A DNA stretch of 64,000 bases from an uncultured Sulfitobacter sp. GTDB taxonomy: Bacteria > Pseudomonadota > Alphaproteobacteria > Rhodobacterales > Rhodobacteraceae. The stretch lies in contig CAJJCJ010000005.1 of assembly GCA_905182645.1 (NCBI GenBank), positions 62,001 to 126,000 of the forward strand, given 5' to 3'. The notes beneath the pieces were generated by a model that made no database searches, was not told where the DNA came from, and saw only the letters and a program-made list of their open reading frames with translations. Shown piece after piece: positions 1 to 64,000 of the stretch. Position numbers and translations under genes: made by a program. Positions within the stretch are counted from its first letter, which is position 1; each line of letters begins with the position of its first letter.

Positions 1-291
1 AGCGATGCCGGTATCACGCTGACGGCGCCGGAAATTGCAGAGAACGGCAACACCGTTCCAGTTGAGGTTAGCGCCCCTGGTGCCACGTCAATCGCGTTGT
101 TTGCATCTGGCAACCCGACGCCATCCGTTGCGACATTCAACTTTGGTCCGCTTGCAGGGTCTCAAACTGGTGCGACACGCATCCGCTTGGCCAAGACACA
201 AGACGTTGTTGCAATTGCGACAATGCCTGATGGGTCGTTCTTGCGTGCATCCGTGACTGTCAAAGTCACCATCGGCGGCTGCGGCGGCTAA
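1..291 (+). CDS. soxY: SoxY sulfur-carrier protein, 3' part (5' end outside window)
   Basis: Frame 1 is open from base 1 and ends in ...VTVKVTIGGCGG*, the SoxY C-terminal GGCGG swinging arm; followed by soxZ. Confidence 0.95.
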   Translation, partial: SDAGITLTAPEIAENGNTVPVEVSAPGATSIALFASGNPTPSVATFNFGPLAGSQTGATRIRLAKTQDVVAIATMPDGSFLRASVTVKVTIGGCGG

Positions 292-314
292 CGAGTTAAA
301 AAAGGAATATTAAA

Positions 315-644
315 ATGGCAGAAAATGTACGCCCTCGCGTTCGCGTCCCTAAAACGGCAGCGGCAGGCGAAGTGATTACAATCAAGTCGTTGATCAGCCA
401 CAAGATGGAATCTGGCCAACGAAAGGACGGGGACGGCAACGTTATCCCGCGTTCAATTATCAATCGGTTCGTCTGCGCGTTTAATGGCGAAACCGTCATT
501 GATGTGACGCTCGAAGCCGCTGTATCAACAAACCCATTCTTCGAATTTGAAGCAGTGGTGCCAGAAGCAGGTGACTTTAGCTTCACATGGTATGACGACG
601 ACGGATCGGTCTACGAAGAAACAAAATCGGTCGCGATCGCCTGA
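315..644 (+). CDS. soxZ: Thiosulfate oxidation carrier complex protein SoxZ
   Basis: 109 aa SoxZ-like protein (RVRVPKTAAAGEVITIKSLISHKMESGQRKD) directly after soxY. Confidence 0.95.
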   Translation: MAENVRPRVRVPKTAAAGEVITIKSLISHKMESGQRKDGDGNVIPRSIINRFVCAFNGETVIDVTLEAAVSTNPFFEFEAVVPEAGDFSFTWYDDDGSVYEETKSVAIA

Positions 645-671
645 TTTGAAATGTTTAGGGAGGAACGCCAT

Positions 672-1511
672 ATGAAACTGCAAAATGCAATTGCGGCGGC
701 CGCAATACTGTCATTCGCTGGCACAATGGGCTTTGCCCAAACTGACAACGAACTTACTGTTGAAGGCCAACTAATTTCAACTGAGGCTGCAGCGCCAGCA
801 CACATGGAAAACGTCGGCACGGTCTATTCAGGCTGGCGTTTCCGGTCTGAAGAAACGCAAGCCATGCAAACGGATGACTTCGATAACTCAGGTTTTGTGT
901 TTGTCGATGACGGTCTTGCGCTAATGGCGTCTGTGGACGGAAGCGAAGGTAAATCCTGCGCGTCTTGCCATGAAGACGCTGAAGAGTTCGCAGGGCTTAA
1001 GGCGCAAATGCCGCGGGTCAATGACAGCGGTGAGCTTGAGACCTTGGAAGATCTGGTCAACACCTGCCGCACCGAGCGGATGGGTGCAGAACCTTGGAAA
1101 TACAATGGATCCCAGATGGCTGCTGTTACAGCCGTGATTGGTTTGCAGTCTCGCGGAATGCCAGTTGATGTGGCAATCGACGGGGCGGCTGAATCCTTCT
1201 GGGAACGTGGTAAAGATCTGTACTATGCACGTGTTGGTCAGTTGGATCTGTCGTGCGCAAATTGTCATGAAGACAACTACGGCACCATGATCCGCGCCGA
1301 TCACCTAAGTCAGGGCCAGATCAACGGCTTCCCGACTTACCGTTTGAAAAATGCCAAGTTGAACACGGTGCATAGCCGTTTCTCTGGTTGCATGAAGAAC
1401 GTACGTGCGGAACCATATGCTATCGGTTCTGATGAGTTTAAAGCGCTCGAGCTTTATCTCGCATCACGTGGTACTGGGCTTTCTGTCGAAACGCCTTCGA
1501 TCCGTAACTAA
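672..1511 (+). CDS. soxA: Diheme c-type cytochrome SoxA
   Basis: Signal peptide MKLQNAIAAAAILSFAGTMGFAQ; heme motifs CASCH and CANCH; C-terminal SGCMKNVRAEPY Cys region; operon context. Confidence 0.95.
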   Translation: MKLQNAIAAAAILSFAGTMGFAQTDNELTVEGQLISTEAAAPAHMENVGTVYSGWRFRSEETQAMQTDDFDNSGFVFVDDGLALMASVDGSEGKSCASCHEDAEEFAGLKAQMPRVNDSGELETLEDLVNTCRTERMGAEPWKYNGSQMAAVTAVIGLQSRGMPVDVAIDGAAESFWERGKDLYYARVGQLDLSCANCHEDNYGTMIRADHLSQGQINGFPTYRLKNAKLNTVHSRFSGCMKNVRAEPYAIGSDEFKALELYLASRGTGLSVETPSIRN

Positions 1512-1516
1512 AAGAC

Positions 1517-1546
1517 ACGCCCGCGGCACTTTGTGCTTGCGGGCGT
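1517..1546 (+). promoter_or_regulatory. Intercistronic stem-loop between soxA and soxB
   Basis: Perfect 8-bp arms ACGCCCGC / GCGGGCGT; no T-run follows. Confidence 0.5.
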
Positions 1547-1603
1547 TGCTGCTTCTAACATATTCAATAATTAGAATGTAATACTATTATCTAGGATAGA
1601 CCC

Positions 1604-3298
1604 ATGATCTCTCGTCGTCATTTTGTTCAAGCCGGACTGGCTGCATCCGCCATTTATGGCGCATCTGGTTTTGGAAATTGGGGCCGGCTTTCCGCGCAGC
1701 AGGCGCTTACGCAGAATGACTTGCTTGATTTTAAGACGACCGGAAATGTGACGCTTATACACATCACCGACACCCATGCGCAGCTAAAGCCGGTTTATTT
1801 CCGCGAACCCGAAATCAACATCGGCGTCGGCGGCGTTATCGGCAAACCGCCGCATGTCACAGGCGCTGATTTCCGCAAGCTTTATGGCATTCCTGATGGG
1901 AGCGCGGCTGATTACGCGCTGACCTATGACGACTTTACCTCGCTTGCAGGCACCTACGGGCGCATGGGCGGCATGGACCGTATCTCAACCGTTGTGAATT
2001 CCATCCGTGCAGACCGCGCCGACGCGCTGGTGCTTGATGGCGGCGACACGTGGCAGGGCAGCCTGACTGCATTGCGCACCAATGGCCAAGACATGGTCAA
2101 TGTTTTCAATGCACTTGGCACTGATGCGATGACGTCGCATTGGGAATTCACGCTTGGCATTGATCGCGTGATGGAGATCGTCGAAAACGAGCTGAACTTC
2201 CCGTTTTTGGGTGCAAACATCTTTGACACCGAATGGGATGAACGTGCGTTTGAACCCTATAAAATGTTTGAACGTGGCGGTGTGCAAATCGCAGTCATCG
2301 GGCAAGCGTTCCCTTACATGCCAATCGCCAACCCCGGTTGGATGTTCCCAGACCTAAGCTTTGGCGTGCGCCAAGATAACATGGCCGAACTGATCGCCGA
2401 AGTCCGCGGCAAAGGCGCCGAACTTGTCGTGCTTTTGTCGCATAACGGCTTTGACGTTGACCGTAAACTGGCTGCAAATGTTGACGGCATCGATATCATT
2501 TTGACAGGGCACACACATGACGCCCTGCCAGAGCCAGTATTGGTCAATAAGACCTACCTGATTGCAAGCGGCAGCCACGGAAAATTTGTCACCCGTCTTG
2601 ATCTGGATGTGCGCGACGGCGAGATGAAGGGTATAAACCACCGCCTGATTCCCATCTTTACCGACGTGATTGCGCCCGATCCTGAAATGACTGCATTGGT
2701 GGATACCCAGCGCGCGCCATATAAAGCAGAGCTCGATGAAGTTATTGGCAAGACAGACTCGCTTTTGTATCGTCGCGGCAATTTCAACGGCACGTGGGAC
2801 GACCTCATTTGCAACGCGCTGATTTCTGAGCGCGAAGCCGACATCGCCTTGTCGCCTGGTTTCCGCTGGGGTGCATCCTTGCTACCCGGCCAGGATATCA
2901 CACGCGAAGATATCTTTAACGCGACCGCAATGAGCTATCCTGAAGCCTACCGCTCGGAAATGACGGGCGAAACGCTACATATCATCCTCGAAGACGTCGC
3001 AGACAACCTGTTCAACCCTGACCCTTATTACCAACAAGGCGGCGATATGGTGCGCGTTGGCGGCATGGGATACCGGATCGATATCAACCAACCACAGGGC
3101 AAGCGGATCACTGAGATGACGCTGCTGAAAACCGGCGAACGCATCGAGCCGTCACAGACCTACGTTGTGGCGGGCTGGGCAAGCGTGAACGAAGGCGCCG
3201 AAGGTCCCGCAATTTGGGACGTGGTCGAAAGCCATATTCGCCGCGAAGGCACGGTGACAGTGGACCCCAATACATCCGTTAAAGTTGTCGGCGTATAG
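1604..3298 (+). CDS. soxB: Thiosulfohydrolase SoxB
   Basis: Tat-type N-terminus MISRRHFVQAG; 5'-nucleotidase-family motifs HITDTHAQL, LDGGDTWQGS, GHTHD; position between soxA and soxC. Confidence 0.96.
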   Translation: MISRRHFVQAGLAASAIYGASGFGNWGRLSAQQALTQNDLLDFKTTGNVTLIHITDTHAQLKPVYFREPEINIGVGGVIGKPPHVTGADFRKLYGIPDGSAADYALTYDDFTSLAGTYGRMGGMDRISTVVNSIRADRADALVLDGGDTWQGSLTALRTNGQDMVNVFNALGTDAMTSHWEFTLGIDRVMEIVENELNFPFLGANIFDTEWDERAFEPYKMFERGGVQIAVIGQAFPYMPIANPGWMFPDLSFGVRQDNMAELIAEVRGKGAELVVLLSHNGFDVDRKLAANVDGIDIILTGHTHDALPEPVLVNKTYLIASGSHGKFVTRLDLDVRDGEMKGINHRLIPIFTDVIAPDPEMTALVDTQRAPYKAELDEVIGKTDSLLYRRGNFNGTWDDLICNALISEREADIALSPGFRWGASLLPGQDITREDIFNATAMSYPEAYRSEMTGETLHIILEDVADNLFNPDPYYQQGGDMVRVGGMGYRIDINQPQGKRITEMTLLKTGERIEPSQTYVVAGWASVNEGAEGPAIWDVVESHIRREGTVTVDPNTSVKVVGV

Positions 3299-3350
3299 GC
3301 GCCAATTGAAATACGAAATTGAGTGATAAATTCTCAAAGAGGAAAATTGA

Positions 3351-4619
3351 ATGACTGAGCAATTCAAAGGGATGAAGCCGTCACGACGCGCGTTCCTGCG
3401 CGGTGCTGCTGCCGTGGGTGGCGCGACCGCAATGGGTACGTCTGCCGCCGCGCAGGGTGATCCTGCGATCACCGAATTGAAGCCTTGGAACCAGTTCTTG
3501 GGTGAGGGCGTCGATGCAAGCCCATACGGTATGCCGTCAAAGTTCGAGGCCCATGTCCGTCGCCAAGATGTGCCGTGGCTCACCGCTGATCCTATTTCGT
3601 CGATCAACTTCACACCGCTTCACGAAATGGACGGGATCATCACGCCAAACGGCTTGTGTTTTGAGCGTCACCACGGCGGCGTTGCCGAAGTAGATCCCGC
3701 TGAACACCGGATTATGATCAACGGTTTGGTTGACCGCGAGCTGGTCTTCACGATGGAAGACCTGATGCGGTTCCCACGTGAAAACCATGTCTACTTTCTT
3801 GAATGTGCAGCGAACTCTGGCATGGAATGGCGTGGCGCGCAGCTGAATGGCTGCCAGTACACCCACGGCATGATCCACAACGTTATGTACACTGGCGTTC
3901 CGTTGCGGCTTTTGTTGGAAGAAGCTGGCGTCAAAACCGAAGGTAAATGGCTTCTGGCTGAGGGGGCCGATGCATCTGGTATGACCCGCTCCATTCCGAT
4001 GGAAAAGGCGCTTGATGATTGCCTCGTTGCATTCAAAATGAACGGCGAAGCCTTGCGTCCAGAGCAGGGTTATCCAGTGCGCCTTGTTGTTCCCGGATGG
4101 GAAGGCAACATGTGGATCAAGTGGTTGCGCCGGCTCGAAGTTGGCGACAAGCCTTGGCATCAACGCGAAGAAACGTCCAAATATACCGACCTGTTGGGCG
4201 ACGGACGTGCGCGTCGCTTTACGTGGGAGATGGACGCCAAATCGGTCATCACAAGCCCAAGCCCGCAAGCGCCGATCACACACGGCAAAGGCCAAACCGT
4301 CATCACTGGCGTCGCATGGTCAGGCCGTGGCACAATCCCGCGGGTTGATGTCACCATTGATGGCGGCGTGAACTGGCACGAGGCACGTATGTCAGGGCCA
4401 AGTTTGGACAAGTCCATGCACCGGTTTTACTATGAATTCGACTGGGATGGCTCAGAGTTATTGTTGCAAAGTCGCGCCCACGATTCCACAGGATATGTGC
4501 AACCCACCAAAGACCAGCTTCGCGCAGTCCGTGGCTTGAACTCAATCTATCACAACAACGGCATCCAAACCTGGTTTGTCAATTCGGACGGAGTGGCTGA
4601 AAATGTCGAAATTTCTTAA
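3351..4619 (+). CDS. soxC: Sulfite dehydrogenase molybdopterin subunit SoxC
   Basis: Tat signal (SRRAFLRGAAAVGG); sulfite-oxidase fold sequence (HHGGVAEVDPAEHRIMINGLV, FLECAANSGMEWRGAQ). Confidence 0.95.
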   Translation: MTEQFKGMKPSRRAFLRGAAAVGGATAMGTSAAAQGDPAITELKPWNQFLGEGVDASPYGMPSKFEAHVRRQDVPWLTADPISSINFTPLHEMDGIITPNGLCFERHHGGVAEVDPAEHRIMINGLVDRELVFTMEDLMRFPRENHVYFLECAANSGMEWRGAQLNGCQYTHGMIHNVMYTGVPLRLLLEEAGVKTEGKWLLAEGADASGMTRSIPMEKALDDCLVAFKMNGEALRPEQGYPVRLVVPGWEGNMWIKWLRRLEVGDKPWHQREETSKYTDLLGDGRARRFTWEMDAKSVITSPSPQAPITHGKGQTVITGVAWSGRGTIPRVDVTIDGGVNWHEARMSGPSLDKSMHRFYYEFDWDGSELLLQSRAHDSTGYVQPTKDQLRAVRGLNSIYHNNGIQTWFVNSDGVAENVEIS

Positions 4620-5652
4620 GAAATCCACGCTGACCATCGGTGGCGCAATGCTTGTGATAGGCGTCGCGCAAAGCGCTGCTGCACAACAATATAATCTGGG
4701 CCGCGAAGCGTTGCCAGAAGAGGTTGCTGCATGGGACATTGATGTCCGCCCCGACGGAAAAGGTCTGCCTGTGGGCAGTGGCGACGTCTACACTGGCGAA
4801 GAAATTTGGATCGATAAATGTGCATCCTGCCACGGTGACTTTGCCGAAGGGTCTGGCCGTTGGCCTGTCCTTGCAGGCGGTATTGATACGCTTGATAGCG
4901 AACGTCCGGTCAAAACGATCGGCTCGTACTGGCCGTATCTTTCGACCGTTTACGACTATGTGAACCGGGCAATGCCGTTTGGGAATGCGCAGTCACTGAC
5001 GGACGATGAAGTCTACGCGTTGACAGCTTACATATTGTATTCAAATGATATTGTTGGCGGTGAGTTCACGCTTACAAACGATAACTTCCTTGACGTCCAA
5101 ATGCCAAACGCTGGTAATTTCTATCCTGATGACCGGGTAGAGGTTGAAATGCCACTGTTTAGCGTTCAGGCATGCATGTCCGATTGTAAGCCAAGCGTCG
5201 AAATCACGATGCTTGCAGCCGTTGTCGACGTGACACCGGAAGCGAAAACTGACGCTGTTGTTGAAGAAGCAGCAGCTGAACCCGTAGCCGTGGAAGAGGT
5301 CGCCGTTGTTGAAGTGGCCGCTTTGGATATGGCACTGGTTGCCGCAGGTGAAGGTGCGTTCCGGAAATGCAAGTCGTGCCACCAGGTCGGTGACAGCGCG
5401 CGCAATCGCACAGGTCCAATTCTTAATAATATTGTTGGCAATCCCGCAGGCGGCGTAGAGGGCTTCCGTTACTCTAGTCCAATGACTGAGGCAGCAGACG
5501 CTGGCCTTTTGTGGACAAGTGAAGAACTGACCGCATTTTTGACTGATCCACGCGGCTATATGCGCGGCACAAAGATGACGTTCCGCGGTGTTCGCAAGGA
5601 AGAAGACATCGCTGCAATCATTGAATATCTGAAAAGTTTTGAGGCACAATAA
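4603..5652 (+). CDS. soxD: Cytochrome c subunit SoxD of sulfur dehydrogenase
   Basis: Two CxxCH motifs (CASCH, CKSCH); overlaps the soxC end by 17 nt; internal Ala/Val/Glu-rich linker. Confidence 0.93.
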   Translation: MSKFLKKSTLTIGGAMLVIGVAQSAAAQQYNLGREALPEEVAAWDIDVRPDGKGLPVGSGDVYTGEEIWIDKCASCHGDFAEGSGRWPVLAGGIDTLDSERPVKTIGSYWPYLSTVYDYVNRAMPFGNAQSLTDDEVYALTAYILYSNDIVGGEFTLTNDNFLDVQMPNAGNFYPDDRVEVEMPLFSVQACMSDCKPSVEITMLAAVVDVTPEAKTDAVVEEAAAEPVAVEEVAVVEVAALDMALVAAGEGAFRKCKSCHQVGDSARNRTGPILNNIVGNPAGGVEGFRYSSPMTEAADAGLLWTSEELTAFLTDPRGYMRGTKMTFRGVRKEEDIAAIIEYLKSFEAQ

Positions 5653-5689
5653 CAGGCGATACATTCACACACCAAAGGGAGATCAGACG

Positions 5690-6139
5690 ATGATGGCATT
5701 CACAAGACGCGCGATGATTGGGGCCGTTCTGGCACTTGGCATTGCATCACCAGCCTTGGCACAAGATGATGGCATCCACCGCTTGGCGCTGCAGATTAGC
5801 GATAATAATCCGCAAAAGATGACGACAGTGTTGAACGTCGCGGCCAATGTGACGCGGCTTTATCAGGATCGCGGCGAAGAAGTCGAAATCCGTATCGTCG
5901 CGTTCAACGCGGGCCTTCATATGTTGCGTGAAGACACGTCGCCAGTCTTGGAACGCCTGACATCTTTCGGCCAATCAATGCCCAATGTCACTTTTGCGGC
6001 CTGCGGAAACACCATCACAGGCATGACAAAGAAAGAGGGCGTCGCACCGCCGATCTCTACACATGCAGAAGTTGTGCCTGCAGGTGTGGTCGAACTGATG
6101 GCACTCGATCAAGCCGGTTGGACAGTCATCCGACCTTAA
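5690..6139 (+). CDS. Periplasmic DsrE-family protein
   Basis: Signal peptide then DsrE-like body (RLALQISDNNPQKMTTVLNVAANVTRLYQDRGEEVEIRIVAFNAGLHML); directly downstream of soxD. Confidence 0.8.
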   Translation: MMAFTRRAMIGAVLALGIASPALAQDDGIHRLALQISDNNPQKMTTVLNVAANVTRLYQDRGEEVEIRIVAFNAGLHMLREDTSPVLERLTSFGQSMPNVTFAACGNTITGMTKKEGVAPPISTHAEVVPAGVVELMALDQAGWTVIRP

Positions 6140-6146
6140 ACCTCAA

Positions 6147-6179
6147 CAGGCCAACAGAAAACTACTTTTCGTTGGCCTG
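6147..6179 (+). promoter_or_regulatory. Strong stem-loop between the DsrE and DUF302 genes
   Basis: CAGGCCAAC-A-GAAAA-CTAC-TTTTC-GTTGGCCTG: 14 bp of stem with one bulged A and a 4-nt loop. Confidence 0.6.
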
Positions 6180-6220
6180 AGATACTGTGCACCGAAACCT
6201 ACCAGGACTGGAGAAACCAA

Positions 6221-6652
6221 ATGTTTAAAACCGCAATCACAATTTCGCTCATCACCCTGTCGACGGTCGCGGGCGCGCAGGATTTCACCGCATACGATTT
6301 TGACGGATCATTCGATGATGCAACTTTTGGCGTCGAAAACGCGATCATCGATCACGGCTTGGTCATAGATTACATAAGCCACGTCGGCGAAATGTTGAGC
6401 CGCACACAGACAGATGTCGGCAGCGACGTGACGCTTTATGACAATGCACAAATATTTGTATTTTGCTCCGCAGTGTTATCGCGCAAAATGATGGAGGCGG
6501 ATCCGACCAACATCGCGTTTTGCCCCTACGGAGTGTTTGTGGCCGACACAGATGGCGCTGTGACGGTCGGATATCGACACTATCCAGATGGCGCCATGCA
6601 AGAGGTTCAGGCGTTACTGGACGAGATTGCGCGCGAAGCAGTCGGCGAATAG
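6221..6652 (+). CDS. Exported DUF302-family protein
   Basis: Signal peptide; DUF302-like core ([22 protein letters not shown]...[33 protein letters not shown]). Confidence 0.75.
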
Positions 6653-6660
6653 GACGAAAT

Positions 6661-7884
6661 ATGAACTACCAAGATTTTTTTGAGAATAAGCTGGCTGACC
6701 TTCGCGATGAAGGAAATTACCGCGTGTTCGCCGACCTAGAGCGGCACCAAGGTGCGTTCCCCAAAGCGACCAACCGGATCGACGATGTCGTCCGCGAGGT
6801 GACGATCTGGTGTTCCAATGACTATCTGGGCATGGGGCAACACCCCGACGTCTTGGCGGCGATGCATGAAGCATTGGACCTAAGCGGCGCAGGGGCAGGC
6901 GGGACACGAAATATCTCCGGCACGACGCACTATCATGTTCTGTTGGAAAAAGAATTGGCCGACCTGCATGGCAAGCAGGACGCGCTGTTGTTCACATCCG
7001 GCTATGTGTCCAATTGGGCCGCGTTAAGCACGCTTGCGTCGCGGCTGCCTGACTGTTTGGTGCTGTCGGATGCGTTGAACCATTCCTCCATGATCGAAGG
7101 TATTCGGCATTCGCGCGCAGACTGCAAAGTCTGGCGTCACAATGATGTCGCGCACCTAGAGGAATTACTGGCAGCGCAGCCTTTGGACCGACCCAAGTTG
7201 ATCGCGTTCGAAAGCGTCTATTCGATGGACGGTGACATTGCGCCAATCGCGGAAATCTGCGCGCTTGCCGCAAAGTATAATGCGATGACCTACCTTGATG
7301 AAGTTCACGCCGTTGGCCTTTATGGGCCGCGCGGCGGTGGCATCGCTGAACGCGAAGGCTTGATGGACCAGATCACCCTGATCGAGGGCACATTGGGCAA
7401 GGCATTTGGCGTTGTTGGTGGCTATATTGCCGCCTCAGCCGCGTTGTGTGATTTCATTCGCAGCTTTGCGAGTGGCTTCATCTTTACCACCGCGCTGCCA
7501 CCTGCGGTTGCCGCTGGGGCCACTGCGTCGATCCGGCATCTTAAGCAAAGCCGCGTTGAGCGGGACTTGCAAAAGCTCAGGGTCGCCGAGGTCCGCGAAA
7601 AGCTTACTGAAATCGGCATTCCACACGTTGATAACCCAAGCCATATCATTCCTGTGATGGTTGGTGATCCGGTGAAATGCAAATTCATCTCGGACATGCT
7701 TCTGGACGAGTTTGGCATCTATATCCAACCGATCAATTACCCAACCGTCCCCAAAGGCACCGAGCGTTTGCGTATCACGCCGTCGCCTGTGCACACCCCC
7801 GAAGACGTGGACAGGCTTGTGACTGCATTGGGTGATCTTTGGACCCGTTGCCAGCTGGCGCGGATGCCGATTGCGGCGCAATGA
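6661..7884 (+). CDS. hemA: 5-aminolevulinate synthase (C4 pathway)
   Basis: [82 protein letters not shown] lysine motif. Confidence 0.95.
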
Positions 7885-8333
7885 TCAAAGGCTTTCCTGA
7901 TCTGCCGCCGATTTGGTGGGCGGGAAGCATGGGCACGATCTATCTTGCCAAATGGTTCGCGCCTAGCTGGCATTGGCAAGCTGACGTTGTGAATATTCCA
8001 TCCAAGATTATCTTTTACACGGGGTTGGCGCTTATCGCATGGTCAGCCACGTGGTTTTGGCAGCGAAAGACACCGATTGAGCCGCACAACACCCCCCAAA
8101 CGCTTATTATTGAGGGTCCGTACCGCGTGTCTCGAAACCCGATCTATCTTGGGTTGGTCATGCTGACACTCGGGTCGGCGCTTGGGCATACCTCACTGGT
8201 TGGATTGATGGCGACAGTGCTTTTGTGGTGGGTCCTCGATCTGCGTTTCGCGCGCAAAGAGGAAAAGTTGCTTGTCGCGACGTTTGGTGACGCCGCCACC
8301 GCCTATCTGGCACGCACGCGGCGTTGGATTTAG
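7881..8333 (+). CDS. Isoprenylcysteine carboxyl methyltransferase / phospholipid methyltransferase-like membrane protein
   Basis: [21 protein letters not shown] motif and multiple TM segments; start overlaps the hemA stop by 4 nt. Confidence 0.75.
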
Positions 8334-8343
8334 ACGCGTAAAA

Positions 8344-8787
8344 TCATTCAGCGATCATCTGCTCATAAGCACCCATCGCGACATCCGCAGTGACCACAGG
8401 CATATCTCGGGCAACCCACCCTGCACCAAGGCTGTTCCCAAGTATGCCCTCAGACACGTCAACAACGCCTGTAATTCCGTTCTTTTCAAGAACCGACGTA
8501 ACATAGCTTGTCCGCCCGCCTGTTGCGCAAATGAGCCCGAAATTTGCGTTCGGTTGCGCCGCAAACAGCGCCGTCAACTTCGCGCCAAAATCGCGACTAT
8601 GCATGGTCAACGCCAGTGCGCCTTGTGCCACGCCAGTCTCGGCCCATTCTTCTGGGGTGCGGATATCGATCAAAATCAAATCACCTGTTTGCATCGCCTC
8701 ATATGCAGCGGGCGCCGAAAGGATGGCCGTTTCAGCAACGGCTGCTTGCGCAGATACACTCGCCACTATCGCAAGGGCTAACTTCAT
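8344..8787 (-). CDS. Periplasmic rhodanese-like protein
   Basis: Signal peptide MKLALAIVASVSAQAAVA; LILIDIRTPEEWAETGV; active-site loop CATGGRTS. Confidence 0.85.
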   Translation of the reverse strand: MKLALAIVASVSAQAAVAETAILSAPAAYEAMQTGDLILIDIRTPEEWAETGVAQGALALTMHSRDFGAKLTALFAAQPNANFGLICATGGRTSYVTSVLEKNGITGVVDVSEGILGNSLGAGWVARDMPVVTADVAMGAYEQMIAE

Positions 8788-9741
8788 TTATTCAAACTCC
8801 ATTTGCTCGTAGACGCGCCCAGCATTCTTGGTCGCCAGCTCTTCAAACGTGTCCAGATTTGCATAGGGACTTTGGTCGACATAATATGCCTCCGCAAGGC
8901 CTCCGCCGTCATCAAGTAGGATGCCAATCTGACTGCGAAGGTATTCTAGGTACCCTTTCGTGTAACGACGGACTTGATCCATATTTGTAGGGTGTCCGTG
9001 CCCAGGGATGACATATGTTGCGTTCAACACCTCAAATTCGTTGTCCCATGTTTCCAGCCAATCAAGGGTATAGGTATCCTCAAAAATGGGCAGCATTCGT
9101 TCATGAAACGCCATGTCGCCCGCAATAACGAGGCTCTGTTTTGGCAGCCAGACCACAACGTCGCCCGCACTGTGCGATGGGCCTAAATAAAGCACCTCAA
9201 TCTGAAATTCGCCAAGCTCAAGCGAATATTCATCGACAAATGTTTCCGTTGGCCCCTGCACGAACGTGCCCTCGCTGCGCTCTTTATTCAGCCGCTGCAT
9301 AGACGCCAAACTACGAAAACCGCGCTCCTCGAATTCTGCGGCAGCATCAACATGGGCAATGATCTTAACGCCTTGGCCAACCCAATATGAATTGCCCAGC
9401 ATGGCATGCCCCTGACCGTTTTCATCAACAACAAGCACGACCTCTTGGTCGGTAATCGCCTTGATTTCATCGTGCAGCGCCTCGGCCAGCAGATATGACC
9501 CGCCACCATTGACCACGACGACACCTTCACCGGTGATGATAAAGCTCAGGTTGTTGTTGTGCCCCGCATTGTCATACGTGGGCGGCGCCGTTGCGCCGGT
9601 GGCCGAAAACACACCGGGAATAAATTCAACTGGCTTGGCGTACAGCATGGAACCGGGGTATTGATCCGCAATATCCTCGCTGGCAAAAAGCGATGTAGGG
9701 GCCAAAAGGCACAGCATTTTCAAGACAGATTTCATGTTCAT
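8788..9741 (-). CDS. Exported MBL-fold (SoxH-like) protein with a non-canonical metal motif
   Basis: Signal peptide; MBL architecture (LGPSHSAGDVVVWLPKQSLVIAGDMAF, VIPGHGHPT); HxHxDH position reads DENGQGHAMLGN. Confidence 0.75.
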   Translation of the reverse strand: MNMKSVLKMLCLLAPTSLFASEDIADQYPGSMLYAKPVEFIPGVFSATGATAPPTYDNAGHNNNLSFIITGEGVVVVNGGGSYLLAEALHDEIKAITDQEVVLVVDENGQGHAMLGNSYWVGQGVKIIAHVDAAAEFEERGFRSLASMQRLNKERSEGTFVQGPTETFVDEYSLELGEFQIEVLYLGPSHSAGDVVVWLPKQSLVIAGDMAFHERMLPIFEDTYTLDWLETWDNEFEVLNATYVIPGHGHPTNMDQVRRYTKGYLEYLRSQIGILLDDGGGLAEAYYVDQSPYANLDTFEELATKNAGRVYEQMEFE

Positions 9742-10652
9742 TCCTCCGCCACAAAAATGAAACTATCGCCACGTTTTTCCGCGCGTCCGATTCCAGGGTA
9801 AGGCATGTGATAGCCAATGATGGACATGTGTTCAGACGCCAGCTGATCCAACAGCGCAACGCGTGTTGCAGCACCAAGATCACCGTCCTGATCAGACCCA
9901 GCCCGCCATTCTGGCCGCTCAAACGCTACGTGATGGTTACCAACGCAATCGCCAAGCACCATCAAATTATTGCTGCCGTGCGCGATATGAAACGCCATAT
10001 GGCCGGGCGTGTGTCCAAACGTGGCGCGGGCCGCAATGCCAGGCAGGATTTCTTCACCATCGTTGAAAAATGTGATGTTTTCCTCGATCAGCGCAAGGCG
10101 TCGCCGCGCACCAACTGCAAAAGTCGTGCGCGCTTCGCCGATCGTGTTGACCGTCTCGGGATCGATCCAATAATCCCACTCGGACTTGCCGATCATATAG
10201 GTCGCGTTTGGAAATGCGGGATCTTCAAAATCATCCAACAGCCCCCAAAGGTGATCAGGGTGGGCATGGGTAAACACCACGTGCGTGACATCATAAGGAT
10301 CAACGTCAATGGCCGCCAAAGCATCTTGAAGCCGTCCGGCACTCGCCATAAATTCGGGGCCAGAACCCACATCAATAAGTATGACGCGTTCACCATCGCG
10401 GATCAGCGTGACGTTACAATCAGGCGTCCGCTGTTCGCTTGAAATGTCGTATTTTTGCATTATCGCCGACAACTCGCCTGCGTGTAGATTGTCCACGTTC
10501 GTACTGCCCGGCAAAACCAGATTACCGTCGCTGAGCACGTTAATTTGCATGCTGCCAAGCGACATGGTCGTCGCAGACCAAACGGGCAACGGCAGTGATG
10601 CCGCGACCAAACCTGCAGGGACACTTTGGATCAATTTTCGGCGGGTGATCAT
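9738..10652 (-). CDS. Tat-exported MBL-fold metallo-hydrolase (canonical motif)
   Basis: MITRRKLIQSVPAGLVAASLPLPVWSA; HVVFTHAHPDHLWG; GHTPGHMAFHI. Confidence 0.85.
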   Translation of the reverse strand: MITRRKLIQSVPAGLVAASLPLPVWSATTMSLGSMQINVLSDGNLVLPGSTNVDNLHAGELSAIMQKYDISSEQRTPDCNVTLIRDGERVILIDVGSGPEFMASAGRLQDALAAIDVDPYDVTHVVFTHAHPDHLWGLLDDFEDPAFPNATYMIGKSEWDYWIDPETVNTIGEARTTFAVGARRRLALIEENITFFNDGEEILPGIAARATFGHTPGHMAFHIAHGSNNLMVLGDCVGNHHVAFERPEWRAGSDQDGDLGAATRVALLDQLASEHMSIIGYHMPYPGIGRAEKRGDSFIFVAEE

Positions 10653-10700
10653 GATACTCTCCAAATATTCTTTGTCGTGAATATGTATTGGATTCCCAGG

Positions 10701-10871
10701 TCACGCAAGCGCTGTCGATTTTTTCTCGACCTGTGCCTCTGCCAGATTAAGCGCGCGTTTGGCGGCACGGTTTTTGCGGATCACCAAAGCAATCAAACCA
10801 ACATAAAGTAGGATTGACCCGCCATAAGCCGCGAGAACCGGTAGGGCATATTTTCCAAGATCAGGGATCAT
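10701..10871 (-). CDS. ccmD: Heme exporter protein CcmD
   Basis: 56 aa single-TM protein MIPDLGKYALPVLAAYGGSILLYVGLIALVIRKNRAAKRAL...; ATGA overlap with ccmC. Confidence 0.85.
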   Translation of the reverse strand: MIPDLGKYALPVLAAYGGSILLYVGLIALVIRKNRAAKRALNLAEAQVEKKSTALA

Positions 10872-11596
10872 CGTGACGGCATCCTTTTCATAAGAGCCAC
10901 AGCGCGGCGCATCCGAATTTCGCTGCGCGTCAACACAAGAACAAGAACGATAAACAGCAGAACAAATCCGGCGATCGACAGCACTAACGGCTGCCAAAAC
11001 ACATCTGAAACATGCTCCTCCTTGTCCAAAGACAGCGATGCGCCCTGATGTAGCCCTTGGTTCCAAAAATTAACTGCATAGCGTGAAAGCAGCGCAAATA
11101 CCGAACCAACCATGCATAAAACCGAAGTTAAATCAGCGGCGCCGTCAGGGTCTTCAATGGCCGACCACAGGGCAAGATAGCCAAGATAGAACAAAAATAA
11201 GATCAAGAAAGACGTCAACCTCGGGTCCCATGCCCAATACGTACCCCACATTGGTTTGCCCCAAATCGCCCCCGTAAGCAGGGCCACCAAGGTAAAGACG
11301 ATACCAACATGTGCAGCAGATTTCGCAAGCAGCGCAGATACATGGTGCCTGCGAATCAACCAGATCAGCGAGGTGACAAGCATCATGATCCACGCGTTGA
11401 TCGCCATCAGCGCCGCAGGGACATGCAAATAGATAATTTTGACGGTCGATCCTTGGCGATAGTCATCCGGCGTCAGGAAAAACCCCCAAAAAAGGGAGCT
11501 CACAACGCAAATTGCCGCCATTGGGATCAGCACAGGCAAAAGCCGATCAGTCACCGCGGTAAACCGTCGCGGGTTCGCATACTCCCAGATATTCAT
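10868..11596 (-). CDS. ccmC: Heme exporter protein CcmC
   Basis: WGxxW-type heme-handling segment WGKPMWGTYWAWDPRLTS; NIWEYANPRRF start; polytopic membrane protein. Confidence 0.95.
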   Translation of the reverse strand: MNIWEYANPRRFTAVTDRLLPVLIPMAAICVVSSLFWGFFLTPDDYRQGSTVKIIYLHVPAALMAINAWIMMLVTSLIWLIRRHHVSALLAKSAAHVGIVFTLVALLTGAIWGKPMWGTYWAWDPRLTSFLILFLFYLGYLALWSAIEDPDGAADLTSVLCMVGSVFALLSRYAVNFWNQGLHQGASLSLDKEEHVSDVFWQPLVLSIAGFVLLFIVLVLVLTRSEIRMRRAVALMKRMPSR

Positions 11597-11703
11597 TTTT
11601 TCGTGCCTTTGTTTATTATCTCGCATACAAAACAACAAATTCGAATATGAATCAAAGGCAAATGTGATTTGATCCTCGGTGGCATTCAGATTAAGGGCGT
11701 GAA

Positions 11704-12528
11704 ATGGGACTTGAGAACGAATTCATCATCAGACTGGGCATGTTCTTTGGGTTGTTTGTCGCGTTGGCTCTGGTTGAACGTGTTTTGCCCCGCCGTCAGA
11801 TTGGCCAGACAAAAGCACGCCGCTGGGTGACCAACTGGGCGCTGTCATTTACGAACATATTGGCCTTACGCCTTGTAGCCCTTGCATTGCCGTTCCTTGC
11901 GATTGGTGCCGCCGTTGACGCGCAGGCAAATGGCTTTGGCGTCCTTAATGCATTTGCTGTCCCAACTTGGGTCGCTTGGGGGCTGACCATTCTGGCGCTG
12001 GATTTTGCGATTTGGGTGCAGCATGTTGTCACCCACAAGGTACCACTGCTTTGGCGTCTGCATCAGGTGCACCACGCTGATACGGAAATGGATGTTACAA
12101 CGGCGATCCGTTTTCACCCCATAGAAATCGGGCTTTCGATGACGTTAAAAGTCGGGCTTATCTATTTGTTGGGCCCACCAGCCGCTGCCGTTTTATTGTT
12201 TGAAGTGTTGTTAAACGGATCAGCGATGTTCAATCATGCGAATATCCGACTGCCGTTATGGCTTGATCGGGTGCTGCGCCGCGTTATCGTGACCCCCGAC
12301 ATGCACCGCGTTCACCACTCAACAGACCGGCAAGAGCACGATTCAAACTACGGGTTTTTCCTGTCTATCTGGGATCACCTATTCTCCACCCATGTGGCGC
12401 AACCGCAGCTACCTCATGAAACAATGCCCATCGGATTACGTTGGCAGGACCGTCGCCCAAGTGGGCTTACTTGGTCTCTGTTATTACCATTTCGAAGCCC
12501 CAAAAAAACGGATGTATCGAAACCATGA
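11704..12528 (+). CDS. Sterol desaturase / fatty acid hydroxylase family protein
   Basis: Histidine boxes HVVTHKVPLLWRLHQVHHAD and MHRVHHSTDRQEHDSNYGF. Confidence 0.9.
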   Translation: MGLENEFIIRLGMFFGLFVALALVERVLPRRQIGQTKARRWVTNWALSFTNILALRLVALALPFLAIGAAVDAQANGFGVLNAFAVPTWVAWGLTILALDFAIWVQHVVTHKVPLLWRLHQVHHADTEMDVTTAIRFHPIEIGLSMTLKVGLIYLLGPPAAAVLLFEVLLNGSAMFNHANIRLPLWLDRVLRRVIVTPDMHRVHHSTDRQEHDSNYGFFLSIWDHLFSTHVAQPQLPHETMPIGLRWQDRRPSGLTWSLLLPFRSPKKTDVSKP

Positions 12529-12998
12529 TGACACTGAAAAAAAGACGCCGCATTCAGGTCATTGTTTTGGCCTTTGTTGCATTGGGGATCGCTACGGTCC
12601 TTATCGGCTATGCGCTGCAAGACGGGATCAACTATTTTAGATCACCGACACAGGTCACCGAGGCGCCGCCACCGCCGACCGAAAAATTCCGCATTGGCGG
12701 GCTTGTGACAGAAAACTCCATACGAACTGTTGGCGACGCATCGGTGGCGTTCAGCGTGACCGACGGCAACGCAACGGTCCCGGTTGTTTACGTCGGCATG
12801 CTGCCTGATCTTTTTGAAGAAGGGCAGGGCATGATTGGCCTTGGAAGCCTCGTCAACGGCACTTTCCAAGCGACCGAAATTTTGGCAAAGCACGACGAAA
12901 ACTACATGCCCGCCGAAGTGATCGAGGCGCTTGAAGCGCAAGGCGTTTATCAGGGTGGCCGACAAGAAACAGAAATTGGAGCAGGCAATGATTCCTGA
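12525..12998 (+). CDS. ccmE: Cytochrome c maturation protein CcmE
   Basis: N-terminal TM then FRIGGLVTENSIR...VTDGNATVPVVYVGMLPDLFEEGQGMIGLG...AKHDENYMP (HDENY heme-binding segment). Confidence 0.95.
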   Translation: MMTLKKRRRIQVIVLAFVALGIATVLIGYALQDGINYFRSPTQVTEAPPPPTEKFRIGGLVTENSIRTVGDASVAFSVTDGNATVPVVYVGMLPDLFEEGQGMIGLGSLVNGTFQATEILAKHDENYMPAEVIEALEAQGVYQGGRQETEIGAGNDS

Positions 12999-14982
12999 GA
13001 TTGGTCAGTTTGCACTGACACTCGCGCTGATGACCGCCGTGGTCCAAGGCATTTTGCCGATTTGGGGTGCGGCCCGAAATAATGCGGTTTGGATGCGCAG
13101 CGCGACGCCCACGGCGGCGTTACAATGCATTTTGATCGCGATCGCGTTTGGCGCGTTGATGCGGTCATTTGTCGTCAGTGATTTCACGGTCGTGAACGTC
13201 GTGGAAAACTCGCATTCACTTAAACCAATGCTGTTTAAAGTTGCCGGCACATGGGGCAGCCATGAAGGATCGCTACTGCTGTGGACACTGATCCTCGCGG
13301 TCTTTGGGGCTGCTGTCGCACTTCTTGGGCAAAACATTCCAACCAGCCTAAAGGCACGCACGCTCAGCGTTCAGGCGTGGATCAGCACCGGTTTCCTAAG
13401 CTTTATGCTGTTCACATCAAACCCGTTTGACCGGATTTTTCCTGCACCTTTGGACGGCAATGACCTGAACCCGCTGTTGCAAGATGTCGGTTTGGCGATG
13501 CACCCGCCGCTGCTCTATATCGGCTACGTCGGGTTTTCGATTGTGTTTAGCTTTGCAGTCGCCGCCCTGATTGAAGGACGCGTTGATCCGGCTTGGGCAC
13601 GTTGGGTCCGGCCTTGGACATTGGCGGCTTGGGTCGCGTTGACTGGCGGCATCGCACTTGGCTCTTGGTGGGCCTACTACGAATTAGGCTGGGGCGGCTG
13701 GTGGTTTTGGGACCCTGTTGAAAACGTCAGCTTTATGCCGTGGCTTTTGGGCACCGCACTGCTGCATTCGGCTGTCGTGACCGAAAAACGCGGCGCATTC
13801 AAAAGCTGGACCATCCTATTGGCCATTCTGACGTTTTCACTGTCGCTGCTCGGCACATTCATTGTCCGGTCAGGGCTGCTGACCTCTGTTCACGCCTTCG
13901 CCGTCGACCCAGAGCGCGGCGCGTATATTCTTGGCCTGCTCGTGTTGTCCATCGGCGGCTCGCTGACGCTTTATGCGATCCGCGCGCCAAAAATGGATCC
14001 GGGCGGTCTTTTTGCGCCCGTCAGTCGAGAAGGCGGCTTGCTGATCAACAATCTCCTGCTGGCTTTGGCAACAGCAACAGTGCTGTTCGGCACGCTCTAT
14101 CCGTTGTTCCTAGAGGCCATCACTGGCGACAAAATCTCGGTTGGGCCACCGTTTTTCAACGCAAGCTTTATCCCGATCATGTTGCCACTGGTCATTGTCA
14201 TGGGCGTCGGGCCATTTCTGTCATGGAAACGTGCCGATCTGCCTGGTGTTTTTGACCGGCTCAAATGGGTGATCTTCATCACGCTGATATCCTTGCTTGT
14301 CGTCTGGTACATGCAAACAAAAGGACCAGCACTTGCCGTGCTCGCAATGGCAATCGCAGTTTGGCTGTTGCTTGCGACACTACGTGAATGGTCGTTGCGC
14401 ATTAAGCTGGGGCAAGTAAGCTTTAGCGAAAGCCGTGATCGGTTACGCCGCGTTCCGCGGTCATCACATGGGATGACACTGGCGCATGCGGGGCTTGCTG
14501 TGTGCATATTCGGATTTGTTGGATCATCGGCATGGAAGTCCGAAGAAGTGCTTTTCGTCGAACCCGGAACACAAATTGAAATCGCCGGATTTGACGTCAC
14601 CTTTGAAGGCACAGAGCGCGTGCAAGGCCCCAACTACGTTGCCGCTGTCGGCGTATTGCGCGTGATGCGAAATGGGCGTGACGTCACCGTTCTGCGACCA
14701 GAGCGGCGCACATATCCGGTGGCCCAATCTCAGACGACTGAAGCCGCGATCAGGTCAACACCTGCGGGCGATCTTTATGCGTCTATTACCGAGCCTGCAA
14801 ATGAAGACGCGACCGGCAAATGGACGTTGCGTATCTTGTACGAACCATTGGTTGGGCTGGTTTGGCTCGGATCATTGATGCTGGTTCTAGGCGGGCTTAC
14901 ATCGCTCACCGACCGTCGTCTGCGCGTTGGGTCGCCAAAACGTAAAACACCTGTTGCCACTGCGCCGATTGCTGGGGAATAG
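12988..14982 (+). CDS. ccmF: Heme lyase CcmF
   Basis: MIPEIGQFALTLAL; GSHEGSLLLW; WAYYELGWGGWWFWDPVEN WWD motif. Confidence 0.97.
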   Translation: MIPEIGQFALTLALMTAVVQGILPIWGAARNNAVWMRSATPTAALQCILIAIAFGALMRSFVVSDFTVVNVVENSHSLKPMLFKVAGTWGSHEGSLLLWTLILAVFGAAVALLGQNIPTSLKARTLSVQAWISTGFLSFMLFTSNPFDRIFPAPLDGNDLNPLLQDVGLAMHPPLLYIGYVGFSIVFSFAVAALIEGRVDPAWARWVRPWTLAAWVALTGGIALGSWWAYYELGWGGWWFWDPVENVSFMPWLLGTALLHSAVVTEKRGAFKSWTILLAILTFSLSLLGTFIVRSGLLTSVHAFAVDPERGAYILGLLVLSIGGSLTLYAIRAPKMDPGGLFAPVSREGGLLINNLLLALATATVLFGTLYPLFLEAITGDKISVGPPFFNASFIPIMLPLVIVMGVGPFLSWKRADLPGVFDRLKWVIFITLISLLVVWYMQTKGPALAVLAMAIAVWLLLATLREWSLRIKLGQVSFSESRDRLRRVPRSSHGMTLAHAGLAVCIFGFVGSSAWKSEEVLFVEPGTQIEIAGFDVTFEGTERVQGPNYVAAVGVLRVMRNGRDVTVLRPERRTYPVAQSQTTEAAIRSTPAGDLYASITEPANEDATGKWTLRILYEPLVGLVWLGSLMLVLGGLTSLTDRRLRVGSPKRKTPVATAPIAGE

Positions 14983-14984
14983 AC

Positions 14985-15539
14985 ATGAAGCGGTTTCTTA
15001 TCTTCCTCCCGCTATGCGTTGCAATAGTGATCGGACTTGCCGGATGGTGGGGGCTGAACCCTGACCGCGACCCCAACTCGATCCCATCCGCCTTGATCGG
15101 GCAACCTGTTCCGGACTTTGATCTTCCTGCGATAGAAGGCATCGGCGGGCTTGGGCTGTCAACGCAAGATTTCGGCGATGGATCTGGCCCGATTTTGGTC
15201 AACGTCTTTGCATCTTGGTGTGTGCCATGTCGGGCTGAACACGCGGTCTTGACGCGCATGGTGCGCGAGGACAATTTGGCGCTGGTCGGCATAAACTATA
15301 AAGATAAGCCTGAAGCTGCCACCGCGTGGCTTACTGAATTGGGCAACCCGTATGACCGCATTGGGTCAGACGAAACGGGGCGCGCAGGGGTCGAATGGGG
15401 CATTTCTGGTGTGCCAGAAACCTTTGTGGTCGATGCGAATGGTATCATCGTATTTCGCTTCGTCGGACCGATAACCAGTGACGCAGCATTGGCAACATTG
15501 CGCAAAGCGCTGGCACAGGCAGGAGCCGATAAATCATGA
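14985..15539 (+). CDS. ccmG: DsbE/CcmG thiol:disulfide interchange protein
   Basis: Thioredoxin fold with WCVPC active site; NVFASWCVPCRAEH; GVPETFVVDANG. Confidence 0.95.
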   Translation: MKRFLIFLPLCVAIVIGLAGWWGLNPDRDPNSIPSALIGQPVPDFDLPAIEGIGGLGLSTQDFGDGSGPILVNVFASWCVPCRAEHAVLTRMVREDNLALVGINYKDKPEAATAWLTELGNPYDRIGSDETGRAGVEWGISGVPETFVVDANGIIVFRFVGPITSDAALATLRKALAQAGADKS

Positions 15540-16006
15540 TCCGACTTTTTATTATCTTGATATTCATGGCGACATCTGCGGCCGCAGTGGAGCCAGATGA
15601 AATACTCTCTGACCCCGCCCTAGAATTTCGCGCACGCGACATTTCGGCAAACTTGCGCTGTGTCGTGTGCCAAAACGAACCCATCGATACGTCAAATTCA
15701 GGCGTCGCCCGTGACCTCAGGTTGCTTGTGCGCGAACGCTTGGTTGCTGGGGACACTGACGAACAGGTTTATGACTATATGGTTTCCCGCTACGGCGACT
15801 ACGTTTTGTTTAACCCGCCGTGGAAATCAACAACATATGCGCTTTGGCTGGCACCTTTTGTGATCGCCCTACTTGGTGGGTTTTGCGTCATTATGGTCTT
15901 TCGGCGCTCCAACGTCGGACCCGAAGGCGTCGCAACACTGACAGCAGACGAAGAAGACATTTTTGCAGATGTCACGAAACGCAATACGGACGGGACCACG
16001 CTATGA
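15536..16006 (+). CDS. ccmH: Cytochrome c-type biogenesis protein CcmH
   Basis: LRCVVCQNEPIDTSNSGVARDLR (LRCxxCQ motif); DYVLFNPPWKSTTYALWLAPF. Confidence 0.95.
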   Translation: MIRLFIILIFMATSAAAVEPDEILSDPALEFRARDISANLRCVVCQNEPIDTSNSGVARDLRLLVRERLVAGDTDEQVYDYMVSRYGDYVLFNPPWKSTTYALWLAPFVIALLGGFCVIMVFRRSNVGPEGVATLTADEEDIFADVTKRNTDGTTL

Positions 16007-17148
16007 TGTATCTTTGGGCGAGCTTGCTCGTCGCGCTTGTTGTCGCAAGCTTTGTCATACCGATTTTGCGGCGATCAACGGGCTTGGTGTCGCATTCTGA
16101 CAGTGCGCAGGCCATGTTACGTGACCAGCTTACTGAAATAGACCGCGACATGGCGCGTGGCCTGATCTCACCTGATGATGCACGCGCCGCAGCCGTCGAG
16201 ATTAAGCGCCGGATTATTGCCGTCGATAAAGACCATGGATCGGTCCCAAGCGCGATCGCAACTGGCGGGTGGGCCGTTGTTCTTGCCGGTATTCTTGTGC
16301 CCATTTCTGCTGCCGCACTTTACATGAGCATCGGATCGCCTGACACGCCGAGCGTCAAATTTTCTGACCGCCAACAAGAGCGCGCAGTTATCGCGCAACG
16401 CAACGATTTGACACAAGAGCTGCGCACCCGACTAGAGGCCGACGAAAACGGCGGTCCCACTGAGGGATGGTTGCTGCTGGCAGACGCCTATATGCGCGTA
16501 GGGCAATATATCGACGCCGCAGATGCCTATAGTCGTGTGTTGGAACGTGATGATGCGACAGTTGGGAATTTTACGCGCTTCGCTGAAGCCCTCATTCTGC
16601 GCGACAACGGCCAAGTGACACCGCTTGCGGAACGCGCGTTGGATCGGTCTTTGCAGTTGTCACCGGACAATCCGGCAGGGATCTATTACAAATCCTTTGC
16701 GCTCGAACAGGCTGGCGACGTCGAGGCTGCTTACGCGATGCTTGTCGCGCGGTTGGGCACATCAAACGGACCTAACCCGTGGATGGGGTCTTTTGTGGCC
16801 CAAGCAAATTTCTATGGTGAAAAGCTGGGCAGACCACTGTTGTCATTGGCAGATTTCGCACCAGCTTTACGCGGACCCACACAAGAAGATATCGCAGGCG
16901 CTGCAGATATGTCGAACGATGATCGCAACGCCTTTATCGCTTCAATGGTTGCGCAACTTGCGGCCCGACTTGAAGACGAACCAAACGATCTTGATGGGTG
17001 GTTGCAACTGGCGCGGGCGTATATCGTGCTCGGCGATGACGCAGGGGCGGCAAACGCTTATCAGCAGGCAGCGCCGCTAATTGTTGACCTACCGGAAGGG
17101 GATTCCAGACGCGACTTGGTGCAGCAAAACATCGACGCTGGGCAGTAG
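16003..17148 (+). CDS. ccmI: Cytochrome c-type biogenesis protein CcmI
   Basis: Two N-terminal TM segments, QLTEIDRDMARGLISPDDARAAAVEIKRRI, C-terminal TPR region; follows ccmH. Confidence 0.92.
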   Translation: MMYLWASLLVALVVASFVIPILRRSTGLVSHSDSAQAMLRDQLTEIDRDMARGLISPDDARAAAVEIKRRIIAVDKDHGSVPSAIATGGWAVVLAGILVPISAAALYMSIGSPDTPSVKFSDRQQERAVIAQRNDLTQELRTRLEADENGGPTEGWLLLADAYMRVGQYIDAADAYSRVLERDDATVGNFTRFAEALILRDNGQVTPLAERALDRSLQLSPDNPAGIYYKSFALEQAGDVEAAYAMLVARLGTSNGPNPWMGSFVAQANFYGEKLGRPLLSLADFAPALRGPTQEDIAGAADMSNDDRNAFIASMVAQLAARLEDEPNDLDGWLQLARAYIVLGDDAGAANAYQQAAPLIVDLPEGDSRRDLVQQNIDAGQ

Positions 17149-17166
17149 CCATTTGATATAGTACAT

Positions 17167-17343
17167 ATGGACACTTTATTCGTCTTGATTCCGGTATCAT
17201 TGGCCTTGTCAATCGCGGCACTTCTTGCGTTTTTATGGACCCTGCGCAGCGCGCAATATGATGACCTCGACGGGGCTGCATGGCGCATTCTTTCTGATGA
17301 CGATACCGCCCCTTCAGACGATGAAGACCGAACCCCGCAGTAA
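17167..17343 (+). CDS. ccoS: Cbb3-type cytochrome oxidase assembly protein CcoS (58 aa, absent from the ORF track)
   Basis: Manual translation: MDTLFVLIPVSLALSIAALLAFLWTLRSAQYDDLDGAAWRILSDDDTAPSDDEDRTPQ*. LIPxSL...LWxLRSxQYDDLDGAAxRIL is typical of CcoS. Confidence 0.9.
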   Translation: MDTLFVLIPVSLALSIAALLAFLWTLRSAQYDDLDGAAWRILSDDDTAPSDDEDRTPQ

Positions 17344-17418
17344 ATTTCTTGCAAATTGCGCCGTGATTGCGAATAAGAAGCAGTCGGCAATTTGACCGCT
17401 TCAGGGGAGAGTTTAATA

Positions 17419-18531
17419 ATGCAAAATACAGTCGTAAATAGCTGGAACGAATGGGATCCGCTGAAGCATGTGATTGTGGGGCGCGCCGATGATTGCCACA
17501 TCCCGCCCGAAGAACCCGCGCTTGACGCCAAAGTGCCCGAAGACAGCGACATGCGTGGCATGTGGGGTAAGCGTCCGCAGGAAACGATTGATCGCGCCAA
17601 TGAGCTGCTCGATAACTTCGCAGGCATGCTGCAAAAGCGCGGCGTCCGTGTGGATCGGCCAACATCAATTGACCATTCGCAGCCCGCGACGACCCCTGAT
17701 TTCCATACCCAAAGCCAGTTCGGCTGCATGCCGCCGCGCGATGTTTTGCTGACTGTTGGCTCCGAAATGCTCGAGGCCACGATGTCGTATCGCTGCCGTT
17801 GGTTCGAATACCTGAACTACCGCCCGCTGATGCAGCAATACTTCAACGAAGACCCAAATTTCCGGCACGAATCCGCACCAAAACCGCGCCTAACCAATGC
17901 TGATTACCACCCTGATTACCTGTCCGAAAAGATCGGCGACACCAAACGGCTCGAATGGGCGGCCAATAAGTTCTTTGTGACCACCGAAGAAGAGCCGCTA
18001 TTTGACGCCGCCGACGTTTTGCGTTTTGGCCGCGATCTTGTGGTGCAGCACGGGTTCACGACGAACCTTAAGGGCATTGAATGGCTCAAACGGCACTTCC
18101 CCGACCACCGCGTACACACCGTCAATTTCCCCGGTGATCCGTACCCGATCCACATTGATGCGACGTTCACGCCGCTGCGGCCTGGTCTGATCCTGAACAA
18201 CCCGCACCGCCGTTTGCCAGAAGAACAGCGCAAGATGTACAACGACAACGGTTGGGAAATCGTTGACGCGGCGCAGCCCGCCCATAACGCGCCGCCGCCG
18301 CTGTGCTATTCGTCAACATGGCTGTCAATGAACGTGCTTGTGCTTGACCCCAAAACCGTCTGCGTCGAGGCGTCAGAAGTCTACCAGATGGAACAAATGG
18401 ACAAGCTCGGCATGGAAGTCATTCCCGTTGAATTGCGCGATGCTTATGCGTTTGGTGGCGGCCTGCATTGCTGCACGGCAGACGTCTACCGCGAAGGTGT
18501 ATGCGAGGATTATTTCCCGAACCTTTCCTAA
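17419..18531 (+). CDS. Glycine amidinotransferase (AGAT)-like amidinotransferase
   Basis: WNEWDPLKHVIVGRADDCHIP; HIDATFTPLRPG; AFGGGLHCCTADVYR retains the expected catalytic Asp, His and Cys contexts. Confidence 0.85.
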   Translation: MQNTVVNSWNEWDPLKHVIVGRADDCHIPPEEPALDAKVPEDSDMRGMWGKRPQETIDRANELLDNFAGMLQKRGVRVDRPTSIDHSQPATTPDFHTQSQFGCMPPRDVLLTVGSEMLEATMSYRCRWFEYLNYRPLMQQYFNEDPNFRHESAPKPRLTNADYHPDYLSEKIGDTKRLEWAANKFFVTTEEEPLFDAADVLRFGRDLVVQHGFTTNLKGIEWLKRHFPDHRVHTVNFPGDPYPIHIDATFTPLRPGLILNNPHRRLPEEQRKMYNDNGWEIVDAAQPAHNAPPPLCYSSTWLSMNVLVLDPKTVCVEASEVYQMEQMDKLGMEVIPVELRDAYAFGGGLHCCTADVYREGVCEDYFPNLS

Positions 18532-18550
18532 CCAAAACAGGAGCCGACCC

Positions 18551-19225
18551 ATGGACTTGAACGCAGATTTTGCCGCCCGTGCCGTTGTGCACGCCGCCGA
18601 CATTGCGTGGGTAGCCTCGCCGATGAAGGGGGTTGATCGGCGTATGTTGGACCGGATCGGCGCCGAGGTCGCGCGCGCAACGACCATCGTGCGCTATGCG
18701 GCAGGGTCGGTGTTTTCGCCGCATGTGCATACTGGCGGCGAGGAATATCTTGTGCTATCGGGCACATTCCAAGACGAACATGGCGATTTCCCAGCAGGGT
18801 CTTACGTGCGCAACCCGCCGCAGTCGTCGCATACCCCGCGCTCGGACGCAGGCGCGGTCATCATGGTTAAGCTGTGGCAGTTTGATGCCGATGACCGAAC
18901 TGCGGTGACGCTCCGACCCGCAGAGATGACACCAAGACCTGCGCACGACGGCGTGACAATTACACCGCTGCACACAGACGACCGCGAAACGGTACGGATC
19001 GAAGACTGGGCCGCGGGCACCGACGTCACAATCGCCAACCACGGCGGCGCAGAAGCGTTTGTGATCGACGGCGGTTTTTCTGAGGGTGGCGAGAATTTCA
19101 AAACCGACAGCTGGCTGCGGTTGCCCGTCGGGCATGATTTGACGGCCAAAGCGGGGCCAAACGGTGCGTGTGTCTGGATCAAAACAGGGCACCTGCGGAT
19201 CGCACCTACGCCACCCGCCACCTGA
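18551..19225 (+). CDS. ChrR-like cupin-domain protein
   Basis: FSPHVHTGGEEYLVLSGTFQDEHGDFPAGSYVRNPPQSSHTP metal-cupin motif plus a second cupin half. Confidence 0.8.
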   Translation: MDLNADFAARAVVHAADIAWVASPMKGVDRRMLDRIGAEVARATTIVRYAAGSVFSPHVHTGGEEYLVLSGTFQDEHGDFPAGSYVRNPPQSSHTPRSDAGAVIMVKLWQFDADDRTAVTLRPAEMTPRPAHDGVTITPLHTDDRETVRIEDWAAGTDVTIANHGGAEAFVIDGGFSEGGENFKTDSWLRLPVGHDLTAKAGPNGACVWIKTGHLRIAPTPPAT

Positions 19226-20271
19226 TGATGGACACAGATGTCTTGATCGTCGGTGGTGGCCTGTCTGGGTTGGCGCTGGCAGACGAACTACACCGCAAAG
19301 GCATGGATTTTCAGCTTCTCGAGGCACGGGACCGCTTTGGCGGACGTATCCATGCAGCCTATGTTAACGGGGCCGCCTTTGACCTTGGGCCTGCGTGGTT
19401 CTGGCAGGAGCAACCGCGCATGGCCGCCGCCACAAAACGTTTTGGCCTCACGGTGTTCGAGCAATTCAGTGCGGGTGACATCGTGGCCGAGGGTCAAAAC
19501 GGCAACGTCCGACGCGGCGCAGGGTTTGCGTCCATGGCCGGATCGTTGCGGATTGCGGGCGGCATGACAGCATTGGTTAACGCCTTCGCGACCGCTGTTC
19601 CTGCAGACAGGTTACATCTGGGGCAGGCGGTCACAGAAATCTCACAGTCCAAAACTGGCGTGATCGCCAGAACTGATAGAGTTAGCATTTCAGCGAATAA
19701 AATCATCCTCGCGCTACCGCCACGTGTCGCGCAAGCAATCACATTCGACCCTGCATTGCCTGCGGATCAATGCGAGGCAATGGGCAACGTGGCAACATGG
19801 ATGGCAGGACACGCCAAATATCTGGCGACCTATGACAAAGCACATTGGCGTGACGCAGGGCTTTCGGGTGACGGTCAAAGCAGACGCGGGCCGATGGTTG
19901 AATTCCACGACGCATCGCCGCAATCAGGCGGGCCATACGCAGTTTTCGGGTTTGTTGGCTTTGATGCAAACACACGGGCAGCGCACCGCGATGAAATGAC
20001 CCAAATGGCGACCGATCAGTTGGAGCGTCTGTTTGGGGCCAAGCCCCGACAGCTTATTCTGCAAGATTGGGCGCAAGACACACTGACCGCAACACCCGCC
20101 GATCACATCAGCGGTGGGCATCCGGCATATGGGCGACCGCCTGCATTGACGAACATCTGGGACGGGCGGATCATTCTTGGATCATCTGAAATGGGCCAAT
20201 CGTTTGGCGGGTTTCTAGAGGGCGCGTTAGAAGCAGCACAAGATGTAGGAAACCTGCTGCGGCAAGGCTGA
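19225..20271 (+). CDS. FAD-dependent amine oxidase family protein
   Basis: DVLIVGGGLSGLALADELHRKGMDFQLLEARDRFGGRI; C-terminal SSEMGQSFGGFLEGALEAA. Confidence 0.88.
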   Translation: MMDTDVLIVGGGLSGLALADELHRKGMDFQLLEARDRFGGRIHAAYVNGAAFDLGPAWFWQEQPRMAAATKRFGLTVFEQFSAGDIVAEGQNGNVRRGAGFASMAGSLRIAGGMTALVNAFATAVPADRLHLGQAVTEISQSKTGVIARTDRVSISANKIILALPPRVAQAITFDPALPADQCEAMGNVATWMAGHAKYLATYDKAHWRDAGLSGDGQSRRGPMVEFHDASPQSGGPYAVFGFVGFDANTRAAHRDEMTQMATDQLERLFGAKPRQLILQDWAQDTLTATPADHISGGHPAYGRPPALTNIWDGRIILGSSEMGQSFGGFLEGALEAAQDVGNLLRQG

Positions 20272-20382
20272 AAACTGTGACAAGCAGGCCATAGCTGCGA
20301 AATCCTGCAAACGAGGACTATCGCGAATCGGAACGGACACAGTATCTAGAACGGGCTCGGGGGGCACTGTTGGGGATTATTT

Positions 20383-21282
20383 ATGCGTCCTCTTTTTGCT
20401 CTTTTGATCGCTCTGTTACCTGCCGCAACACCCGCCTTTTCCGAAGGGCGCGAGGTGATCGGCAATGGACGTTTGTTTACCAATGACTTTTTCGGCGACG
20501 GGCGCGACAGATGGCGCACGGGGTCTTACGTCTATAGTCACGTGCGTGCGCGCGACACCTATACGGGCTACGAAGAATTTGGCGATCTCATAGAATACCG
20601 TCTGCGCGCTGAAATCATTGCACCTGCGACGGGCCCCGCGCCTGGTGATCGACCTTATGTTGGCGCAATGTCGATTGGGGCAATTACGCATTTTGATTAC
20701 AGCGGGTTTCAGGTTTCACTTGGGTCGGAATTGACGGCAGTTGGGCCATAAACTGGGATGTCCGTATTCCAAGAAAAATTTCACGATACTTTGGGTATGA
20801 CAGGGCCGCTTTAACCCGATGATCAAATCGAAAATGCGTTTTACCTAAGTGGGATCGCGGCTGCGACGCGGTCATTTCGCGTCGGGCAAAACACCAGCGT
20901 TCGTCCCTTTATTGAGGGGCAGATCGGCGCAGAAGATTTGGTTCGCGCAGGGGCTGACATGATTATCGGTCAAGTGGCACAAGATGATCTGCTGCTGCGT
21001 GATGTGGTAACTGGGCAACTGTACCGCGCCACCGAAGGCGACGGCGTTGGGCTGTCTTACCTGCTTGGTGTCGATGGGGCCTCCGTTTTTGACAGTAATT
21101 ATCTGCCCGCCGATATGGGCTATACAGTGTCGGATACGCGCACACGCGCTAGAGCTGGTGTGTTTTGGCAGATGGGCGAGGACGTGTCGTTCTTTTACGG
21201 GGCGACATATCTATCCGAAGAATTCGAAGGCCAGACCGAAGGCCAGTTTCTTGGATCACTGAAGCTAAATTTCAACTTCTAA
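20383..21282 (+). pseudogene. LpxR/DUF2219-like outer membrane lipid A deacylase family gene with two in-frame stops
   Basis: ORFs 20383-20751 and 20938-21282 share one frame; reading through TAA (20749-20751) and TAA (20812-20814) gives a continuous protein (...SELTAVGP*TGMSVFQEKFHDTLGMTGPL*PDDQIENAFYLSGIAAATRSFRVGQN...LGSLKLNFNF). Confidence 0.8.
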
Positions 21283-21395
21283 TGAAATAGTTACGGCCCT
21301 TTGTTAAAGTGGGTTGATTGAAACCGTTTCAGCTGTTAATTTTAGCATAATTCTGCGCGTTTAATGACGTGGATAACTTGAGGCAGATAACAGGC

Positions 21396-22464
21396 ATGAA
21401 AACGGGCTTAATTGGCACGTTTGTCATCTCCTGGTCACAGACAGATATTGATGGGCAGCATGCGCCGCCGGTCACCGATCTTAATGTAGGCACGGCTTGG
21501 TCTTGGACCGGCGAAGCAGTACGTGTTGATGGACCAAATGGCATTTTGCCATTGGGTGCGTCACAAGGTGAGACAGACATTCGCAGCCGCGTGGCATTGA
21601 CCGTGCGCAGGCTTTTGGCATCCGCGCAGGTGGACGCGTGCCGCATGGATGCGCCTGTGCTGCAAGGACCGTTTTTTGAAGACAGCTTTCGCGTGACTGA
21701 CGGGTTTGATTCGTGGACCGTCACGCTGATTAATACCGGTGCTGGGCCGCAAACCGTTGTGCATGTTCATGGATGAAATCCCTCCCCGCGCCCAAGACTC
21801 TATGGGTCGTCGACCACCGGATCGAAACAACGCTGCGCCGCTTTGCACAACCCGCACAGGGCGGTGTCGTTTGCTTTCACCCCCGGCACGATGATCATGA
21901 CCCCAGACGTTGTGCGCGTGATGTCGCAAACCTGTCCGAGGGCGATTTTGCCCAGACTGCCGACTATGGCCGCGCTGAGGTTCTTTGGCTTGGACAGTGG
22001 GCGCGTGACAGGTGCGTGGCTGCAGGCCGTGCCATCACTTGACACCTGTGCGTTTGCGGGCAGGGGCGCTAGGCCAAGACTGTGCCTGATGTGGGGCTTT
22101 TGGTTTCACCAGATCACCGGATCGTGCTCCGCGGCGCACGTGCGCGCGCTCTGTATAACGCCGACGAAGTCCTAGTCACCGCCCGCGACCTGATCAAAGA
22201 CCATTCGATCATTCGCGACCACGCTCAGCGCGAAGTCACCTATATCTCACATTATGTTGCTGAGCCACGAAATCGTGTTTGCCAACGGCGTCGCGACCGA
22301 AAGCTTCCACCCCGCCAGCGCAGAACTGTCGGCAATGGAAGACGCATCTCGCGACCGGATGTTTGATCGGTCTGCCGGACTTGTGCGACAGTGTTCACAA
22401 CTACGGCGACTATGCGCGACGTGTGTTGTCAGACAGCGAAGCCGCGATCTTGCAGCACGCTTAA
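21396..22464 (+). pseudogene. Hint-domain (Hint_2 type) protein gene, multiply frameshifted
   Basis: Successive pieces in different frames: MKTGLIGTFVISWSQTDIDG; APKTLWVVDHRIETTLRRFAQPAQGGVVCF; FTPGTMIMTPD; ARDVANLSEGDFAQTADYGRAEVLWLGQ; GLLVSPDHRIVLRGARARALYNADEVLVTARDLIKD; HEIVFANGVATESFHPASAEL; NYGDYARRVLSDSEAAILQHA. Confidence 0.85.
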
Positions 22465-22853
22465 TCTTTGTGCGCGACAGGACCGCCGCTGGATTTCCAC
22501 GTCGAAAACCCGTCGCGCAGATGCGCGCAGGCAAATCCCATATCGTTCAATGTGGCGACCGTTAATGCGGACCGCCAACCAGATGCGCAGTGGAACACAA
22601 ACGTTTTGTCTTGGGCAAAGATGTCTTTGAAATACGGGCTTTCGGGATCAACCCAAAACTCGGCCATGCCACGCGGGCAGTGAAAACTGTTCGGAATGAA
22701 GCCCGACCGGTCCCGTTCACGCACATCGCGCAGGTCCACGATGACAACGTCTTCGTCATCCAGCATCTTAATCGCATCGGGCGTGGCGACCTCAACGATC
22801 CGCGCGCGCGCAGCCGCGACAAGTGCGGCGGCGGATGTCTTCAACTTTGCCAT
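22461..22853 (-). CDS. Rhodanese-like domain protein
   Basis: DVVIVDLRDVRERDRSGFIPNSFHCPRGM; FHCASGWRSAL active site. Confidence 0.85.
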   Translation of the reverse strand: MAKLKTSAAALVAAARARIVEVATPDAIKMLDDEDVVIVDLRDVRERDRSGFIPNSFHCPRGMAEFWVDPESPYFKDIFAQDKTFVFHCASGWRSALTVATLNDMGFACAHLRDGFSTWKSSGGPVAHKD

Positions 22854-22856
22854 TCG

Positions 22857-23591
22857 CTATCCTTGCTTGAAAAGAGTGCCAAACGGCAGGTCGGTCAAGT
22901 CTTTACCGCTAAGCTGGGCCATATGCCACGCAAGCACTTGATTACTTGATAAAACAGGCAAACCGGTCTCTGCCTCAAGCTTTTCAATAATATCCAGCGT
23001 GCGCAGGTTTGTGCACGACAAAAACAGCGCGTCGATACCGCCCTTGGCCGCAAGGGTCACTGCCGCGTCATACGTCGATTGTGGGCTGATATGTGCGACG
23101 ACGGTTTCGCAAGCCTCGTCAAATGACCCAAACACTGGACATGCGACGCCGTTGGCTTCCAACACATTCACAAGATGCGCAGACACGTCTTCCACATAAG
23201 GGGACAAAAATCCTAACCGCTTGATATTCAATGTGGCACAGGCGGCAAGCAGACCGCTGACGGGCTGGGTAACCTCGGGCGTTGTGCACCCCTCACGAAC
23301 CAGTCGTGCGATGTTATCGGCGCCGATTTGTGCGGTGCCAGATGTGCAGCCATAGCCCACAACGCTGAACTCGGTGGGTTCGGCAAACAGGCTGGCAGCC
23401 GCAGGCAGCGTCTCAGCCATCTGTTGCAACGTATCTCGGGTCACTTGGGTCGCTGTGGGCACACGGGTCACATAAATCAGCGGACCTGCGCCAAAGATGC
23501 GCCTGAAATCCTGCTCAATCGTTTCGTCTGATTGCAACACAATCAGACCCATCGCGGGCACGGCTGGGTTGGTTGTGAAATCAAAGCTCAT
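22857..23591 (-). CDS. Asp/Glu racemase / maleate isomerase family protein (EutA-like)
   Basis: GLIVLQSDETIEQDFRRIF; GYGCTSGTAQIG; DALFLSCTNLRTLDII. Confidence 0.75.
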   Translation of the reverse strand: MSFDFTTNPAVPAMGLIVLQSDETIEQDFRRIFGAGPLIYVTRVPTATQVTRDTLQQMAETLPAAASLFAEPTEFSVVGYGCTSGTAQIGADNIARLVREGCTTPEVTQPVSGLLAACATLNIKRLGFLSPYVEDVSAHLVNVLEANGVACPVFGSFDEACETVVAHISPQSTYDAAVTLAAKGGIDALFLSCTNLRTLDIIEKLEAETGLPVLSSNQVLAWHMAQLSGKDLTDLPFGTLFKQG

Positions 23592-24721
23592 AGCACAACC
23601 ATATCACGTGTGTAGGGCGCAGATAAGAACCGTGCGCCAGTGTCAGTCACCACAATATTTTCTTCGTGGACCAGCATTTTGCCAGCCCCCACGTCGATGC
23701 CGGGTTCTAAGGTTAGGACCATGCCTTCGGCCAATACGGTCTGATCAGCAGGGATCAACGATGGCCATTCGGTTAATTGCATACCTAACCCGTGACCTAG
23801 GCGGCCGGTGTCGGACCCGCCCGCGCCGCCAGTGACAATGTCGTCCATTGCGTGGAAAAGCTGTGCGGCAGTCGCACCAGGTTTGGCAATAGCCATGGCG
23901 GCATCCACGGCGTCGATCAACTTGGCATGGGCGGCTTGGGACGTATCCGTCACCGACCCAACCGTAAAATTGCGGTCAAAATCGCAGAAATAACCGTCAA
24001 CCACGAGGCCAGTGTCGAGCATGAGTATATCACCGTCCTGCAACGGCGCGTTCGAAGCAGGCGAGATCACATCATCGTACCCACCAATGCCGGCACCACC
24101 CGCTAGATAGGGAACGAAGTCGGCCCCTTCATCCAAGCAAAGCATCTGGAACTTGCGGAACACAGTCGACAGTGGCACGCCGACGCCTGCAATTTCGGGA
24201 ACACGGGCAAAGGCACGGTTGGCCACATCACAGGCGATTTGGATCGTGGCAACCTCCGCCTCGGATTTGATCATGCGCAAGGCAGGGATGATCCCGCCGT
24301 CGCTGATAATCTTGGACCCAATCGCGCCTTGCAGCATGTCAAAATCATCCAGCGGCATGCGCAAATGCGTTTCCAGCCCCATTGGTGTTGCGACCTTTGC
24401 ACAACCTAATTCGCGCAGCGTGTCGGCCAAAAGACCCACACCGTCGTCGTCATAATCAGGTGACCGCCATGTGCGGATGTCCGTAATCCACGACCGCGCC
24501 ATCAACGCCGCGCCAATGGTTGGGATCACCGCAACCGGATCACCGCTTGCAGGCACAACCAAGAACCAAGGCCTTGCAGGACTTTCCCAGAACCGTGTCA
24601 AATACCCCGTGAAATATCGCACCTCTGGTTCAGTCGTCAGCAGCAACGCGTCGATACCGCGGTCCGTCATCATGGCTTGGGCGCGGGCGTTGCGGGCCAT
24701 GTATTCTGACGCGTGAAACAC
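23588..24721 (-). CDS. M24 family Xaa-Pro peptidase-like hydrolase
   Basis: Creatinase/aminopeptidase fold: DILMLDTGLVVDGYFCDFDRNFTVG, GRLGHGLGMQLTEWP, GMVLTLEPGID, VHEENIVVTDTG. Confidence 0.85.
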   Translation of the reverse strand: MFHASEYMARNARAQAMMTDRGIDALLLTTEPEVRYFTGYLTRFWESPARPWFLVVPASGDPVAVIPTIGAALMARSWITDIRTWRSPDYDDDGVGLLADTLRELGCAKVATPMGLETHLRMPLDDFDMLQGAIGSKIISDGGIIPALRMIKSEAEVATIQIACDVANRAFARVPEIAGVGVPLSTVFRKFQMLCLDEGADFVPYLAGGAGIGGYDDVISPASNAPLQDGDILMLDTGLVVDGYFCDFDRNFTVGSVTDTSQAAHAKLIDAVDAAMAIAKPGATAAQLFHAMDDIVTGGAGGSDTGRLGHGLGMQLTEWPSLIPADQTVLAEGMVLTLEPGIDVGAGKMLVHEENIVVTDTGARFLSAPYTRDMVVL

Positions 24722-25768
24722 TTAGGCGACCCCTTCCGACAGCACCGCAAGCACACGGGCGTCGGTGGGCAAATCCAAACCGACAAGCAACGCGACAAGC
24801 CCAGCACCACCTGATGTAGAACAGGCCAAATCATGGGCCGCCAACACTGGCATCGCGGCTTGAGCCTCATCTTCGGAAATCGTGACAAACACATCAGCGT
24901 CAGTTGCCAGTCCTTTGAGCGCGATTAAAGACGGTTCTTTGCAGTCCAAACGACCCATTTCAGACGTGAGCCCATCGGCCAAGACACAGTGGCCCGCCTT
25001 AATGGAATCTATCAGGGCAGGGGCAAACTCAGGTTCGACCACAATGATCTGCGGGGCGTCACCCCACTCAGAACGGGCCATTGCAGCGGCGGCTCCGGCC
25101 AATCCACCGACGCCCGCTTGCAGCAATATATGTGTAGGGGCGGCAGGCATTTGGGCAAACACCTCGTCCATCAACACGCAATAACCTTCCATCAGGCGGT
25201 GGGATACCTCGTAATATTCATCCCATGACGTGTCCGACAACAAGGTCCACCCGTTTGCATCGCCATCGGCCATCGCGGTTTCCATGCTTTGCGCATAATT
25301 CGTACCCGCGCGCACGACGTCGGCGCCCATGTCGCGCAGACGCACAGCAAAGCTTTCTGGCACAGCTTCGGCCAAATAGATAACAGCTTTGGCGCCAAAC
25401 ACCTTGGCACCAGCGGCAACGGACAGGCCGTGATTGCCTGCACTGGCACTGACATAGGTGCGACCAGCCAGAACGCCAGACAGATCATCACCGCCAATGG
25501 CGGCAGCATCATGTGCGATCACATAGGCAGCACCCAGCGCCTTGAAACTACCAAGCCCCATGCGGTCGCGCTCATCTTTGACATGAACCGAGGTCACACC
25601 TGCCAGCTTGGCCAGACCGGCCGCATCAACCAACGGGGTGGCTTTGGCCACGGGGCAACGGGCGAGCAACGCAGCAGGGGCCGCTGCATTAACGCTTGGG
25701 GCAGGGATCTGCGCAGGCATTGTGATCAGCGTTTCAGCATGGCGGAATGGATTCGGAAAACTGTGCAT
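24722..25768 (-). CDS. PLP-dependent ammonia-lyase (diaminopropionate ammonia-lyase / threonine dehydratase-like, EutB-type)
   Basis: HVKDERDRMGLGSFKALGAAY PLP lysine motif; VSASAGNHGLSVA; LLQAGVGGLAGAAAA. Confidence 0.8.
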   Translation of the reverse strand: MHSFPNPFRHAETLITMPAQIPAPSVNAAAPAALLARCPVAKATPLVDAAGLAKLAGVTSVHVKDERDRMGLGSFKALGAAYVIAHDAAAIGGDDLSGVLAGRTYVSASAGNHGLSVAAGAKVFGAKAVIYLAEAVPESFAVRLRDMGADVVRAGTNYAQSMETAMADGDANGWTLLSDTSWDEYYEVSHRLMEGYCVLMDEVFAQMPAAPTHILLQAGVGGLAGAAAAMARSEWGDAPQIIVVEPEFAPALIDSIKAGHCVLADGLTSEMGRLDCKEPSLIALKGLATDADVFVTISEDEAQAAMPVLAAHDLACSTSGGAGLVALLVGLDLPTDARVLAVLSEGVA

Positions 25769-25982
25769 TTTATGGCCCTATATTTGTTAACCAGATGAAG
25801 CCTTAAGGGGCGCGTCAGCGTCAATAGGAAATGACCTGAATGGGTCATTCATAGATTCTCTAGAAATACTACCGACATAAAAGTGCCCAAAAGCGACCCT
25901 TCTGGGGTGGCCACCATACCGAGGCCCGTGTATTCGCAGCTTAGTGATACGTGCTTTGGCACAAAAACAATGACGTTTATGG

Positions 25983-26003
25983 GCGTAAAGTGACGTTTTA
26001 CGC
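25983..26003 (+). promoter_or_regulatory. Inverted repeat in the divergent promoter region (candidate operator)
   Basis: GCGTAAA-gtgacgt-TTTACGC: perfect 7-bp arms with a 7-nt spacer, between the minus-strand lyase and plus-strand proX-like gene. Confidence 0.4.
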
Positions 26004-26123
26004 GGGGCGGCTGACCCTGATCTGGGCATTCGGCAACCAAAAGGGTGCTTTTTTCAGTTTAACTGTTGCAATAAGAAGCGCTTACCCCCGTTAATATCGC
26101 CATTCATAGGGAGACTAACAAAA

Positions 26124-27092
26124 ATGAAAATGAAAACACTCGGCACAGCATCCGTGCTTGCACTGACACTTGGCGCGACATCTGCATGGGCAGAATGTGG
26201 CGAAGTATCGATCACTGAAATGGACTGGGCGTCGTCACAGGTTGTGACTGCTGTATCTGCTTTCTTGATGGCACAAGGTCTTGGCTGCGACGTCCAGAAA
26301 GTTCCATCATCCACTGTTCCAGCGCTGACATCTTTGGCGGAAACTGGCGAACCAGACATCCTGACAGAAGTCTGGGCGAACTCCACACCATCATACGAGC
26401 CACTGCTTGCTGGCGGCAAATTGGTCGAACTGGGCAACGTATTGTCCGACGGCGGTGTCGAAGCTTGGTGGATCCCTGCGTATCTTGCAGAAACCAACCC
26501 AGAGCTGACAACATGGGAAGGCATCATCGCCAACCCAGACCTCGTTGGCGGCAAGTTCCACGATTGCCCATCGGGCTGGGCGTGTGACATCATCAACAAC
26601 AACAACCTGAACGCTGCTGACATTGACGACACCGGCCTTGAGCGCTTCCAGCACGGTTCTGGCGAAACATTGCAGGCGTCCATCGCGTCCGCATATGCCG
26701 ATAAAGCACCTTGGTTCGGCTATTACTGGGCGCCAACCGCCGTATTGGGCAAATACCCAATGGTGCGTGTTGAAGTGCCTGCATACGACGCAGACGCACA
26801 CGCATGTAACGGCGACGTTGATTGTGCGACACCAGGATTCTCCGCTTATCCGGCTGCCAAAGTTGTGACAGCAGCGTCCGCAGCATTCATCGCACGTGAA
26901 CCTGCTGCTGCGGCACTGATGGCCAACGTGACCTTCACAAACGCCCAAATGGGTGAAGTGCTGGCATGGCGTTTGGACAACAACGCGTCCAACGAAGAAG
27001 CTGCCGTGTACTTCTTGTCCACATACCAAGACGTATGGGCTGAATGGTTGGACGACGAAGCCAAAGCAAACCTGAGCGCACTGCTTAAGTAA
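26124..27092 (+). CDS. ProX/OpuAC-type glycine betaine/choline ABC transporter substrate-binding protein
   Basis: Signal peptide; VSITEMDWASSQVVTAVSAFLMAQGLGCDV and aromatic WIPAYL.. / PWFGYYWAPTAV segments of OpuAC-family binding proteins. Confidence 0.88.
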   Translation: MKMKTLGTASVLALTLGATSAWAECGEVSITEMDWASSQVVTAVSAFLMAQGLGCDVQKVPSSTVPALTSLAETGEPDILTEVWANSTPSYEPLLAGGKLVELGNVLSDGGVEAWWIPAYLAETNPELTTWEGIIANPDLVGGKFHDCPSGWACDIINNNNLNAADIDDTGLERFQHGSGETLQASIASAYADKAPWFGYYWAPTAVLGKYPMVRVEVPAYDADAHACNGDVDCATPGFSAYPAAKVVTAASAAFIAREPAAAALMANVTFTNAQMGEVLAWRLDNNASNEEAAVYFLSTYQDVWAEWLDDEAKANLSALLK

Positions 27093-27109
27093 TCTGCTAA
27101 AACCAAAAA

Positions 27110-27142
27110 GACCCTTCCGCCCGCAACAGGTGCGGGAGGGTC
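27110..27142 (+). terminator. Intercistronic hairpin between proX-like and proW-like genes
   Basis: GACCCTTCCGC...GCGGGAGGGTC 11-bp stem (one G-U pair); no long T-run. Confidence 0.55.
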
Positions 27143-27161
27143 ATCTATTTCAAGGGGAAGA

Positions 27162-28196
27162 ATGATGGCGTTTTATGAAGGACTGTTTCGGGTTTTAGGC
27201 TTGGAAGAATGGTGCGGAACAGGGGCGTCAGACGCCCCTCTTTCGATGGCGGATTTGTTGGCACAATCGGCTGGCGATGGTGCGGGTTCCGGTCCAGCAT
27301 TCCCATTCCCTTCGCTCGACAATCTTAATGAAAGCTGCGGAAACTTCGCGCAAACACGGGACCTGACCAAAGGCTTGGAAGACGCGTTCCTGTCAGCGAA
27401 AGACAGCATCAAAGCGGTGTTAGACCCGATCACCCAGCCGTTAAGCTGGTTGTTGGACGGCGCATTGTGGATGTTTGCTGTAATCCCTTGGTTTATCATG
27501 ATCCCAATTTTGGTGGCGATCGCATGGTGGGCATCACGGTCCATCGCAGTGACGGTCTTTGTCACCTTCGCAATTTTGCTTCTGGCCTTCGTCGATCACT
27601 ACGCTGTGGCGATGCAAACGCTCTCAATTATCTTTGTGTGCACAGGCATATCGATTCTGCTTGGGGTGCCAACGGGCATCGCGATGTCAAAATCTGATAG
27701 GCTGCAAAAAGCACTAGTTCCTGTCTTGGATCTTCTGCAAACACTGCCGACATTTGTGTACCTGATCCCGCTGATCTTCTTGTTTTCGGTCACAGAATCC
27801 AAACTCTATGGTATCGCGATTATTCTTTACGCCATCGTGCCTGTGATTCGTTTGACGGACCTTGGCATTCGATTGGTCGACAAAGACGTGATCGAGGCGG
27901 CCAATGCGTTTGGCATGTCGTCTAATCAGCGCCTTGCAAAAGTGGAGCTGCCGCTGGCGCTGCCTAATATTATGGCTGGTGTGAACCAGACCATTATGAT
28001 GTCGCTTGCCATGGTTGTGATCGCATCGCTGGTGTCTGCACCAGGGCTTGGCGTGAACGTACTGCGCGGTATTCGGAACCTCGAACTGGGTGTCGGAATT
28101 GTCGCTGGTATCGGTATTGTGCTGCTGGCCGTGATCCTTGATCGCGTGTCCAAAGCCGCACTGTCACGGGTCGATATGACCCATAAAACACATTAA
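27162..28196 (+). CDS. ProW-type ABC transporter permease
   Basis: DLLQTLPTFVYLIPLIFLF; EAANAFGMSSNQRLAKVELPLALPNIMAGVNQTIMMSLAMVVIASLV. Confidence 0.92.
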   Translation: MMAFYEGLFRVLGLEEWCGTGASDAPLSMADLLAQSAGDGAGSGPAFPFPSLDNLNESCGNFAQTRDLTKGLEDAFLSAKDSIKAVLDPITQPLSWLLDGALWMFAVIPWFIMIPILVAIAWWASRSIAVTVFVTFAILLLAFVDHYAVAMQTLSIIFVCTGISILLGVPTGIAMSKSDRLQKALVPVLDLLQTLPTFVYLIPLIFLFSVTESKLYGIAIILYAIVPVIRLTDLGIRLVDKDVIEAANAFGMSSNQRLAKVELPLALPNIMAGVNQTIMMSLAMVVIASLVSAPGLGVNVLRGIRNLELGVGIVAGIGIVLLAVILDRVSKAALSRVDMTHKTH

Positions 28197-28207
28197 TGGA
28201 GGCTGCG

Positions 28208-29245
28208 ATGACCGATAAAACACCTAAAGTCCGCTTGCGTGGCCTGTATAAAATCTTTGGCCCCAACCACAAAGACATGATGCAACATGTCCGCGCTGGG
28301 ATGGGCAAGCCAGAACTGCTGGAACAGCACAAGCACGTGCTGGGCCTGCAAGATATCAACGTCGATATGCAGGCGGGTGAAATCACCGTGGTAATGGGCC
28401 TGTCTGGGTCCGGTAAATCCACTCTGATCCGGCACCTGAACCGACTGATCGACCCGACCGCAGGCGAAATCATCGTCGACGGGATAGACGTGATGGGCCT
28501 GTCTGATGATGTGCTGCGCAAAATGCGTCAGGAAAAGATGTCGATGGTGTTCCAAAAGTTTGCGCTTTTGCCGCATCGGTCGGTGTTGCAGAACGCCGCA
28601 ATGGCGCTCGAAGTGCAAGGCGTTGACGAAAAGACACGCACAGCCGAGGGCATGAAATGGCTCGTGCGTGTGGGCCTTGATGGCTACGAACATCACTATC
28701 CAGCGCAGTTATCGGGTGGCATGCAACAACGTGTGGGCATCGCGCGCGCGCTGACTGCAAACACCGACATCATGCTGATGGACGAGGCGTTCTCTGCGCT
28801 TGATCCGCTTATCCGGACCGACATGCAAAACCTGCTGTTGGAACTGCAAGCAGAGCTGCACAAGACCATCGTCTTTATCACGCATGATCTCGACGAGGCG
28901 CTGAAACTGGCCGACCACCTTGTTATCCTCAAAGACGGCGCGGTCATTCAACAAGGTGAGCCGCAGGGCATCTTGATGAACCCGAGCGATCCGTACATCG
29001 AAGACTTTGTCTCAGACATCAACCGCTCGCGCGTGCTACGTGTGCAATCGGTGATGGAGCCTTTGAAAGGCACGAAGTTCGCAGGCGACGTGGATATCCG
29101 CGCTAACCTCGAAAGCCTGATCGCACGCTCCGAGGGCGACACTTCCTTGCATTACCGTGTGATGGATGGTGATGTGGCCGTAGGTGAACTTCACATGCGC
29201 GATCTGGTAAAAGCACTGGTGCCGCGTATCTCCTCAGCAGCATAG
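28208..29245 (+). CDS. ProV-type quaternary-amine ABC transporter ATP-binding protein
   Basis: Walker A GLSGSGKST; LSGGMQQRVGIARAL signature; IMLMDEAFSALDP Walker B. Confidence 0.93.
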   Translation: MTDKTPKVRLRGLYKIFGPNHKDMMQHVRAGMGKPELLEQHKHVLGLQDINVDMQAGEITVVMGLSGSGKSTLIRHLNRLIDPTAGEIIVDGIDVMGLSDDVLRKMRQEKMSMVFQKFALLPHRSVLQNAAMALEVQGVDEKTRTAEGMKWLVRVGLDGYEHHYPAQLSGGMQQRVGIARALTANTDIMLMDEAFSALDPLIRTDMQNLLLELQAELHKTIVFITHDLDEALKLADHLVILKDGAVIQQGEPQGILMNPSDPYIEDFVSDINRSRVLRVQSVMEPLKGTKFAGDVDIRANLESLIARSEGDTSLHYRVMDGDVAVGELHMRDLVKALVPRISSAA

Positions 29246-29252
29246 GCATGAC

Positions 29253-30452
29253 ATGACACAAAGCCCCGCCCACACATCATATGACGTGATTATTGTGGGC
29301 GGGGCGATGTACGGATCAAGCATCGCTTGGTTTCTTTCCAACCATCCCGATTTTGACGGAAGGGTCTTGGTCGTTGAACGCGATCCGACCTATGAATGGG
29401 CATCCACGTCCCACACGAATTCCTGCATCCGCCAGCAATTCAGCGTACCGATAAACATCAAGATCAGCCAGTTTGGCGCAGATTACGTTAAATCGTTCCG
29501 CGACCAAATGGGCGGCGACCCCCGCGTCCCCGATGTTGTGCTGCAATCGTTTGGCTACATGTATTTGGCCGACAGTGCCGCTGGCGCAGACGCCTTGCAA
29601 TCCGTGCAACAAATCCAAGCTGCCAATGGCGCGGGCACAAAACACATGACCGCCGCCCAGATCAAAGCCACATATCCTTTCTACAACATGGACGACATCG
29701 TTGCGGGCAATCACAACCTGATCGATGAAGGCTACTTTGACGGCAACACACTGTTTGATTGGTGGAAACGATCTGCGCGCGAACGCGGTGTTGAATACAT
29801 CCACAATTCAGTTGTCAGCATGACCAAAACAGAGACAACCGTGCAAAGCGTGACACTGGCCAGCGGCGAAACCGTCGCTTGCGGCTATGTCGTCAACGCA
29901 TCCGGTCCGCGCGCCGTTCTGACATCTCGCATGGTAGGCATCGAAATCCCGATCGAGCCGCGTAAGCGACATACTTTCATCTTTTCAGCCGCCGAAAAAC
30001 TGGACCGAGATCTGCCGCTTACAATCGACCCAAGCGGGGTGCATATGCGCAGTGACGGGCAGTATTATATGGCCGGATGCGCGCCCGATGACGATAGCGT
30101 CGTGGACTACAACGACTTCACCCCCGACCACACCATCTGGGAAGAAAAAGTCTGGCCGATCCTCGCCCACCGCGTGCCCGCGTTTGAGCGGATCAAGCTG
30201 ATGAATTCTTGGGTCGGGCATTATGCCTACAATACCTTTGACCAAAACGCGATCATCGGGGCGCACCCAGATGTGACCAATTTTATCTTTGCCAACGGGT
30301 TCTCTGGGCACGGGTTCCAACAATCCCCCGCCATGGGGCGCGGCATTGCGGAACTGATCGCAACGGACGATTACCAGACACTCGACCTGACACCGTTCAG
30401 TATCAACCGGATTATCGCAGGCGAAAAATTCCCCGAACAAGCCATCATCTAA
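29253..30452 (+). CDS. DAO-family FAD-dependent oxidoreductase
   Basis: DVIIVGGAMYGSSIAWFL; GYVVNASGPRA; FIFANGFSGHGFQQSPAMGRGIAELI. Confidence 0.88.
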   Translation: MTQSPAHTSYDVIIVGGAMYGSSIAWFLSNHPDFDGRVLVVERDPTYEWASTSHTNSCIRQQFSVPINIKISQFGADYVKSFRDQMGGDPRVPDVVLQSFGYMYLADSAAGADALQSVQQIQAANGAGTKHMTAAQIKATYPFYNMDDIVAGNHNLIDEGYFDGNTLFDWWKRSARERGVEYIHNSVVSMTKTETTVQSVTLASGETVACGYVVNASGPRAVLTSRMVGIEIPIEPRKRHTFIFSAAEKLDRDLPLTIDPSGVHMRSDGQYYMAGCAPDDDSVVDYNDFTPDHTIWEEKVWPILAHRVPAFERIKLMNSWVGHYAYNTFDQNAIIGAHPDVTNFIFANGFSGHGFQQSPAMGRGIAELIATDDYQTLDLTPFSINRIIAGEKFPEQAII

Positions 30453-30467
30453 GCGACAGGAAACATC

Positions 30468-31304
30468 ATGAAAAAACTCGTACTCACTGGGGCAGCAGGC
30501 GCGCTGGGCTCTCAACTTCGCAAACCCTTGGCCGCAATGTGCGACACGTTTGTGTCCACTGATCTGGCCGAAAGCCTCGACAATCTGGGCCGCAATGAGA
30601 CTTATGTTAAGGCGGATGTGTCCGACCTTGCAGCGATGGAATCTCTGCTCAAAGGCGCCGACATGGTGATCCACTTCGGCGCCATCGCAGACGAGGCCCC
30701 TTGGGACGATATCCTGCAATCCAACATCATCGGGGCTTATAACGTGTGGGAGGCCGCCTACCGGAACGGCGTCAAACGGGTGGTCTATGCGTCATCGGTA
30801 CACGCGGTTGGGATGCATCTGAAAACCGACACCATCGGCCTTGATGTATCGCACCGCCCTGACACATATTACGGTCTGGCAAAATGTTTCGCCGAAGATC
30901 TTGCATCGCTGTATTGGGACAAACGCGGCATTGAGTCCGTCTGCATGCGCATCTTTTCTGCCGCACCACCGACCAACGCGCGGTCCATCGGCACGTGGCT
31001 GTCGACAGACGACTTGATCCACCTCGTGGAACGGTCCGTCAACAGCCCCGTCGTGGGGTTCACCACCGTTTACGGCATCTCAAACAACGACCGCGCAGTG
31101 GTCGACAATACCAAAGCAGGGCATCTGGGCTACCGACCAAAAGACAACGCCGAAGACTTCGCCACGGATGTCTTCGTGTCCACCCCGCCGCTCGACAACA
31201 AAGACCCTGCCAATCTGTGCATCGGCGGGCCATTTGCGACTGTTAAATTGGGCAACTCCGGTGTAGCGGGTATCAAAGCCATGAACACAGACGGAGACAG
31301 CTAA
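30468..31304 (+). CDS. NAD-dependent epimerase/dehydratase (uronate dehydrogenase-like SDR)
   Basis: LVLTGAAGALGSQLRKPLA; VYASSVHAVG; YYGLAKCFAEDLA (YxxxK). Confidence 0.85.
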   Translation: MKKLVLTGAAGALGSQLRKPLAAMCDTFVSTDLAESLDNLGRNETYVKADVSDLAAMESLLKGADMVIHFGAIADEAPWDDILQSNIIGAYNVWEAAYRNGVKRVVYASSVHAVGMHLKTDTIGLDVSHRPDTYYGLAKCFAEDLASLYWDKRGIESVCMRIFSAAPPTNARSIGTWLSTDDLIHLVERSVNSPVVGFTTVYGISNNDRAVVDNTKAGHLGYRPKDNAEDFATDVFVSTPPLDNKDPANLCIGGPFATVKLGNSGVAGIKAMNTDGDS

Positions 31305-32392
31305 TGTCCGCACTTTTCGAGCCGCTTAAGATCAAAGACATCACGCTGCGCAATCGCATCGGGATGGGGCCAATGTGCCAATATTCGTCCAATGACGGTG
31401 TGGCGACCGATTGGCACATGGCCCATATCGGTGGCGTCGCCATGGGCGGCACGGGCCTGATCATCGCAGAGGCCACGGCCGTTACACCGGACGGACGGAT
31501 CACACCGGGCTGTGCTGGGCTTTGGAACGACGCACAAGTCGCAGCCATAGCGCCGGTAAACGCATTTGCGAAATCCTGTGGCGCTGTTATCGGCGTGCAG
31601 ATCGGGCATGCGGGGCGCAAGGCATCTGCTGCACGGCCATGGGATGGTGGCACACATTTGCCCGATGACAATGGCGGCTGGCCGATTGTTGGCCCCACAG
31701 ATGACGTGTTCGACAAAGACGGCACGCGATTGAACAAAGCCCCATCTGCCATGTCCATCGCGGATATCCAAGCCATGACAGCCAGCTTTGTTGCGGCGGC
31801 AAAACGGTCGCTGGACGCAGGCTACGAGCTATTAGAAATCCACGGCGCGCACGGCTATCTGCTGCACAGCTTTTTCACGCCGTTGGTCAACACACGGACC
31901 GACGCATACGGCGGCGATTTTGAAGGGCGCTCGCGGTTCATGCGCGAAACCGTGGCTGCCGTGCGCGAGGTCTGGCCAGAACGCCTACCGCTCGCAGTGC
32001 GCCTGTCCGTCACAGATTGGATCGACGGCGGCTTGACTATTTACGACAACATCCAAATGGCCACGGCCCTGCGCGATCTTGGCGTAGATATGATTGACTG
32101 TTCAGGTGGTGGGGCGACACCTGCCGCGCGGGCCTCGATTGGCACACGGACGGCTGATCAGGTCGGCATGGCGGCACAGCTTCGCCGCGAAACGGGTGTC
32201 ATCACTGCCGCAGTCGGCTGCATCACAGACGCAAAACAAGCCGAGAAAATCATCGCATCAGGTCAGGCAGACATCGCATTGATGGCACGCGAGCATATGC
32301 GCGACCCACATGTGGCGCTGCGCACGGCCCGCGAACTTGGCGTTGATCCCAAGCCGCATTTGCCGCAGCAATACGGGTTCTATATGAATTAA
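31304..32392 (+). CDS. NADH:flavin oxidoreductase, old yellow enzyme family (YqjM-like)
   Basis: LFEPLKIKDITLRNRIGMGPMCQYSSNDG; VQIGHAGRKAS; EIHGAHGYLLHSFFTPLVNTRTDAYGG. Confidence 0.93.
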   Translation: MSALFEPLKIKDITLRNRIGMGPMCQYSSNDGVATDWHMAHIGGVAMGGTGLIIAEATAVTPDGRITPGCAGLWNDAQVAAIAPVNAFAKSCGAVIGVQIGHAGRKASAARPWDGGTHLPDDNGGWPIVGPTDDVFDKDGTRLNKAPSAMSIADIQAMTASFVAAAKRSLDAGYELLEIHGAHGYLLHSFFTPLVNTRTDAYGGDFEGRSRFMRETVAAVREVWPERLPLAVRLSVTDWIDGGLTIYDNIQMATALRDLGVDMIDCSGGGATPAARASIGTRTADQVGMAAQLRRETGVITAAVGCITDAKQAEKIIASGQADIALMAREHMRDPHVALRTARELGVDPKPHLPQQYGFYMN

Positions 32393-32835
32393 CCCTTGGC
32401 CTTGGCGGTGCGGGTGACCCACATGCCGCCAAGGATCAAAGCGACCCCAAGGGCGCGCGCCCAAAGCTGCCCTTGCACACCCATGGCGATATCAATTGCG
32501 ACACCAGAAATCATCTGGCCCGCGATAATTAACATGGCGGTTTGGGCTGCCCCAATCCGGTTAATCGCCCATGATCCCGCGGCAATAAACAGCACACCAA
32601 TCGGTCCACCCAAAAATGCCCACCACGGGGCATCCAGCGGGGCGCCACCAAACAAACCGTCATCAAACAGGCTGCTGGCCAGCAGCGCAATCAAACTGAC
32701 AAACGCCAACCCGACAATGTGATTCCAAAACGACGATTCCCACGCGTTGGTGGACAGGGCCAACCGGCCATTCAACTGGCGGCTAAGGCCCACCAATAAG
32801 CCCGCGCCAATGGCAAGGATGATGAATAAACTCAT
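32389..32835 (-). CDS. DMT/YdcZ-type (DUF606) small membrane transporter subunit
   Basis: 148 aa, four-TM protein paired with a similar neighbour; PWWAFLGGPIGVLFIAAGSWAINRIGAAQTAMLIIAGQMISGV. Confidence 0.8.
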   Translation of the reverse strand: MSLFIILAIGAGLLVGLSRQLNGRLALSTNAWESSFWNHIVGLAFVSLIALLASSLFDDGLFGGAPLDAPWWAFLGGPIGVLFIAAGSWAINRIGAAQTAMLIIAGQMISGVAIDIAMGVQGQLWARALGVALILGGMWVTRTAKAKG

Positions 32836-33305
32836 GGGGCGCTCCCGTAGAAAATCAGGATCAGCGCGCCAGCCGTAATCAACGCGAGCCCCGCAAAGTC
32901 ACGCCACCCAGGCATCCGTTGCGCCATTTCAAACAGGCCCTTAGCGTCAGCAAACAATGAAAACACGATCTGCCCGGCAAGACCCAATGCGATGGTGCCA
33001 GACAGCGCCAGCGCCGAATTCATCGCAGCAGACGTGGCAACCACCGTCAAACCACCCGATACGCCGCCCAAATATGCCCAAAGTGGCGGGCGCTTTGATG
33101 CGGCGCGGGTAGGGCGCAGCGTAAGCAAGATCAAAATAGCCAGCACAGTGCCCGTCAAATGCGGGACCCAGCTGGAAAACAACAAGGTGCCATATTGGGC
33201 CAATGTGCCGTTTGTAAGCAGCATTAAAGTGATCAAACCACCAGCGGCAAACGCGCCAAGATAGTGGATGAAACGGGGGGGATTATCTGTAGACATGGGG
33301 GACAT
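32832..33305 (-). CDS. DMT/YdcZ-type (DUF606) small membrane transporter subunit
   Basis: Homologous architecture: PPLWAYLGGVSGGLTVVATSAAMNSALALSGTIALGLAGQIVFSL; overlaps neighbour by 4 nt. Confidence 0.8.
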   Translation of the reverse strand: MSPMSTDNPPRFIHYLGAFAAGGLITLMLLTNGTLAQYGTLLFSSWVPHLTGTVLAILILLTLRPTRAASKRPPLWAYLGGVSGGLTVVATSAAMNSALALSGTIALGLAGQIVFSLFADAKGLFEMAQRMPGWRDFAGLALITAGALILIFYGSAP

Positions 33306-33339
33306 GTGACGGGGTGTGCGGCCAATTGCAAACGGCTTG

Positions 33340-33367
33340 TTGACTCTGCGCGCACCCCGCTTATAAG
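33340..33367 (+). promoter_or_regulatory. Candidate sigma70-type promoter for rpsD
   Basis: TTGACT (33340-33345), 16-nt spacer, TATAAG (33362-33367), about 115 nt upstream of rpsD. Confidence 0.4.
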
Positions 33368-33481
33368 CCTCAGTTCATTGGTGTTGGTGGACCTTGCAAA
33401 AGGAACCCTGTCATTGCGGCAAAATCCGCAAAAAGGACAACGCCCTTCACGCCGCAAGGCACCTTAGAAGGAGATCAGCGT

Positions 33482-34102
33482 ATGACTAAACGTACCGCTG
33501 CCAAATATAAAATTGACCGTCGCATGGGCGAAAACATCTGGGGCCGTCCTAAATCCCCAGTGAATCGCCGCGAATATGGCCCAGGCCAGCACGGTCAGCG
33601 CCGTAAAGGTAAATTGTCCGACTTCGGTCTGCAGTTGCGCGCCAAGCAGAAGCTTAAAGGCTACTATGGCGACCTGACTGAAAAGCAATTCCGCCGCGTC
33701 TTTACAGAAGCTGAACGCGTAAAAGGCGATACAGGTGAGAACCTTGTAGGTCTGCTGGAGCGTCGTCTGGACGCTGTTGTTTACCGTGCTAAGTTCGTGC
33801 CAACAGTATTTGCTGCACGCCAGTTCGTGAACCACGGCCACGTGGAAGTGAACGGCAAAAAAGTGAACATCCCATCCTACCGCGTGAAAGAAGGCGACAT
33901 CATTTCCGTGCGCCAGAAATCCAAGCAGATGGAACTCGTTTTGATCGCTATTCAGCTGCCAGAGCGCGACGTGCCTGACTACATGGACGTTGATCACTCC
34001 AAGCTGACAGCGACATTCACACGCACACCAACACTCGGCGACGTACCGTACCCAGTGACTATGGAACCAAATCTGGTCGTGGAATTCTACGCCAAGAACT
34101 AA
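33482..34102 (+). CDS. rpsD: 30S ribosomal protein S4
   Basis: [53 protein letters not shown]4 RNA-binding domain [35 protein letters not shown]. Confidence 0.98.
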
Positions 34103-34126
34103 TCAGTTCTGGCCGATCCAAATACG

Positions 34127-34155
34127 AAAGGGCTGCACCTCGGTGCGGCCCTTTT
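34127..34155 (+). terminator. Rho-independent terminator of rpsD
   Basis: AAAGGGCTGCACCTCGGTGCGGCCCTTTT: GC-rich stem-loop followed by T-run. Confidence 0.8.
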
Positions 34156-34213
34156 GCGTTTGTGGTGGGCTGCTGAATTGTCTGCTTTTAAGTGGAGAGG
34201 GCAGTTTCTGCGC

Positions 34214-34741
34214 CTAGTCAAAAATACTGCCAAGGTTTTCAACAATGCTAATAAGCAAAGCTATGCCGCAGATTAGGATTGCTAACCAAAAAACATATTG
34301 CATAACAAATGCTGATAGGCCGATACCGACAGCAAGATACGATAGTCGATGTGGTTCGTTTCGGTATAATCCGACATCGCCAAGCATCACTGCTAACCCT
34401 GCAGCGCAGAGTGCCACAATTGTAGCGAGTTGACCAAAATCCTGCGGGGGCGGTGTGGGTTTTGGTGCTGGCTCCCCTGACAATGCACGCGCAGCTGATT
34501 GTTTAATGTCTGCGGCGATCTCAACTATGACAGAACCAGTACTCTGTGCTTGCGGCTCAAAAAAAGTAGAAAGTTGATTCAGGATAACGATGAGGCTTGC
34601 GATGCCTAGCAGAAATCCTATCAACCCATATTTTGTAGGTTTCTCTATTGCTATTTTTTGCACAACAATACTCCTTTGGCGTTCTACTGTGTTCAAATAG
34701 ATGACTGAAATGTCCAAAATATGGCATCTAAGGTTAAACAA
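34214..34741 (-). CDS. Hypothetical membrane protein
   Basis: ORF with three predicted TM segments and a PAPKPTPPPQ linker; exact start uncertain. Confidence 0.5.
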   Translation of the reverse strand: MFNLRCHILDISVIYLNTVERQRSIVVQKIAIEKPTKYGLIGFLLGIASLIVILNQLSTFFEPQAQSTGSVIVEIAADIKQSAARALSGEPAPKPTPPPQDFGQLATIVALCAAGLAVMLGDVGLYRNEPHRLSYLAVGIGLSAFVMQYVFWLAILICGIALLISIVENLGSIFD

Positions 34742-34846
34742 TATCCCAGCCAGTTCCAGTGCCTCATTCTAGATAAAGCGTAAAAGCAGTCATTGCTGAC
34801 CAACGAAGCAACATGCAGTTTGGCCATAAAACCACCTGATGTTCTC

Positions 34847-35554
34847 CTACATAGTCCGCGTCTCTAACGCCGCCCTTTGCACACCATCCGCATCAAAGTT
34901 CGCAGGATCTAGCCAAGCTACAAACCCTGCTTTAATCGCCGGCCACTCACTATCTAAAATCGAAAACCACGCCGTGTCGCGGTTGTGGCCCTTGTACATC
35001 GTCGCTTGGCGGAACACGCCCTCGGCTGTGAACCCGTACCGACCAGCCGCGCGTTTGGATGGGGCGTTCAAGTTATCGCATTTCCATTCATACCGCCTAT
35101 AGCCAAGATCATCCATCGCGTGGGCCATCATTAGATATATCGCTTCACTCGCGACACGGGTCTTTTGCAATAACGGAGACATCGCGATGAACCCGACCTC
35201 AATAGTACCCGCAGCTGGGTCAATTCGCAGATAGCTGGCAAAACCCTCAGCGCGGCCCGTCGCCTTGTTGATGATCGCGTAAAACAGCGGGTCCGTGCTG
35301 ACCTTTGCCTCTGTCATAAACGCGTCAAACACCGCACGTTCAGTGAACGGGCCATTGGGCATATACGTCCACATTGCACCACTGGTATCGGTCGCAAACG
35401 CGGCAAAAAGATCGTCGCCGTGGGCGGCTGGATCAAGGCGCACAACGGCGGCATACTGTCCCGTCAGCGGCGACTGATGGGGGCGCGCACGCGGCGTCCA
35501 TGCGGGCACGTCGGGGCCAATCTGTTGGCCGTGTTCATTGATGCGCTGTGGCAT
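34847..35554 (-). CDS. GNAT (RimJ/RimL-type) N-acetyltransferase
   Basis: GFIAMSPLLQKTRVASEAIYLMMAHAMDDLGYRRYEWKCDNLNAPSKRAAGRYGFTAEGVFRQ; ORF extends to 35593 but MPQRINEHGQQIG is the likelier start. Confidence 0.88.
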   Translation of the reverse strand: MPQRINEHGQQIGPDVPAWTPRARPHQSPLTGQYAAVVRLDPAAHGDDLFAAFATDTSGAMWTYMPNGPFTERAVFDAFMTEAKVSTDPLFYAIINKATGRAEGFASYLRIDPAAGTIEVGFIAMSPLLQKTRVASEAIYLMMAHAMDDLGYRRYEWKCDNLNAPSKRAAGRYGFTAEGVFRQATMYKGHNRDTAWFSILDSEWPAIKAGFVAWLDPANFDADGVQRAALETRTM

Positions 35555-35583
35555 TTCGGGTGTCCTTTGGGGCACAAAATGTG

Positions 35584-35602
35584 ACTTATGCAAAACTTAT
35601 GC
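35584..35602 (-). repeat. GCATAAGTTTTGCATAAGT tandem 11-bp repeat (copy A)
   Basis: Reverse complement of ACTTATGCAAAACTTATGC; same unit as at 48480-48512. Confidence 0.6.
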
Positions 35603-35729
35603 GAAACCTACAGGATAAAAAGCCCGATTTTGGCAATTGAGCAACGCCTGCGCGACCAAGCCCAGCACCACTGGTAAGCGGCAACGCAAGCCGATAGAAA
35701 CAGTGTATTAGATTTGAAAAGTGGACGTT

Positions 35730-36819
35730 ATGGCCAGTAAAATTAAACCGCAGCCCGGCATTATGGATATCGATTTGTACGTCGGTGGTGCATCTACTTT
35801 GGACGGCGTGTCCAACGTGTTGAAACTGTCATCAAACGAAAATCCGATGGGCCCGTCACCTGCCGTGAAAGAGGCGTTTAGCCGTGCTGTGCATGAGCTT
35901 CACCGCTATCCAAGCACCGATCATGCAGGCCTGCGAACCGCCATTGGTGAGGTCTGGAAACTGGACCCTGATCGGGTGATTTGCGGCGTTGGATCAGACG
36001 AAATTTTACACCTGATGTGCCAAGCATTCGCGGGCCCGGGCGACGAGGTAATCCACACTGAACACGGCTTTGCGCTCTACCGGAGTTTCGACGCTTGCTG
36101 CGGGTGCGACACCCATTGAGGTGCCCGAGAATGACCGCATGGTTGATGTCGATGCGATCCTTGCCGCGACCAACACAAAGACCAAGCTGGTGTTCATCGC
36201 GAACCCTGCCAATCCAACAGGAACATTCCTTGGAAACAAAGACATAGCACGACTTGCGCAGGGGCTGCCCAAACAGTGTATCCTTGTTCTTGATGGTGCA
36301 TATGCCGAATATGTCGAAGGCTATGATGCTGGTCTCATGCTCATTGAGGGCCGCGATAACGTCGTTATGACGCGCACATTTTCTAAGATATATGGGCTTG
36401 GTGGCATGCGCGTTGGGTGGGGCTATGGCCCGAAAAACATCATCGATGTGCTGAACCGTATTCGCGGACCGTTTAACATGTCGTCGCCTGCGCTTGCCGC
36501 CGCAGAGGCCGCCGTGCGCGACACCGTCTATTTCGAAAAATGCCGGTCTGAAAACGCCCGTTGGCGTGATTGGTTGTCCACGGCATTGGCCGAGTTGGGC
36601 GTGCCATCTGATACAACCACAGCCAACTTTATCCTTGCCCGTTTCGGGTCCGAAGACGAGGCAGTGGCCTGCAACGAGCAGCTAAAATCCGCCGGAATTA
36701 TCGTGCGCCACCCCAAGAACTATGGCTTCCCGCATTGCCTGCGTATTACTGTCGGTGACGAAAGCGCGTGCCGCCGGATTGTGCATTCCATCGGTCAGTT
36801 TAAAGGGCTGCGCGAATGA
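35730..36819 (+). pseudogene. hisC: Histidinol-phosphate aminotransferase with a +1 frameshift near 36084
   Basis: Frame 3 encodes [20 protein letters not shown]...[14 protein letters not shown] then garbage; the next frame resumes [45 protein letters not shown]...KGLRE. Deleting A36084 gives ...[14 protein letters not shown]. Confidence 0.88.
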
Positions 36820-37739
36820 CACAGATATATGACCGCGTCGCATTGATCGGCCTCGGCCTGATCGCATCTTCAATGTCCCACGCGATCAAACGCGCAGGCT
36901 TAGCAGGCGAAGTCGTCGGTTATGCGCGGTCTGAAGCCACGCGCCAAACTGCCCGCGACATTGGCCTCTGCGACCAAATTTACAACAGCGCGGCCGAGGC
37001 CGTAGAAGGCGCCGACCTTGTCGTGCTTTGCGTCCCTGTCGGCGCCATGGACAGCGTCGCACAAGACATCGCACCTTACCTCAAGGCAGGGGCAGTGGTC
37101 AGCGATGTAGGGTCCGTTAAGCGTGCGGTAATCGATGCAGTCGCCCCACATCTCTCTGGTAACGTTCACTTTGTGCCGGCACATCCATTGGCTGGGACTG
37201 AACATTCGGGGCCGACGTCCGGCTTTGCGGAATTGTTTGATGACCGCTGGTGCATCATTGTACCAGACCTGTGCGACGACGATGCTGTTGTGGCCAAACT
37301 GACGGCATTGTGGCGCGGCATGGGGTCCAATGTTGATAAAATGGACGCCGATCACCACGATTTGGTTTTGGCGGTCACCAGCCACACACCGCACCTGATC
37401 GCCTATACGATGGTTGGTGTGGCTGACGACCTGCGCCGCGTGACCGATAGCGAAGTGATCAAATATTCGGCCGCAGGTTTTCGCGATTTCACACGCATCG
37501 CGGCCTCTGACCCAACCATGTGGCGTGATGTGTTTTTGAACAACAAAGAGGCCACGCTCGAGGTTCTGGGCCGCTTTACCGAAGAATTGTTCATGCTGCA
37601 GCGCGCTATCCGCGAAGGCGACGGTGATCATCTGCATGATTACTTTACGCGCACACGGTCTATCCGCCGGTCGATCATCGAGGCCGGACAAGACACCGAT
37701 GCACCGAACTTTGGCCGGAAACCGGCCGCAAAACCGTGA
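36816..37739 (+). CDS. tyrA: Prephenate/arogenate dehydrogenase
   Basis: [68 protein letters not shown]. Confidence 0.92.
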
Positions 37740-38485
37740 TCCGCTGGCTTTCGATTTGCTTGGCGTTGATCTGCGCGGATGTGGTCGTAGCTGAAGCGAC
37801 CTGCCCCGTCGCAAGGGGTGAAATGTCGCGGGAACCTACGATGCGCCCGCAACCGCGCCCCTATGAGCGCCCCGATTTGACACATGGCGCAAACACCCTC
37901 CCGTTGTACCTCGCCGAACAAAACCTGTTTGCGTTTAGTCCGACTGCGATCGCATCGTCTTTGCGTCCAGGCCGCCGCCCAGCTTCGATTGAACAAGCCG
38001 CACAGGCTGTGCGTGTGGCACGTCTGCGCGGACAAATCTGCGGTGATCCTAATATTCAAGGCGAAGCGGTTGGCCGCATATCTGGCCGTGGGGCTTGCGG
38101 CGTTGAAAACGCGGTGCGCATCAAATCGGTCGCAGGTGTTCGGATGTCGCCCCAACCCACCGTCGATTGCCGCACGGCAACAGCGCTGAAACGCTGGGTC
38201 GTGAACGGCGCAAAACCTGCAGTTGCGAGCGAAGGCTGTGGTATCGCGTCGCTGCGCGTCGTGTCACATTACTTTTGCCGGAATCGCAATTCTGCATCGT
38301 CGGGGCGGCTTTCAGAACATGCATTTGGTCATGCGATTGATATTGCAGGAATTAAGTTGAATTCGGGCCGTGAGATCACAGTTCTGGGCGGCTGGAACAC
38401 CCGTGACGGTGGTGCGCGTTTGCGTAAGATGTGGCGGGCGGCTTGTGAGCCATTTGGCACAGTACTTGGGCCAGATGCCAACTGA
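37736..38485 (+). CDS. Extensin-like C-terminal domain protein
   Basis: GRGACGVENAVRI; FCRNRNSASSGRLSEHAFGHAIDIAGIKLNSGREI; ATGA overlap with tyrA. Confidence 0.88.
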   Translation: MIRWLSICLALICADVVVAEATCPVARGEMSREPTMRPQPRPYERPDLTHGANTLPLYLAEQNLFAFSPTAIASSLRPGRRPASIEQAAQAVRVARLRGQICGDPNIQGEAVGRISGRGACGVENAVRIKSVAGVRMSPQPTVDCRTATALKRWVVNGAKPAVASEGCGIASLRVVSHYFCRNRNSASSGRLSEHAFGHAIDIAGIKLNSGREITVLGGWNTRDGGARLRKMWRAACEPFGTVLGPDAN

Positions 38486-38737
38486 TTTCTCGCAGATCAC
38501 TTTCACTTTGATACCGCCCGTTACCGCAGCGGGTCTTATTGCCGCTAAGCGGGTCAAAGAACCTCAGCCATGTCTTGTTTGTAGGAAAATGCCCGTTTAT
38601 AAGCGCGGACATGATGATCTGGGCACATATACGAATTATGTCCCCGGCGCGCTGATCGCAGCGCCGCCGGGCCAATGGCGCTGACCTCGGGTCGCGCCGC
38701 CCACCCTTTCCTTTTTTGCAAAGATAGGACGCCAGTT

Positions 38738-41653
38738 ATGTGCGCCGAGACCCCCGATTATAAAGCGACTTTAAACCTGCCACGCACTGAATTTCCGATG
38801 CGTGCCGGACTGCCAAAACGCGAACCCGATTGGCTGGCCCGCTGGGCTGAAATGGATGTATACGGCCAGTTGCGCGCCAAGACGGACCGCGAGCAGTTCA
38901 CCCTGCATGATGGCCCACCCTATGCGAACGGCCATTTGCATATCGGTCACGCGCTGAACAAAATTTTGAAAGACATGGTTGTTCGGTCCCAGCAGATGAT
39001 GGGTAAAGATGCCCGATATATCCCTGGTTGGGATTGTCACGGTCTGCCGATTGAATGGAAAATTGAAGAGCAGTACCGCGCCAAGGGCCGCGATAAAGAC
39101 GACGTTGATGTGGTTGAGTTCCGCCAAGAATGCCGCGAGTTCGCCGCAGGTTGGGTCGACATCCAGCGCGAAGAATTCAAGCGCTTGGGCGTGCAGGGCA
39201 ATTGGGCCGAGCCATATCTGACAATGAATTTCCACGCTGAACGCGTGATCGCAGAGGAATTCCAGAAATTCTTGATGAACGGCACGCTGTACCAAGGGTC
39301 CAAGCCTGTGATGTGGTCACCTGTGGAACAGACCGCCTTGGCCGAGGCCGAGGTCGAATATCACGACAAAGAAAGCTTTACGATCTGGGTCCGCTTCCCT
39401 GTGTTGGGCGACGGTCCTTTGGCTGGCGCTGACGTCGTGATCTGGACAACAACGCCTTGGACCATCCCGTCCAACAAAGGCGTCGTGTATCACCCTGATA
39501 TTTCCTATGGCGTCTACGAAGTAACCGATGCCGCATATGATAACTGGGTCAAGGTCGGCGATAAGCTGTTGCTGGCTGATAAATTGGCCGAAGGATGTTT
39601 GACCAAAGCAAAGGTTGATGGGTTCAAACGTGTCGCTGATGCAGGCGATCTGTCTGGCCTGAAGCTGGCACATCCATTGGCGGGTATCGAAGGCGGCAAT
39701 GGCGAATGGGACGCACCCCGTGATTTCCGTGAGGCTCCATTTGTGACGGATGAAGACGGTACTGGCTTTGTGCATTGTGCCCCCTCGCACGGTATGGATG
39801 AATTTGAATTGTACCGTGATCTGGGCATGCTCGAAGAGGTGATCACTTATAACGTGACCGAAGATGGGTCGTTCCGCACCGATCTTCCGCTGTTTGGTGG
39901 CAAGCGTATTCTGCGCGACAAGCCCAACAAAAAGAACAAAGACAATCCGTGGGAAGGTGACGCCAACACGGCTGTGATGGCTGCCCTGTCGCAGATGGGT
40001 AAACTGTTTGCACGTGGTAAGATCAAGCACAGCTATCCGCATTCTTGGCGGTCCAAAGCCCCGATCATCTTCCGCAATACGCCCCAGTGGTTTGCTGCGA
40101 TTGATAAGGCGATTGGCGACGGGCAGGACACCTACGGCACGACGATCCGCGATCGTGCGTTGCGGTCCATCGACGAGCTGGTCACCTGGACCCCACAAAA
40201 GGGCCGCAACCGTCTGCATGCGATGATCGAACAGCGCCCCGATTGGGTGCTGTCACGTCAACGTGCATGGGGTGTGCCGCTGACTTGCTTTACGAAAGTT
40301 GGTGCGCTGCCGACGGATGCTGATTTCCTTTTGCAAAACGCAGATGTGAATGCGCGGATTGTCGATGCGTTTGAAGTCGAAGGTGCTGACGCATGGTACA
40401 AGGACGGCGCAAAGGCGCGGTTCTTGGATGGGATCGTGGATGCGGATGATTACAATCAGGTCACTGATATTCTTGATGTGTGGTTTGACAGTGGGTCGAC
40501 CCATGCGTTCACATTGCGCGACCGTGCGGATGGGTCTGACGATGGCTTGGCCGATCTGTATCTTGAAGGCACCGACCAGCACCGCGGTTGGTTCCATTCG
40601 TCGCTGTTGCAGTCGTGCGGCACCCAAGGACGCGCACCATATCGCGGTGTACTGACCCACGGGTTTACGCTTGATGAGAAGGGCATGAAGATGTCCAAAT
40701 CCATCGGCAACACCATCGTCCCCGAGACAATCGTGCAGCAGTATGGTGCGGATATTCTGCGGCTTTGGGTCGCCCAAACTGATTACACAAACGATCAACG
40801 GATCGGGCCGGAAATCTTGAAAGGTGTGTCTGATAGCTATCGCCGTTTGCGCAATACGCTGCGGTTTATGCTGGGGTCATTGGCCGATTTTGATGCGTCC
40901 AAAGCAGTGGCCTTCGAAGACATGCCAGAGCTAGAAAAGCTGATCCTGCACAAGATGTCCGTGTTGGATGAGGTCGTTCGGACCGGCTATGCCAAGTATG
41001 ATTTCCAAGGAGTATTCCGCGCGATATTCGACTTTGCCACGCTGGATTTGTCTGCGTTCTACTTCGATATTCGCAAGGATGCGCTGTATTGTGATGGCGA
41101 TACCAACCGGCGTTTGTCTGCGCTGACTGTGCTTGATCACCTTTATGGGCGGTTGACCACATGGCTTGCGCCGATACTGACATTCACGATGGAAGAGGTC
41201 TGGCTAGAGCGCAACGGTGCGGACACATCTGTACATCTGGTTGACTTCCTTGAAACCCCCGCCGAGTGGCGCGATGATGCGCTAGCTGCACGGTCCGAGG
41301 TCGTGCGTGCGGTCCGCCGTGTTGTCACTGGTGCGCTCGAAGAACAGCGCACGGCCAAAGTCATCGGCTCGTCATTGGAGGCCGCACCAACTGTGTATAT
41401 GTCGCCAGAGCTTTCGGTGATCATCACGAACCCCGATACCTTTGCTGATCTATGCATCGCGAGCCAGATCACGCTTGTGGAAGGCGACACCCCTGACGGC
41501 GCGTTTACCTTGGCTGATATGAACGGTGTTGGTGTTGTGTTTGCCAAATCCGAGGGCGCAAAATGCGAACGCTGCTGGAAAATTCTGCCTGATGTTGGAA
41601 CCCACGCCCATGCGGGCGTGTGCATGCGGTGTGACGCGGCGTTATCTGCGTAA
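38738..41653 (+). CDS. ileS: Isoleucine-tRNA ligase
   Basis: [19 protein letters not shown] (HIGH), [11 protein letters not shown] (KMSKS), C-terminal zinc motif CERCWK...CMRCD. Confidence 0.98.
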
Positions 41654-41675
41654 GATGGGTTTAAACCCATCCTAC
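41650..41675. repeat. 26-bp near-perfect palindrome spanning the ileS stop and ogt start
   Basis: GTAAGATGGGTTT|AAACCCATCCTAC: 13-bp arms with a single mismatch. Confidence 0.75.
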
Positions 41676-42125
41676 TTTGCGTCGTTGCCGGACACGCCTG
41701 TTGGTCCTGTGTCGGTTGTTGTGCAAGATGGTGCTGTTGTGAGGCTTGAATGGGCCGTGATGGATGGCCCATCTGATCCAGTGGCAGATGCGGCAATGGA
41801 TTAATTGGCAGAGTATTTTACTGGCAAGCGGCAGGTCTTTGATCTGCCACTTGTGCCGCAAGTATCTGATTTTCAGCGTAAGTTTGGTGCGGCCTTATGC
41901 ACTATTCCGTTTGGTGAAACCCGCAGCTATGGCGATTTGGCAAAAGAACTCAGTGTGCCCGCGCAGGCCATTGGTCAAGCCTGTGGCGCTAATCCGATTG
42001 CCATTATCATCCCGTGTCACCGGGTTTTAGGGGCTGCTAATTTGGGTGGCTTTTCTGGTGCTGGTGGCGTTGAGGGAAAGGTGCAATTGTTGCGCATTGA
42101 GGGGGCCGCGTCCCTTTTGATCTAA
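41655..42125 (+). pseudogene. ogt: Methylated-DNA-[protein]-cysteine S-methyltransferase interrupted by an in-frame TAA (41802-41804)
   Basis: Single frame: ...DTPVGPVSVVVQDGAVVRLEWAVMDGPSDPVADAAMD*LAEYFTGKRQVFDLPLVPQVSDFQRKFGAALCTIPFGETRSYGDLAKEL...IIPCHRVLGAANLGGFSG; PCHR active site intact. Confidence 0.88.
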
Positions 42126-42137
42126 AGGACTGCGCCG

Positions 42138-42974
42138 ATGACCTATCCTATTTTCCTTGCCGTGATGGCAGCAGCGATGCTGCACGCGACTTGGAACGCA
42201 CTGGTCAAAACCGGTGAAAATAAACAGACCGCAATGGCGATCCTGACGGTCATGCAAAGCTTGGTTGGCATTGTCGTCGTGTGCTTTCGCCCGTGGCCCG
42301 AGGCCGAGGTGTGGCCTTGGCTAATAGCCTCTGGCCTGATCCACATGTGTTACCAGTTGTTCCTTGCGTATGCATACGAGCAGGGCGACCTAAGCCGCGT
42401 CTATCCGATTGCGCGCGGGGCCGCCCCAATGATGGTTTTGGCTTTCAGTCTTGTGTTCTTAACTGATCCGATCGCCATGATGGACTACGTTGGGATCGTC
42501 GTGCTGGGCCTTGGCATTGCGCTTATGGCGCGTGGGGTTTTTGCCAACAACGAAAGCCGCGGCTTGTTGCCATTTGCGTTTGGGTCGGCTTGTGCGACCG
42601 CTGGTTACACGCTGGTGGACGGCTTGGGCGCACGGGTGTCGGGCGATCCTATTGGATTTACAGGGTGGCTGCTGATCATGGCTGCGCTGTTTTATATACC
42701 GAGCGTCGTCGCCCTAAAAGGGCGGTGCGTTTTACGCGCATCTGTCCGCACATGGGCCGTCATTGGGATCGCAGGGGTCGCGTCTTATCTGGCATATGCG
42801 ATTGTCGTTTGGGCCATGACGCAGGCGCCAATCGCGCTGGTTGCAGCCCTGCGAGAAACATCAATTTTATTCGCGGTACTGATCGGCTGGCTGGTGTTTG
42901 GTGAAAAGATGGATCGGGGCAAGGCGATTGCCGCAGTTCTTATAGTCGTGGGCGCTGTGCTGACGCGACTTTAG
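42138..42974 (+). CDS. EamA/DMT superfamily transporter
   Basis: Ten-TM EamA-like protein: AAAMLHATWNALVKTGENKQTAMAIL; ETSILFAVLIGWLVFGEKMDRGKAIAAVLIVVGAVL. Confidence 0.88.
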   Translation: MTYPIFLAVMAAAMLHATWNALVKTGENKQTAMAILTVMQSLVGIVVVCFRPWPEAEVWPWLIASGLIHMCYQLFLAYAYEQGDLSRVYPIARGAAPMMVLAFSLVFLTDPIAMMDYVGIVVLGLGIALMARGVFANNESRGLLPFAFGSACATAGYTLVDGLGARVSGDPIGFTGWLLIMAALFYIPSVVALKGRCVLRASVRTWAVIGIAGVASYLAYAIVVWAMTQAPIALVAALRETSILFAVLIGWLVFGEKMDRGKAIAAVLIVVGAVLTRL

Positions 42975-43666
42975 CCGTCTTTGCCGTACATGATCTGCTG
43001 TGCGGCACCCGCACCAAGCAGATAGATTGAGGTGATCATCAACCCGTAATGTGCCCAGCTAGCGGGGTCGAAATTCACCCATGCGGCCCAGCCAGCAAAC
43101 AACGTCCATGCCGCGGCCATTGGCAGAGTGACGGTCCGCCAACGCTGTGTACGCACCGGATGCACAAAGCGCACCGGAAAGAACATCGCGGCCGATAGCA
43201 CAACGACCAGCGCCACGATTACCCAGAAATTCGGCTGTAACGCGAACATCACAAGGATCAGCATATTCCAGCAGCCAGGGAAGCCTGAGAACGAATAATC
43301 CTTAGTCTTCATGCGGTTGTCTGCGAAATACATTGCGGATGCGAAGGTAATTACGATGATCGCAAACCAACCCGTCCATCCTGGTAACAACCCAGATTTG
43401 AACAGCGCATAGGCAGGCACAAAGACATACGTCAGATAGTCGATGATCAGATCCAGCAGTACCCCGTCAAAAATCGGTGCGTTGGTCTTTGTGTCATATT
43501 TGCGCGCCAACGGTCCATCAATACCGTCCACAAAGAACGCGACGACCAGCCAGACGAACATCATAGACCAATTTTCATCAACTGCGGCCAGCATAGCAAG
43601 CATTGCAAATACCGCGCCAGTGGCAGTCAGAAAGTGTACTAAAAGGGCTTTGGTTTGGATTGTCAT
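42971..43666 (-). CDS. pcs: CDP-alcohol phosphatidyltransferase, likely phosphatidylcholine synthase
   Basis: VAFFVDGIDGPLARKYDTKTNAPIFDGVLLDLIIDYLTYVFVP (Pcs-type CDP-alcohol motif). Confidence 0.85.
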   Translation of the reverse strand: MTIQTKALLVHFLTATGAVFAMLAMLAAVDENWSMMFVWLVVAFFVDGIDGPLARKYDTKTNAPIFDGVLLDLIIDYLTYVFVPAYALFKSGLLPGWTGWFAIIVITFASAMYFADNRMKTKDYSFSGFPGCWNMLILVMFALQPNFWVIVALVVVLSAAMFFPVRFVHPVRTQRWRTVTLPMAAAWTLFAGWAAWVNFDPASWAHYGLMITSIYLLGAGAAQQIMYGKDG

Positions 43667-43710
43667 GATAGCTTCTTATCTGAATTTTCCCCAAGGGCAA
43701 CATATGCTTG

Positions 43711-44625
43711 TCAGGCCTTTGGATGGGTCCGGTTATAGACATCCATCAGGTGTGCGGTATCCACTGCCGTATAGGCTTGTGTCGTGGACAGGCTCGCGTG
43801 CCCAAGTAGTTCTTGGATCGCGCGCAAGTCGCCCCCAGCAGTCAACAGATGTGTCGCAAAGCTGTGGCGCATCGCATGCGGAGTGGCCGTCGCAGGTAGC
43901 CCCAATTGCAGGCGCGATTTCTCCATCACCTTTTGGACCATACGCGGGTTTAACGCGCCGCCGCGCGCGCCGCGAAACAGTGGGCTGTTTGGCTCTACCT
44001 GATGTGGCGACAGTTTCAAATAGGCGTCAACTGCATCGCGAGCCGCGTCGATCACAGGCACGACCCGTTCCTTGCCACCTTTACCCTTAATCCGCATCAC
44101 GGGCGGCAATGGCACGTCCGCTCCGGTCAGTCCTAATGCCTCAGATATGCGCAAACCGCAGCCGTAAAGCAAAGTGACGACGGCAACATCGCGTGCTGCA
44201 ACCCAGCCATCGCGGGCCTGCAATTCGACGGTTTCGATCATCGCAGTTGCGGCGTTGATTGCCAAAGGTCGGGGTAGCTTTTTGGTGAACTTTGGGCTGC
44301 GTGTGGATAGCACGGCAGTGGCTTCAAATCCTTCGCGGTCTGATAACCAGCGGTAGAATGTTTTGACCGCCGAAAGCGACCGCGCAAGTGACCGAGCCCC
44401 GACGCCGCGCGCCCGTTCTGACGCCATCCATGACCGCATATCGCTGACAGTGATTTTGGACAATGGGCCAAGCCCTTGAACGCCGCCATGGTGTTGGGTC
44501 ATGAACGCCAGGAAACCGATGACGTCGGACTGATAGGCTTTGATCGTATTGTCAGATGCCCCGCCCAACGCACGACAATGGTCTAGCCATTTGGCCAGCG
44601 CAGATGTCAGGGCAGGGGAAATCAT
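43711..44625 (-). CDS. xerC: Tyrosine recombinase XerC
   Basis: LLYGCGLRISEALGL; TPHAMRHSFATHLLTAGGDLRAIQELLGHASLSTTQAYT (catalytic R/H/R/H/Y). Confidence 0.92.
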   Translation of the reverse strand: MISPALTSALAKWLDHCRALGGASDNTIKAYQSDVIGFLAFMTQHHGGVQGLGPLSKITVSDMRSWMASERARGVGARSLARSLSAVKTFYRWLSDREGFEATAVLSTRSPKFTKKLPRPLAINAATAMIETVELQARDGWVAARDVAVVTLLYGCGLRISEALGLTGADVPLPPVMRIKGKGGKERVVPVIDAARDAVDAYLKLSPHQVEPNSPLFRGARGGALNPRMVQKVMEKSRLQLGLPATATPHAMRHSFATHLLTAGGDLRAIQELLGHASLSTTQAYTAVDTAHLMDVYNRTHPKA

Positions 44626-44630
44626 TTGGG

Positions 44631-45338
44631 TTACGAAAGCCAGCGACGCATTGCGCGTTCAAACACGCCTGCAAAGAACGTCAACAAATCGGTGCCTTGT
44701 TGCGGCGTGAACTGATGTGGATCCTCGGATCCCATCATCAACATACCTGGCAAACGGCCCGGGCCAAAGTCGAGTTTGAGACAGGCCTCGGACCGGATAA
44801 AGCTGGCTTTTTCGCCGTACAGACCTGCATCGTCGGTCTGAATTTGACGCAATGTAACCTGACGGACTGGGCTGGACCGGCCACGATTTACGTAGGTATC
44901 AATATAGCCTTGTTCGACCACACCCAGAACGGCACCCATTTGACCGATTGCAGGGTCGTCAGTAGCAGCGCCACTTTCCAGCACCAACCGCATGCAATCA
45001 ACGCGGAGCGTATCAGCCACGTCGCCGGACAGGTCTTGCAAAAATGTCTCGAACTTAGTGGCGTCCATCATGCGCAATACGGCGCGGTGGACTTGATTGG
45101 TGCCCGCAAGGTTTTCGTAAGCGGCTGCAATTACGGATCGGTGGGTGTCTTCCAAACGGTCCAGACGCGCCTCGAGCCGTTCCATCGCAATACCGCGCAG
45201 ATCGACGATATTGCCGCCCATGGATTGTTCGTTCGCAGCCACAAGGGCGCGCATAATATCTTGATCTTCAAGCAGAACGTCGGGGTCTGCGATGATCTTA
45301 TCACGAACATGGCTGTCAATAAGGGGTTTAGTGTTCAT
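44631..45338 (-). CDS. DUF484 family protein
   Basis: IIADPDVLLEDQDIMRALVAANEQSMGGNIVDLRGIAMERLEARLDRLEDTHRSVIAAAYENLAGTNQVHRAVL; adjacent to xerC. Confidence 0.88.
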   Translation of the reverse strand: MNTKPLIDSHVRDKIIADPDVLLEDQDIMRALVAANEQSMGGNIVDLRGIAMERLEARLDRLEDTHRSVIAAAYENLAGTNQVHRAVLRMMDATKFETFLQDLSGDVADTLRVDCMRLVLESGAATDDPAIGQMGAVLGVVEQGYIDTYVNRGRSSPVRQVTLRQIQTDDAGLYGEKASFIRSEACLKLDFGPGRLPGMLMMGSEDPHQFTPQQGTDLLTFFAGVFERAMRRWLS

Positions 45339-45482
45339 GTGCTGCTCAACTTTATTGATTTTGAAGCTGTATAGCAGTGTGGGGCGGAAATTTCTTCCTA
45401 AAAATGCCCAATAGGCAGGAATTTCCCCACCGTGTCAGATGTTGGTGCGTTTGTTTGCGCCCCTACAGCCTGTTGTGGCAAC

Positions 45483-45509
45483 GGTGTGGGCAACTGTGCC
45501 GCCCACACC
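45483..45509 (-). terminator. Hairpin downstream of fsa (candidate terminator)
   Basis: GGTGTGGGC / GCCCACACC perfect 9-bp arms; no clear T-run. Confidence 0.4.
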
Positions 45510-45521
45510 ATAGTATCCGTA

Positions 45522-46175
45522 TTACAGGATTTTAATGCCTGCTTTTTTGATGTCAGCCATAAAGCCAGCAAGGCCATTGTCGGTCAAAACATGGTTCGCC
45601 ATCGCCTTGATTACATTTGGCGGTGCGGTGCAAACATCCGCGCCGATTTTTGCGCATTCGGACATGTGGTTAGCATTGCGAATAGACGCCGCAAGGATCT
45701 GCGTCTCGAACCCGTAATTGTCGTAAATCGTGCGGATGTCGTCGATCAATTCCAGACCATCAAGGTTGATATCGTCCAAACGACCGATGAACGGGCTAAT
45801 GAATGTGGCACCGGCTTTTGCAGCCAAAAGCGCTTGGTTTGCTGAGAAACACAAGGTCACGTTGACCATGATGCCCTGATCCGACAGCACCTTACATGTC
45901 TGCAAACCAGCCCATGTCAGAGGTACTTTTACGGCAATATTATCGGCGATTTTCGCCAGCTTAAGGCCCTCGGCCAGCATTGTCTCGTGGTCAAGCGCCA
46001 CAACTTCGGCCGACACAGGCCCGTCCACGATCGAGCAAATCTCTTTGGTGACTTCGAGAATATCGAGGCCAGATTTCGCAATTATCGACGGGTTCGTCGT
46101 GACCCCATCCACCATCCCGTAAGCGAGCAATTCTTTAATCTGGTCGATGTCGGCGGTGTCTACGAAAAACTTCAT
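45522..46175 (-). CDS. fsa: Fructose-6-phosphate aldolase / transaldolase-like
   Basis: [60 protein letters not shown]. Confidence 0.93.
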
Positions 46176-46267
46176 GGTGATATCTCCGGTCAAGTGCTTG
46201 GGTTTTGTTGCATCAGCGTTTACCTCATAGTGGACGAAGCGGAAAGCCATAAGGTGACGGGCCAGCC

Positions 46268-48460
46268 ATGACAGCAGAGTTCTTTTACGAAGGCGATCTG
46301 GTTGCTGTGCTGACGGCGCAGCCGATTGATCGCTTTCTGGACTATAAAGCCCCCGAGAGCGGCTGCCATTTGGGCGCGTTTGTTGAGGTGCCGCTTGGTC
46401 CGCGCAAAGTGTTGGGCGTTGTTTGGGGCAAGGGCGCGGGTGACTTTGATTATGCCAAGGTACGGTCTGTTATGCGCGTGCTGGATGTTGCGCCAATGCG
46501 CGAAGAGATGCGCGAATTTCTGACCCGTGCTGCCGATTATACCCTGACTCCGATGTCCGCGATGCTGCGTCTTGCGACCCGCGCACCCGGATTGGGGGAT
46601 GCCCCATCAATGCGCACAGTTTACCGTTTGGGATCAGCAGAGCCAACTCGCGTAACAGAGGCCCGCACCAAGGTGCTTGAGGTGCTGTGCGATTACGGTG
46701 GGTTGTCGTTCACGTTGGGTGAATTGGCCGAGATGGCAGGCGTTGGGACGTCAGTCGTAAAAGGCCTTGTTAAACAAGGGGCGGTCAGTGAAGAAGACGC
46801 GCCGCGCGATGTGCCTTATCCGCGGCTTGATCCCGATTATGGCGGCAAGGAATTGTCGGCTGATCAAGCAGATGGCGCAGAAGTTTTGCGCGCTGCATTG
46901 CGCACCGATGCTTACGGAACCACCTTGCTGAAGGGCGTCACCGGATCGGGGAAAACAGAGGTCTATTTGGAAGCCGTCGCGGAATGTCTGCGCATGGGCC
47001 GCCAAGCCTTGGTGTTGCTCCCCGAGATTGCGTTGTCGGGTGAATTTATCAACCGCGTTGAGGCACGATTTGGGTTCAAACCTGCTGAATGGCATTCCGG
47101 TGTGACGATGACTGAGCGGCGGCGCTGCTGGAAAATGGTTGGGCAGGGGGCTGCGCAATTGATCGTTGGTGCACGGTCAGCTTTGTTTTTACCTTTCCAA
47201 AATTTGGGCTTGATTGTCGTCGATGAAGAGCATGATACGTCATATAAACAAGAGGATGGCGTGTTATATAACGCCCGCGATATGGCAGTATTGCGTGCCG
47301 CAATAAATGGTGCGCAGGTGGTTTTGGCGTCGGCCACACCGAGTTTGGAAAGCTGGGCTAATGTTGAGGCGGGCAAATATACGCGGCTGGTGCTGAGTTC
47401 GCGGTATGGTCCTGCGGTGATGCCGAAGATGTCTGCGATTGATATGCGTGCAGAGGATTTACCGGGTGGCACATGGGTGTCGCCGACGCTGCGCGATGCG
47501 ATTGCAGAGCGGATGGAAAGGGGTGAACAGTCGCTGATTTTCCTCAACCGCCGCGGCTATGCGCCGGTCACATTGTGCCGCGCTTGTGGCAATCAAATTG
47601 GCTGCGATCAATGCGATGCACGCATGGTTGAACACCGGTTTTTGAACCGCTTGATGTGCCACCAATGTGGTGAAACAAAACCGATGCCAAAGGTTTGTCC
47701 GCATTGCGACGCGGAGGATAAATTGTCGGCTGTTGGGCCAGGCGTTGAGCGGATGGGCGAAGAAATTACCGCGCTATTCCCTGATGCCCGTGTCGCGGTT
47801 TTGTCGTCCGATTTATACGGGTCCGCACGCGCCATGAAAGCACATATTGAGCAGATCTCACAGGGTGGCACGGACATCATTATTGGCACGCAATTGGTGG
47901 CAAAAGGCCATAACTTTCCGTTACTTACGCTTGTCGGCGTGATTGATGCTGACCTTGGGTTGCAGGGGTCCGATTTGCGCGCGGCAGAGCGGACGTTTCA
48001 ACTGATGCGACAGGTGGCTGGACGGGCAGGGCGGGCGGAAAAACAAGGCGAGGCGTTGTTGCAAACCTATCAGCCAGAACATGCTGTTATCAGGGCGATT
48101 TTAGTGGGTGACGAGGAAAAATTTTGGGCCGCAGAGGCCGGTGAACGCAAGGCTGCTGGGGTGCCTCCATATGGGCGCATGGCGGGGATAATTTTGAGCA
48201 GTCCAAACGCGGATGATGTGTTTAATTTGGGTGCTGAAATGGCGCGCAGAGACGGGCCTTTGCGGCAAATCGGGGCGCAAGTTTACGGGCCAGCGCCTGC
48301 GCCAATTGCGCGGGTGCGTGGCCGTCACCGCGTGCGATTATTGGTGAAGGCGGACAAGGCCGCGCCGCTGCAAAAAGCGCTGGCTGCATGGGCCGCACAG
48401 TTCCGTTTGCCGACCAACACACGCCTGTCGATAGACATCGATCCACAGAGTTTTTATTGA
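46268..48460 (+). CDS. priA: Primosomal protein N' (replication restart helicase PriA)
   Basis: [29 protein letters not shown]; zinc cysteines [32 protein letters not shown]. Confidence 0.96.
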
Positions 48461-48479
48461 GGAAAGTGCTGTATTTTTT

Positions 48480-48512
48480 GCATAAGTTTTACATAAGTTT
48501 TGCATAAGTTGT
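48480..48512 (+). repeat. Three tandem 11-bp units [G/A]CATAAGTTTT (copy B)
   Basis: GCATAAGTTTT ACATAAGTTTT GCATAAGTTGT immediately downstream of priA. Confidence 0.65.
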
Positions 48513-48619
48513 TTTTGGGGGTGGAAATTGGCTGTTTGGGGAGTCTTTTCGGAGGGCAGCTGAGACCGCCGGACAAAGCGGCCGTTCGGAAGTCTAAATT
48601 TCTAAAGGATTAGTTTCTA

Positions 48620-49524
48620 CTTCGCCAATTAAATTGACCTATTCGCGCGAAGAGGATTTTGCACAGGATTTCACCCGTCAGCCTGCGATAGGCCGCGCCA
48701 AAGGTACTGTCGCAAATGGCCAGGTCGACACGATTGATATGTCGATCGCAATGCCATCAGTGCTCGCGTCTCAAGGTGGTCGTGCGGGAGTTCCAGTTCC
48801 CGGCCCTGATGCGTCTATCGCGACAGGGGCATGGAACAATCCCTATGCGATACCGAATTTTCGCATGCAGGCGTTTCGCGCCCCATAGCTAGCACCAACG
48901 TCGTCTTGGCGGGCGGTCGGTGCAACCGGTGCAGGGTTTATTTTCGACAGTTTTCTTGACAAGCTTATTCATCAGGCTGGCGCTGATCCGATGGCCGAAC
49001 GCATTCGGCTGATGGACCACGACGCGTCGCGCATTGTTCTGGAAACAGTAGCCAAAATGTCATCTTGGGGGGGCGAATTGAAGCCTAATCAAGGGCGCGG
49101 CGTAGCATTTGTCGAAAGCTTTGGCGTGCCCGTCGCAGAGGTCGTCGAGGTGACAGCAACAGACCGCGGCATCAGGATCGATAAGGTCTGGGTCGCCTGC
49201 GATGTGGGCACGGTTGTTGACCCGATCAACTTTGAAAATAACGTGCAGGGCGGTGTAATCTGGGGCCTTGGCCATGCGATCAACACCGAGATTACGTATT
49301 CTGAAGGTATGGCAGAGCAGACCAATTATTATGCCCACGAAGGCATGCGGATGTTCCAATGCCCCGAGATTTTCGTGCGCGGGCTAGAAAATGGCCACAA
49401 AGTACGCGGTATTGGTGAACCTCCCGTGCCGCCCGCCGCACCCGCGCTGGCGAATGCGATATTCGCGGCAACAGGCCAACGATTGAACGAAATGCCGTTT
49501 AATAAATTTATCGATTTTGTGTAA
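48620..49524 (+). pseudogene. 5'-truncated molybdopterin-binding oxidoreductase large subunit (isoquinoline 1-oxidoreductase beta / aldehyde oxidase type) with internal TAG (48886-48888)
   Basis: IKLTYSREEDFAQDFTRQPAIGRAKG...FRMQAFRAP*LAPTSSWRAVGATGAGFIFDSFLDKLIHQAGADPMAERIRL...ACDVGTVVDPINFENNVQGGVIWGLGHAI; ORFs on both sides of the TAG are in one frame; the N-terminal half is absent. Confidence 0.85.
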
Positions 49525-49534
49525 GGGCAGCCAA

Positions 49535-50155
49535 ATGAAAAATTTATATCTGATCGCGTTGGCTTCCGCCTTGTTAACGCTTTGCGCGCCCGTATTTGCA
49601 GAAAGCCCTGACATCATCATTGAACTGCCCGCCGCAGGGTCGGTTTCAACTGAGGAAGGTTTTAAGGCTTGGGGCCGTGCCTATGAGGTTACGTCACATA
49701 CTCGTTGTGCCAACTGCCATGTCGGCCCAAGCGAGTGGCCAATGTGGTCTGGTCAGGCCTATGGCAAAACACGGGTCCACGGGATGAACGTCATGGCAGG
49801 CGAAAGCCGGATTGGCGCAGAGACCATTCAGTGCAGCACGTGCCACGCCTACCGCGAGGGGACCAACGACATCCCACACGCCGCACCACAAGTCGCAATG
49901 AACTGGCAGCTGGTCCCGATCGAGGCAGATTGGTTTGGCAAATCATCGCGAGAGATTTGTACACAGTTGCGCGATCCTGCACGCAACGGTGGGCGCACGA
50001 TGATTGAATTGGCGGAACACCTGAACCACGACCTGATCCTGCATTGGGCGTGGAACCCGGGGGGCGCGCGCGAACCCGCACCTTATAGCTTGCAAGAACA
50101 CATTGATGATCTGTTAGTCTGTGGTATCGCTGGTTTCCCATGCGCAACCGACTGA
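49535..50155 (+). CDS. Exported diheme c-type cytochrome
   Basis: Signal peptide MKNLYLIALASALLTLCAPVFAES; CANCH and CSTCH; next to the molybdoenzyme remnant. Confidence 0.85.
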   Translation: MKNLYLIALASALLTLCAPVFAESPDIIIELPAAGSVSTEEGFKAWGRAYEVTSHTRCANCHVGPSEWPMWSGQAYGKTRVHGMNVMAGESRIGAETIQCSTCHAYREGTNDIPHAAPQVAMNWQLVPIEADWFGKSSREICTQLRDPARNGGRTMIELAEHLNHDLILHWAWNPGGAREPAPYSLQEHIDDLLVCGIAGFPCATD

Positions 50156-50212
50156 GCGTTTGCGCACGGATGAAGTGCATTTTAAGCGCAGGCAACATAT
50201 TAAGGAAAACGC

Positions 50213-50731
50213 ATGAACACCGACTACGACGAACTGTTCAATTTAATTAACCTTTGGGCGTCTCATTTTGGAAATAATGACGGTCGTATCGATCTCACGG
50301 TTGGTGGTGATTTGACGTCCTTTTGCACTGTCGATTGCGCGCTTACCGCACATGCCCCCTTGTGGCGAACCAAGCCCGGCACGGAGCGTGGAGTGCCGAT
50401 CGCAGACGTGCGTAAGATGCTATCCAATGGCCTGAGGTGGGTCAGAATTGATCGCCATGATATGCACATGGCAGTACATCCCACGAGCAATGCATTGTGT
50501 TTGCATTTCGTCGTGAAGGCGCGGCTTAAAGTTCTTCCGATTAATTTTATGACTGTGCCGGTGGCATTCGTGGTAACAACAGCAAATACACAAGAAGGTT
50601 TGCGTATTGATGCAGTCCATGAATGGTCGGCTAAAACCCCAGAGGATGCGCGCAAGATTCTGGTCGAACAATGCGGCTGGCTGACGTCAGTGACTTTCAG
50701 GCCATTCTTAGCATTCGGCGCAGTATCTTAA
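50213..50731 (+). CDS. Hypothetical protein, possibly SnoaL/NTF2-like fold
   Basis: 172 aa intact ORF with internal pattern WASHFGNNDGRIDL...DCALTAHAPLWR...; no family firmly recognised. Confidence 0.5.
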   Translation: MNTDYDELFNLINLWASHFGNNDGRIDLTVGGDLTSFCTVDCALTAHAPLWRTKPGTERGVPIADVRKMLSNGLRWVRIDRHDMHMAVHPTSNALCLHFVVKARLKVLPINFMTVPVAFVVTTANTQEGLRIDAVHEWSAKTPEDARKILVEQCGWLTSVTFRPFLAFGAVS

Positions 50732-51302
50732 CTTTATGCTGGATCGCCATAAAGTGCCAATTGAGTAGCAACGGACAGCGCACGGAGATTGAAACAAAAT
50801 CATTTTTAGCATCGCGGAGGCATCCCAAAGGAGGTGCAGGTGAATTACTCACATTCGATCTGAAGTCAAAATCAACGGTGTGGATGTGGAAGTATATGAA
50901 CCAGAGCCGTTGGCCGAAAGGTATTCTCGCCAGGGTCGTTCTTACCGAAAGTGCCATCGCTTCTAGCAATCACAAGGGTCATTTAATCCACGACTTGGCA
51001 ATTGAGCGTTTGTTCTTTTGGCGGCTCGGATGAATGACCGGACTGTCAGCGCTCTGCTGTAAAAAAATTATGCAGCTGCATTAAATCCTGTGCTGCGTGC
51101 GCTCCCAGCACAGCTTGCGAACTCACGGTTTGGGCTCCATGCCGACTTTTGCAGCGTCCGCGCTGTCTTCCAAAAACGGCCGCTTTTGAAAGGCAAAAGT
51201 TGCCATTGGTCGGAAGGTGCTTGGCGCAATGGATCGCGAACCTATTTATGTATCGCCATAGCCTCTCTTCCAAATCCCAAATATCAGGCGTAAGCCGTTC
51301 AC

Positions 51303-52532
51303 ATGAAAATAGTTCGTTTAGAAGATGCCTTGACGCTGCCGTTTTGGCGCCGTCCAATTGGCTTGCTGTTCATGATGGCGTTGGCGATGCCGATTGCGTT
51401 TAATACGTGGTCGGCGTTGCTTAATAACTTTGTGATCGAGGTTGCGGGGTTTGATGGGTCGGATATTGGTCTGCTGCATACTGTGCGCGAAATTCCGGGA
51501 TTTTTGGCGGTTGGTGTGATCGCGTTGATCATCTTTATCCGCGAGCAGGTGCTGGGGCTGGTGGCTTTGGTTATGCTTGGTGTGGCGACGGGGATTACTG
51601 CGTTTTTCCCGAGTATGACGGGGATTTTGACGCTGACTATGCTGTCGTCCATCGGGTTTCATTATTACGAGACGGTCAATCAATCGCTGCAATTGCAATG
51701 GATTGAAAAGGCCCGTGCGCCGCAGATGATTGGTTGGCTGATGGCCGCTGGGTCGGCTGTCACGTTTGTGGCTTATGTGCTGATCGTGATGACGTGGCAG
51801 GCGTTTGATCTGTCGTATGCCTTTGTTTATATGGTGTCGGGGGGCGCGACTGTCGCGATTGCGCTGTTTTGTTTGTTTGCCTATCCCCAGTTTGAAGCCC
51901 CGCATCCGCAGTTAAAGATGTTTGTGCTGCGCCGTCGGTATTGGCTGTATTATACCCTGCAATTCATGGCCGGTGCGCGTCGTCAGATTTTTGTCGTGTT
52001 TGCAGGGTTCATGATGGTCGAGAAGTTTGGCTTTGATGTGCATGAGATTACGTCGCTGTATTTGCTGACGCTGATGACGAATATTTTTGTCGCTCCTGTG
52101 ATTGGCCGTGTGGTTGGCGTGTTTGGTGAAAGGCGCGCGTTGTTGTTTGAATATGCTGGGCTGGTGTTGGTGTTTTCTGCTTATGGCGGCGTGTATTTCT
52201 TTGGCTGGGGTGTTGCGATTGCGGCGACGTTGTATGTGATTGATCATATCTTCTTTGCGTTGGCATTGGCGTTGAAGACGTATTTTCAGAAGATTGCTGA
52301 TCCCCAAGATATTGCCCCGACGGCGGCTGTTGCGTTTACAATCAACCATATCGCGGCGGTGTTTTTGCCGGTGTTGCTTGGGTTGTTGTGGTTGGTCAGC
52401 CCAGCGGCTGTGTTTGTGCTGGCGGCGGGGATGGCGTCGGTGTCTTTTGCATTGGCGCTGTTAATTCCGCGTCATCCGGCAAAGGGCCATGAGACCGTGT
52501 TTCAGTCCCGATTGGAAATAGCCGCAGAGTAG
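51303..52532 (+). CDS. MFS transporter
   Basis: 12-TM-like polytopic ORF (FDGSDIGLLHTVREIPGFLAVGVIALIIFI; DIAPTAAVAFTINHIAAVFLPVLLGLLW). Confidence 0.88.
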   Translation: MKIVRLEDALTLPFWRRPIGLLFMMALAMPIAFNTWSALLNNFVIEVAGFDGSDIGLLHTVREIPGFLAVGVIALIIFIREQVLGLVALVMLGVATGITAFFPSMTGILTLTMLSSIGFHYYETVNQSLQLQWIEKARAPQMIGWLMAAGSAVTFVAYVLIVMTWQAFDLSYAFVYMVSGGATVAIALFCLFAYPQFEAPHPQLKMFVLRRRYWLYYTLQFMAGARRQIFVVFAGFMMVEKFGFDVHEITSLYLLTLMTNIFVAPVIGRVVGVFGERRALLFEYAGLVLVFSAYGGVYFFGWGVAIAATLYVIDHIFFALALALKTYFQKIADPQDIAPTAAVAFTINHIAAVFLPVLLGLLWLVSPAAVFVLAAGMASVSFALALLIPRHPAKGHETVFQSRLEIAAE

Positions 52533-52616
52533 TCATTTCGCGGCTATGACCAATTGACCAATGCGGGGCGATTGCCTAGGCGAGGGGTGACCCCACCCTA
52601 TAAGGCGATTGCCCGC

Positions 52617-53489
52617 ATGCTTTCTTATTCCGCTTTGACCATTGCCCCGAACGAAGACGACGCCGCTGCGTTGTGCGAAGATCTTGAGGCGCTGATGCCG
52701 GAACCGACTGGCACGGGTATCTTTGAGATCGAAGACGGATCTGGTCTGTGGGAGGTCGGCGCATATTTCACCGATGCACCTGATGCCGCGGGTCTGGCGG
52801 TTTTGGCCATGATGCACGGTGTCAAAGATTTCCTAATTTCCGAAATTCCTGAGCAAGACTGGGTCAGTAAAGTGCGCCGCGAATTGTCGCCAGTCGAAGC
52901 TGGTCGGTTCTTTGTTTACGGCAGTCACGACGCGGACAAAATCCCTGACGGTTGCGTCCCACTGTTGATTGAGGCCGCGATGGCGTTTGGCACTGGACAC
53001 CACGGCACGACGCTTGGCTGTTTGCGCGCGTTTGATCGACTTTTGGACGACGGGTTCGCTGGCGACACGATAATTGACGTGGGCTGCGGCACCGCTGTTT
53101 TGGCGATGGCGGCCGCTGCTGTGTTGCCTGGAATCATACTGGCCAGTGACATTGATCCCGTGGCGGTCGAGGTGGCCGAGGCCAATGTGAACGCCAATGG
53201 ATTGGCTGGCCGCGTGAATTGCGTTGTGGCCGCAGGGTTCGATGCGCCAGCGTTAGAGGCCGAGGGCCCCTATGATCTGGTGTTCGCCAATATCCTGAAA
53301 GGGCCGCTGATCGGATTGGCCCCAGATATGGGCCGTGTGGTGAAAGCGGGCGGATACGTGATTCTGTCGGGAATTTTGAACGAGCAAGCTGATGACGTAA
53401 TTGCCGTTTATTGCGCAAATGGGTTCAATCTATTGAATCGCGATAGTATTGTTGACTGGACGACGCTGACGTTTGGCACGGTAGCCTAA
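52617..53489 (+). CDS. prmA: Ribosomal protein L11 methyltransferase
   Basis: IEAAMAFGTGHHGTTLGCL; IIDVGCGTAVLAMAAA; DLVFANILKGPLIGLAPDM. Confidence 0.93.
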   Translation: MLSYSALTIAPNEDDAAALCEDLEALMPEPTGTGIFEIEDGSGLWEVGAYFTDAPDAAGLAVLAMMHGVKDFLISEIPEQDWVSKVRRELSPVEAGRFFVYGSHDADKIPDGCVPLLIEAAMAFGTGHHGTTLGCLRAFDRLLDDGFAGDTIIDVGCGTAVLAMAAAAVLPGIILASDIDPVAVEVAEANVNANGLAGRVNCVVAAGFDAPALEAEGPYDLVFANILKGPLIGLAPDMGRVVKAGGYVILSGILNEQADDVIAVYCANGFNLLNRDSIVDWTTLTFGTVA

Positions 53490-53520
53490 ATACGCTTAAT
53501 TTTGTGTTATTTTGAGTGGC

Positions 53521-53946
53521 ATGCCTTATTTCAGCCACATTCCAGCGCGATTTTGGAATCAAGCGTGGGGGCGCTTGTTTGGAATTATGACTATGACTAT
53601 GTCTTTGGTATCTGCTTCTTTTGAACGCCGCTTGAGTTACATTGTGCGCCGCCAGCGCAAGCTGCTGAGCCGCGGTGCGAGGTGTAAAGTCACCGATACG
53701 GGTCTTATCGTTGCAACGCTGCGCATGTATATGCCGAAATTTCCGATCAAAACCGCGATCAAGCTGATCGTATGGGCGTTCCTTTTCAAGGCCTATGTCT
53801 ATGCCTACTTGGGGCACGCCGAATATGCCAGCTGTGTCGCTGCGTTATCCGGCCCCTCGATTGTGGGACAAGCGGGTGCTTGGATTTTGCAGCCCGAGCT
53901 CGCGACTGTTTTGGTAGCAGATGTTTTCAAAAGTCTGGGCGCTTAA
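53521..53946 (+). CDS. Conserved hypothetical protein
   Basis: Intact 141 aa ORF (MPYFSHIPARFWNQAWG...), followed by a strong terminator; family not identified. Confidence 0.55.
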   Translation: MPYFSHIPARFWNQAWGRLFGIMTMTMSLVSASFERRLSYIVRRQRKLLSRGARCKVTDTGLIVATLRMYMPKFPIKTAIKLIVWAFLFKAYVYAYLGHAEYASCVAALSGPSIVGQAGAWILQPELATVLVADVFKSLGA

Positions 53947-53961
53947 AATTTAGGTTTTCAC

Positions 53962-54004
53962 AAAAAAAGGCCGCGTCCCAATTGCTTGGGCGCGGCCTTT
54001 TTTG
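53962..54004 (+). terminator. Rho-independent terminator
   Basis: AAAAAAAGGCCGCGTCCCAATTGCTTGGGCGCGGCCTTTTTT; A- and T-flanks suggest bidirectional use with the minus-strand DUF1127 gene. Confidence 0.88.
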
Positions 54005-54025
54005 TTGTTTGCTATCCTTAACGGA

Positions 54026-54235
54026 TTAGCGTGTTTTGCGTGCCGTAATCAGGTCGATGTCAGCGAAGGACAGACCGATGTCTTCGAGTTCGCGGGCAGT
54101 AAGCTGGCCCAAAGAATTACGTGTGATGCGTGCATCGTTCCAGGCGGAAAATGAACCGAATGTATTTGCAACAAAATTTGTGATGCGTCCTGCAGAGAGG
54201 ACAGCGACGGGGGAGGTGGTGTCAAAAGCAGCCAT
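54026..54235 (-). CDS. DUF1127 small protein
   Basis: 69 aa; C-terminal ITRNSLGQLTARELEDIGLSFADIDLITARKTR is a DUF1127 (YjiS-like) domain. Confidence 0.85.
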   Translation of the reverse strand: MAAFDTTSPVAVLSAGRITNFVANTFGSFSAWNDARITRNSLGQLTARELEDIGLSFADIDLITARKTR

Positions 54236-54553
54236 TGGCTCATTCCTTAGGTTTGCTGCGTTTGCAGCGTTGATTTCATAATCCGCACGTAGACCCGCGA
54301 TTCCATTTCCTCCAGTGCTGTTTTTGCATGTCTCATATGCGTTTTCAGAATGCCTAATAATTAACCATATAAATCCGCATAACCCTTGTTTTTATGACTG
54401 ATAGGCGTCGCTTTCAAACCCGATTTTGACGCAATTGAACCACTATGTGTATGCAGTATTTTCGCCACAGGGTAATCCCTGCTTGGTTTATGTTCGCGTT
54501 TTGTGCTAAAAATCTCGTAACTTGATAATAAAAACAAAACTATGGGGTTGCAG

Positions 54554-55063
54554 ATGCGTGTTTTGGGAATCGATCCGGGGTTGCGGAATATGGGTTGGGG
54601 CGTGATTGACGTGAACGGATCACGCATTTCGCATGTTGCCAATGGTGTGTGTACGTCGCTGGGATCCGATGATTTGGGTGTCCGTCTGGCGTCGTTGCAT
54701 TTTCAGCTGACCCAAGTGTTTGCGACCTATTCCCCCGATACTGCCGCTGTGGAGCAAACGTTTGTCAACAAAGACGGTGCGGGGACCCTAAAGCTGGGTC
54801 AGGCCCGCGGTATTGCCATGTTGGTTCCTGCGCAGGCTGGATTGCCGATTGGTGAATATTATCCCAATGCGATAAAGAAAGCCGTCGTGGGTGTTGGTCA
54901 TGCCGATAAGCGTCAGATTGATCATATGGTTCGTTTGCAATTGCCTGGTGTTGAGCTGGCTGGACCTGACGCCGCTGACGCGCTGGCCATTGCGATCTGC
55001 CATGCGCATCATGCTCAATCTGCGGGCCGGTTGTCCGCTGCTTTAGCAAAGGCATCCGCATGA
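54554..55063 (+). CDS. ruvC: Crossover junction endodeoxyribonuclease RuvC
   Basis: [58 protein letters not shown]. Confidence 0.97.
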
Positions 55064-55710
55064 TTGGCAAGATCGCAGGCATTTTGGAATATCGCAGCAC
55101 GGATCACGTGCTGATTGATGTGCGTGGCATTGGCTATTTGGTTTATGTGTCCAACCGCGTGATGGTGAGCCTGCCAAGCAATGGTGAACCTGTCGCGCTA
55201 TATACTGATCTGCTGGTCCGCGAGGATAATTTGCAGTTGTTCGGGTTTGCGACGTTGGTGGAAAAGGAATGGCATCGTTTGTTGATGTCGGTTCAAGGTA
55301 TTGGCGCAAAGGCGTCGCTCGCAATTTTGGGCGCGCTTGGTGCTGATGGTGTGAGCCGTGCGATTGCGCTGGGCGATTGGAATGCGCTGGCCAAGGCCAA
55401 GGGTGTTGGTCCCAAGACGGCGCAGCGCGTTGCGATTGAACTGAAAGACAAGGCGCCGGGTGTGATGGCGATGGGCGGCACTGTCGCCGAGGCGATGGGT
55501 GATGAGGTCATTGAGGCCGCACCAAAGCGCCGCTCGCCTGTCCCCAAGGCAAATCCTGCACAGTCTGAGACATTGTCGGCACTCGCCAATCTTGGTTATG
55601 CCCCTGGTGATGCGGCGGGTGCTGTGGCGCAGGCGGCGGGCGCTGATCCTGATGCGGATACGTCTGCGTTGATCCGTGCGGCCTTGAAGCTGCTGGCCCC
55701 AAAGGGGTAG
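55060..55710 (+). CDS. ruvA: Holliday junction branch migration protein RuvA
   Basis: [62 protein letters not shown]. Confidence 0.97.
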
Positions 55711-55719
55711 GGGTGAATT

Positions 55720-56742
55720 GTGACTGATGATGACCCCTCCGTGCGCCCAGAGCGCCAAGCCGAAGATGTCGACCGCGCGCTGCGTCCGCAGACGCTGGAT
55801 GAATTTATTGGTCAGCGCGAGGCCCGCGCGAACCTGAAGGTCTTTATCGAGAGCGCCAAGATACGCGGCGAGGCGATGGATCATGCGTTGTTTCATGGCC
55901 CTCCCGGTTTGGGTAAAACCACGCTGGCGCAGATTATGGCCCGCGAGCTGGGAGTGAATTTTCGCATGACGTCTGGTCCTGTGTTGGCCAAGGCAGGTGA
56001 TCTGGCCGCGATCCTGACCAATCTTGAGGCCCGTGATGTGTTGTTCATCGACGAAATTCACCGGCTTAATCCGGCGGTGGAAGAAGTGCTGTATCCGGCG
56101 CTTGAAGATTTTGAGCTGGATTTGGTGATTGGCGAAGGGCCTGCGGCGCGCACTGTGCGCATTGAATTGCAGCCGTTTACGCTTGTTGGGGCCACGACCC
56201 GCATGGGGCTTTTGACGACGCCGCTGCGTGACCGATTTGGCATTCCAACGCGGCTGGAGTTTTACACTGAGGACGAATTGCACGAGATTGTCACGCGCGG
56301 TGCCCGTCTAATGGGTGCCCCTGCTGAAGATTTGGGTGCCCGCGAGATTGCCAAGCGCGCCCGTGGCACCCCGCGTATTGCAGGCCGTTTGCTGCGCCGT
56401 GTCGTGGATTTTGCTGTCGTTGAAGGCAACGGTAAAGTGACCCGCGAAATTGCTGATAGCGCGCTGACCCGTTTGGGCGTGGATCATCTTGGGCTTGATA
56501 GTGCGGATCGTCGGTATTTGCGGCTTGTGGCCGAAAGCTATGGTGGTGGCCCTGTTGGCATTGAAACCATGTCGGCGGCCCTGTCTGAAAGCCGCGATAG
56601 TCTGGAAGAAGTGATCGAGCCGTATTTATTGCAAAAGGGTTTGATCCAGCGCACCCCGCGTGGGCGTATGTTGGCGCAGGCGGCGTGGACCCATTTGGGC
56701 TTGGATGCGCCGCGATCAAAAACGGATTTATTTGATGACTGA
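55720..56742 (+). CDS. ruvB: Holliday junction helicase RuvB
   Basis: GTG start; [51 protein letters not shown]. Confidence 0.98.
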
Positions 56743-57349
56743 CCAAATGCTGAATGTTGAACCGTTTTTCACCCGCTCTGATGGCGCATATGTTTTTGCG
56801 CGTTGGGGCCGCCCGATTGTGCCTGTTGTGTTTGGTGTTGATGCACCGACGTTGTCGGTTTTTAAGGCCGCGATTGAGGCGATCGTGGTTGCTGCTGACC
56901 ATAAGATGGATGAGCTGGATACTGAGCTAGGTGCCAACCTGATGATGTTTTTCTGCAAGGATTGGTCCGAGCTGTTAGATGTGTCGCATCTTGATCAAAT
57001 GATCCCAGAGATTGCCCCTCTGATCGCGAAGTTGCAGGCGGGCGATGCCAATCAATACCGTCTTTTTCGGTTTGACGCGCAGGGTGCGATTAATGCCTGT
57101 TTTGTGTTCTTGCGGATGGACGCGCATCTTGCAGAAGCGTCTGCTGATACGCTTGCGTTGTCGCAGGCTGCTCAGATGATATTGCTTTGGTCGGACACCG
57201 CGCCGTCCCTGTTGGGGGAAATCAACGGGATGACGGTGTTGCGCCCTGAAATTGCTGGCGTGATCCGTGCGGCCTATGATCCGGTGATGCCAAGCGTTGC
57301 GCATGATCCAAGCCATGCGTTGCGCCTGTCTGCGCGAGTATCGCTATGA
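56735..57349 (+). CDS. Conserved hypothetical protein between ruvB and ybgC
   Basis: 204 aa intact ORF overlapping ruvB by 8 nt and ybgC by 4 nt, so probably translated. Confidence 0.75.
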
Positions 57350-57726
57350 CCCATGAGTTTCCCGTGCGCGTCTATTATGAAGACACTGATTTGGCGGGCA
57401 TTGTGTATTATGCCAACTATCTCAAGTTCATCGAGCGCGGCCGCAGTGAATGGGTCCGTGGGTTGGGTGTTGATCAGGTGGCCATGAAAGCCAGTGGCGT
57501 TGTTTTCGCTGTCCGCCGAGTGGAGGCTGATTATTTCATGCCTGCGCGGTATGACGATGCACTGGTTATTGAAACGCGTGTCGAAAAGCTGACGGGTGCT
57601 CGACTGGTCGTGCGCCAAGGTGTGATGCGCGGTGCGGACCTGTTGTTTGAGGCGCTAGTGACCATCGTTGCCATTGATCAAAACGGCAAGCCTGCGCGGC
57701 TTCCGGCGAACATCCGCGCAACCTGA
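57346..57726 (+). CDS. ybgC: Tol-Pal associated acyl-CoA thioesterase YbgC
   Basis: RVYYEDTDLAGIVYYANYLKFIERGRSEWVRGLG (4HBT hot-dog motif). Confidence 0.95.
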   Translation: MTHEFPVRVYYEDTDLAGIVYYANYLKFIERGRSEWVRGLGVDQVAMKASGVVFAVRRVEADYFMPARYDDALVIETRVEKLTGARLVVRQGVMRGADLLFEALVTIVAIDQNGKPARLPANIRAT

Positions 57727-57836
57727 CGCGGTTTTGTGATCAAGCTCTGTGCGGTTGCGTTGGATTTATCGTGCGACCTTGTATATGATGTTCGTAATCA
57801 GAGCCCAAATAGGGCCGCAAAACCAAGAGCAGGTAC

Positions 57837-58511
57837 ATGGAAGCAGCAACAGATTTCACAATGTGGGCGTTATTCGCGCGCGCAACAATTACCGTAAAAA
57901 TCGTTATGATTATGTTGATGGCCGCATCCGTTTGGTGCTGGGCCGTGATTATCGACAAGATCAGGCAATATCGCCGCGCCCGCGCGGAGGCAGATGTATT
58001 TGACCAGTTGTTCTGGTCGGGGGATCCGTTGGATGCCTTGTTTGACAAAATTGGCACCAGTCCCACAGGTCAGAGCCAAAAGATTTTTGCCGCTGGCATG
58101 CTGGAATGGCGCAGGTCGCACCGCCAAGATGGTGGCTTGATCGCAGGTGCACAGGCCCGCATTGACCGATCCATGGATGTTGCTATTGCCAAAGAGGTTG
58201 GTCGTTTGCAAAAGGGGTTGCCTGTGTTGGCGACCGTTGGATCGACGGCCCCGTTTGTGGGGCTGTTTGGTACCGTCTGGGGCATCATGAACGCGTTCAT
58301 TGAGATTGCCGAACAGCAGAATACCAATTTGGCTGTTGTGGCCCCGGGTATTGCCGAGGCTTTGTTGGCGACAGGTTTGGGTCTGTTGGCCGCGATCCCT
58401 GCGGTTATTTTCTATAATAAGCTGTCCGCAGATAGTGACCGCATTGTTGCGGGTTACGAGGCGTTTGCTGACGAGTTTGCCACCATCCTTAGCCGTCAGT
58501 TGGACAGTTAA
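57837..58511 (+). CDS. tolQ: Tol-Pal system protein TolQ
   Basis: ExbB/TolQ domain: GLFGTVWGIMNAFIEIAEQQNTNLAVVAPGIAEALLATGLGLLAAIPAVIFYN. Confidence 0.96.
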   Translation: MEAATDFTMWALFARATITVKIVMIMLMAASVWCWAVIIDKIRQYRRARAEADVFDQLFWSGDPLDALFDKIGTSPTGQSQKIFAAGMLEWRRSHRQDGGLIAGAQARIDRSMDVAIAKEVGRLQKGLPVLATVGSTAPFVGLFGTVWGIMNAFIEIAEQQNTNLAVVAPGIAEALLATGLGLLAAIPAVIFYNKLSADSDRIVAGYEAFADEFATILSRQLDS

Positions 58512-58985
58512 ATGGGCGGCGGTGTTATTCAGTCCGAAAGCGGTGGCGGTCGCCGTCGTAGGGGCCGCCGTCGGTCTGCGCCGATGGCCGAGATCAACAT
58601 CACGCCGTTTGTTGATGTCATGCTGGTTTTGCTGATTATCTTCATGGTCGCTGCGCCTTTGTCGGTTGTCGGTGTGCCTGTGGAATTGCCTAAGACGGCG
58701 GCGAATGCGCTACCTTCGGATCAAGAAGAGCCGTTGACGGTGACGATTACGGCGGCGGGTGAGATTATGATCCAGAACACAGTGACTGCGTCTGGTGACT
58801 TTGTCGGTAAGCTGGCTGCGATTGCCGCGGAACGGACGTCAGACCGGATATTCTTGCGCGCTGATGGTGCCAATGAATGGAATACTGTGGCTGAGGTTAT
58901 GGGTGCGTTGAATGCTGGTGGGTTTTCTAACATTGGTTTGGTGACAGACATCGGTGGCCCCGCGTTAAACGGGTCGGACGGCTGA
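58512..58985 (+). CDS. tolR: Tol-Pal system protein TolR
   Basis: MAEINITPFVDVMLVLLIIFMVAAPL. Confidence 0.96.
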   Translation: MGGGVIQSESGGGRRRRGRRRSAPMAEINITPFVDVMLVLLIIFMVAAPLSVVGVPVELPKTAANALPSDQEEPLTVTITAAGEIMIQNTVTASGDFVGKLAAIAAERTSDRIFLRADGANEWNTVAEVMGALNAGGFSNIGLVTDIGGPALNGSDG

Positions 58986-58989
58986 TTGC

Positions 58990-60072
58990 ATGCGCAGCGC
59001 CGGAACTTATATCTCTGGGATTGGCCACGTCGTGCTGATTGGCTGGCTCATTTCGGGATGGGGATTTTCCAGTGAGCCGTTGCCGTTTGAGGTGGCCGAA
59101 GTGTCTGTTGTGTCCAGCGAAGAATTTGCCGCTATGGTCGCCGCGACCACGCCGCAACCTGATGCGGCCAATCCAACGGCGCCTGCCCAACCCCAGATCG
59201 AAGATGCGCCTGTACCGATCGAGCCGGAGACTGCGCCGCAAGTTGTTCCAACCCCGGAACCTGCAGTGCAACCTGACGCGGACACTCCGCCGCCTGAGGC
59301 CCCTGAGCCGCCAGCGCCGCAGTCTGATGTGGCTGATGTTGCCCCTGAGCCACCCAAGCCGCCTGCAGTTGAGGCCGCCCCTGATGTGATTGAAAGCCCG
59401 CGTCCGCAGCCGCGCCCTGCGCCGCGTGTGGCCCCCGTGGCTGTCGCCCCGCCAGCGCCAGAGGCGGACGTGGCTGACATTGTGCGCGATGCTGTGGTGC
59501 CTGATGACAGTGCGGCGGCCGAGGTGGTGGAGCCAGCCCAGACCCCAACTGCCCCCGAGGAAGCCGCGACCGAGATTGTGATTGAGGATGCGACCCCGTC
59601 TGGTGCGGTGACCACATCGGCCCGTCCGAAAACCCGTCCGAACCGCCCTGCGCCAGCGCCACCGAGTGAGACAACGAGTGCGAGCGATGATGCGGCCGTT
59701 GCGGCGGCCTTGGCGGCTGCACTGGCGGCGACCGCGCCTGATTTGCCTGCTGGTCCACCGATGACTGGGTCAGAGACTGAAGGATTTCGCCTAGCTATTG
59801 GCGAGTGCTGGGTCGTTGATACTGGCGGGCGGTCAGCAAATGTGAAAGTCACAGTTGCATTCAGTCTTGACCGGTCCGGAAAAGTTGCAGGTGATGTCAG
59901 GCAGGTTACTGCGGAAGGTGGCGAGCAAGCCGCCGTTGATACCGCGTTTCGTGCGGCACGGACCGCCATTTTGCGCTGTGGTGCATCGGGGTATGACTTG
60001 CCGGCGGATAAATATGACCAATGGCGCGAAGTTGAAATTACGTTTGATCCTTCGGGAATGCGGCTCCGGTAG
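58990..60072 (+). CDS. tolA: Tol-Pal system protein TolA-like
   Basis: N-terminal TM, long Pro/Ala/Glu-rich linker, C-terminal domain ([23 protein letters not shown]); between tolR and tolB. Confidence 0.88.
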
Positions 60073-60170
60073 GCGGTTGTGCGCGTAGGGGGCGTGTTTT
60101 CCCCTTATGTGTGTGCCATAAGATATTAGCAAAGACGGGCCAAGACCCGTGGCGAGAATTGAGGCGAATG

Positions 60171-61487
60171 ATGATGAAACGATTTTTGATTGCTCTGGTG
60201 GTGCTTATGCTGGCCGGACCTGTGGTGGCCCAAAGCGGGCCGTTGCGCCTGACGATCACTGATGGTGTGATTGAGCCGCTGCCTTTTGCGGTCCCTAGTT
60301 TTGAGCCTGAAAATGCCGAGGCCGCCCAAGTGGCAGCCGATATAACCCGTCTTGTGGCGCTGGATTTGTCCGGCACTGGGTTGTTTCGTGAAATTCCTGC
60401 ATCTGCGTTCATCAGTGCCCACAGCAGTTTTGCCCAGACCGTTGCCTACCCTGATTGGCGTGCGATTAATGCGCAGGCTATGATCAGCGGTGCTGTCACC
60501 GTGTCGGGCAATCAGTTGATCGTAAAATTCCGTTTATATGACGTGTTTTCTGGCACCGAAATGGGCGGCGGGTTGCAATTTGCAGGCACTGTCGATGGAT
60601 GGCGTCGCATGGCCCATAAGGTGGCTGATGCCGCTTATAGACGTATCACGGGCGAGGGCGGTTATTTTGATAGCCGCATTGTGTTCGTGTCTGAAAGCGG
60701 CCCCAAGGATAATCGTCAAAAGCGCCTTGCGATCATGGATTTTGATGGCGCGAATATGCAGTTTTTGACTGATAGTTCAGCATTGGTTTTGGCCCCAAGG
60801 TTTTCACCAACAGGTGACCGCGTGCTATATACCAGCTTTGCCTCCGGATCTCCGCGCATCAATGTGCTGGATGTGACATCTGTTGGCACCCGCCAGTTGC
60901 AGACAGCCGACGGCGAAATGGCGTTTAGCCCGCGGTTTTCGCGGGATGGTACGCAGGTCATTTATAGCCTTGCCAATGGCGGCAACACTGACATTTATCG
61001 TGGCGATATTGCGAGCGGTGCCAGCACGCGTCTGACGTCAGCGCCGTCAATTGAAACCGCCCCAAGCCTGTCGCCTGATGGCAGCCAGATCGTGTTTGAA
61101 AGCGACAGATCAGGCACGCAGCAGATGTATATTATGTCCGCCAATGGCGGCGATGCCCGCCGGATTTCATTTGGTGACGGTCGTTATGCCACGCCTGTGT
61201 GGTCCCCGCGTGGTGATCTGATTGCGTTCACCAAGCAGAATGCCGGTCGGTTCCATATCGGTGTGATGCGTACAGATGGATCCGAAGAGCGTTTGTTGAC
61301 GTCGTCATTCTTGGATGAGGGCCCAACGTGGTCCCCCAATGGTCGTGTCATCATGTTTATGCGTGAAACGCAGGGTGCTGGCGGCACGTCGTCGCTGTAT
61401 TCTGTGGATGTGTCTGGCCGGAACTTAAAGCCCGTGCCATTGCCAAACGGCGCGTCTGATCCATCTTGGGGACCGCTACAGCCGTAA
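60171..61487 (+). CDS. tolB: Tol-Pal system beta-propeller protein TolB
   Basis: [18 protein letters not shown]; repeated propeller motifs [50 protein letters not shown]. Confidence 0.97.
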
Positions 61488-61563
61488 TAACGTGTTATTT
61501 CCACGCCGCGTATATCTATGATATTGTCCGGCAAAAGAGCAGATAAGAATAGGATACCCACTT

Positions 61564-62052
61564 ATGACAATTCTACCAAAAATCGCCCTTATGGGCCTGA
61601 TTGTGATTACCGCAGGATGTACGAACCCCGACCGTTTTACGGCAGGCGCGAATGACGCCGCCCAAGCGGGCGTTAATGACCCGACCAGCCCTTTGTTTTT
61701 CAACCAGACGATAGGTGATCGCGTGTTGTTCGCAGTTGATACGTCGACTTTGACCGACGAAGGCAAAGCAATTCTGGATGGTCAGGTTGGTTGGTTACAG
61801 TCCAATGCCGATTATTTGGCGATCATCGAAGGACACGCCGATGAGCAGGGAACGCGCGAATACAACATTAGCCTTGGGTTCCGCCGTTCGAATGCTGTTC
61901 GCGAATATCTGGTGTCCAAAGGTGTGCCTGCGACCCGTTTGCGCGCAACTAGCTATGGCAAGGAACGCCCAATTCAGGTCTGTTCACAAGAAAGCTGTTA
62001 TGCTTCAAACCGCCGTGCTGTCACGGTGATTTCTCTCGCTTCGCTAAGCTAA
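61564..62052 (+). CDS. pal: Peptidoglycan-associated lipoprotein Pal
   Basis: Lipobox VITAGC; OmpA-like YLAIIEGHADEQGTREYNISLGFRRSNAVREYLVSKGV. Confidence 0.96.
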   Translation: MTILPKIALMGLIVITAGCTNPDRFTAGANDAAQAGVNDPTSPLFFNQTIGDRVLFAVDTSTLTDEGKAILDGQVGWLQSNADYLAIIEGHADEQGTREYNISLGFRRSNAVREYLVSKGVPATRLRATSYGKERPIQVCSQESCYASNRRAVTVISLASLS

Positions 62053-62083
62053 GGACGCCAGCATGCTGCACCGGATTGCACTG

Positions 62084-62884
62084 ATTATTGCCCTTGGGTT
62101 TGCTGCCCCTGCGGCGGCCGTCGCCCAAGACCAGACGCTGGCCGATATTCGCCAACAACTGACGGGCCTTTATGTGGATCTGCAAAGGTTGCGCGTTGAG
62201 CTTTCGACGACGGGCGCTTTGACGATTGGGGCTGTTGGCAATACGCCGCTGGACCGATTGAACGGGATCGAGGCAGAGTTGCAGCGACTGACATCCAAGA
62301 CCGAGGAATTGGAGTTTCGCGTCAACCGGATCACGGTTGATGGCACCAATCGTATCGGTGATCTTGAGTTCCGCCTTTGCGAGCTGGAAACTGGGTGCGA
62401 CATTGCCAGCCTTGGTGACACCCCAAGCCTTGGCGGTGTTGATAGCGCCGACAGTGTTCCGACGCCGCAGATTGCCCCATCTAACACGGGCCCCGCATTG
62501 GCTATTGGCGAAGCAGAAGATATTGAGCGGGCGCAGGAGGCGCTCGCGGCAGGTGACTTTCGCAGCGCCGCTGATCAGCTTGCGACCTTTAGCACGTCCT
62601 ATCCAGGTTCTCCGATAGCGGCTGAGGCTGCGTATCTGCGTGGCGAGGCGTTGGAGGGTTTGGGCGAGATGACGAATGCGGCGCGTGCATATCTTGAGGC
62701 GTTTTCCACAAGCCCTGAGGGTGGGAAAGCCCCTGATGCGTTGTTCAAGCTTGGATTTTCGCTTGGGGCGATTGGCCAGACGCAGGACGCTTGTGTGACC
62801 TTGGCTGAAGTTGGCGTGCGGTTCCCGTCTGCGCCTGCAACCGGTGACGCCGTCCAAGCAATGGCGCGTCTTGGATGCAATTAA
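62084..62884 (+). CDS. ybgF: Cell division coordinator CpoB / YbgF (start approximate; ORF begins at 62063)
   Basis: Signal peptide, coiled-coil region, C-terminal TPR domain (AQEALAAGDFRSAADQLATFSTSYPGSPIAAEAAYLRGEAL); follows pal. Confidence 0.85.
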   Translation: MIALGFAAPAAAVAQDQTLADIRQQLTGLYVDLQRLRVELSTTGALTIGAVGNTPLDRLNGIEAELQRLTSKTEELEFRVNRITVDGTNRIGDLEFRLCELETGCDIASLGDTPSLGGVDSADSVPTPQIAPSNTGPALAIGEAEDIERAQEALAAGDFRSAADQLATFSTSYPGSPIAAEAAYLRGEALEGLGEMTNAARAYLEAFSTSPEGGKAPDALFKLGFSLGAIGQTQDACVTLAEVGVRFPSAPATGDAVQAMARLGCN

Positions 62885-64000
62885 GCCCGCCTGCGGGTGA
62901 TGATATCCGGCTTGTTCATTGGGTCGGAAAAGCGTTTCCAACCCGTCCCGCCAAAATTGGTATCGCCGTGTCTGGCGGTGGCGACAGCATGGCGCTTTTG
63001 CATTTGTATGCCCGCTGGTCAGCCCAAACGGGGCACCCAATTGCGGCTGTGACTGTTGATCATGGCCTGCGTGATGGGTCTGACCGCGAGGCGGCGGGGG
63101 TTGCTGCGTTTTGTGCCAAGGCCGGCATCCCGCATGATACATTGCTTTGGAATAACTGGGATGGGCATGGCAATTTGCAGGCCGCTGCCCGTGATGCCCG
63201 TTACCACCTGATGGCCGAATGGGCGCGCCGCAATGACGTCAGCGGGATCGCTCTTGGGCATACGATGAACGATGGTGCCGAGACGTTTTTGATGCGCCTG
63301 TCGCGCAAGGCGGGCGTTGATGGTCTGTCCGCGATGGACCGTGTTTTTGATCGCAATGGGCTGACTTATGCCCGCCCTTTGTGGATGTGTACGCGGGCCG
63401 AGCTGCGCGATTACTTGACCCGCAATGACGTCAGTTGGGTTGATGACCCCAGCAATGACGACGTGGACTTTGAACGTATCCGCGTGCGCAAGGCCATGGT
63501 CGCGCTGGACGAATTGGGATTACGTACGGATGCATTACAACATGCGGGCACTGCGCTGCGCCAAGCGCGTGATGCATTGGACCACTATACTAGTATTGAG
63601 GCCGCGAGGCATGTCGTGGCGGGCACTGGTGATCTAATTTTGCCATTAAAGCCTGATGTGCCTGACGAAATTGCGCGTCGTTTGCGCAGCAAAGTTATTC
63701 AGTGGGTTGGCCGGTTGCCGTATCCGCCCCGCGCGTCCGCAATGCAGCACCTGATGGATGGGCTGTCGTTGGAGGGCACGCATACGCTTGGCGGCTGTAT
63801 TGTGACGGTCAAAGACGGACAAATGCGGGTGATGCGCGAGGCGAACGCTGTGCGGCAGATGAAATGTCTGACGACTGAAATTTGGGATGGGCGCTGGGTG
63901 CTGGATGGTCCGCATGAGGACGATCTGCATATCGCGGCGCTGGGTGAGGGAATTGCGGATTGCCCTGATTGGCGTAGTGCCGGATTGCCCCGATTGTCGT
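62875..64000 (+). CDS. tilS: tRNA(Ile)-lysidine synthase TilS (3' end outside window; absent from the ORF track because it is open)
   Basis: Frame 1 manual translation: MQLSPPAGDDIRLVHWVGKAFPTRPAKIGIAVSGGGDSMALLHLYARWS...VTVDHGLRDGSDREA...ALGHTMNDGAETFLMRL; PP-loop SGGGDS. Confidence 0.93.
   Translation, partial: MQLSPPAGDDIRLVHWVGKAFPTRPAKIGIAVSGGGDSMALLHLYARWSAQTGHPIAAVTVDHGLRDGSDREAAGVAAFCAKAGIPHDTLLWNNWDGHGNLQAAARDARYHLMAEWARRNDVSGIALGHTMNDGAETFLMRLSRKAGVDGLSAMDRVFDRNGLTYARPLWMCTRAELRDYLTRNDVSWVDDPSNDDVDFERIRVRKAMVALDELGLRTDALQHAGTALRQARDALDHYTSIEAARHVVAGTGDLILPLKPDVPDEIARRLRSKVIQWVGRLPYPPRASAMQHLMDGLSLEGTHTLGGCIVTVKDGQMRVMREANAVRQMKCLTTEIWDGRWVLDGPHEDDLHIAALGEGIADCPDWRSAGLPRLS

Follow-up and report, generated by a model that had tools for sequence, protein, structure and literature searches.

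The soxH gene in the 64,000-nucleotide stretch of DNA analysed here (henceforth the window) encodes an MBL-fold protein in which the HxHxDH motif of metal-dependent MBL hydrolases has given way to N-G-Q-G-H-A, and this altered motif is a fixed hallmark of SoxH that is under strong purifying selection. A sequence-only reading of the same DNA had placed N-G-Q-G-H-A at the HxHxDH position, which we confirm (N108 to A113), and had offered two explanations, a catalytic enzyme with a degenerate partner or a subfamily with altered metal use. Judged by the residues that are conserved, the latter seems favoured, with a conserved pseudoenzyme as its main rival. Our working proposal, to which we give about an even chance of being right, is a SoxH dedicated to the Sox system in the periplasm, where it would use a rebuilt site for a single metal and probably act beside SoxB on sulfur species of the Sox cycle.

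The gene product starts with an N-terminal Sec-type signal peptide, followed by the MBL-fold domain; a plus-strand reading of 8788-9741 contains several stops and was discarded. The Lactamase_B model of Pfam (PF00753) matches with 32.4 bits (gathering score 22.7), although the match starts only at residue 124. In the AlphaFold2 model of the protein (mean pLDDT 81.3), residues 101-120 have block means of 90 and 88. A Foldseek search with this model retrieved the MBL-fold protein 8d2z (E 5e-16), the other best PDB matches being the mono-zinc B2 enzymes CphA and Sfh-I, and both Pfam and Foldseek place SoxH within the alpha-beta-beta-alpha fold of the MBL superfamily. Among named organisms, Yoonia and Loktanella are the closest relatives. 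The sole cysteine, C11, lies inside the signal peptide, which rules out Cys-based chemistry in the window SoxH: with no cysteine beyond that point, it cannot carry sulfur on a cysteine of its own.

The region of interest contains VVDENGQGHAMLGNSYW and reads D-E-N-G-Q-G-H-A-M-L-G-N. It aligns without gaps to relatives of the form NTHxHPDHxxGN, with N108, Q110, H112 and A113 at BBL positions 116, 118, 120 and 121, so that none of the four HxHxDH ligands remains and 120 has acquired a His. According to the AlphaFold2 models, SoxH and the canonical SoxG begin the helix after the motif at the same place, position 119 (G111 and P132, respectively). H112 therefore takes the place of the usual Asp at 120, and A113 that of the usual His at 121. 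Given this common helix start and the gapless flanking spacing, a shift of one residue that would bring H112 to 121 is not favoured by the models. The sequence-only reading was also right that downstream elements are kept: GPSHSAGD, AGDM and PGHG are all present and supply H190, D209 and H248 at the ligand positions 196, 221 and 263. The same holds for its description of the neighbouring MBL gene, soxG, as having a normal THAHPDH motif.

Among 144 distinct SoxH sequences ENGQGHA occurs in 142, the remaining two reading ENGQGHS and ENAQGHA. Because ENGQGH was one of the two patterns with which we scanned named genome contigs, the 80 loci from that scan favour the motif; no such bias affects the 69 sequences retrieved by protein similarity alone, with no motif pattern, and 68 of them carry ENGQGHA. 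Seven residues (N108, Q110, H112, H190, D194, D209 and H248) are invariant in all 144 sequences and A113 is found in 143, while dN/dS of soxH against near relatives is about 0.05-0.09. In another class of the phylum, the SoxH encoded within a sox cluster (locus L265) also has the altered motif, as ENAQGHS. A motif nearly unchanged in every SoxH found is a fixed feature and not the defect of one strain. The earlier reading had suggested examining its conservation in homologues, with HxHxDH throughout the same context as the sign of a strain-specific lesion, and no such pattern emerged for SoxH. The idea that the motif reflects a lesion of this strain, a sequencing error or a frame shift is almost certainly wrong, refuted by the 142 sequences from several families and the low dN/dS, and at odds with the slightly changed motif in a second class. 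As a separate observation, 21 of the 144 SoxH, including that of Paracoccus pantotrophus, have a CxxC (CTSC or CTKC, residues 224-227) directly before the invariant W228 (loci L121, L125, L102-L106, L108-L114, L119 and others); the window SoxH does not.

The identity of the protein was established through P. pantotrophus, where a plasmid search recovered an ortholog with 62.6% identity (locus L121) that reads NENGQGHAMLGN; its gene comes after the soxG ortholog, with soxC and soxD further upstream. The window gene likewise sits behind soxG in a sox cluster, and together the orthology, the shared motif and the gene order identify its product as SoxH and the odd motif as a property of SoxH. The annotated P. 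ferrooxidans cluster runs, in order, soxXYZABCD, a cytochrome, a flavoprotein, an MBL gene of the soxG type and one of the soxH type. In Sulfitobacter, sox clusters are reported to contain soxG and soxH with DUF302, 5-aminolevulinate synthase and YeeE genes alongside (PMC11034169), and a Ruegeria locus has the same arrangement as in that survey. The window shows no essential difference from the SoxH loci of P. pantotrophus and roseobacters; it has no YeeE between the genes and a rhodanese directly downstream. Over its full length the window SoxH matches best, among NCBIfam models, TIGR04558 and TIGR04559 (108 and 131 bits), SoxH-related, PQQ-linked families described as quinoprotein relay system zinc metallohydrolase 1 and 2, yet these scores fall short of the curated cut-offs of 300 and 280 bits, and P. 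pantotrophus SoxH, with 115 and 137 bits, is also far below them. PQQ-linked proteins have been named SoxH as well (PMC11582611). Functions proposed for Campylobacterota or PQQ-linked SoxH should not be transferred before the motifs have been compared.

Features of the window around soxH, with residues given in SoxH numbering.
Feature	Position	Strand	Description
Divergent sox cluster	315-6652	plus	soxZ to DUF302
soxZ	315-644	plus	
soxA	651-1511	plus	
soxB	1604-3298	plus	
soxC	3351-4619	plus	
soxD	about 4603-5652	plus	
DsrE-like gene	5693-6139	plus	
DUF302 gene	6221-6652	plus	
5-aminolevulinate synthase (ALAS) gene	6655-7884		inside the sox region
PEMT/ICMT-like homolog	7839-8333		membrane methyltransferase
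Rhodanese-like periplasmic protein	8344-8787	minus	PF00581; ATG abuts soxH stop codon
soxH	9741-8788	minus	317 aa; ATG at 9741, stop at 8790-8788
H248	8998-9000	minus	His263 metal-ligand equivalent; 144/144 SoxH, invariant in both clades
D209	9115-9117	minus	corresponds to position 221, where glyoxalase-type MBLs have a bridging Asp; 144/144 SoxH, invariant in both clades
H190	9172-9174	minus	His196 metal-ligand equivalent; 144/144 SoxH, invariant in sister clade
N108-G109-Q110-G111-H112-A113	9420-9403	minus	altered motif, BBL positions 116-121
soxG	10652-9738	minus	MBL with canonical THAHPDH, twin-arginine-type signal
ccmD/ccmC-like genes	10701-11066, 10868-11638	minus	cytochrome c maturation, directly upstream of soxG

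The neighbouring SoxG is a canonical MBL protein (AlphaFold2 mean pLDDT 85.6). All 110 SoxG relatives carry THxHPDH and 103 have an RR signal. Its gene overlaps the start of soxH by 4 bases (ATGA), and the two adjoin in 85 of 110 loci, the other 25 SoxH loci having no adjacent soxG. The ccm-like genes upstream of soxG run in the same direction, so sox accessory and cytochrome maturation genes may be cotranscribed. ALAS homologs accompany soxH at 52 of 110 loci, which suggests that Sox cytochromes have a heme supply of their own. A rhodanese lies at most 1.5 kb downstream of soxH in just 16 of 162 SoxH loci, and several of these 16 are duplicates, so that the two genes are not universally linked; in the window, the rhodanese is flanked by the membrane methyltransferase homolog.

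SoxB was present in all 42 SoxH genomes tested. These comprise 26 genomes, a further 15 (10 of the window's genus and 5 from other alphaproteobacterial families) and one from another class (L265), whose SoxB was recognised by similarity to the window SoxB and not by a curated cut-off. Included among the 42 are 15 genomes in which soxH lies outside the sox cluster, and since every one of these has SoxB, linkage alone does not explain the co-occurrence. Within the window's genus, SoxB was found in 14/14 genomes with SoxH versus 2/23 without it (one-sided Fisher p 2e-8, uncorrected for relatedness). SoxB without SoxH is common (12 of 42 tested genomes lacking both SoxH and its sister clade, and 8 of 10 with the sister clade only), which means that SoxH is not essential to Sox. 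In many Rhodobacteraceae soxH is located outside the sox cluster, mostly beside pntAB and kynurenine-pathway genes (L101-L113, L115, L120), and such relocated copies are often next to a PEMT/ICMT-like membrane methyltransferase gene. The sox cluster of the other class (L265:8548-18865) encodes SoxH together with DsbG-like and GlcG-like proteins; a canonical MBL gene, distinct from soxH, adjoins its soxC.

A sister clade of SoxH, at 33-38% identity, carries [TS]G[GA]QDHR in 25/25 sequences. In a tree built without the motif columns, SoxH and this TGGQDHR clade share one branch (SH-aLRT 99), while their nearest relatives outside it have HxHxDH and are separated from them. This topology points to a single replacement of the motif in the common ancestor of the two clades, with HxHxDH giving way in its entirety to (N/G)-G-Q-(G/D)-H-(A/R). 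Both clades have Q110, H112, H190, D209 and H248 in common, but the TGGQDHR clade has Gly at 116, Asp at 119 and Arg at 121, and part of it sits in arsenic/thiol-type operons and not with sox. These operons often run ArsR, ArsP permease, small thioredoxin, MBL, OsmC and cation transporter (CDF), complete or in part (L124:7317-11128; also L123, L080, L081, L085, L086, L214 and L245), and on one plasmid the operon lies beside arsenite-oxidase-type genes. The 8d2z-type MBLs ([TS]HYHAVR ... PGRG), which provide the closest solved structure to SoxH by sequence and fold, have an altered motif too. Their loss is complementary: they keep the HxH of Zn1 and lack Asp120, His121 and His263, whereas SoxH keeps 221 and 263. 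We found this group at L018, L020-L024, L027, L041, L099, L100, L228, L231, L233 and L234.

The pocket has five potential metal-binding side chains that are invariant across SoxH and its sister clade: Q110, H112, H190, D209 and H248. SoxH would hold one metal, probably Zn(II), at the Zn2 position through H112 (standing in for Asp120), D209 and H248; H190 could be a fourth ligand, and Q110 may bind weakly or lie in the second shell. Against such a rebuilt site, the main Zn2 ligand H121 is lost (A113), and we know of no precedent for metal binding by a His at 120. Partial parallels are offered by the B2 enzymes (CphA, Sfh-I) and the B3 enzyme GOB, which like SoxH have the MBL fold, have lost the His at 116 and have a site expected to lie around Zn2. 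They retain His118, Asp120 and His263, whereas SoxH has Gln118, His120 and Ala121 and, unlike B2, Asp for Cys at 221; of the subclass B2 signature (Asn116, His118, Asp120, Cys221, His263) SoxH shows Asn116 and His263 and differs with Gln118, His120 and Asp221. With Asn or Gln at 116, B2 and some B3 beta-lactamases function with one zinc, bound at Zn2 (PMC5599593). As far as the alignment tells, SoxH lies beyond this mono-zinc precedent, with 116, 118, 120 and 121 all changed, 221 and 263 kept and a new invariant His at 120.

The metal in SoxH would serve either to activate a single water or as the binding point for one thiolate or sulfonate. Its association with Sox and its gene neighbours lead us to suggest a role on SoxYZ-bound or small sulfur species: the substrate would be a sulfur species of the Sox cycle outside the reach of SoxB, for instance SoxYZ-bound sulfane or sulfonate or a small persulfide, with the linked proteins (rhodanese, DsrE-like, YeeE) passing it on. 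SoxG would be a canonical di-metal enzyme, exported folded and carrying out a separate hydrolysis. A bolder version, which we consider rather unlikely but worth stating, is that SoxH and the sister clade share a new Gln-x-His arrangement with a single 3-His-1-Asp site (H112, H190, H248, D209), serving an undescribed reaction on sulfane sulfur, protein-bound or small, in Sox and, in the ArsP operons, a related one on thiols or metalloids.

Of the two explanations in the sequence-only reading, the pairing of a catalytic enzyme with a degenerate partner stands in its first half, given the canonical SoxG, but the label degenerate is unsupported because the replaced positions are invariant and dN/dS is so low. 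A subfamily with altered metal use gains support from the fixed motif, its modified form in one sister clade and the retained H190, D209 and H248. The MBL superfamily does include conserved pseudoenzymes such as CPSF100, and SoxH could be another: an MBL fold without a catalytic metal, serving as scaffold, chaperone or sulfur-species binder for Sox proteins and binding SoxYZ, SoxG or another of them. The disappearance of all four HxHxDH ligands beside a partner that never loses them fits this picture, as does the translational coupling of soxG and soxH implied by the ATGA overlap and their frequent adjacency. Lost catalysis, however, would not demand the same five pocket residues in every SoxH and in the sister clade, and the loci without an adjacent soxG speak against it too; we see the pseudoenzyme as a serious possibility, though the less probable one.

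For Sulfurimonas and Sulfurovum, both Campylobacterota, proteins called SoxH have been proposed to release sulfate from SoxY instead of SoxB (PMC9122950, PMC10045233). That the alphaproteobacterial protein is such a hydrolase, freeing sulfate from SoxY in SoxB's place, is improbable despite this published proposal, for all 42 SoxH genomes tested already have SoxB and the motif is without the ligands of a di-metal hydrolase. The name SoxH may also cover different proteins, since the non-alphaproteobacterial L265 cluster has both a canonical HYHADH MBL by soxC and a NENAQGHS SoxH by soxB. Equally a sulfur context, the adjacent rhodanese in the window and the availability of His/His/Asp (H112, H190, D209) might suggest a mononuclear-iron persulfide oxidiser like the MBL-fold persulfide dioxygenases of the ETHE1 type. 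The iron ligands of one of these, PaPDO, lie at what we take to be BBL positions 116, 196 and 221, the first of which is Asn in 144/144 SoxH. They are H71, H146 and D163 (PMC12856154). SoxH matches NCBIfam models of class B and SoxH-related type, the 25 best matches listed include none for a dioxygenase, and we regard this function as very improbable.

The altered motif matters because soxH is a named gene of a model marine sulfur-oxidation pathway and occurs with soxB across many roseobacters. The literature treats SoxH as a metallohydrolase, at times as a stand-in for SoxB. The changed residues leave alphaproteobacterial SoxH unable to form the usual di-zinc site; the metallohydrolase label should therefore not be extended to it, and even the designation zinc hydrolase appears doubtful for SoxH.
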